Source of the DNA: a virus
Reading direction: 5' to 3' (one strand)
Virus record (IMG/VR): IMGVR_UViG_3300021379_001659
Span: 1-23,649 of that record
DNA length: 23,649 nt
Shown here: piece by piece, positions 1 through 23,649 of the stretch
Position numbering within the stretch: the stretch's first letter is position 1
Layout: each line of letters begins with the position of its first letter
Position numbers and translations under genes: made by a program
Notes under the pieces: model-generated
The model's input: the letters and a program-made list of their open reading frames with translations, nothing else
The model's database searches: none
Told to the model about the DNA's origin: nothing

Positions 1-1485
1 GGCGTCTGTTAAGAACTGTATTAAATCAAAATCAAAAAGTGAACCAATTAGTTGTAAAGATGTAATAGCAATAGCGATAGCTTGAAATACAGCAAAAGCT
101 TTTGATAAGGCTACTCCAAGCACGGCTGCTGCTGAAGCAGCTGTATTGAGAGCGCCAGCAAATTTTAACCCAGCTTTACTAGAGGCGTTTATTTGAGCAG
201 TAACTAATGTTTGTGTTTTTTCTAAACCCTGAGTTCTAATTTTAGATTGCTCTAATTGTTTATTATAATCTGCTTGACTTATAACACCTTTTTTAATATT
301 CTCATTTAACGCTGCTTGAACTCTATTTTCATTATCAATCAAGGGTTGAATCTCTTTTTTTAATTTAAGAGCTTGCTGAGTAGTAAAACCTCCCGCACCA
401 AGTTGACGTTTAATTTCAGCGCCTTGAGCTCGTCCAGCACCAGGTAAAGCTCCTCCACCAACAAAAGCAGCACTGGCTGCGCTAGCTTGCTGTGAAAATG
501 CTGCGGCATTTCTAGTAGTATTTGCAAAAGAATCTGCAACAGCACTTAGTCGTGTGCTTAAGCTTCCTAAACCTTCTACTGCAAAAGAAGCAATAGCCGT
601 TTTTAGTCGTCCAAACACAAGAAGACCTATACCACCTAAGAGTGCAAGTCTATTACCTAAACCTTGATCTAAGAATCGAGCAAATGGAACTAAAGCATCA
701 GCTAAAACTTTACCGACAGTGATTGCAAGATCGCTAAAGTTGGCTACAAGACGTTCAAATACTTCTTGAGTTGATTCACCCTGGTCAGCAATATCCTGAA
801 AAGCAGCTTGACCATCTTTAATAACTTGTGTTACAAAAGCCTGTCTTCTTTCAAACTGTGTAAGAGAGGATGCAGCTTTGTTGACAGACGCAGCATAAGC
901 CTCAACAGCTGGTTCAATACGGGTAAAGATACCAATTTCGTCTAAAAGTTCTGGTTCAAGCTTGATAGCACCACGAGTGATACGTTGGAAGGAATCTGTA
1001 AGATTTCGTCCTAAAGCACGAGAAGCTTTAAGAGCAACTTGGCCTAATTGTTCAATTTGATCAACATTAAAACCAGCAGATAATGCCAAGTTAGCCTGAG
1101 TAGCAGCTTCAACTATAGAAAGCTGTCCGGCAGTAATATTTTTAAGAGATTTGACCACAGAATCAGCATTTGTACCAACTGCGTTGGCTAGAGATTCTGT
1201 ACCACGAAGAATTGTTTCAAACTGAGCAGCACGGTTCAATGCAGTAAAAGCAGCTGTTAAGGCAAACACGTTAGCTGCAGCGGCAGCATAGACGCCAACT
1301 ACACCACCTAAACCTTGTGATTGAGCAGCAAAAGAGCGTCCAGCAGATGCCGACGCTTGTCCTAGTCTAGTTTGATCTTTTCCTACTCGTTGAGTAGCCT
1401 TACCGACGTTATCTAAATCTTGGGCGACCTTTTTGCCACCCTTTGACTCCATAATAACGCCGATTCTAGTATTCTTATTCGCCAA
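1..1485 (-). CDS. Tail tape measure protein, N-terminal part (runs off the left edge)
   Basis: I translated this frame directly; it is open from a TTG at 1485 to the window edge (495 codons, no stop in view). The TTG gives MANKNTRIGVIMESKGGKKV and has GAGG a short distance upstream; the next in-frame ATG, at 1452, lacks an equally good site, so I prefer the TTG. The protein is Ala-rich and helical. It has a hydrophobic stretch near residues 55-70, a conserved-looking segment with RITRGAIKLEPELLDEIG around residue 165-185, and more hydrophobic helices towards the window edge. Tape measure proteins set tail length and line the tail tube before DNA ejection. The position directly after the G/GT chaperone pair, two bases from its stop, is the standard siphovirus order. 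Full length cannot be judged. The family is known from order and composition more than from a strict motif. Confidence 0.88.
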   Translation of the reverse strand, partial: MANKNTRIGVIMESKGGKKVAQDLDNVGKATQRVGKDQTRLGQASASAGRSFAAQSQGLGGVVGVYAAAAANVFALTAAFTALNRAAQFETILRGTESLANAVGTNADSVVKSLKNITAGQLSIVEAATQANLALSAGFNVDQIEQLGQVALKASRALGRNLTDSFQRITRGAIKLEPELLDEIGIFTRIEPAVEAYAASVNKAASSLTQFERRQAFVTQVIKDGQAAFQDIADQGESTQEVFERLVANFSDLAITVGKVLADALVPFARFLDQGLGNRLALLGGIGLLVFGRLKTAIASFAVEGLGSLSTRLSAVADSFANTTRNAAAFSQQASAASAAFVGGGALPGAGRAQGAEIKRQLGAGGFTTQQALKLKKEIQPLIDNENRVQAALNENIKKGVISQADYNKQLEQSKIRTQGLEKTQTLVTAQINASSKAGLKFAGALNTAASAAAVLGVALSKAFAVFQAIAIAITSLQLIGSLFDFDLIQFLTDA

Positions 1486-1487
1486 GG

Positions 1488-1853
1488 CTATCCTCTATTC
1501 ACTTTAGCAAGTGATTCTCTTTCTTTTTGCTTTTGTGCGTAAAACTTACCTAATTCATCTTCACCAATCTTTAAAAGATCGAATACAGCACGTCTTTCCT
1601 CAACTTCGTAGATATTCATGATAGCTTCAAGTCCTGCGTAGTCTTTGCCGAACCAGGAACCGCTCATACCATCCCAACGATCAGGTAGCACATTTAGCAG
1701 AATAAGAGCTTGTTGACAATTAATGGATAAAGTAGATGGGTCTTTTGGAAGTTGTTTTTCATCAATTTCCCAGCCCATCTGCTCACACATCATAATGTAC
1801 TGATCTTGATTCATACCCCCAGCAAAAAGAGAGTTGCGGAGGTAATCAATTAG
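1488..1853 (-). CDS. Tail assembly chaperone, downstream (T) part made by -1 frameshift
   Basis: This frame follows the 143-residue chaperone in the -1 frame. It is open from the slippery site at 1853-1859 through the ATG at 1814 to the TAG at 1488. The 108 residues after that ATG contain MMCEQMGWEID, which resembles the short region after the shift in lambda GT-type proteins. The ATG at 1814 is preceded by GGGGGT with essentially no spacing and lacks a usable ribosome binding site, so independent initiation is unlikely. Slippage on A AAA AAC would join 143 residues to 13 linking residues and then these 108, a 264-residue fusion. In lambda, G and GT load the tape measure and recruit the major tail protein. 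The two-base gap to the tape measure gene fits that role. The function is inferred from order, the shift site and the sequence resemblance. Confidence 0.8.
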   Translation of the reverse strand, partial: LIDYLRNSLFAGGMNQDQYIMMCEQMGWEIDEKQLPKDPSTLSINCQQALILLNVLPDRWDGMSGSWFGKDYAGLEAIMNIYEVEERRAVFDLLKIGEDELGKFYAQKQKERESLAKVNRG

Positions 1854-2281
1854 TTTTTTGCGTCTTCTTCCGCTTTCTGTTTTGAAAACTGCTCAAAATC
1901 ATTCATTGCGTCTGTAACGAATTGGTCAAATACAGTAGAAGATTTAAGAAGTTCTACAGCTTCCTCTTCACTATAATCGATATTTTCATTTGCGTCCATT
2001 CCTGAAATATCAACAGGAAGAAGAACCGGAAGATGCTTTACTTTAAGCCCTTTCCAGCCAATGATTGCTTTTTCGGCATAGTGATCAAGAAATTTATCAT
2101 TGTCAATTTCTTCTTCACGCTGACGAGTACGCTTATTGAATTTATATGCAAGTGATTGGTTGCGAATTTTCATCAGATCTTCGCGTGTCAAATAACGAAG
2201 ATTGACTACGAAACCATCAATATCTGGGAACTCTACCCAGGTAGTGGTTTCTTTTGCAATAAGATTTCCGATTTTACTCAT
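1850..2281 (-). CDS. Tail assembly chaperone, upstream (G) part
   Basis: A 143-residue protein starting at ATG 2281 with GAGGGG about five bases upstream. It opens with MSKIGNLIAKETTTWVEFPD, and the charged, lysine- and glutamate-rich end (KQKAEEDAKN) runs straight into the slippery heptamer. It has no membrane segment and no catalytic motif. It lies between the major tail protein and the tape measure, where siphoviruses carry the G/GT chaperones that hold the tape measure soluble during tail assembly. Its ribosome binding site is one strand of a possible RNA switch in the 127-base gap upstream. The length is typical of G-like proteins. Identification rests on context and the frameshift site; I do not recognise a strict family signature. 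Confidence 0.82.
   Translation of the reverse strand: MSKIGNLIAKETTTWVEFPDIDGFVVNLRYLTREDLMKIRNQSLAYKFNKRTRQREEEIDNDKFLDHYAEKAIIGWKGLKVKHLPVLLPVDISGMDANENIDYSEEEAVELLKSSTVFDQFVTDAMNDFEQFSKQKAEEDAKN
1853..1859 (-). other. -1 ribosomal frameshift slippery heptamer A AAA AAC
   Basis: On the minus strand the last codons of the 143-residue gene read GCA AAA AAC TAA. The bases A AAA AAC form a canonical X XXY YYZ slippery heptamer in the correct phase. After a -1 slip the next codons are CTA ATT GAT TAC, and the frame stays open into the next gene. A purine-rich stretch (GCGGAAGAAG) lies just upstream and might act as an internal Shine-Dalgarno stimulator, as known for dnaX; I see no strong downstream hairpin. 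Location, phase and gene context all match the G/GT arrangement. Confidence 0.85.
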
Positions 2282-2286
2282 GATTT

Positions 2287-2396
2287 CCCCTCATAAAATG
2301 CGAGTGCCTACCACATAGTCTGCTTCTCTAAGGTGAGGGGGAACCTTGATCTGCAAGTGGTAGGCACTCTCTGGTAAATATTAGTGTCCCCCCTCA
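2287..2396 (-). promoter_or_regulatory. Structured 5' leader of the tail chaperone gene, possible RNA switch
   Basis: The gap between the major tail protein stop and the chaperone start holds a perfect 13-bp inverted repeat, GAGTGCCTACCAC at 2302-2314 and its complement at 2357-2369, with a 42-base loop. The loop carries CCCCCTCA (minus strand, 2341-2334). That segment is perfectly complementary over 8 bases to TGAGGGGG upstream of the stem (2396-2389), and over 7 bases to TGAGGGG downstream of it (2293-2287), which contains the chaperone's Shine-Dalgarno. The two pairings exclude each other. The downstream pairing would form a pseudoknot hiding the ribosome binding site. A 5-bp inner hairpin (AAGGT/ACCTT) brackets the loop segment. 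The complementarities are read from the sequence; regulation by them is inference. It could instead be a plain transcription attenuator, though only TTTT follows the stem. Confidence 0.6.
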
Positions 2397-2407
2397 GAAA
2401 CACTTAA

Positions 2408-3679
2408 TTAAGTTTTTGCAGCAACGATGGTTACTTCACCACCGGCGCCTTTGTTAGCAGTTGTTTCCTGACCAACAAAGTTAACTGTCATTGAGATAAC
2501 GTCCTCTGTAGCCAGTACTGGGAATTCAAACTGAACTGCATCAAGCTGGAAGGCAACGTATGGAGCTGTTGTTCCACCAATGATGAGGTTAGCATTTGAA
2601 GTCTGTGCTGAAGCTGTACGAGAGTCGTTAGCAATGTTACGTAAGAATCCAGCGGATTCTGTATCACCAGAACGAAGATACATAGTAGCTGAACCTGTTA
2701 CGGCACGAGTACCAGTAAACTGACCGATAGGCTCGTTCAGGTTAGCAAGTTCTTCTGGTGTTAAATATGTAATGTTGTTGTTATAGTCAAAGCTCAAAGC
2801 TGTAACTGGGAACGTAAACTTCACGTCTGCACCACCAGCAGAAGGCTGATGATGGAATTCAATCGCGCTCAAACGATTCTTAATGAATGAGTTAGTACCG
2901 ATTGATCCAGCAACGTTCATCTGGTTAAATGGATGGTATGCAGCTGTTACTGTAGCTTCACTTGAGTTTGAATTAGCTGTAACTGACGTACCATCGTTAA
3001 GAACACCACCAAACACTGAAACAGCATTATCACGAGGATCACCTGTTAATTCTTTTAGAGTAGTTCCAAAACCAGCCCATGTGACTGTAGCGATTTCTTC
3101 GATACCCGCGTCAACAGTTGCCTGGTTAACAGTAGCATTTGAAACCTGATAAATCACGTTATCCATTTTAAAGTACATGTGGTTTTCTTGTGCTGTAGCA
3201 AAGTTTGAACGTGATGAATGAACACCTGTTGCAGCAGCTGTATTAGTAGTAAACAGTTTACCGCCGTCATTCCAAACTGATTGCTCATCTACACCAGAGG
3301 CTGGTGCAGTGTTAGAAACCATAGCTTGCCACATAAACCAGTCAGCAACAGGTTTTACGTTACCTGTTTGTGTGGTTCCGGCAGACGACCCATCAGCAGC
3401 TGCTCCAGTAGTAATGCCTGTTGGACGAAGGTAAACCTGTAAGTTCCAATCAACAGGATTAATAGCAGTATTAAAGCGCTGCTGTGAACGATCAGGGTTT
3501 GTTCCTGATTCGAGGCTTGTAATATCCTGCGTAGCAGCTGAAGAAGATGCTGCAAATCCAGCTAACACTTCAAGTTTCCAAGTGTTTTCTGGAGTCATTG
3601 CTGTAACAGCAGCACCGTTGATCAAATCAACTGTGGACAAAAATACCTCAGAATTTCTTTGTAAATTGAGAGATGCCAT
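2408..3679 (-). CDS. Major tail protein (tail tube)
   Basis: A 423-residue protein starting at ATG 3679, with AAGGAG eight bases upstream, one of the strongest ribosome binding sites in the window, as expected for an abundant virion protein. The sequence is Thr/Ala/Asn-rich and beta-strand-like, without catalytic motifs, signal peptide or membrane segment. It contains SPTA-like tube features such as INPVDWNLQVYLRPTG near residue 75 and a C-terminal strand region (EDVISMTVNFVGQETTANKG). Order decides the call: it follows the tail-terminator-like gene and precedes the G/GT chaperones and tape measure. It is longer than lambda gpV (about 250 residues), so extra surface domains are likely. The structured gap after it would allow much higher output than the chaperone. 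Confidence 0.8.
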   Translation of the reverse strand: MASLNLQRNSEVFLSTVDLINGAAVTAMTPENTWKLEVLAGFAASSSAATQDITSLESGTNPDRSQQRFNTAINPVDWNLQVYLRPTGITTGAAADGSSAGTTQTGNVKPVADWFMWQAMVSNTAPASGVDEQSVWNDGGKLFTTNTAAATGVHSSRSNFATAQENHMYFKMDNVIYQVSNATVNQATVDAGIEEIATVTWAGFGTTLKELTGDPRDNAVSVFGGVLNDGTSVTANSNSSEATVTAAYHPFNQMNVAGSIGTNSFIKNRLSAIEFHHQPSAGGADVKFTFPVTALSFDYNNNITYLTPEELANLNEPIGQFTGTRAVTGSATMYLRSGDTESAGFLRNIANDSRTASAQTSNANLIIGGTTAPYVAFQLDAVQFEFPVLATEDVISMTVNFVGQETTANKGAGGEVTIVAAKT

Positions 3680-3691
3680 CTCTTTTTCTCC

Positions 3692-4144
3692 TTATCCGTC
3701 TAATCTATAGACTATTGTTAATTCAACCTCTGCTAATCCATAAGGAGTTGCAAGTCCTTCATCTGAGGTGATACTGTCTATGGTTATATCAAGTATACCT
3801 TTATCAGGATGGTCTCCGATAGAATAAATAACATGCTCTATATCTTGAACTGTGTCATCTACGAGGCTTTGAGAATTATCTTCTCCGAATACGTATGCTC
3901 TTATGGTAACGTCTAATGTTGCTACCGTCAAACTTTTAGAATTAAAATCTCTAATTTCGGTCCCAGCACTTACGTAAAGCGCTGGAAAGTCGTTTACTTC
4001 GTCGAGGAACTTAACTCTCCGATAAACATTATTAAACAAATTTTGTGAATAGGTATAGCCAGCATTAAACCCAGAGACCCCACCATCGATCTCTTTGAGT
4101 TGTGTAACTAAAAATTCTGTAATTTCTGTACGTCTTGATGCCAT
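3692..4144 (-). CDS. Tail terminator / tail completion-like protein (copy 1)
   Basis: A 150-residue protein placed directly before the major tail protein, the position of lambda gpU and HK97 gp10-gp11-type tail terminators that cap the tube and join it to the head. Visible landmarks are VYRRVKFLDEVNDFP around residues 40-54 and DEGLATPYGLAEVELTIVYRL at the C terminus; the second matches the beta-strand end typical of this family. The start overlaps the upstream stop by one base (TAATG), so translation is probably coupled. A clear second copy of the same family lies at 19497-19922, next to the probable small terminase. The family call rests on size, position and the resemblance of both copies. 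A neck protein of the same fold is an alternative. Confidence 0.68.
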   Translation of the reverse strand: MASRRTEITEFLVTQLKEIDGGVSGFNAGYTYSQNLFNNVYRRVKFLDEVNDFPALYVSAGTEIRDFNSKSLTVATLDVTIRAYVFGEDNSQSLVDDTVQDIEHVIYSIGDHPDKGILDITIDSITSDEGLATPYGLAEVELTIVYRLDG

Positions 4145-5571
4145 TATTTTCTAATAAACCTGTAATATGTTCCTATTAATTGTTGAACAGCAGGTCTTAA
4201 ACCTTGTTGCTCAATAAGCTTACTGGGAGCTCTTCTCTCACTCTCAAAAACATTATAAATCGGGTCATAAGTATATTCAAGAAATTGTTTTTTCTCATTA
4301 ATTCTTAATATCTGAAATGACTCTGCAAATCTTCCTGTACGTTCAGTAAGAACTAGTGGGTTTGGTTTTGGCGGGCCGCCAGGAGTTCCTTTAGGCATTG
4401 TAGCTCTAAACAACCTACGCGCAAGTGCCTCTATTTGCTCTTTACTAATTGCTGCTTGAAATTCTCTTGGAACAAGTTTTCTTTTTCGTGCACTTCCTAA
4501 ATTAGGTTTAGCTCTAGTCGCAATGGCACCCATTTTAGTGGATACATCTGTTTCCATTTCAACTATAAATGGTTCTCCTCCCATAGAAGGATCGAACTGG
4601 GCCGCTAATGCAATGAGTTCTCCGTAGGTCTGAGCTAATTCAATGCCTGATCTCTTTTTAAGTAAATTAGCCCCTCCACCTCTTACGTAGTACTGAAATA
4701 ATCTATCTGCAAAATTAGCTCCTATTCTATCCAGCATCTGTTTTGATACATCTATAGAATATTGTTTAATTAAAGCATATGCTTGAGAGTTCAGATTATA
4801 CTGTATAGAAGTAAACCCTTTTGTACGAGAACCAAATAATTCGACAGTAACAAATTTTCTAAAGTTTGAGGGGTTTTTAAGATTCAAAATTTTAGCAGCA
4901 CCAGGAGTAACTGCAATACTAGGTTTAGAAGAAAAACCACCTTTTTCATCAACATAGGTTATAGTTAAAAGGTTAGTTATTTTTTGAGATATCGCAGTAA
5001 TAACAGTATTACGATATGACGAATCAGCTTCTGTTAAAAACCAATTCATCAAGGCATCCTTTGATTTACCGCCCTTAGCCATGACTTGAGCAGTTCTTTC
5101 AGTAAGTTGTTCAAGAACTGGTCGTCCTGGTGTTTGCTGAGTGATAGATTCGCTTGTTTTGCCTTTAGCAATTGTTTGTTTTAATTCAAGAGTTACTAAA
5201 TCTTGATCGATTAAAAGCCCTGCATCTCTTTGTGCGGCTAATAGCTCATCAACTACCCTTTTAGGCAGCATTTTTCTAAGATCTTCCTCTTTTACTTCAA
5301 TGTCTGGAGTAGATCCTGGAGCAGCATAACCTTTTCCTGTTGCTTCTTGCTTTGACGGCTCCCCTAAAAAACCCAAAAAGCCTTCAATACCATATCCGGT
5401 TCTTACTCCTTTACCAGAGAAAAAGTCAGAAAGTGTCTGAAGATTGAGCATCTTCTTGCGTTGTTCTGGGTTAGTTCTAAACTTACCTGCCTTAAAATCA
5501 TTTAGCGCAGATAAGAACTCTTTCGGAGGTCTACCGTCAAAAACAAGCTTAGTATCAAGCTTAAAAGTCAC
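4144..5571 (-). CDS. Neck-region structural protein of unknown type
   Basis: A 475-residue protein between the connector and the tail terminator, a position where head closure or HK97 gp10-like tail completion proteins are normally found. I do not recognise the full-length protein. The last 75 residues, with LTERTGRFAESFQI followed by strands and a YDPIYNVFE segment, look like the small gp10-type neck protein (RTGRL-type motif then beta strands). The first 400 residues would then be an extra N-terminal region; it is basic and helical, with segments such as FKAGKFRTNPEQRKKML near the start. There is no signal peptide or membrane segment. The start overlaps the upstream stop in an ATGA. If the gp10 reading is right, the protein is three to four times the usual length. 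Confidence 0.55.
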   Translation of the reverse strand: MTFKLDTKLVFDGRPPKEFLSALNDFKAGKFRTNPEQRKKMLNLQTLSDFFSGKGVRTGYGIEGFLGFLGEPSKQEATGKGYAAPGSTPDIEVKEEDLRKMLPKRVVDELLAAQRDAGLLIDQDLVTLELKQTIAKGKTSESITQQTPGRPVLEQLTERTAQVMAKGGKSKDALMNWFLTEADSSYRNTVITAISQKITNLLTITYVDEKGGFSSKPSIAVTPGAAKILNLKNPSNFRKFVTVELFGSRTKGFTSIQYNLNSQAYALIKQYSIDVSKQMLDRIGANFADRLFQYYVRGGGANLLKKRSGIELAQTYGELIALAAQFDPSMGGEPFIVEMETDVSTKMGAIATRAKPNLGSARKRKLVPREFQAAISKEQIEALARRLFRATMPKGTPGGPPKPNPLVLTERTGRFAESFQILRINEKKQFLEYTYDPIYNVFESERRAPSKLIEQQGLRPAVQQLIGTYYRFIRK

Positions 5572-6905
5572 GAGATGATCCTATATAAATCTAAAATACG
5601 TCTGATATGAGGAGGGAAATTTCCAGCAAGCGGATAGCCTTCAGCACGCTCGCCTTCAAACGAAAAGCCTTTCTTCTCTTGGTCTTGTTTGTATAACAGT
5701 TTAATCATATCAAGTGTTGCGAGTTGTAAATCTTGTGGTACATCACCTGATTCATAACCAGCACGATACTCTACTTTAACTCCTGAAGGAAACGGCGCAA
5801 AAGAAGGAGGACCTGCTAATGTTAGTGCTGGATAGTTATTACGAATTGTTGGGAAAGAACCTCTGATTCCTACAGCACCTGTATCACGCGTAACTTCTCC
5901 CATATCTCTTGTAAAGTTATATTCATTAGTTTCGCTATGAACATCTTTTGCTTCAGTAGCATCATTTTTACCATCAAAATGAGTTAAGAAAATAGTATCT
6001 CCATCAGGTCTAAAACGTTTTTCCGGAGGAGTAAAGTCAGAAGAGTAACGAGAGATATCTGATACTCTTACCTCATCCATATATCCTTTAAATGTTGTTG
6101 CAATTTCAACGTTTGAAGTAAACGTCAAATTCTCGACAGCAAAAGAAGCGTCAGCAATGGTATTACCATTATAGTGTAAATAAACTTTTTCTTCAGTAAG
6201 ATCGCGGGATACTGCTACATGTGCCCAACGACGTTTTGCAAATTGCTGAGTTTCAATGTCAGTATTTGCTCCTTGGATAGTTGTTGCTGATCCTGAAACA
6301 TTTGCCTCAAATTCCAAACCATACTGATTTGCAAGCCTAAATTGAATATAATTTGATGAGTCTGTATTAATTGCAAATAAGACGTTATCTTGTAGTGTCG
6401 CATCATCAACACGAATAAACATCTCGATGGTAAAATCACCCTCTTCAAATTTTAAGTTTGAAGGAACTGTAGAGCCTAACACAAAATCTGAAATTCCAGT
6501 TTCAAGTGATGATTTACCAAATTTTTTGACACGAGAGTTAAGATGCGCATTATTCTGAAAAGTAAGAGTAAGCGCATCAGTGTCTTGAGTAGTAACAGGG
6601 CGGCCTATAGTAGTTGGATCTGCCAGAATTACGTCTTCTACTCCATTATACTCAGAAACTTGATAAACATTAGAGAGTGGTAGACGAGATACCATAACTG
6701 AAGTTTTACCTCCATCAAATACTTCTGTGTAGTTATTGGCTAAAATTTCTTGACCAATATAGTGCTCAACTACTCCAGTTGCATATGAAATAATATTTGA
6801 AAGACGAGCATCAGATGTAGTTGAGCTTATACTCAAGTAATCTTTTACTTGTGCTAATGTTACAAAAGGGTATTTACCTAAACTTTCTTCTAATCTGTCT
6901 ACCAT
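5568..6905 (-). CDS. Head-tail connector (gp6-like) with an inserted LamG-like domain
   Basis: A 445-residue protein. Residues 1 to about 90 (KYPFVTLAQVKDYLSIS, then SDARLSNIISYATGVVEHYIG) are the helical start of gp6/gp15-type head-tail connectors. Residues about 372-445, with SGVKVEYRAGYESGDVPQDL followed by a long helix, are the end of the same fold. Between them, residues about 112-312 look like a concanavalin A/LamG-like jelly roll: VKKFGKSSLETG, FEEGDFTIEMFIRVDD, RRWAHVAVSRD, GYMDEVRVSDISRY and a closing HFDG. Connectors of this family are usually about 100 residues, so the LamG-like module accounts for the size. Connectors form a ring under the portal; an inserted lectin-like domain would project from the neck. 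The start follows the 74-residue gene by 11 bases. The two halves fit the connector family well; carbohydrate binding is inference. Confidence 0.75.
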   Translation of the reverse strand: MVDRLEESLGKYPFVTLAQVKDYLSISSTTSDARLSNIISYATGVVEHYIGQEILANNYTEVFDGGKTSVMVSRLPLSNVYQVSEYNGVEDVILADPTTIGRPVTTQDTDALTLTFQNNAHLNSRVKKFGKSSLETGISDFVLGSTVPSNLKFEEGDFTIEMFIRVDDATLQDNVLFAINTDSSNYIQFRLANQYGLEFEANVSGSATTIQGANTDIETQQFAKRRWAHVAVSRDLTEEKVYLHYNGNTIADASFAVENLTFTSNVEIATTFKGYMDEVRVSDISRYSSDFTPPEKRFRPDGDTIFLTHFDGKNDATEAKDVHSETNEYNFTRDMGEVTRDTGAVGIRGSFPTIRNNYPALTLAGPPSFAPFPSGVKVEYRAGYESGDVPQDLQLATLDMIKLLYKQDQEKKGFSFEGERAEGYPLAGNFPPHIRRILDLYRIIS

Positions 6906-6916
6906 TTATCTCTCAC

Positions 6917-7141
6917 TTATTCTTCTGAATCGTCTTCGTCTTCATCCCAATCATCTTCATCATCATCTTCTTCAATGATTGGACTGGGAGCTGGAGTAGG
7001 CTTTGAAACTGGAATAATAGTAGCTGATACAGAGGGGGCTGACCATTCAGCAACCATAGATTCTGTCTGCTCTGCGCTATACCCATTTACTCTACACCAA
7101 TGACGAGCTTGTTCTGGGGTTGTAATATCGCTAGGAATCAT
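6917..7141 (-). CDS. Small protein with acidic tail, head-neck region
   Basis: A 74-residue protein starting at ATG 7141 with AAGGAG six bases upstream. The N-terminal half (TPEQARHWCRVNGYSAEQTE) could form a small helical, UBA- or HeH-like domain. A Pro/Ser linker follows (PVSKPTPAPSPI), and the last 18 residues are almost entirely Asp and Glu. It is the first gene after the terminator that follows the capsid gene, and it leads into the connector. I do not recognise a family. The acidic tail could bind a basic surface or mimic DNA. The strong ribosome binding site and fit in the gene row support a real gene. Confidence 0.65.
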   Translation of the reverse strand: MIPSDITTPEQARHWCRVNGYSAEQTESMVAEWSAPSVSATIIPVSKPTPAPSPIIEEDDDEDDWDEDEDDSEE

Positions 7142-7153
7142 TTAATTCTCCTT

Positions 7154-7184
7154 AAAATAAAAAGGGAGGCGATGACCGCCTCCC
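7154..7184 (-). terminator. Intrinsic terminator after the capsid gene
   Basis: On the minus strand GGGAGGCG, a five-base loop and CGCCTCCC form a perfect 8-bp GC-rich stem, followed at once by TTTTTATTTT. It lies 30 bases after the capsid stop and just before the ribosome binding site of the next gene. It would end most capsid transcripts and let a fraction read on into the neck and tail genes. Confidence 0.9.
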
Positions 7185-7214
7185 CCAGTGTAATCCAAAG
7201 ATGTAAACCTAAGA

Positions 7215-9965
7215 TTAGGCTCCAGCTTCGATTGTTACAGCGTAGCTGTACTTAGTAGCGTCAAGAGCTGAACTTGAGTTAGTCGTAAGGGCTTTAAAGT
7301 CAATACGAGTGCTCATGTACATAGCAGTGACCTGCTGACGTGGTTCGTACTCGCTCTCAATCTCGATACCGCGACGTTCTGCGATCATAAAGCCAGGCTT
7401 ATAAAGCAGGACACCGATGTCGTTACCCTGAGTACCAACGTTATCTAAGAACTCAGTGATTGCAATTGGAATACCGTAAACGGCGCCAACTGAACCTGTG
7501 AGGTAAGTAGCGTTAGGACCAAACTTGTCAACTGTCTGGAAGTCAGAAGTTGTTACAAGGTTGTTGTAACCTTCGATTGATGTTAAGTACACAAGGTCGT
7601 TACCAAGCTGCAAGCCATACTTGCCAAGCTTAGTGCGGGCTGCAGCGATGTCTGATGGATCAGCTTTATCGTTTGCAGAACCTGTGTCCACAGTCAGACC
7701 AGCGCCTACGTCGTCAGTCAGGTTAGTAATACCTTCGATGACAGACGCATAACCGGTACCAGCTGTAATTGCGTTTGTTGGTTGTGCTGTGAAGCCAGTC
7801 AGAGCACCAGTACCACGCAGGATTGCTTTATCGATAGCGCGGGCTAAACGACGTGTAGCAGCTGCACGCAAGAAGTCGAGCAGAGGAAGAACTGTATCTT
7901 CTTCTTCATCTTTTGCGAGGTGTGTGGTAGCCATGAACTTATGTGGAGTAAAGTCCACTGAGCTGATGGAGTTCTGGTTGCTGGTTGGTACACGGGTGGC
8001 GTCGGCAATGCCAGTAGCAAATGTGCCAGAAGCAAACTGTGCTACATCACCATCGGTGTCTTCATCAGCGACTGGTACGCGGAAAGTTTTCGCGTCAACA
8101 GCCATACGGTTAAACATTGGAGCAACAACCAACTGCTGTTCCATTTCCGTATAAATGTTTTGTGAGAAGTTGCTCAAGAACTGGTCAACAGATGTGACAG
8201 CTTTCATCTTTGCACCATACTTGGTGTCGAAGATGTCACGCTTGTTTAACAGTTTAGCAACCAATACGGCGTTAGCCATTTCTTTTTCAGAATACTGAGC
8301 TTGATTGCGGCTCTGCTCCTGATAGTGCATCTTAGAGCGCTGTAATGCAGCAATCTCTTCTTGATACTTTTCCATCTGAGCTTTAAGTTCAGCAACTTGC
8401 TCAGATTCACGCGGTGTGTAAGCTTCTGCTTTATCACCTTTGACCAGGGTTTGCTGGTCAGCAGCGTCTGCTTCCTTCACGATAGCTTCACCGGTCTTTT
8501 GAACCAGTTCAGCAACTGCAGGCTCAGACACTTCAGCACGTGGTGCTTCTTTTTTGATCTCTTCAGCTGGGGTTGCAGCAGTAAGATCGATTGTATCTAC
8601 GACTTGATCAGCCATTTCGTCTTTCTCCTTATCAGAATTTTCGTGAAGCTCTTTAGTCAGACTTTCGCTTGTAACCGCGTCTTCACTTGTAGATTTTTCG
8701 ACTTGTGAATGTTCTTCTGTTTTCACATTAACAACATTATCACAGTCTTCGCCTTCAGCGTCAACCTCTAAAAATTTAAAGATTGGCGATTGCTCTGTAG
8801 CGACGTTGGTGACTCTAAACATTTTTTCTTGATAGTTTACGAGATCACCATGTTGAAGTTTACTTGCGTCTTCGGAAAGCAAGTTTGTGAACGGGATAGA
8901 TGCCATAGGATCTCTAATTTCAAGCTCCTCTTCATCATCCTTTTCAATGTCAGTGACTTCTTCCGATGATTCTGCTTTGACCTCAACTTCTTCAGTTTCA
9001 GCTTTTTCTTCAGTCACTTCTTCAGACTTCTCTTCAGCTGTTTCTTCAACAGCCTCTGTTACTTCTTCAGTAGCTTCTTCAGCTTTAGCCTCAACCTCAA
9101 CTTCAGCTACTTCTACTTCAGCTTCATCAGCTTTAGTTTCGATAACTTCGTCTTGTTTTGAGTTACTCATTGCTTCCTCCTCGGTTGGAGACAACGGACG
9201 TTCGTTAACAACTTCGCCCTCCTCCATGCTATGAATCGGAACACCTGCCATCGTGATCTCATGAGAGTGGCCTTCGGCCTCTAACACAACACCAGCAACA
9301 ACTTTATGAGCGTGGTTTTGCATATGAGATGCGTAGGTTGTTACACCATTTCCATTTTCATCCATTTCAACAGTATGATAATGGCCTTCGCTCATATCGG
9401 TGATTCCTGCTTTAATTTTACGCATCTTCTTAATTTCTTCAGCGTCAGCCTCTTTAAGAGACTTTTTAAACTCATTAAATTCTTCATCAGAATCAAAAGA
9501 TTTACGAATTGAGAATAATGAATCTTGATTACAAGGAACTGAAACAACTGAAATTTCCAGTAATTCAACTTCCGTGATCATCATAGAATCATCTTCACGA
9601 TTATATTTTCCATCTTTTACTCTGAAACCAACAGAGAAGCTTTTTAAAGCTCCGTCTTTAATAAGAGTTTGTACGCCGTGATTCTTTTCGGCAGCTTCTG
9701 AAACCATGCCTTCAACAAAGATTCCTTTTTTATCAACACGAATATTGTCTACACGACCGATTGGACAGTCATGTTTATGTTGATAAAGTAAAACTGGATT
9801 ACGGCGATAGTTATCTACGCCTTTGGCCCAAGCTTCAGCAGTAACAATATCGCCTGAGCGATCTTTAGCTGTAGTATTGGCATAACCAGCAATCTTTAAA
9901 GATTTAGAACCTTTTTTCAGTGCTTTAGTTTCAAACGAGCTGTTCAAATAAAGTGTTTTATCCAT
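7215..9965 (-). CDS. Fused HK97 prohead protease - acidic linker - major capsid protein
   Basis: One open frame of 916 residues from ATG 9965 (a TTG one codon earlier is also possible; AGAGG lies upstream of both, 9 and 6 bases away). Counting from the TTG, residues about 20-160 are an HK97-type prohead protease (family S78): His-66 in HDCPIGRV, Ser-112 in SFSVGF and the ELLEISVVSVPCN segment. Residues 193-240 hold three HxH motifs. Residues about 270-350 are a Glu/Val/Ala repeat. Residues about 452-560 are coiled coil like an HK97 delta (scaffold) region, and the rest is an HK97-fold capsid protein, ending after EYEPRQQVTAMYMSTRIDFKAL. Two internal ATGs with good ribosome binding sites (9170 and 8615) could make the scaffold-capsid and capsid parts separately. 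The gene overlaps the end of portal. In most HK97-like phages protease and capsid are separate genes, so the fusion is uncommon. Confidence 0.92.
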   Translation of the reverse strand: MDKTLYLNSSFETKALKKGSKSLKIAGYANTTAKDRSGDIVTAEAWAKGVDNYRRNPVLLYQHKHDCPIGRVDNIRVDKKGIFVEGMVSEAAEKNHGVQTLIKDGALKSFSVGFRVKDGKYNREDDSMMITEVELLEISVVSVPCNQDSLFSIRKSFDSDEEFNEFKKSLKEADAEEIKKMRKIKAGITDMSEGHYHTVEMDENGNGVTTYASHMQNHAHKVVAGVVLEAEGHSHEITMAGVPIHSMEEGEVVNERPLSPTEEEAMSNSKQDEVIETKADEAEVEVAEVEVEAKAEEATEEVTEAVEETAEEKSEEVTEEKAETEEVEVKAESSEEVTDIEKDDEEELEIRDPMASIPFTNLLSEDASKLQHGDLVNYQEKMFRVTNVATEQSPIFKFLEVDAEGEDCDNVVNVKTEEHSQVEKSTSEDAVTSESLTKELHENSDKEKDEMADQVVDTIDLTAATPAEEIKKEAPRAEVSEPAVAELVQKTGEAIVKEADAADQQTLVKGDKAEAYTPRESEQVAELKAQMEKYQEEIAALQRSKMHYQEQSRNQAQYSEKEMANAVLVAKLLNKRDIFDTKYGAKMKAVTSVDQFLSNFSQNIYTEMEQQLVVAPMFNRMAVDAKTFRVPVADEDTDGDVAQFASGTFATGIADATRVPTSNQNSISSVDFTPHKFMATTHLAKDEEEDTVLPLLDFLRAAATRRLARAIDKAILRGTGALTGFTAQPTNAITAGTGYASVIEGITNLTDDVGAGLTVDTGSANDKADPSDIAAARTKLGKYGLQLGNDLVYLTSIEGYNNLVTTSDFQTVDKFGPNATYLTGSVGAVYGIPIAITEFLDNVGTQGNDIGVLLYKPGFMIAERRGIEIESEYEPRQQVTAMYMSTRIDFKALTTNSSSALDATKYSYAVTIEAGA
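7789..8615 (-). other. N-terminal (delta and shell) half of the capsid product predicted from the internal start at 8615
   Basis: If translation begins at ATG 8615, the product runs to the stop at 7215 (466 residues), close to the size of an HK97-like capsid precursor. This stretch covers its delta-type coiled coil (SEQVAELKAQMEKYQEEIAA near the start) and the first part of the shell domain, including a likely N-arm around NIYTEMEQQLVVAPMFNRMA. The protease would cut between the two. The exact cleavage site cannot be read from the sequence. The remainder of the shell domain continues to 7215. Confidence 0.5.
8613..8630 (-). promoter_or_regulatory. Internal ribosome binding site and ATG for the capsid part
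   Basis: Within the protease-capsid frame, AAGGAG (8630-8625) stands nine bases before an in-frame ATG (8615). The product would begin MADQVVDTIDLTAATP and be 466 residues, the expected size of an HK97-type capsid precursor with its delta region. This is a full-strength site rather than a chance GAG, and it sits exactly at the domain boundary. Confidence 0.7.
8930..9150 (-). repeat. Acidic low-complexity linker in the protease-capsid gene
   Basis: About 75 residues composed almost only of Glu, Val, Ala, Thr and Lys, with repeated units such as EEVTE, EVEVE and EAKAEE. The DNA is a run of TTC-, TCAG- and CTTCTTCAG-type repeats on the plus strand. It separates the protease part from the capsid part. 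It is likely disordered and strongly negative, so it may act as internal scaffold or counter basic surfaces. Repeat slippage should make its length variable between relatives. Confidence 0.75.
9168..9181 (-). promoter_or_regulatory. Internal ribosome binding site and ATG at the start of the acidic linker
   Basis: AGGAGG (9181-9176) lies five bases before an in-frame ATG (9170), giving a product that begins MSNSKQDEVIE and is 651 residues if it runs to the capsid stop. A consensus site of this quality inside a gene is hard to put down to chance, although the upstream codons (Glu-Glu-Glu-Ala) also favour purines. It would yield linker plus capsid without the protease. Confidence 0.55.
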
Positions 9966-11217
9966 CAACTGTATCCTCTAAATTAGTAGATTCCTCTTGG
10001 GAAGGTCTTCCACCCTGGGTAGCATCAGTTGCGCTACCTGTAATGTTCTGTGGTATTCTTATGGTATCATTATTCTCGATTTTTGGAAATCTTAATCCTT
10101 CACGAGCTTCATTTGGGGTAATAATTCCTGTATTAACCAGAGTTGAGTAATAAACTGCCTGTGTTCTGTTGTCTGGTTGTAAAGCAGGGACTGCTAATCT
10201 GTCAGGAGTGATAGTTACTCCACCATTGAAATGATGGGAGAATGCTGAACAGAACTGAGTTAAGATTGGTAAAACAGTGTGTAGATAGAAAAGTTTTTGA
10301 TTGGCGTCAATATTTGCGTTATTTCCAGATTTAAGCAAAACATAAGGAACACCTAAAGCCTTTGCCATATCCTGTTGAATGCGTTCGATAGAGTTTTCAA
10401 AATCTAACTGATCAAAAGATTTTGTAGAGAACTCGTCGATCTTTAAGCCGCCATCAAGAATTGCGGGATTACGAGCACCATCAAAGATGGTGGTATAAGA
10501 AGCTCTCCATGATTCTAAAAGACGTTCTTTAACTCTTTTAGAAAGAATGTTGTCCGTAGTAAGAACAAAACCGGGAAGAGCATTATTCTTAAAAAACTGT
10601 CTCTGGAACTTAATCATATAATAGTAAAGTTCCATTAAATTTAAGATTGGCTTAAGTTTAGATGTACCTCTAAAAATGGAAAGCTCATTTTCTGCCATAA
10701 TATGAATAATCTCAAAAGGCTCAAATCTAATAGCTTCACTTTTTGAAGTTTGTTTACCACGCCCAAAACCGTAAAAATCATTTGCCTGTTGATTGTGGAC
10801 TAAATAGTTATAATGAGATACAAAGGTGCGATCATCTGGAACTACTTCCACATCATTTGCAGGAAGTAAGTATAGAGAATCCCCATCATAATAGAAAAAG
10901 GCATTACCGTCTAGATGGAAGTCTAAAAAAGCTCGTCTGAATAGACGAGTACGATCTTCAAAAGGATTAGGCTTTACGTTAAGAAGTTTGTTAACTTTTT
11001 TAGCTGAACCACCAGAAATATTAAGAGGAATTTCGCATAAAGCGTTAATGACCATCTCAACAGAACGATGAACAACTTCAATCTCACGATAAGCTTGTTC
11101 ATAATCAACAATAGTTTCTGGAGATGCAAAAGGTTCAAGAGCTGCAACAGAAGGTTGTGCCGGATTAAGCTTTTCTGCTACCCACTCTCTAAAACTACGT
11201 CTATCGTTATCTGCCAT
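9958..11217 (-). CDS. Portal protein (HK97 family)
   Basis: A 419-residue protein starting at ATG 11217 with AAGGA five bases upstream. It shows the HK97-portal pattern: an N-terminal VHRSVEMVINALCEIPL helix near residue 48-64, a FHLDGNAFFYYDGDSLYLLP strand region near 100-120, EIIHI and FRGTSKLKPIL in the wing, then FSTKSFDQLDFENSIERIQQ and a stem helix with IAxALGVP-like MAKALGVPYVLL. The C terminus has a GIITPNEAREGLRFPKI segment, very typical of this family. Twelve copies form the ring through which DNA is packaged and ejected. It overlaps the HNH gene by 11 bases upstream and the protease-capsid gene by a few bases downstream, so head genes are translated in a coupled row. Confidence 0.95.
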   Translation of the reverse strand: MADNDRRSFREWVAEKLNPAQPSVAALEPFASPETIVDYEQAYREIEVVHRSVEMVINALCEIPLNISGGSAKKVNKLLNVKPNPFEDRTRLFRRAFLDFHLDGNAFFYYDGDSLYLLPANDVEVVPDDRTFVSHYNYLVHNQQANDFYGFGRGKQTSKSEAIRFEPFEIIHIMAENELSIFRGTSKLKPILNLMELYYYMIKFQRQFFKNNALPGFVLTTDNILSKRVKERLLESWRASYTTIFDGARNPAILDGGLKIDEFSTKSFDQLDFENSIERIQQDMAKALGVPYVLLKSGNNANIDANQKLFYLHTVLPILTQFCSAFSHHFNGGVTITPDRLAVPALQPDNRTQAVYYSTLVNTGIITPNEAREGLRFPKIENNDTIRIPQNITGSATDATQGGRPSQEESTNLEDTVDG

Positions 11218-11584
11218 TTTTGTCCTTTTGAATATTTAACCAATTTTTAACTTTAGCTGCTAAATAGTTAGAATATCTTTGCCCATAAATTGTGTGTAGT
11301 CTCTGGTGATGAGATTTACATAGTGTGAATAAGTTGTGATGGTCTAAACTTTCCTTACAGTCTACTGCAAATTCTTCACGAAGGGAAGTAATTTTTTCAA
11401 CAGTATCAATTTCCGTAATCTTATTGCGAACACACCACTCATTAAATAGTTGACTAACTGAAAAAAGATGGTGAAGCTCTAAATTATCTTTTGAGCCACA
11501 AATGTAACATTCATCACGTAATTTATAATCTTTTTTAATATAATCTCTAATATACTTTATTGGAAATCTTTTTAATTCAGACAT
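11207..11584 (-). CDS. HNH endonuclease
   Basis: A 125-residue protein from ATG 11584, chosen because GGAGG lies ten bases upstream; an ATG at 11602 would add six residues but has no such site. It has the zinc-supported HNH layout: CYICGSKDNLELHHL (C-x2-C, then the HH pair) and, after a spacer, NLFTLCKSHHQRLH. The core is complete, so it should be an active nuclease. It lies between the terminase and portal genes. In HK97-like phages, HNH proteins in this position are known to assist terminase in cutting packaged DNA. A free-standing homing nuclease is an alternative, because a glycosyltransferase separates it from terminase. It overlaps the glycosyltransferase gene by 13 bases. Confidence 0.85.
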   Translation of the reverse strand: MSELKRFPIKYIRDYIKKDYKLRDECYICGSKDNLELHHLFSVSQLFNEWCVRNKITEIDTVEKITSLREEFAVDCKESLDHHNLFTLCKSHHQRLHTIYGQRYSNYLAAKVKNWLNIQKDKNGR

Positions 11585-12195
11585 TCTTGAAGGACCTCCC
11601 ATCGTTTTGAAAAATGATCTGGGTGTTTGTTTAAACCTACATCACCTTCATCTAAACTAAGAACTTTTCCAGATATAGTATTAAGGTATTGATGATTAAA
11701 ATGTTTTTTAATTAAGTAACTTACTAAGATATCATCACCCCGAATCATATTAGTAGCATCTAATATATCAGATTTAACAGCATCTAGGCAAGATTGTTTT
11801 ACCATTATGATGGAGCCTACTAAGAAGTCTACTTGTTTATTTACACACCACGAATCTTTGAGTTGTTTATAGTTTTTTGCTTTTTTAATTCCATATTTAC
11901 CATATACCCCAACTATATCTTGTTGCATATCATACATCTTTTTAATAAGTAAAGGGTGAGGAAGCAAATCATCGTCTAGTATAAGTTTATACTCTTCTGG
12001 ATATTGAAAACAACGAACCCAACGTTCAATGCAATACTTATTCTTAGAGTTATTTATTACTTCAACACCAGAATGATCAAATGCAACATTAGGATTATTA
12101 TTTATAACAGTGATTCTGAAGTTTTTATGTAGAGCATCACAAATTGCTTTTACATTTTGCGGTCTCTTATAGTTCAAGATTATAATTCTAAGCAT
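11572..12195 (-). CDS. Glycosyltransferase, GT-A fold (GT2-like)
   Basis: A 207-residue protein starting at ATG 12195, which overlaps the terminase stop by 8 bases. It begins MLRIIILNYKRPQNV, the usual first strand and R-P loop of a nucleotide-sugar transferase. It has a DxD-type metal site, LILDDDLLP (Asp-74 to Asp-76), and a likely catalytic-base region at RGDDILVSYLI (Asp-154/155). It is shorter than most GT2 enzymes (about 250-300). It would transfer a sugar from a nucleotide donor. The acceptor cannot be told from the sequence: phage DNA, a virion protein or a host surface glycan are all possible. Its place inside the packaging cassette is unusual and hints at virion or DNA modification. 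No membrane segment is visible. Confidence 0.8.
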   Translation of the reverse strand: MLRIIILNYKRPQNVKAICDALHKNFRITVINNNPNVAFDHSGVEVINNSKNKYCIERWVRCFQYPEEYKLILDDDLLPHPLLIKKMYDMQQDIVGVYGKYGIKKAKNYKQLKDSWCVNKQVDFLVGSIIMVKQSCLDAVKSDILDATNMIRGDDILVSYLIKKHFNHQYLNTISGKVLSLDEGDVGLNKHPDHFSKRWEVLQECLN

Positions 12196-13435
12196 AAATT
12201 GAAATGTTACTCATTTTTTGGTGTGTGTAGATTGCATATCTTACTGCATCACAAGGGTGTGATGCCCAATCGTGGATGGGTTTGGGATTTTCAGTATTAG
12301 GATTCCACTTATAGGCTGCCATTGCAGAGAAAGTGTGTCTAGCACCTTCAGTATCAAAGAATAAACGATCTTGTTCTATTAACACTTGAAGTGAGTTAAT
12401 TCCATCATTTACTGATTTAATTGCGTTTTCGCAATAGATATCATAGTCATAAGCAAAATCAGCCTTTACCTGTTGAGCAGCAGAGTCAATGTAGATAGTA
12501 TCAATATTCCATTCATCTACTTTTTCTTGAATTGCTGCTGCAAGTTCTGAAGTTGTAGATTCTTTTGAAACAAACTCGTCTACAATAAAATAATTGTCTC
12601 CATCCGTTCCAATTACAACAAAAACATTTTCATCTCGATAACCTACGTCAAGACCTCCAATTACTTCAGAAAAGCGTTCCCCAATAAAATCACCTATATG
12701 TTTATCTTCATCTAAATCAAGATAAATCTGAGACTCAGTTGTAGTCCATTCACACTCATACTCTTGAAGATAGAGCGCTTTTGTAATCGATCTTTTAGCT
12801 TCTTCAACATCTTTTTCTGAAAGTCTAGGGTTAGATCTCCAAGTATGGATAGAAGAGGCCCACTCTGCATACTCTGGATCTTCGCCACGTAGATAATACT
12901 CATAAAGATAATTACCCTTACCGCGAGGAGTTGAGATCCATAAACAACGAGAGTCAGTAAAAGTTGAAAGTGCGGGTCGTAGATCACGAGTGTAGTATTC
13001 ATCATTAGGAATAATTGCAGCTTCGTCTACGATCAGAAGGTTTGCAGCTCGACCTACAAGCGAATCACGATTATTAGCGGAAAGCAATCTAAACACAGAA
13101 CCATTGATTAATTTCACCACCTTATCTTTTTGGTTAAAGCGGTCAACTTCAATTTCTAGTTGTTTAATTAAGTCTGTTACGTAATCCCAGATGATTGATG
13201 ATAGAGAAAAGTTAGGAGCAACAACCATTACTTGTTGACCGGGTTCTAGAAGTTTAGCAAAGGCTAGAATAGCCGCAGCATATGACTTGCCTGTACGACG
13301 AGCTGCAATGTGTACACAAAAGCGGTGAGAGTCTAAATTCTCTACCATTGCCCATTGTGATTCATTGAATTGAACTGGGGTTGGAAGACGATCTAAAAGT
13401 CGTTGAATTTTGATACGAAAAAATTTATCATTCAT
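12188..13435 (-). CDS. terL: Terminase large subunit
   Basis: The motor and nuclease of DNA packaging, 415 residues. I place the start at ATG 13435, which overlaps the upstream stop in an ATGA; a GTG at 13501 would add 22 residues that overlap the upstream gene and do not look like the family. The ATPase has Walker A ARRTGKS (residues 45-51), Walker B LLIVDE (Asp-137, Glu-138) and WISTPRGKG as the coupling region. The RNase H-like nuclease has GLDVGYRD (Asp-263), IYIDSAA (Asp-317) and HPCDAVRYA (Asp-396), so all three catalytic acids are present. It is somewhat shorter than average but complete. The usual partner, the small subunit, is not adjacent; the likely candidate lies about 5.6 kb upstream beyond the fibre genes. 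Confidence 0.96.
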   Translation of the reverse strand: MNDKFFRIKIQRLLDRLPTPVQFNESQWAMVENLDSHRFCVHIAARRTGKSYAAAILAFAKLLEPGQQVMVVAPNFSLSSIIWDYVTDLIKQLEIEVDRFNQKDKVVKLINGSVFRLLSANNRDSLVGRAANLLIVDEAAIIPNDEYYTRDLRPALSTFTDSRCLWISTPRGKGNYLYEYYLRGEDPEYAEWASSIHTWRSNPRLSEKDVEEAKRSITKALYLQEYECEWTTTESQIYLDLDEDKHIGDFIGERFSEVIGGLDVGYRDENVFVVIGTDGDNYFIVDEFVSKESTTSELAAAIQEKVDEWNIDTIYIDSAAQQVKADFAYDYDIYCENAIKSVNDGINSLQVLIEQDRLFFDTEGARHTFSAMAAYKWNPNTENPKPIHDWASHPCDAVRYAIYTHQKMSNISIYA

Positions 13436-13734
13436 CGTGGAAGTATATTGATAATCATTGCAAGAAGGGAAATTATTGTAACTGAAACACCGCCTACCCA
13501 CAAAAGAGTTTTTAGAGAAGCTCGTCCAGTAGTAGCTAATTCACGAATCTGCTCTATCTCTCGATCCATCTTAAGCATCTGTGTTTCCATACGTTCAAAC
13601 ATTTTTACTATATTGAGATAGCGTTCTTCACAAACAGCCTCGTGTGACTGAATTTCAGCTTTATTGTTCTGTGAACGTTCGTGAAGACGTTCAATTTCAA
13701 CTTGTATTTGATCTAGTTCGCGAACGTCGTTCAT
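13432..13734 (-). CDS. Coiled-coil protein with C-terminal membrane helix (XhlA-like)
   Basis: A 100-residue protein with AAGG seven bases before ATG 13734. Residues 1 to about 70 are a charged, heptad-like helix (LDQIQVEIERLHERSQ, then MFERMETQMLKMDREIEQI). Residues about 75-97 are one membrane helix (LLWVGGVSVTIISLLAMIIN), ending NILPR. A soluble coiled coil followed by a single C-terminal helix is the layout of XhlA-type lysis accessory proteins and of some phage membrane anchors. No endolysin lies in the window, so a lysis role is only a possibility. It sits between the collar fibre and terminase and overlaps terminase by four bases. Confidence 0.7.
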   Translation of the reverse strand: MNDVRELDQIQVEIERLHERSQNNKAEIQSHEAVCEERYLNIVKMFERMETQMLKMDREIEQIRELATTGRASLKTLLWVGGVSVTIISLLAMIINILPR

Positions 13735-13743
13735 TATTACACC

Positions 13744-14895
13744 TTATGTTTTAATAATATACTGCACCACTTCAGAAGGTAGAGTAGTGTTTACAGTAAA
13801 TCCATTAACTGTTAAAGCAGGAATTGATAGAGCTGGAATACTTAAAGCAGGTACTGAATGTGTATGCCCATTAACAGTTAAAGAAGGAACACTTAGAGCT
13901 GGTATAGAATGAGCGTGGTTATTCACAGTCAATGAAGGTATTGAGTGTGTATGGTTGTTAACTGTCAATGATGGAATAGTTAACGCAGGAATTGAGTGCG
14001 TGTGTCCATTAACCGTTAACGACGGAACTGAGTGAGAATGGTTGTTAACAGTTAAAGAAGGAACTGAGTGTGTATGGTTTGTTTGATTTACAGAAGTTAC
14101 TAGTGAAACCTGTGTTACGTCTTTTGTACCTGCAGCTAGAGTCTGGTTAACTGTATAATAGGTAAGAGTTAATCCCCCTGAACCACCAGCACCAGTATTA
14201 GAAGCTACAGTAGTAGACTGTGAGTTACCTGTATTAGCTGCTACAGTAGTAGCGCCTGAAGACCCTGATGTTGCAGAGCCTGTCACAACTGTAGGAGCAT
14301 TGGTAGCATTATATCCAACAGTAGTAGACTGAGAATTACCTGTATTAGAAGCAGCAGTAGTTGAGGTAGCATTACCTGTGTTACCTGTACCAGTATTAGA
14401 CGCAACAGTGGTAGCACCTGAAGATCCTGAAGTAGAAGTGCCTGTGTTACCTGTACCAGTATTAGAACTAGCAGTTGTAACACCAGTTTTAGTAGCAGAA
14501 GTCAATACACCATTAGCGCCAGCAGAACCAGCTGTATAACCTAGTGTGGCATTGTTCGTACCTTTACCTAGAGGAACTTTGTCTCGAAGATCAGGAACAT
14601 TAAAAGTGGTAGAGCCATCGCCTACACCATACCCAGTGCCGATCACAGCAAATAAACGAGCATAGGTTGTACGAGAAACAGCAGAATTATCACAAAGAAG
14701 CCAGCCAGTAGGAGCTGAAGCTGCTCCATATGCAACAATTGTTCCTGATGGAATAATCTCTGCGCCACCAGCGGTGCTTCCATCGTGGATACGAATATTG
14801 TTTGTATCTGTATCGAGAGATATCTCACCCACAAGTCCTGTATAAGCATTGTTTTGGGCTGAAGTTCCTCGTCTAAATTGTAGCTGTGTAGCCAT
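13744..14895 (-). CDS. Tail collar / fibre protein with HxH needle
   Basis: A 383-residue virion fibre with AAGGAG six bases before ATG 14895. Residues 1-47 (LQFRRGTSAQNNAYTGLVGE, IRIHDGST) match the short N-terminal module seen at the start of many phage fibres, including Mtd. Residues 48-112 are a phage tail collar domain: IPSGTIVAYGAASAPTGWLLCD, then TTFNVPDLRDKVPLG. Residues about 130-250 are a Thr/Ser/Gly/Asn repeat. Residues 274-346 carry six HxH motifs spaced by VPSLTVN-type strands. In T4 gp37, HxH motifs of three chains coordinate iron along a needle, so this is likely a trimeric metal-stabilised shaft or receptor-binding tip. The protein closes the fibre block; there is no separate chaperone. 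Confidence 0.85.
   Translation of the reverse strand: MATQLQFRRGTSAQNNAYTGLVGEISLDTDTNNIRIHDGSTAGGAEIIPSGTIVAYGAASAPTGWLLCDNSAVSRTTYARLFAVIGTGYGVGDGSTTFNVPDLRDKVPLGKGTNNATLGYTAGSAGANGVLTSATKTGVTTASSNTGTGNTGTSTSGSSGATTVASNTGTGNTGNATSTTAASNTGNSQSTTVGYNATNAPTVVTGSATSGSSGATTVAANTGNSQSTTVASNTGAGGSGGLTLTYYTVNQTLAAGTKDVTQVSLVTSVNQTNHTHSVPSLTVNNHSHSVPSLTVNGHTHSIPALTIPSLTVNNHTHSIPSLTVNNHAHSIPALSVPSLTVNGHTHSVPALSIPALSIPALTVNGFTVNTTLPSEVVQYIIKT
13800..14085 (-). repeat. Repeated HxH-strand units in the collar fibre
   Basis: Six imperfect units of the type NHTHSVPSLTVN, with the DNA repeating as GTGTATGG-type blocks every 36 to 60 bases. Two units have extra IPALSI-type inserts. The DNA units are alike enough to recombine, so unit number is expected to vary between relatives. 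Confidence 0.8.
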
Positions 14896-14905
14896 AGTTT
14901 ACTCC

Positions 14906-15244
14906 TTAAAGTGTTCCTAAATCAAATGTTCCTGTAGTGGTTAAATTGCCTGTAATGTCAACGTCCCCTGTTGCCTGAATCTCTGTGCCTTGAGTACTAT
15001 CAATAACTAGTCTTTCTGTTCCGTTAGAAGATACAGTAATTGCTGGATCTATAATTGATACTAAAGAATCGGAATCTGTTATAGCGTTAGAGCTTAATCC
15101 TTCAAAAGTGGTAGCCGAAATCGTGCCTACAACAACGTTACCACTACCACCGCCTACAGTGACAGTAGAGTTAGCTTCTACTTCAAATACGCCTGTAGCA
15201 TCTAAACCAAGGCCGCCCATAAATGGTGAAACTTTTATACTCAT
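14906..15244 (-). CDS. Short fibre-like virion protein
   Basis: A 112-residue protein starting at ATG 15244 with AAAGG five bases upstream. It is Gly/Thr/Ser-rich and beta-strand-like: VEANSTVTVGGGSGNVVVG, SSNGTERLVIDSTQGTEI and a final DVDITGNLTTTGTFDLGTL. The middle resembles the beta-roll segments of phage and bacteriophage-like fibre shafts (SNGTERLVID is common there). The C terminus ends in FDLGTL, almost the same as FDLGALS at the end of the neighbouring 901-residue fibre. It is probably a short fibre or a fibre tip duplicated from the larger gene. It has no signal peptide or enzyme motif. Confidence 0.7.
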   Translation of the reverse strand: MSIKVSPFMGGLGLDATGVFEVEANSTVTVGGGSGNVVVGTISATTFEGLSSNAITDSDSLVSIIDPAITVSSNGTERLVIDSTQGTEIQATGDVDITGNLTTTGTFDLGTL

Positions 15245-15287
15245 AATAACCTTTCTATCATAATTTTAACCTATGGTCAAAATATAT

Positions 15288-17993
15288 TTACGAGAGTGCC
15301 CCTAAATCGAATGTTGTGACAGTTAATCCGGCAAAAGTTGGAGAAGCACTGGTAGCAACATCCTGTCCAATTGCAATATCATTTGCGTTAACGGTGACAC
15401 CTGTACCTGCTCCAATATTTAGTGTTCTATCCGCATTAAGTTGCCCACCACCAGTTAAACCATCACCAGCGATCACAGAAGAAGTAACCGTAAAGGTTAA
15501 ATCATAAGGATCTGCGACAGAACCAGGAGAGACATCTGTAAAGTTAATATCAACGCCACCGCCTTCAATAAACTTTACCCTTTGACCATCACCCATTTCA
15601 ACTGAAGTGCTGTCGTCGTCTTCAAGTGAGAAGCTTGATATGCCTGAACCTGCAACAGCCGATGCGATACCAGAGGCTAGTTCTGCAGCATTTGATGCGC
15701 GGGTAGTTTCAACTGCGTAATAGTTGCCGTGCTGACCGTCTAGCTGGTCAGCATCAAGAGAAGAACCAGTTCCATCTACTGTAAGAAGTTTTGTTAATAT
15801 ATCAGCAGCAGTATAATCAGCTGAATTAAGTTTTGCAGCTATATCTGATGCAAGTGCTGCAGCATTAGCATTAGAGGATGTTCCGAAGTTATCTACGGTA
15901 GTTGTTAGGGTTGCAACATTATCCTGCACTACATCAATGTTAGCTGAGATCTGGGTGTGCGTTGCATAGTCGTTTGCATAGGCTGAGAATAGGGTAGCAG
16001 AGTCATTAGCTTGAAGCTCTACACCATCTGAATAAACTGCTACAGCTTCGAGACCAGACGCTGTAATATTTGCTTTATAAGCTCCACCAATGACACCTAC
16101 AATTTCATTAGTTGGGAAATAGAAACCAGTAGTCGGACGATCTGCATGATGAACTGCGGTAAAGTTTGGATCGTGTGTGCCCTCAGCTCCAAACGAATTG
16201 GCATGAACATCAATATAGGAAATAGCATAATGGTTGACGTTATCAGCTGGAGCATCAGTAAAGATAAAATCAATATGGTCTCCATAAGCTGCAAATCCAA
16301 AAAACACATTTGCATCTTGACCACGATTGATTAAAAGACCAGCATCAGCTGCAAGTTGAGCATCTGCAGGAGTATTAGCAGCTAAAAGAAGGGTGGCATC
16401 ATCAATCTGTGCAGATCCAATACCCAAATCTACTTGCGCACCAGCTACATACAAGTTACCTGATACTGTAAGGGCTTGCTGCATAGTAACATCACCAGTA
16501 AATTGAGTGGTACCATCGATGATTGCAGCTACATTATCTTGGACTACATCTAGATTAGCATTAAGTCTAGTCTCAGAAGAGACGATTCCAGCCGCCAAAG
16601 CTGAGGCGTTTGAATTAGATGATGTCCCAAAATTGTCAACTGTTGTAGTTAGAGTTGAAACATTATCGTTGGTTACATCAAGATTAGCATTTAGACGTGT
16701 TTCAGTATCAGCAGCTGTGCCAACAGACACAGTAGCTACATTGTCTTGTACTAGGTCAATATTAGCTTGAAGACGTGTATATGAGGCGAAGTCGTTAGCT
16801 AGAGCTAAAAAGTATGTGGCTGACACATTAGCTTTTGTGTCTAAATTTGTATTAGCATATGATCCAAAGTTATCTACAGTAGTAGTTAAAGAGGCAGCAT
16901 TATCGTTAGTTATATCAAGGTTAGCGTTTAATCGAGTCTCAGTGCCTGTTGCTGTATCAACAGTAGAAAGAGAAGCAATATCAGCTGCAAGAGCAGCAGC
17001 GTTGGCGTTGGATGACGTACCAAAGTTATCAACAGTTGTAGTTAATGTTGTGACATTATCATTAGTAACATCTAGATTGGAGTTTAAACGTGCTTCTGCA
17101 GCTACAATCGCTGCATTAGTACCTGTGAATGCGTTAATTCGAATGGTAACATTGTCATTACGTCTTGTTTCAAGGGCAGAAAGATCTTGAGATACTTGAT
17201 TGACATTATCTTGGATCAAATTAAGGTTAGCGGAAACGTTTGCAACTGAGGTATCTACTTGTGTGGTGTCTCCTGCTGCGTCTTCAATCTTCAAACCTGT
17301 CTCAACGGCAGAAAGGGTGACATTACCAAGCTTGATTGATCCTGGGCCTACATAGAGATCTTTCCAAACTTTATCGGGTGCGCCTAGTGAAAATACATTG
17401 TTTTGAGAAGGTTCAACATTAGCATCATTGATGATAACATTAGCTTGATCACCAGTTGAGTTGTAGGTAAAGAAGACATTATCTGCTCGACGAGTTTCAA
17501 CAGCGGTAACATTGGCCTCTACATCTGTAAAATCTACCGTGGTGTTAGATGCTGAAGTAATACGGCCTTGAGCGTCTACAGTAATAACAGCAACATTAGT
17601 AGTTGTACCATCAACACCACCATATAATCCAGCAGTTACAGCTGTATCGTCTAGTTGAAGAGTTACTGTATCATTAGTGATAAGAGGGGTGATACCCCCA
17701 GAACCAGCAAAGATTAAATCATCTGTGCCTACAGTGATATCATCAGTGGTTCCAGTGTTTGAAATGGTGAGAATTGACGACAGAGCTGACACATTAGTTT
17801 GAACTGCGTCAATATTTGCGTTTAGTTGAACATAAGTGGCATAGTCATTTGCCGCTGCTATTGAAGTAGTCAGCGATGCAATGGTAACTTTTTTGGTAGA
17901 ATCATTATTAAGATCAACGATCGGAAGCACGTCATTAGTCGCAATATCAATAGCGGCCAATTCGGTGAGATCGGTAATTTTTACGTTTGCCAT
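15288..17993 (-). CDS. Long repetitive fibre protein
   Basis: A 901-residue protein starting at ATG 17993 with AAAGGA six bases upstream. The N terminus (ANVKITDLTELAAIDIATND) is a common attachment region of phage fibres in this type of genome. Residues about 45-250 are strand-like with NVFSLGAPDKVWKDLYVG, a motif of fibre shafts. Then come about eight units with RLNANLDVTNDN and four with LTTTVDNFG, forming long coiled coils. Around residue 520-660 is a globular insert with LLINRGQDANVFFGFAAYGD and RPTTGFYFP. The end has SPTFAGLTVTTFDLGALS. This is likely a trimeric tail or head fibre. The repeats suggest growth by unequal recombination. Its receptor is unknown. Confidence 0.8.
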   Translation of the reverse strand: MANVKITDLTELAAIDIATNDVLPIVDLNNDSTKKVTIASLTTSIAAANDYATYVQLNANIDAVQTNVSALSSILTISNTGTTDDITVGTDDLIFAGSGGITPLITNDTVTLQLDDTAVTAGLYGGVDGTTTNVAVITVDAQGRITSASNTTVDFTDVEANVTAVETRRADNVFFTYNSTGDQANVIINDANVEPSQNNVFSLGAPDKVWKDLYVGPGSIKLGNVTLSAVETGLKIEDAAGDTTQVDTSVANVSANLNLIQDNVNQVSQDLSALETRRNDNVTIRINAFTGTNAAIVAAEARLNSNLDVTNDNVTTLTTTVDNFGTSSNANAAALAADIASLSTVDTATGTETRLNANLDITNDNAASLTTTVDNFGSYANTNLDTKANVSATYFLALANDFASYTRLQANIDLVQDNVATVSVGTAADTETRLNANLDVTNDNVSTLTTTVDNFGTSSNSNASALAAGIVSSETRLNANLDVVQDNVAAIIDGTTQFTGDVTMQQALTVSGNLYVAGAQVDLGIGSAQIDDATLLLAANTPADAQLAADAGLLINRGQDANVFFGFAAYGDHIDFIFTDAPADNVNHYAISYIDVHANSFGAEGTHDPNFTAVHHADRPTTGFYFPTNEIVGVIGGAYKANITASGLEAVAVYSDGVELQANDSATLFSAYANDYATHTQISANIDVVQDNVATLTTTVDNFGTSSNANAAALASDIAAKLNSADYTAADILTKLLTVDGTGSSLDADQLDGQHGNYYAVETTRASNAAELASGIASAVAGSGISSFSLEDDDSTSVEMGDGQRVKFIEGGGVDINFTDVSPGSVADPYDLTFTVTSSVIAGDGLTGGGQLNADRTLNIGAGTGVTVNANDIAIGQDVATSASPTFAGLTVTTFDLGALS
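15850..17240 (-). repeat. Coiled-coil coding repeats in the long fibre gene
   Basis: At the DNA level, blocks around 15866-15945, 16610-16690, 16850-16930 and 17005-17085 are near copies, each encoding LTTTVDNFG and, with the neighbouring block, RLNANLDV. Other partial units (QISANIDVVQDN, RLQANIDLVQDN) lie between them. Units differ mainly at third codon positions, so the repeat is old and kept at protein level. Confidence 0.8.
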
Positions 17994-18029
17994 TTAAATT
18001 CCTTTAGCCTAAGAGAACATATTTCACAT

Positions 18030-18058
18030 ATTGTCGCACAACACTACTAGACTGTCAA
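18030..18058 (-). promoter_or_regulatory. Possible sigma-70-type promoter before the long fibre gene
   Basis: In the 77-base gap upstream of the fibre gene, the minus strand reads TTGACA (18058-18053), a 17-base spacer and GACAAT (18035-18030). The -35 is perfect, the -10 matches TATAAT at four of six positions. It would give the fibre block its own transcript. Confidence 0.45.
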
Positions 18059-18070
18059 AATGAAAAAGGT

Positions 18071-18433
18071 TTAACTCTGCCTTTGGGTAATTATGCCTCG
18101 ACCATCTTGTGTTATTATGTCTTGGGCACTTTGAGTTTCTAAAGAATCGCCAGCAGAGTCAAAATCTTGCTCTAGTAATAGGACCTGAAGTGGGTTTTGG
18201 TTCAGAGCGAAGAAATCACCTGCCTGAGTAGTCAACGGATCAAAGAGTGCTGTGATTGCCTCATCAGTGACGATATCAGATTGTTCTACTGCAATAAATC
18301 TAAAGTCTTGTGCTTGAAGAGTGCGTCCGTCTTGGGTAGTAAGATACTCAAAGTCACCAACTACAGGAGCTGCGCCAAACACTCGACGAATTGCGGAAGT
18401 GGATAAGAGTAGTCGAGAAATACCTAGCGGCAT
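18071..18433 (-). CDS. Small virion-region protein of unknown function
   Basis: A 120-residue protein whose ATG (18433) overlaps the upstream stop by one base (TAATG), so it is read from the same transcript by coupling. The N terminus has IRRVFGAAPVVGDF. Two related segments, LTTQDGRTLQAQD near residue 31 and IITQDGRGIITQ at the end, suggest an internal duplication of a strand-turn-strand unit. It is Gln/Asp/Leu-rich, with no membrane helix. It sits between another small virion-like protein and the long fibre; a fibre-attachment or minor structural role is plausible. I do not recognise a family. Confidence 0.65.
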   Translation of the reverse strand: MPLGISRLLLSTSAIRRVFGAAPVVGDFEYLTTQDGRTLQAQDFRFIAVEQSDIVTDEAITALFDPLTTQAGDFFALNQNPLQVLLLEQDFDSAGDSLETQSAQDIITQDGRGIITQRQS

Positions 18434-18771
18434 TAGTCTCTCTCAGAGATGTAGAGTGTCCCACCGCTTGTAGCTTGGATGACTGCCACATATTTATCAT
18501 TGAGTGTAGCATCGGTTTCTGCCCCAAGTGAAATGTCATAGGGCAGCGATGCAGGCAAAAAGTGTGAGTTAGATGTGTTCGCTTCTACCCCAGAGTCTCC
18601 AGTTTCAATAAAACAGTCTTGCGTGGAGTAGAGAGTGATAACACGAACTGACCCTGAAATAGCAGGAGAGACATTAGAGGTCGCAGTAAAAGGAACTTGA
18701 TACCCAGCATTAGGTCGTAGGCCTAACACAGGAATTGGATCATTACCGTCATCACGTGGTTGTTTACTCAT
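18433..18771 (-). CDS. Small beta-rich virion protein, decoration-like
   Basis: A 112-residue protein with AAAGGAG five bases before ATG 18771, so strongly translated. After a charged start (MSKQPRDDGNDPIP) the sequence is strand-rich: GYQVPFTATSNV, GSVRVITLYSTQDCFIETG, HFLPASLPYDISLGAE, YVAVIQATSGGTLYISERD. Small proteins with this pattern (a value with a fixed floor and ceiling, ending GTLYI.E) recur in the structural clusters of many phages and are probably virion surface or neck proteins. I do not know a proven function. It is the first gene behind a plausible promoter. Confidence 0.68.
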   Translation of the reverse strand: MSKQPRDDGNDPIPVLGLRPNAGYQVPFTATSNVSPAISGSVRVITLYSTQDCFIETGDSGVEANTSNSHFLPASLPYDISLGAETDATLNDKYVAVIQATSGGTLYISERD

Positions 18772-18795
18772 GTCATCTCCTTTACTTTATTATCT

Positions 18796-18823
18796 TTTAT
18801 ATAGGTTGTTCCGTCCAATGCAA
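18796..18823 (-). promoter_or_regulatory. Possible promoter before the small virion protein
   Basis: The minus strand reads TTGCAT (18823-18818), 16 bases and TATAAA (18801-18796), about 25 bases before the ribosome binding site of the 112-residue gene. The gap of 70 bases is one of the few in this gene row. The match is moderate. Confidence 0.4.
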
Positions 18824-18841
18824 TTTTGTGCGTGGGGCACA

Positions 18842-19057
18842 TCATGCATCGTTGATTAACCGAGCGCGAAGCGCTCGCAAATTTTTTTCTCTTATTGTCC
18901 ATGAAGTGCAGTTTGCTTCATGTAGTTTGGAGAGCTTGAGCATTTCCCTCATCAACAGATCAACATCCAATTCATTCGTAGTGTCCACGGGAGAAGAGCA
19001 ATTGAGACCATCATAAGTGTAATCCAGATTTTCCACTCTAAACTCATGTTCACTCAT
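18842..19057 (-). CDS. Small hypothetical protein after the small terminase
   Basis: A 71-residue protein whose ATG overlaps the preceding stop (ATGA), consistent with coupled translation. It is acidic at the start (MSEHEFRVENLDYTYDG) and helical at the end (DVDLLMREMLKLSKL, then REKNLRALRARLIND). It has no recognised motif. The last 30 codons contain a hairpin and T-run that would work as a terminator on the opposite strand. Because the helical end and the overlap look genuine, I think it is a gene, perhaps a terminase or packaging accessory. Confidence 0.55.
   Translation of the reverse strand: MSEHEFRVENLDYTYDGLNCSSPVDTTNELDVDLLMREMLKLSKLHEANCTSWTIREKNLRALRARLINDA
18861..18888 (+). terminator. 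Plus-strand intrinsic terminator inside a minus-strand gene
   Basis: CGAGCGC, a GAA loop and GCGCTCG make a perfect 7-bp stem, followed by CAAA and seven T residues (18882-18888). It faces rightwards, against the late genes. It would stop antisense transcription coming from the left before it reaches the packaging and control region. On the minus strand it is only a hairpin preceded by A residues. Confidence 0.6.
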
Positions 19058-19500
19058 TCCATGAGGTCTCGCATGAGCTTGTCATAGTTGTTAATTTGTA
19101 CAGCTACCGCAGGTCCCTGCGTTTTCGGCTTGAGTCCTGTTTCCACTTCTTGTAGATGCTTCATCCAGTCGAGTAGATCTTTTTTAGAGTAGATGCCTGT
19201 TTCCACCGCTTCTTGTATCTTTTGATCAATCACCGCATTGATGAGATTGATGCGCTTTATACGATTAAGATATCCTTGAGTGGCAAACACTGAATCGATG
19301 TAGTTCTTCACCTCTTTTTTCTCAATGACCGCAGTCACGCGGTCCTCCGAAATGCCATACTCTTCAGATATCTCTTCAATTCCTTTGCCCGATAGGTAAT
19401 CGTTAGCGAGCGCCAACATCACCGGGTCCAGAGGCGGAGCCTCTAAGCTGCGGTTAAGTGCATCAACAGTTGTTGTTACTGAATTGTTTGAACGTGTCAT
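19054..19500 (-). CDS. terS: Probable terminase small subunit
   Basis: A 148-residue protein with GGAG eight bases before ATG 19500. Residues about 28-58 (MLALANDYLSGKGIEEISEEYGISEDRVTAV) form a helix-turn-helix, as in DNA-binding small terminases. The following helices (VKNYIDSVFATQGYLNR, then INAVIDQKIQEAVETGIYSKKDLLDWMKHLQEVE) match the oligomerisation part of many phage small terminases, and the tail (AVAVQINNYDKLMRDLM) is a usual ending. It would recognise the packaging start and hand DNA to the large subunit. It is not next to TerL, which lies about 5.6 kb downstream. The call rests on architecture and my memory of the family; a transcription regulator is the main alternative. Confidence 0.7.
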   Translation of the reverse strand: MTRSNNSVTTTVDALNRSLEAPPLDPVMLALANDYLSGKGIEEISEEYGISEDRVTAVIEKKEVKNYIDSVFATQGYLNRIKRINLINAVIDQKIQEAVETGIYSKKDLLDWMKHLQEVETGLKPKTQGPAVAVQINNYDKLMRDLME

Positions 19501-19922
19501 GTTGTAATCTCCACATCATAAGTAATTGCGAGTGATATATCAGCTATTCCATAAGGTGTCATGAGTCCATCATCGGTGCGTAGCGTAGCTACGCGTGCCT
19601 CTTCAACGCCATGTTGCGGATAGGTGTCGGCAAAGCTATCTATCGCGGCCTCCACCTGATCGGCCAGCCGTTCGCATTCTGATGCGATATCGTCAGTATC
19701 CCCATCGTATACATAGACGCGAAGGTCAATACCTAAAATATCCATCTGACGGCCTGCACCGCGATGATCACGCTCCGCACGGCGTGGAACAAACGTGATT
19801 GTCGGAAAGTCGTTCACATCATCTAAATACTTAAATCGTCTAAAGACATTTGCCGGCAACACGTCAGTGTTGGAGCCAAGATGTGAAACAAAAGCTTCTA
19901 TGATATCGTTACGTCGGGCCAT
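19497..19922 (-). CDS. Tail terminator-like protein (copy 2)
   Basis: A 141-residue protein that is clearly related to the 150-residue tail-terminator-like protein at 3692-4144. Both start with a short helix, then VFRRFKYLDDVNDFP (VYRRVKFLDEVNDFP in copy 1), a strand region with YVYDGD (YVFGED), a long helix, and a C-terminal TDDGLMTPYGIADISLAITY (SDEGLATPYGLAEVELTIVY). The middle has diverged freely. It overlaps the next gene in an ATGA and overlaps the upstream gene by 25 bases, so it has no ribosome binding site of its own worth noting. Having two members far apart in one phage is unusual. Possible roles are a second neck or tail-end protein, or a protein that replaces copy 1 in some virions. 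Confidence 0.68.
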   Translation of the reverse strand: MARRNDIIEAFVSHLGSNTDVLPANVFRRFKYLDDVNDFPTITFVPRRAERDHRGAGRQMDILGIDLRVYVYDGDTDDIASECERLADQVEAAIDSFADTYPQHGVEEARVATLRTDDGLMTPYGIADISLAITYDVEITT

Positions 19923-20323
19923 ATCTCATGTATCATTTCATCTAAGGATTTATCTTTTTTCCATTGAATAAAAGGTTCAAATCCAGAATTAGTATAATTG
20001 TACCCACACCAACGAAGAATATAACGACAAACGTCATAATCTGAGACAATCAAAAAGTTATCTTCAAACCATGTTTTTGCCCATGTTAAGGAGGGAACCT
20101 GGAATGGTTCAAACGTTTCCCATTCTTCAATGCGACAATTTGGGTGTAGTATGCATTCGCCTGGTAAGCATTGATTACCGTTTGCATCAATTGGTATTTT
20201 GTAAATACCTGAAGGTTCTTCATAAGCTACTGGAGGAGTCCCAGGCCACCAGTAATTACCAGAATCATCCTCATCTGCAAAATGATTATAAACTAAAGGA
20301 CCATATCTAAACTTTTCTGCCAT
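19898..20323 (-). CDS. Hypothetical protein, possibly packaging-region
   Basis: A 141-residue protein rich in aromatic residues and Pro (NYWWPGTPPVAYEEPSGIYKIP, LPGECILHPNCRIEEWE, CRYILRWCGYNY). It has five Cys, including CRIEEWE and CLPGEC, but no regular zinc pattern. There is no signal peptide or membrane segment. The start overlaps the upstream gene stop by one base (TAATG), and its end overlaps the tail-terminator copy by 25 bases. I do not recognise a family. The row of coupled starts makes it a real gene. Confidence 0.6.
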   Translation of the reverse strand: MAEKFRYGPLVYNHFADEDDSGNYWWPGTPPVAYEEPSGIYKIPIDANGNQCLPGECILHPNCRIEEWETFEPFQVPSLTWAKTWFEDNFLIVSDYDVCRYILRWCGYNYTNSGFEPFIQWKKDKSLDEMIHEIWPDVTIS

Positions 20324-20661
20324 TAGTAACTTTCTTTTTTATCTAAAAAATACTTAGCAACGTCAAAATCTAAACCGTTGCCATATGTAATCACACAAGC
20401 TTCGCCTGCATCAGGAAAGAACTCAGCTATAGTAAAACTTCCAGTATCGGGATTCACAAAAACATAAACAGGTAATTGTGAAACTGTACCGTTTTCAAAT
20501 TCAACTTCACCAACTCCACCTACAAGAGCGTATTCTTTATATTTTGTTAAAAGTTCGAGTAGTTGAACATCTGTACCACACTCGATTACCTTAAGCCTCT
20601 TCTCCCCTGCAATAGCAGAGAAGCTAAAAAGTAAAATTAATGTGGCTGCCAGGAATTTCAT
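20323..20661 (-). CDS. Secreted small protein with signal peptide
   Basis: A 112-residue protein starting at ATG 20661, preceded by AGGGGAG. Residues 1-19, MKFLAATLILLFSFSAIAG, are a clear Sec signal: a Lys near the start, a hydrophobic core and AIA-G as a cleavage site for signal peptidase I. The mature part, about 93 residues, has two Cys (VIECGTDV and EACVITYG) that could form a disulfide in the periplasm, and strand-like segments (YALVGGVGEVEFENGTVSQL, YVFVNPDTGSFTIAEFF). The function is unknown; periplasmic phage proteins can act in superinfection exclusion or lysis control. It is the first complete gene behind a near-consensus promoter, so it should be expressed early in the minus-strand programme. 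Host origin is possible. Confidence 0.75.
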   Translation of the reverse strand: MKFLAATLILLFSFSAIAGEKRLKVIECGTDVQLLELLTKYKEYALVGGVGEVEFENGTVSQLPVYVFVNPDTGSFTIAEFFPDAGEACVITYGNGLDFDVAKYFLDKKESY

Positions 20662-20927
20662 AAATTCTCCCCTGTAAAATTTTTTTGGATCGCTTGGGGA
20701 TTACAATTCAAACTTAAGTCTATCATACTCTTCCCTTTAAGGGATGTCAAGAAATAACCGTGTTTTTTGAAATTTCCCAGTTCGAGGCCGTGTAGAGGTG
20801 CGATGCAGGGCAAAGCAATATTATGTCCTAAGAACCGCCCCCTACGCAATAATATTACAACGTCAGGCTGGAACAAATCGTGAACGGCGTCAAACGTTTG
20901 ACACAAAATAATGCATTTTTTTACCAT
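20658..20927 (-). CDS. Doubtful ORF across the divergent control region
   Basis: An 89-residue frame from ATG 20927 with AAGGGG four to five bases upstream and an ATGA overlap with the secreted-protein gene. Those points favour a gene. Against it, the frame contains a near-perfect minus-strand promoter, a 14-bp palindrome and a LexA-type box, and the protein (MVKKCIILCQTFDAV, then RRGRFLGHNIALPCIAPLHG) matches nothing I know. If it is not a gene, the 20662-20992 gap is a pure regulatory region of about 330 bases. Confidence 0.35.
   Translation of the reverse strand: MVKKCIILCQTFDAVHDLFQPDVVILLRRGRFLGHNIALPCIAPLHGLELGNFKKHGYFLTSLKGKSMIDLSLNCNPQAIQKNFTGENL
20722..20750 (-). promoter_or_regulatory. 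Near-consensus late promoter with operator palindrome
   Basis: The minus strand reads TTGACA (20750-20745), exactly 17 bases, then TATGAT (20727-20722): a perfect -35, ideal spacing and a five-of-six -10. The spacer is almost filled by the perfect inverted repeat TCCCTTTAAGGGA (20732-20744 on the plus strand), placed where a repressor would block RNA polymerase. Transcription would start near 20715 and read into the secreted-protein gene and the long minus-strand gene row. Confidence 0.8.
20871..20885. promoter_or_regulatory. LexA (SOS) box of the alphaproteobacterial type
   Basis: GAAC-AAATCGT-GAAC is a direct repeat of GAAC with exactly seven bases between, the form of the LexA operator in Alphaproteobacteria (GTTC-N7-GTTC on the other strand). 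It lies between the divergent minus-strand (20722-20750) and plus-strand (20935-20963) promoters. A second site at 22429-22443 shares an extended match, GCTGGAACAAANCGTGAAC. Confidence 0.7.
20889..20902. promoter_or_regulatory. 14-bp perfect palindrome, likely operator
   Basis: GTCAAACGTTTGAC is its own reverse complement over all 14 bases and starts four bases after the LexA box. Its right half supplies TTGACA on the plus strand (20898-20903), followed 18 bases on by TACCAT, a possible weak promoter. A dimeric repressor bound here would control the divergent region. No repressor gene is seen in the window. Confidence 0.6.
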
Positions 20928-20934
20928 TTGCCCC

Positions 20935-20963
20935 TTGATTTATCCGACTAAAAGGCTTATATT
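20935..20963 (+). promoter_or_regulatory. Early promoter P1 (CCCTTGA type)
   Basis: TTGATT at 20935-20940, a 17-base spacer and TATATT at 20958-20963, about 30 bases before the first plus-strand gene. The -35 is preceded by CCCC, a feature shared with the promoters at 21504, 22593 and 23331, so they probably answer to the same control. Confidence 0.7.
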
Positions 20964-20992
20964 ATATACATAACTTGATGAAAGGAAATGTT

Positions 20993-21133
20993 ATGGACGA
21001 TTTTGATCTTGCAGCTCTCGAAGCAGAAATGGAAGCTATGACACAAGAAATGTCAGACGAGGAAATTGCTGAAATGGAAGCTGATGTCAAAGCTGGTTTT
21101 GACGCATCATTCACTGAAATTTTTGGAGGTTAA
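20993..21133 (+). CDS. Small acidic protein, first early gene
   Basis: A 46-residue protein from ATG 20993 with AAAGGAA five bases upstream. It reads MDDFDLAALEAEMEAMTQEM at the start and continues with Met- and Glu-rich helix (EEIAEMEADVKAGFD), ending in FTEIFGG. About a third of the residues are Asp or Glu, so it could be a DNA mimic or an inhibitor of a host protein. It stands directly behind the first early promoter, where phages often place host-takeover or anti-defence proteins. No family is recognised; the promoter, ribosome binding site and coupling to the next gene support it. Confidence 0.65.
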   Translation: MDDFDLAALEAEMEAMTQEMSDEEIAEMEADVKAGFDASFTEIFGG

Positions 21134-21140
21134 CATTGTC

Positions 21141-21374
21141 ATGTTTATCAACTACCGCAAAGAAGCAAAACTCAAAATGGTTATCTTTGGCACTCTGCTT
21201 TTCGCTGGGATTGTTCTTAGCGCCTTGGGCAGCGGATACGTTCTTACTACCACACCTGATCAAGGCTTTGCTTTTTGGATAATGCTGGGCGTTGCCTCTA
21301 TGGGCATCATGACTACAGTTTGGTCATTCATTGGCTTTGCTTGGGCTGCTATTGACTACAAAGAACTGTCTTAA
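21141..21374 (+). CDS. Small membrane protein with two helices
   Basis: A 77-residue protein. I start it at ATG 21141, with GGAGG 11 bases upstream in the end of the acidic gene; the same frame runs back to 21066, but that would overlap the acidic gene and lose the ribosome binding site. It has a basic start (MFINYRKEAKLKM), a helix (VIFGTLLFAGIVLSALGSGYVL), a short polar loop (TTTPDQGF) and a second helix (AFWIMLGVASMGIMTTVWSFIGFAW), ending AIDYKELS. Two-helix size fits a class II holin, but the early position and the absence of an endolysin beside it make an exclusion or host membrane role just as likely. Confidence 0.65.
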   Translation: MFINYRKEAKLKMVIFGTLLFAGIVLSALGSGYVLTTTPDQGFAFWIMLGVASMGIMTTVWSFIGFAWAAIDYKELS

Positions 21375-21409
21375 AACCTGTTTTTGCTAACCTTTACAAA
21401 GGGTTAGCA

Positions 21410-21535
21410 GACGCCCGGCCGCCGAGCCCTAACTTATTGAAAACATTAGATAATTTATTTTATAAGCCTTTGATAACAAACGAAACTTTTTTTCAATCAG
21501 CCCTTGACTTTTGCCCTTGGAATACCTATATTATA
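21410..21535 (+). repeat. Early regulatory module, copy 1
   Basis: This stretch aligns to 22500-22621 with one gap over about 100 bases before the -35. Shared parts in order: a GC-rich block (GCCCGGCCGCCG against GACCGGCGGCCG), TAA..TATTG, the identical 16-mer ATAATTTATTTTATAA, a C-T6 block (CTTTTTT), CCCTTGACTTTT and GAATACCTATAT. The copies carry the promoter and about 90 bases upstream, so the whole control unit was duplicated. Confidence 0.8.
21504..21532 (+). promoter_or_regulatory. Early promoter P2 (CCCTTGA type)
   Basis: TTGACT at 21504-21509, 17 bases and TATATT at 21527-21532, with GAATACC just before the -10 as in P3. It lies 34 bases before the start of the deoxyribosyltransferase-like gene. 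Confidence 0.8.
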
Positions 21536-21565
21536 ACTATAACCAATTACAGAAGGACTAAAACC

Positions 21566-22027
21566 ATGATGACATTTTATACAGCTGGCAAAGTTTGGCA
21601 TAACACTAAATTCCAAAACTTGCGTGATAACCTTGGCTTTGGCGTCAAGGCTCGTTGGATTGATCTCGATGACGATAGCGATATCGTTCAGAATCACAAA
21701 GATCAGCTTTGGACTCTTTGCTTTGAAGACGTGCGTGATTCAGACTTTGTTTTGCTCTATTGCGAGGACTTTGATGAAGAACAGCGCGGCGCGTTGGTCG
21801 AACTAGGCATGGCTTATGGCTTCAATAAATCAGTTTATGCCGTTGGAACTTGCAAGACGATTGAACCCAACAAGATTTCAGATGTTGCGTTCACTCATTA
21901 CAAAAATTTCCAATGGTTGCCAACCACTGATTTGGTTGAAGGCGCAAAGATGGCTTTGCGTATTGAAGAAAAGAAACGCGAATGGATCGCAGAAATTGAA
22001 ACCACTATGAAAAAGGATGTTGCATAA
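21566..22027 (+). CDS. Nucleoside 2-deoxyribosyltransferase-like protein
   Basis: A 153-residue protein. The start is ATG 21566 (AAGGA seven to eight bases upstream); the frame runs further back to 21437, but that part overlaps the promoter. It starts MMTFYTAGKVWHN, and has WTLCFEDVRDSDFVLLYCED near residues 49-68 and RGALVELGMAYGF near 74-86, with Glu-79 in the position of the catalytic Glu of this Rossmann-like, TIR-related family (PF05014). Such enzymes exchange or hydrolyse the base of deoxynucleosides. In phages they may serve nucleotide salvage, unusual DNA bases or signal-nucleotide breakdown. It has its own promoter, and the next gene overlaps by one base (TAATG). A non-catalytic relative cannot be excluded. 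Confidence 0.75.
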   Translation: MMTFYTAGKVWHNTKFQNLRDNLGFGVKARWIDLDDDSDIVQNHKDQLWTLCFEDVRDSDFVLLYCEDFDEEQRGALVELGMAYGFNKSVYAVGTCKTIEPNKISDVAFTHYKNFQWLPTTDLVEGAKMALRIEEKKREWIAEIETTMKKDVA

Positions 22028-22323
22028 TGCCATATATTCCAGACCCACAGCGCGAAATGGCGCACGAAATTCTTGGCGATGAAGCCCTAACCTACACCCC
22101 AGCCAATGCAGGCGAACTCAACTATATTGTCACTCGCCTGATTGATAACTACCTTGCCAACACTGGCATCCGTTATGCCTACATTAACGAGATGATCGGC
22201 GCGTTGGAATGTTGCAAGATGGAACTTTATCGCCGCATTGCTGCACCTTATGAAGATCAGGTTTGTGATCAGAATGGGGACGCATATTTTAGCCAACTAC
22301 CAAACATGGGGGCTGATTACTGA
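22027..22323 (+). CDS. Small phage protein of the DUF6899 type
   Basis: A 98-residue protein whose ATG overlaps the stop of the deoxyribosyltransferase-like gene by one base (TAATG). It begins MPYIPDPQREMAHEIL and continues with GELNYIVTRLIDNYLANTG, then YAYINEMIGALECCKMELYR and RIAAPYEDQVCDQNGD. I remember this order (GELNY, ANINEVIGxLE, RRVAAPYE) from DUF6899-type phage and plasmid proteins, but the label is from memory. No biochemical role is known to me. The coupled start and the shared operon with a nucleotide enzyme suggest DNA or nucleotide metabolism, though that is only a guess. Confidence 0.7.
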   Translation: MPYIPDPQREMAHEILGDEALTYTPANAGELNYIVTRLIDNYLANTGIRYAYINEMIGALECCKMELYRRIAAPYEDQVCDQNGDAYFSQLPNMGADY

Positions 22324-22388
22324 TGGAAACGGCAATCGACATTGTTCTGGAAACCATCCTAGTCTTGGCAGTTTTAGCTATCTTTTAA
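22323..22388 (+). CDS. Tiny membrane peptide (21 residues)
   Basis: ATG 22323 overlaps the preceding stop (TGATG) and encodes METAIDIVLETILVLAVLAIF, a single hydrophobic helix after an acidic start. It ends four bases before a hairpin terminator. The coupled start supports expression; a peptide so short could also be chance. Confidence 0.4.
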   Translation: METAIDIVLETILVLAVLAIF

Positions 22389-22391
22389 GAT

Positions 22392-22416
22392 AATGGGAAG
22401 CGCAATGCTTCCCATT
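22392..22416 (+). terminator. Hairpin at the end of the deoxyribosyltransferase operon
   Basis: AATGGGAAGC, a five-base loop (GCAAT) and GCTTCCCATT form a perfect 10-bp stem, followed only by TAGCG, so the T-run is short. It lies at the end of the operon and before a new control region. It could be a weak or factor-aided terminator, or an mRNA 3' end stabiliser. Confidence 0.55.
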
Positions 22417-22428
22417 TAGCGCCAGCTG

Positions 22429-22443
22429 GAACAAAACGTGAAC
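22429..22443. promoter_or_regulatory. Second LexA-type box
   Basis: GAAC-AAAACGT-GAAC has the alphaproteobacterial GAAC-N7-GAAC spacing. It matches the site at 20871 at 14 of 15 positions, and the match continues into GCTG before it. Eighteen bases after it stands TAATAT, so GTGAAC-N18-TAATAT may be a LexA-blocked promoter. It would read into the leader of the exonuclease gene. Confidence 0.65.
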
Positions 22444-22499
22444 AAACCAAGCCTCGCGTTCTAATATGCTTTTTATCCAATGAAAACAAAGTCTTAGCC

Positions 22500-22621
22500 G
22501 ATGACCGGCGGCCGACGCTAAGTCATTGATTTTATTGCATAATTTATTTTATAACCCACTGAAAACATTGAAAACTTTTTTGCGTCCACCCCTTGACTTT
22601 TAGGGTGAGAATACCTATATA
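22500..22621 (+). repeat. Early regulatory module, copy 2
   Basis: The second copy of the module at 21410. It sits in the 249-base gap between the operon terminator and the exonuclease gene, downstream of the second LexA box. Apart from the LexA box, this gap contains the module, its promoter and a five-codon frame (MKTKS); I see no other gene there. Confidence 0.8.
22593..22621 (+). promoter_or_regulatory. Early promoter P3 (CCCTTGA type)
   Basis: TTGACT at 22593-22598, 17 bases and TATATA at 22616-22621, with CACCC before and AGGGTG inside the spacer forming a loose inverted repeat. The exonuclease start follows 17 bases later, so the leader is very short. Confidence 0.78.
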
Positions 22622-22637
22622 TAGAGGATAGCAACAA

Positions 22638-23312
22638 ATGAGGTTTACAATGATTGCAAAAAATGCTTATGTCGTTATGGATACCGAGACTTCAGCTTGG
22701 TCTGGTCTGGTTTTTGACTTTGGCTGGACTACTGTTGACAAGCGCGGCAATGTTCTTGGCTCTGGCGATCTCAACTTTCTTGATGTTATTGTCAAAGAAA
22801 AGCCTTACTATGTCAACAAGATTGCGGGCTATGCCAAGCGTCAGCGTCACGGCATCCACCGCGTCACCAACTTTGCGGCTGGTCGCCGCTTGTTCAACGC
22901 CCATCTTTCGTGGCTTGAGCGTCAAGGGTTTCGCATTATCCTTTGCGCTTACAATGCTGGTTTCGATTGTCGCGTTCTCGGCTCGACTTCCCAGCGCATG
23001 GTTGGCGACAAATTTTTGATGCACTCGGTTGATCTGCTGGATATTTGGGGGAATTGGGCGAACTCTGCACCAAAGGCATATGACGCCCCCAAGACTGCCA
23101 GCGGTCGCTTTCTGTCTACCACCGCGCAGAATGTTTACCGCTTTGAGATGCAACAGCCTGATTTTATTGAGGCACACACAGCCGCAGACGACACGCGGAT
23201 TGAAGCGCAGATTTTGATGCGTATTTTACGCCGCAAGAAAAAGCTGCATATCGTCAAATCACCACGCGATTTTGAATCGCAGATTTGGGAAAAATTCGCA
23301 GTCTCGGCATAA
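22638..23312 (+). CDS. DnaQ-like 3'-5' exonuclease (DEDDh)
   Basis: A 224-residue protein; ATG 22638 has GAGG ten bases upstream, and a second ATG four codons on (22650) has AGG six bases upstream, so either could be used. The DEDDh residues are present: Asp-15 and Glu-17 in VMDTET (motif I), Asp-110 in AYNAGFD (motif II) and His-180 with Asp-185 in HTAADD (motif III, the HxAxxD form). The middle has an extra basic stretch (KRQRHGIHRVTN) that could contact DNA. The length is usual for a stand-alone exonuclease. It likely degrades single strands or trims host or phage DNA during replication. There is no polymerase gene in the window. It has its own promoter and stands 76 bases before the next gene. 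Confidence 0.88.
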   Translation: MRFTMIAKNAYVVMDTETSAWSGLVFDFGWTTVDKRGNVLGSGDLNFLDVIVKEKPYYVNKIAGYAKRQRHGIHRVTNFAAGRRLFNAHLSWLERQGFRIILCAYNAGFDCRVLGSTSQRMVGDKFLMHSVDLLDIWGNWANSAPKAYDAPKTASGRFLSTTAQNVYRFEMQQPDFIEAHTAADDTRIEAQILMRILRRKKKLHIVKSPRDFESQIWEKFAVSA

Positions 23313-23330
23313 AAAAATGACTCTGACCCC

Positions 23331-23361
23331 TTGAAAAAAGGGGTCGGAATCCCCATATATT
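23331..23361 (+). promoter_or_regulatory. Early promoter P4 with inverted repeat
   Basis: TTGAAA at 23331-23336 and TATATT at 23356-23361, spacer 19, two longer than in the other early promoters; GGAATCCCCATATATTATA aligns with GGAATACCTATATTATA of P2 except for two inserted bases. The -35 lies inside the perfect inverted repeat GACCCCTT-GAAAA-AAGGGGTC (23325-23345), a likely operator. Confidence 0.65.
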
Positions 23362-23388
23362 ATATAGATTCTGATAGGAGATTTTAGC

Positions 23389-23649
23389 ATGATGGAAATT
23401 ACCACACAGCAACAGCGTTTTGGTTACAAAACTTTTTTTGAGCTGGACGGCGTACTGCTGTCTACTCTATTCACCAACGAAAAACCAACGGCGGAAGAAA
23501 TCGAAGAACGCCGCATGGAAATTGTCACGCCTGATTGTGACGATTGCGCGTTCTTGGGTCACCGTTGCGGCGAATGTGACGCATACGATTTTGATGATGG
23601 TGATGACGGGCAGCCATCATGGGAACAAGAATGGCAGGACTTTGGCGAG
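23389..23649 (+). CDS. Cys-rich acidic early protein (partial, runs off the right edge)
   Basis: The frame opens at ATG 23389 (a second ATG follows at once) with AGGAG eight bases upstream and stays open to the window end (87 codons). The N-terminal part (TTQQQRFGYKTFFELDGVLL) looks like two strands and a helix. Residues about 50-65 contain TPDCDDCAFLG and HRCGECDAYDF, two C-x2-C pairs that could hold a zinc ion, followed by an Asp/Gly-rich and Trp-rich stretch (DFDDGDDG, then PSWEQEWQDFGE). I do not recognise the family. Its own promoter with operator supports a real, regulated early gene. Confidence 0.7.
   Translation, partial: MMEITTQQQRFGYKTFFELDGVLLSTLFTNEKPTAEEIEERRMEIVTPDCDDCAFLGHRCGECDAYDFDDGDDGQPSWEQEWQDFGE

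Follow-up and report, generated by a model that had tools for sequence, protein, structure and literature searches.

A conserved structured RNA between the major tail protein and tail assembly chaperone genes of uncultured marine phages, a candidate translational attenuator

A long hairpin separates the genes for the major tail protein and the tail assembly chaperone in a marine phage genome, and its loop is complementary both to a segment upstream and to the ribosome binding site (RBS) of the chaperone. Do the two complementarities control the chaperone start, and what would make the RNA change from one to the other? The first-pass annotation of this locus had proposed that they form mutually exclusive pairings, one leaving the start open and the other closing it, with the tail protein as a conceivable ligand. 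The locus was analyzed in the phage and in its relatives.

Genomic context

The window, a stretch of viral DNA of 23,649 nucleotides, carries a block of late genes on the minus strand, in the order terminase, portal, protease-capsid, head-tail proteins, tail terminator, major tail protein, chaperone G, T extension. The major tail protein gene (2408–3679, minus strand; phrog_3575 major tail protein, E 6.3e-46) ends with a TAA stop at 2408–2410. Tail assembly chaperone G, a protein of 143 aa which is the presumed target of control, is encoded at 1850–2281 (minus strand; phrog_313, E 1.4e-13), with the ATG at 2279–2281. The T part of GT (1488–1814, minus strand; phrog_3914 tail assembly chaperone, E 4.9e-10) is predicted to be read by a -1 frameshift at the slippery site A AAA AAC, found in the sequence just before the G stop codon (1853–1859, minus strand). 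In relatives readable to the end of G, AAAAAAC followed by TAA or TAG closes the chaperone frame. Judged by its sequence, the locus is a lambda-type G/GT chaperone operon, in which T would be joined to G through a -1 slippery site close to the G stop codon. The gap between the major tail protein and the chaperone is there as described, and measures 126 nt (2282–2407, minus strand) rather than 127.

The source phages are uncultured marine phages related to T5. Identity to Demerecviridae proteins is up to 41% for the terminase and about 36% for the chaperone, and the major tail protein shares 27–30% identity with its T5-like counterparts. Other genes intervene between tail protein and chaperone in those Demerecviridae records that were inspected, where the chaperone gene either abuts its upstream neighbour or overlaps it. 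The element thus belongs to a lineage in which the two genes are neighbours.

Three further features of the window were noted. Two paralogous tail-terminator-like genes are present, at 19497–19922 and 3692–4144 (both minus strand; 31% identity, E 2e-20), the former residing far from the tail block. A single frame of 917 aa (7215–9968, minus strand) corresponds to an S78 prohead protease fused to the major capsid protein, and the head-tail adaptor protein encoded at 5568–6905 (minus strand) has a laminin-G-like domain inserted.

Structure of the element in the window

All the features of the element lie on the minus strand. The gap folds with a z-score of -3.7 on this strand and of -1.5 on the plus strand. 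The perfect 13-bp stem already reported is present, and its arms GAGTGCCTACCAC (5' arm, 2357–2369) and GTGGTAGGCACTC (3' arm, 2302–2314) form the stem P1 of a hairpin called SL1; no dinucleotide shuffle of the gap, among 300 made, reaches 13 bp, the best stem measuring 10. P1 encloses an inner domain (2320–2356), made by an inner helix UUGC (2353–2356)/GCAG (2320–2323), followed by UC/GA, and by an apical stem AAGGU (2343–2347)/ACCUU (2330–2334). These conserved inner helices, missed in the earlier reading, place CCCCUC in an 8-nt loop.

The apical loop CCCCCTCA (2334–2341) is complementary over 8 bp to TGAGGGGG (2389–2396), at the 5' side of SL1, and over 7 bp to TGAGGGG (2287–2293), which is the chaperone RBS and ends 5 nt before the ATG. 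Both complementarities are exact, as had been claimed, and use the same loop nucleotides. A 7-mer with complements on both sides is found in 7 of 5000 dinucleotide shuffles of the gap. Also missed earlier was a hairpin of the 5' segment itself: it occupies the loop, or the immediate flank of the loop, of SL0, AGTGTTTC[TGAGGG]GGGACACT (2383–2404), which directly follows the tail protein stop and is backed by covariation and minimum free energy (MFE) folds.

For ease of description four segments are distinguished. Segment 1 is the 5' arm of SL0 (2397–2404), which a ribosome should cover during termination on the tail protein; segment 2, TGAGGGGGGA (2387–2396), is the partner of the SL1 apical loop with which it coevolves; segment 3 is the loop itself, whose CCCCTC is conserved and unpaired in MFE folds; segment 4 is the RBS, the alternative partner of segment 3. 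Pairings are denoted by segment numbers (1:2, 2:3, 3:4).

Survey of relatives

Chaperone homologues were collected from viral contigs, one genome contig and a scan of DNA patterns. From 274 contigs, many of them redundant, 103 distinct gaps delimited on both sides were obtained, measuring 119 to 159 nt. A GAGGGG sequence begins 8–24 nt past the tail protein stop in all 103 (mode 13–14), and all 103 feature a single CCCCTC in the middle of the gap, unpaired in the MFE fold of 102. According to the same folds, a hairpin is formed around the 5' GAGGG in 97 gaps, and the longest stack of SL1 (P1) measures at least 12 bp, again in 97. SL0 is weak in some relatives (L079, L165). At the chaperone RBS, GAGGGG is found in 85 gaps, GAGGG in 13, AGGGG(G) in 3, GAGG only in 2. 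Relatives keep both the stem and the three segments of the CCCCTCA/TGAGGGG type, the RBS being G-rich throughout; no chaperone relative with sufficient upstream sequence was found to lack the element.

The elements fall into two sequence classes, and the window element belongs to class I. In class II (L213, L264, L268, L279, L288, L292 and others) P1 and the apical stem have different sequences and the nucleotides of the class I inner domain are replaced wholesale; the three segments are kept. The linker between SL1 and the RBS measures 7–13 nt in class I, 11–23 nt in class II.

A covariance model of class I finds in the window the element only (E 1.4e-28), and one significant copy in 19 of 20 contigs of large relatives (up to 173 kb); no second copy per genome was found at significant E in these 20 contigs. 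Class II is included in this set: the class I model recovers the element in 14 of its 15 contigs, at E 3e-5 to 3e-11, and misses the class II record G020, L289, at E <= 1. One relative (L267; LUQU01000016.1) carries a class II element and the chaperone on a contig binned in a SAR86 metagenome-assembled genome (MAG). This is possibly a hint at the host, or the phage was co-binned. The class I model did not recover this relative, with 150 of 669 candidates of the genome collection scored.

The degenerate-pattern scan of viral contigs also gave chance matches, which were set aside. In two contigs (L085 near 9078, L091 near 6667 of the reverse complement) GAGGGG, TTACTTGC and CCCCCTC occur shortly upstream of an ATG. 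These are not the chaperone element, have no match in Rfam, and may be due to chance or mark another element.

Covariation of the hairpins

In 25 class I sequences, double-sided changes are found at 18 of 30 pairs, vs 10.1 in shuffles; 94.6% of the cells are paired, and the covariation score is 0.339, vs 0.199 in shuffles. The signal collapses when the partners are slid. Paired changes in the 13-bp stem, for which an alignment of relatives had been suggested as a check, were found in 10 of the 12 P1 pairs counted, with 99.7% of the class I cells paired. SL0 shows double changes in 6 of 8 pairs in the 25 class I relatives (86% of cells paired). In class II double changes occur in 12 of 24 predicted pairs, including most of the apical stem; the inner domain, conserved in class I, has as class II counterpart a covarying stem of 8 pairs. 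By comparison of relatives, therefore, the element is a conserved structured RNA family in which both SL0 and SL1 are supported.

Which loop pairing is supported

Swap tests were run on 39 cluster representatives. With relatedness uncorrected, and the 3' pairing on the same sequences as the only control, each loop fits the 5' segment of its own phage better than it fits those taken from other phages (0/5000 and 0/10000 swaps). In the same test and on the same sequences, loop and RBS (3:4) show no coevolution beyond the core. In the 5' pairing 93.6% of cells are paired and 3 pairs show double changes; the corresponding figures for the 3' pairing are 78.4% and one. The coevolving 5' nucleotides lie just past the invariant GAGGGG core and also form the 3' arm of SL0. 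An extended 2:3 helix consequently needs SL0 to be at least partly open, so that SL0 and extended 2:3 are mutually exclusive. Among the pairings that would make up an attenuator, 1:2 covaries, 2:3 coevolves, and 3:4 has a conserved core without coevolution.

The RBS is nevertheless peculiar to this gene. Upstream of the other ORF starts of the same contigs GAGGGG was found in 0 of 412 cases, the common motif being AGGA or AGGAG, and the group made by L279, L291 and L297 retains GAGGGG despite the presence, immediately upstream, of an AAGGAG with better spacing. The match of the RBS with the loop thus looks selected, though its variation does not track that of the loop. The refuting case named in the first-pass annotation, relatives that keep one segment without its partners, occurs in mild form in L089 and L095, which retain the other two segments and have a 3:4 complementarity reduced to GAGG at the RBS. 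In class I, moreover, the linker of 7–13 nt is short for reaching the tip of a straight hairpin of about 22 bp, unless SL1 bends or P1 opens. The notion of exclusive pairings opening and closing the chaperone start is therefore reasonable, given the coevolution of 2:3 and the GAGGGG specific to the chaperone, and is weakened in its closing half, as 3:4 does not coevolve beyond the core.

A ribosome-operated attenuator and its alternatives

The element probably ties production of the chaperone to that of the tail tube protein. As to the manner, the reading we tentatively favour, and to which we give somewhat less than an even chance, is that of a cis-acting structured RNA in the late mRNA, by which translation of the tail tube protein would set translation of the G/GT chaperone through a four-segment attenuator. 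Segment 1 would pair with segment 2 (GAGGGGG) within SL0; segment 2 may alternatively pair with segment 3 (CCCCUCA), as a kissing loop or, once SL0 is open, as an extended pseudoknot of 8–13 bp; segment 3 may alternatively pair with segment 4 (GAGGGG). When no ribosome stands at the tail protein stop, 1:2 and 3:4 would form and the chaperone start would be closed. Termination on the tail protein would place a ribosome over segment 1 and open SL0, whereby 2:3 would form and leave the RBS free. Chaperone synthesis would then keep pace with that of the tail protein (ON while the latter is translated).

SL0, SL1, the coevolution of 2:3 and the gene-specific GAGGGG at the RBS are the parts of this scheme that sequence comparison supports; we infer that 3:4 forms in the cell, that the terminating ribosome is the signal and that the direction is ON. 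The opposite sign, in which the ribosome would occlude segment 2 and the RBS would close, could also apply. The footprint of a terminating ribosome would cover segment 1, and in most gaps segment 2 starts at or beyond its leading edge, as placed by general footprint knowledge. The attenuator is favoured because the 5' arm of SL0 begins right after the stop codon, a position which makes the terminating ribosome a simpler trigger to assume than a tail protein ligand; the adjacency could reflect compact gene packing instead. In crude nearest-neighbour energies, which ignore loop penalties of the pseudoknots, the rival states appear close: subtracting 2:3 from (SL0 + 3:4) gives a median difference of -1.5 kcal/mol, with 33 of the 39 sequences within 6, and is -4.5 kcal/mol in the window.

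A bolder formulation, which we hold as possible and less likely than not, is that a ribosome, on completing the tail tube protein, resets a three-way pseudoknot competition and in this way meters chaperone synthesis, stoichiometry being controlled by termination and not by a ligand, and that the elements make up a previously undescribed family of phage mRNA switches.

Control might reside in a trans-acting factor. A phage protein (tail tube, chaperone or other) or a host factor would bind SL0 or SL1, stabilise one pairing and so control the RBS, the element then acting as an autogenous translational operator. The conserved unpaired nucleotides around the SL1 inner domain (ACCAG, AGAUAU) would suit a protein or ligand site, and precedents exist in the T4 gene 32 pseudoknot (PMC3014915) and in r-protein operators (PMC10931766). 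Such a switch seems unlikely to us, as nothing was found pointing to any ligand, no riboswitch family matches the element, and the internal nucleotides conserved in class I are wholly replaced in class II, where the three complementary segments persist; this replacement speaks against a riboswitch ligand pocket common to both classes. The earlier suggestion that the tail protein is itself the ligand finds no support, the location of SL0 directly after the stop being better suited to a terminating ribosome. Alternatively, a kissing loop between SL0 and SL1 would be the sole working tertiary contact and the G-rich RBS would be incidental. The compact RNA would then serve in processing or stability at the 3' end of the abundant tail protein message, or would lower downstream translation as a rigid block. 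A 13-bp stem could shield the end of the upstream message or serve as an RNase III site, 2:3 coevolves whereas 3:4 does not, and L089 and L095 keep 2:3 having lost most of 3:4. An incidental RBS leaves unexplained, however, why GAGGGG marks 85 of 103 chaperones and none of the 412 other ORFs, and why it is kept even beside AAGGAG; we give this explanation, too, a low probability.

SL1 and the U-run that follows it might also act as a leaky intrinsic terminator, lowering transcription of the genes beyond the tail protein. The 8 nt after P1 include 6–7 U, as in an intrinsic terminator, in each of the 20 class II elements (L264, L267, L213, L279, L292 and others). In class I the run is inconsistent (mean 4.8 of 8; 0 in L050, 2 in L034 and L052), the window element is not called terminator-like, more tail genes lie downstream, and the coevolving SL0 loop would be unexplained, all of which makes a terminator quite improbable. 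That the complementarities are due to chance, or are an artefact of the gap of one phage, is refuted by their presence in 103 of 103 gaps, by the compensatory changes and by the homology searches, and has a negligible probability.

Three further candidates were set aside. A ribozyme of the HDV type would share the P1/P2 pseudoknot topology, and the local helices P3/P4 flanking the 3' strand of P1 are not found; the topology is rejected since the flanks of CCCCUC pair as the apical stem, which is conserved in class I and supported by compensatory changes in class II. Passage of ribosomes across the gap, by continued coding, readthrough of the stop or hopping, is at odds with gap lengths which vary from 119 to 159 nt without keeping the frame. 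A hairpin around the RBS and the AUG, as a closing structure, is found in some sequences only and is unconserved.

Relation to known elements

No element of this form had been described between these two genes according to the first-pass annotation, and none was found in the open-licence literature or in Rfam. Covariance models of Rfam 15 gave no match at gathering score for the window, and none for 12 other loci; on the element, with E up to 10, only a chance miRNA match was obtained, on the other strand and outside the element. A blastn search of the element against 50,697 phage records gave no match.

Closest in behaviour are attenuation of the ermC type, the repY-repZ region of ColIb-P9 and the timP mRNA, by analogy, none of them being shown to be a relative. 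Attenuators of the ermC type (and also of the trp type) have four segments with alternative 1:2/3:4 and 2:3 pairings, as proposed for the phage RNA. In ermC-type systems the downstream RBS is accessible or not according to where the ribosome stands on segment 1, again as proposed here; the upstream frame encodes a leader peptide and the ribosome is stalled by a drug. The phage element, by contrast, has a structural gene as its upstream frame, and normal termination is the event proposed. Its segment 3, moreover, is provided by the loop of a long hairpin that stands on its own, which would make 2:3 and 3:4 pseudoknots. In IncIalpha ColIb-P9 (as in IncB and IncL-M) termination of the upstream frame opens a hairpin, and a pseudoknot permitting translation of the downstream gene can then form with a hairpin loop. 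Likeness lies in the opening of a hairpin by termination, proposed for the phage RNA, and in the loop pseudoknot. The plasmid system differs since it serves replication control, involves an antisense RNA and has the pseudoknot just upstream of the RBS; in the phage element the loop has two rival partners, one of which is the RBS itself.

In the timP mRNA of an enterobacterial type I toxin-antitoxin system, internal pairing of the first stem-loop was proposed to compete with a covarying 7-bp SL1-SL3 pseudoknot which permits translation (PMC11228461). What is alike is that two conformations would exclude each other, one with a first stem-loop paired internally and one with a pseudoknot to a later stem-loop; timP differs in being a toxin mRNA with the RBS sequestered in its own stem-loop, an sRNA as regulator, and no upstream gene on which termination could act. 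In T4 gene 32, a pseudoknot upstream of the RBS controls translation of a phage mRNA (PMC3014915), but this is an autogenous operator bound by protein, located 67 nt upstream, without alternative pairing with the RBS. A long-range pseudoknot is found also in E. coli rpmI-rplT (bL20), where translation of neighbouring genes is coupled and an inhibitory structure lies in between (PMC10931766; PMC12548453). There, the repressor bL20 binds the pseudoknot, homology is lacking, and no switch operated by termination of the gene directly upstream of the kissing hairpin has been proposed. A recent review describes coupling by RNA unfolding and likens it to attenuation; the word pseudoknot is absent from it (PMC12548453). 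No description of an element such as the present one was found in open-licence papers, and we regard it as a new RNA family of a mechanistic kind already known.

Significance

The ratio of tube protein to G/GT chaperone in tailed phages is understood mainly in terms of the G-GT frameshift. A conserved RNA linking both genes makes visible a probable second layer of control, upstream of the frameshift, across a large group of uncultured marine phages. It also allows a concrete and cheap test of whether termination of one gene operates a pseudoknot switch for the next. A review of 2010 remarked that T4 gene 32 perhaps provides the sole viral pseudoknot used in autoregulation of translation (PMC3014915). 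If confirmed, the element described here would be of interest as a second phage system of translational control by pseudoknots.
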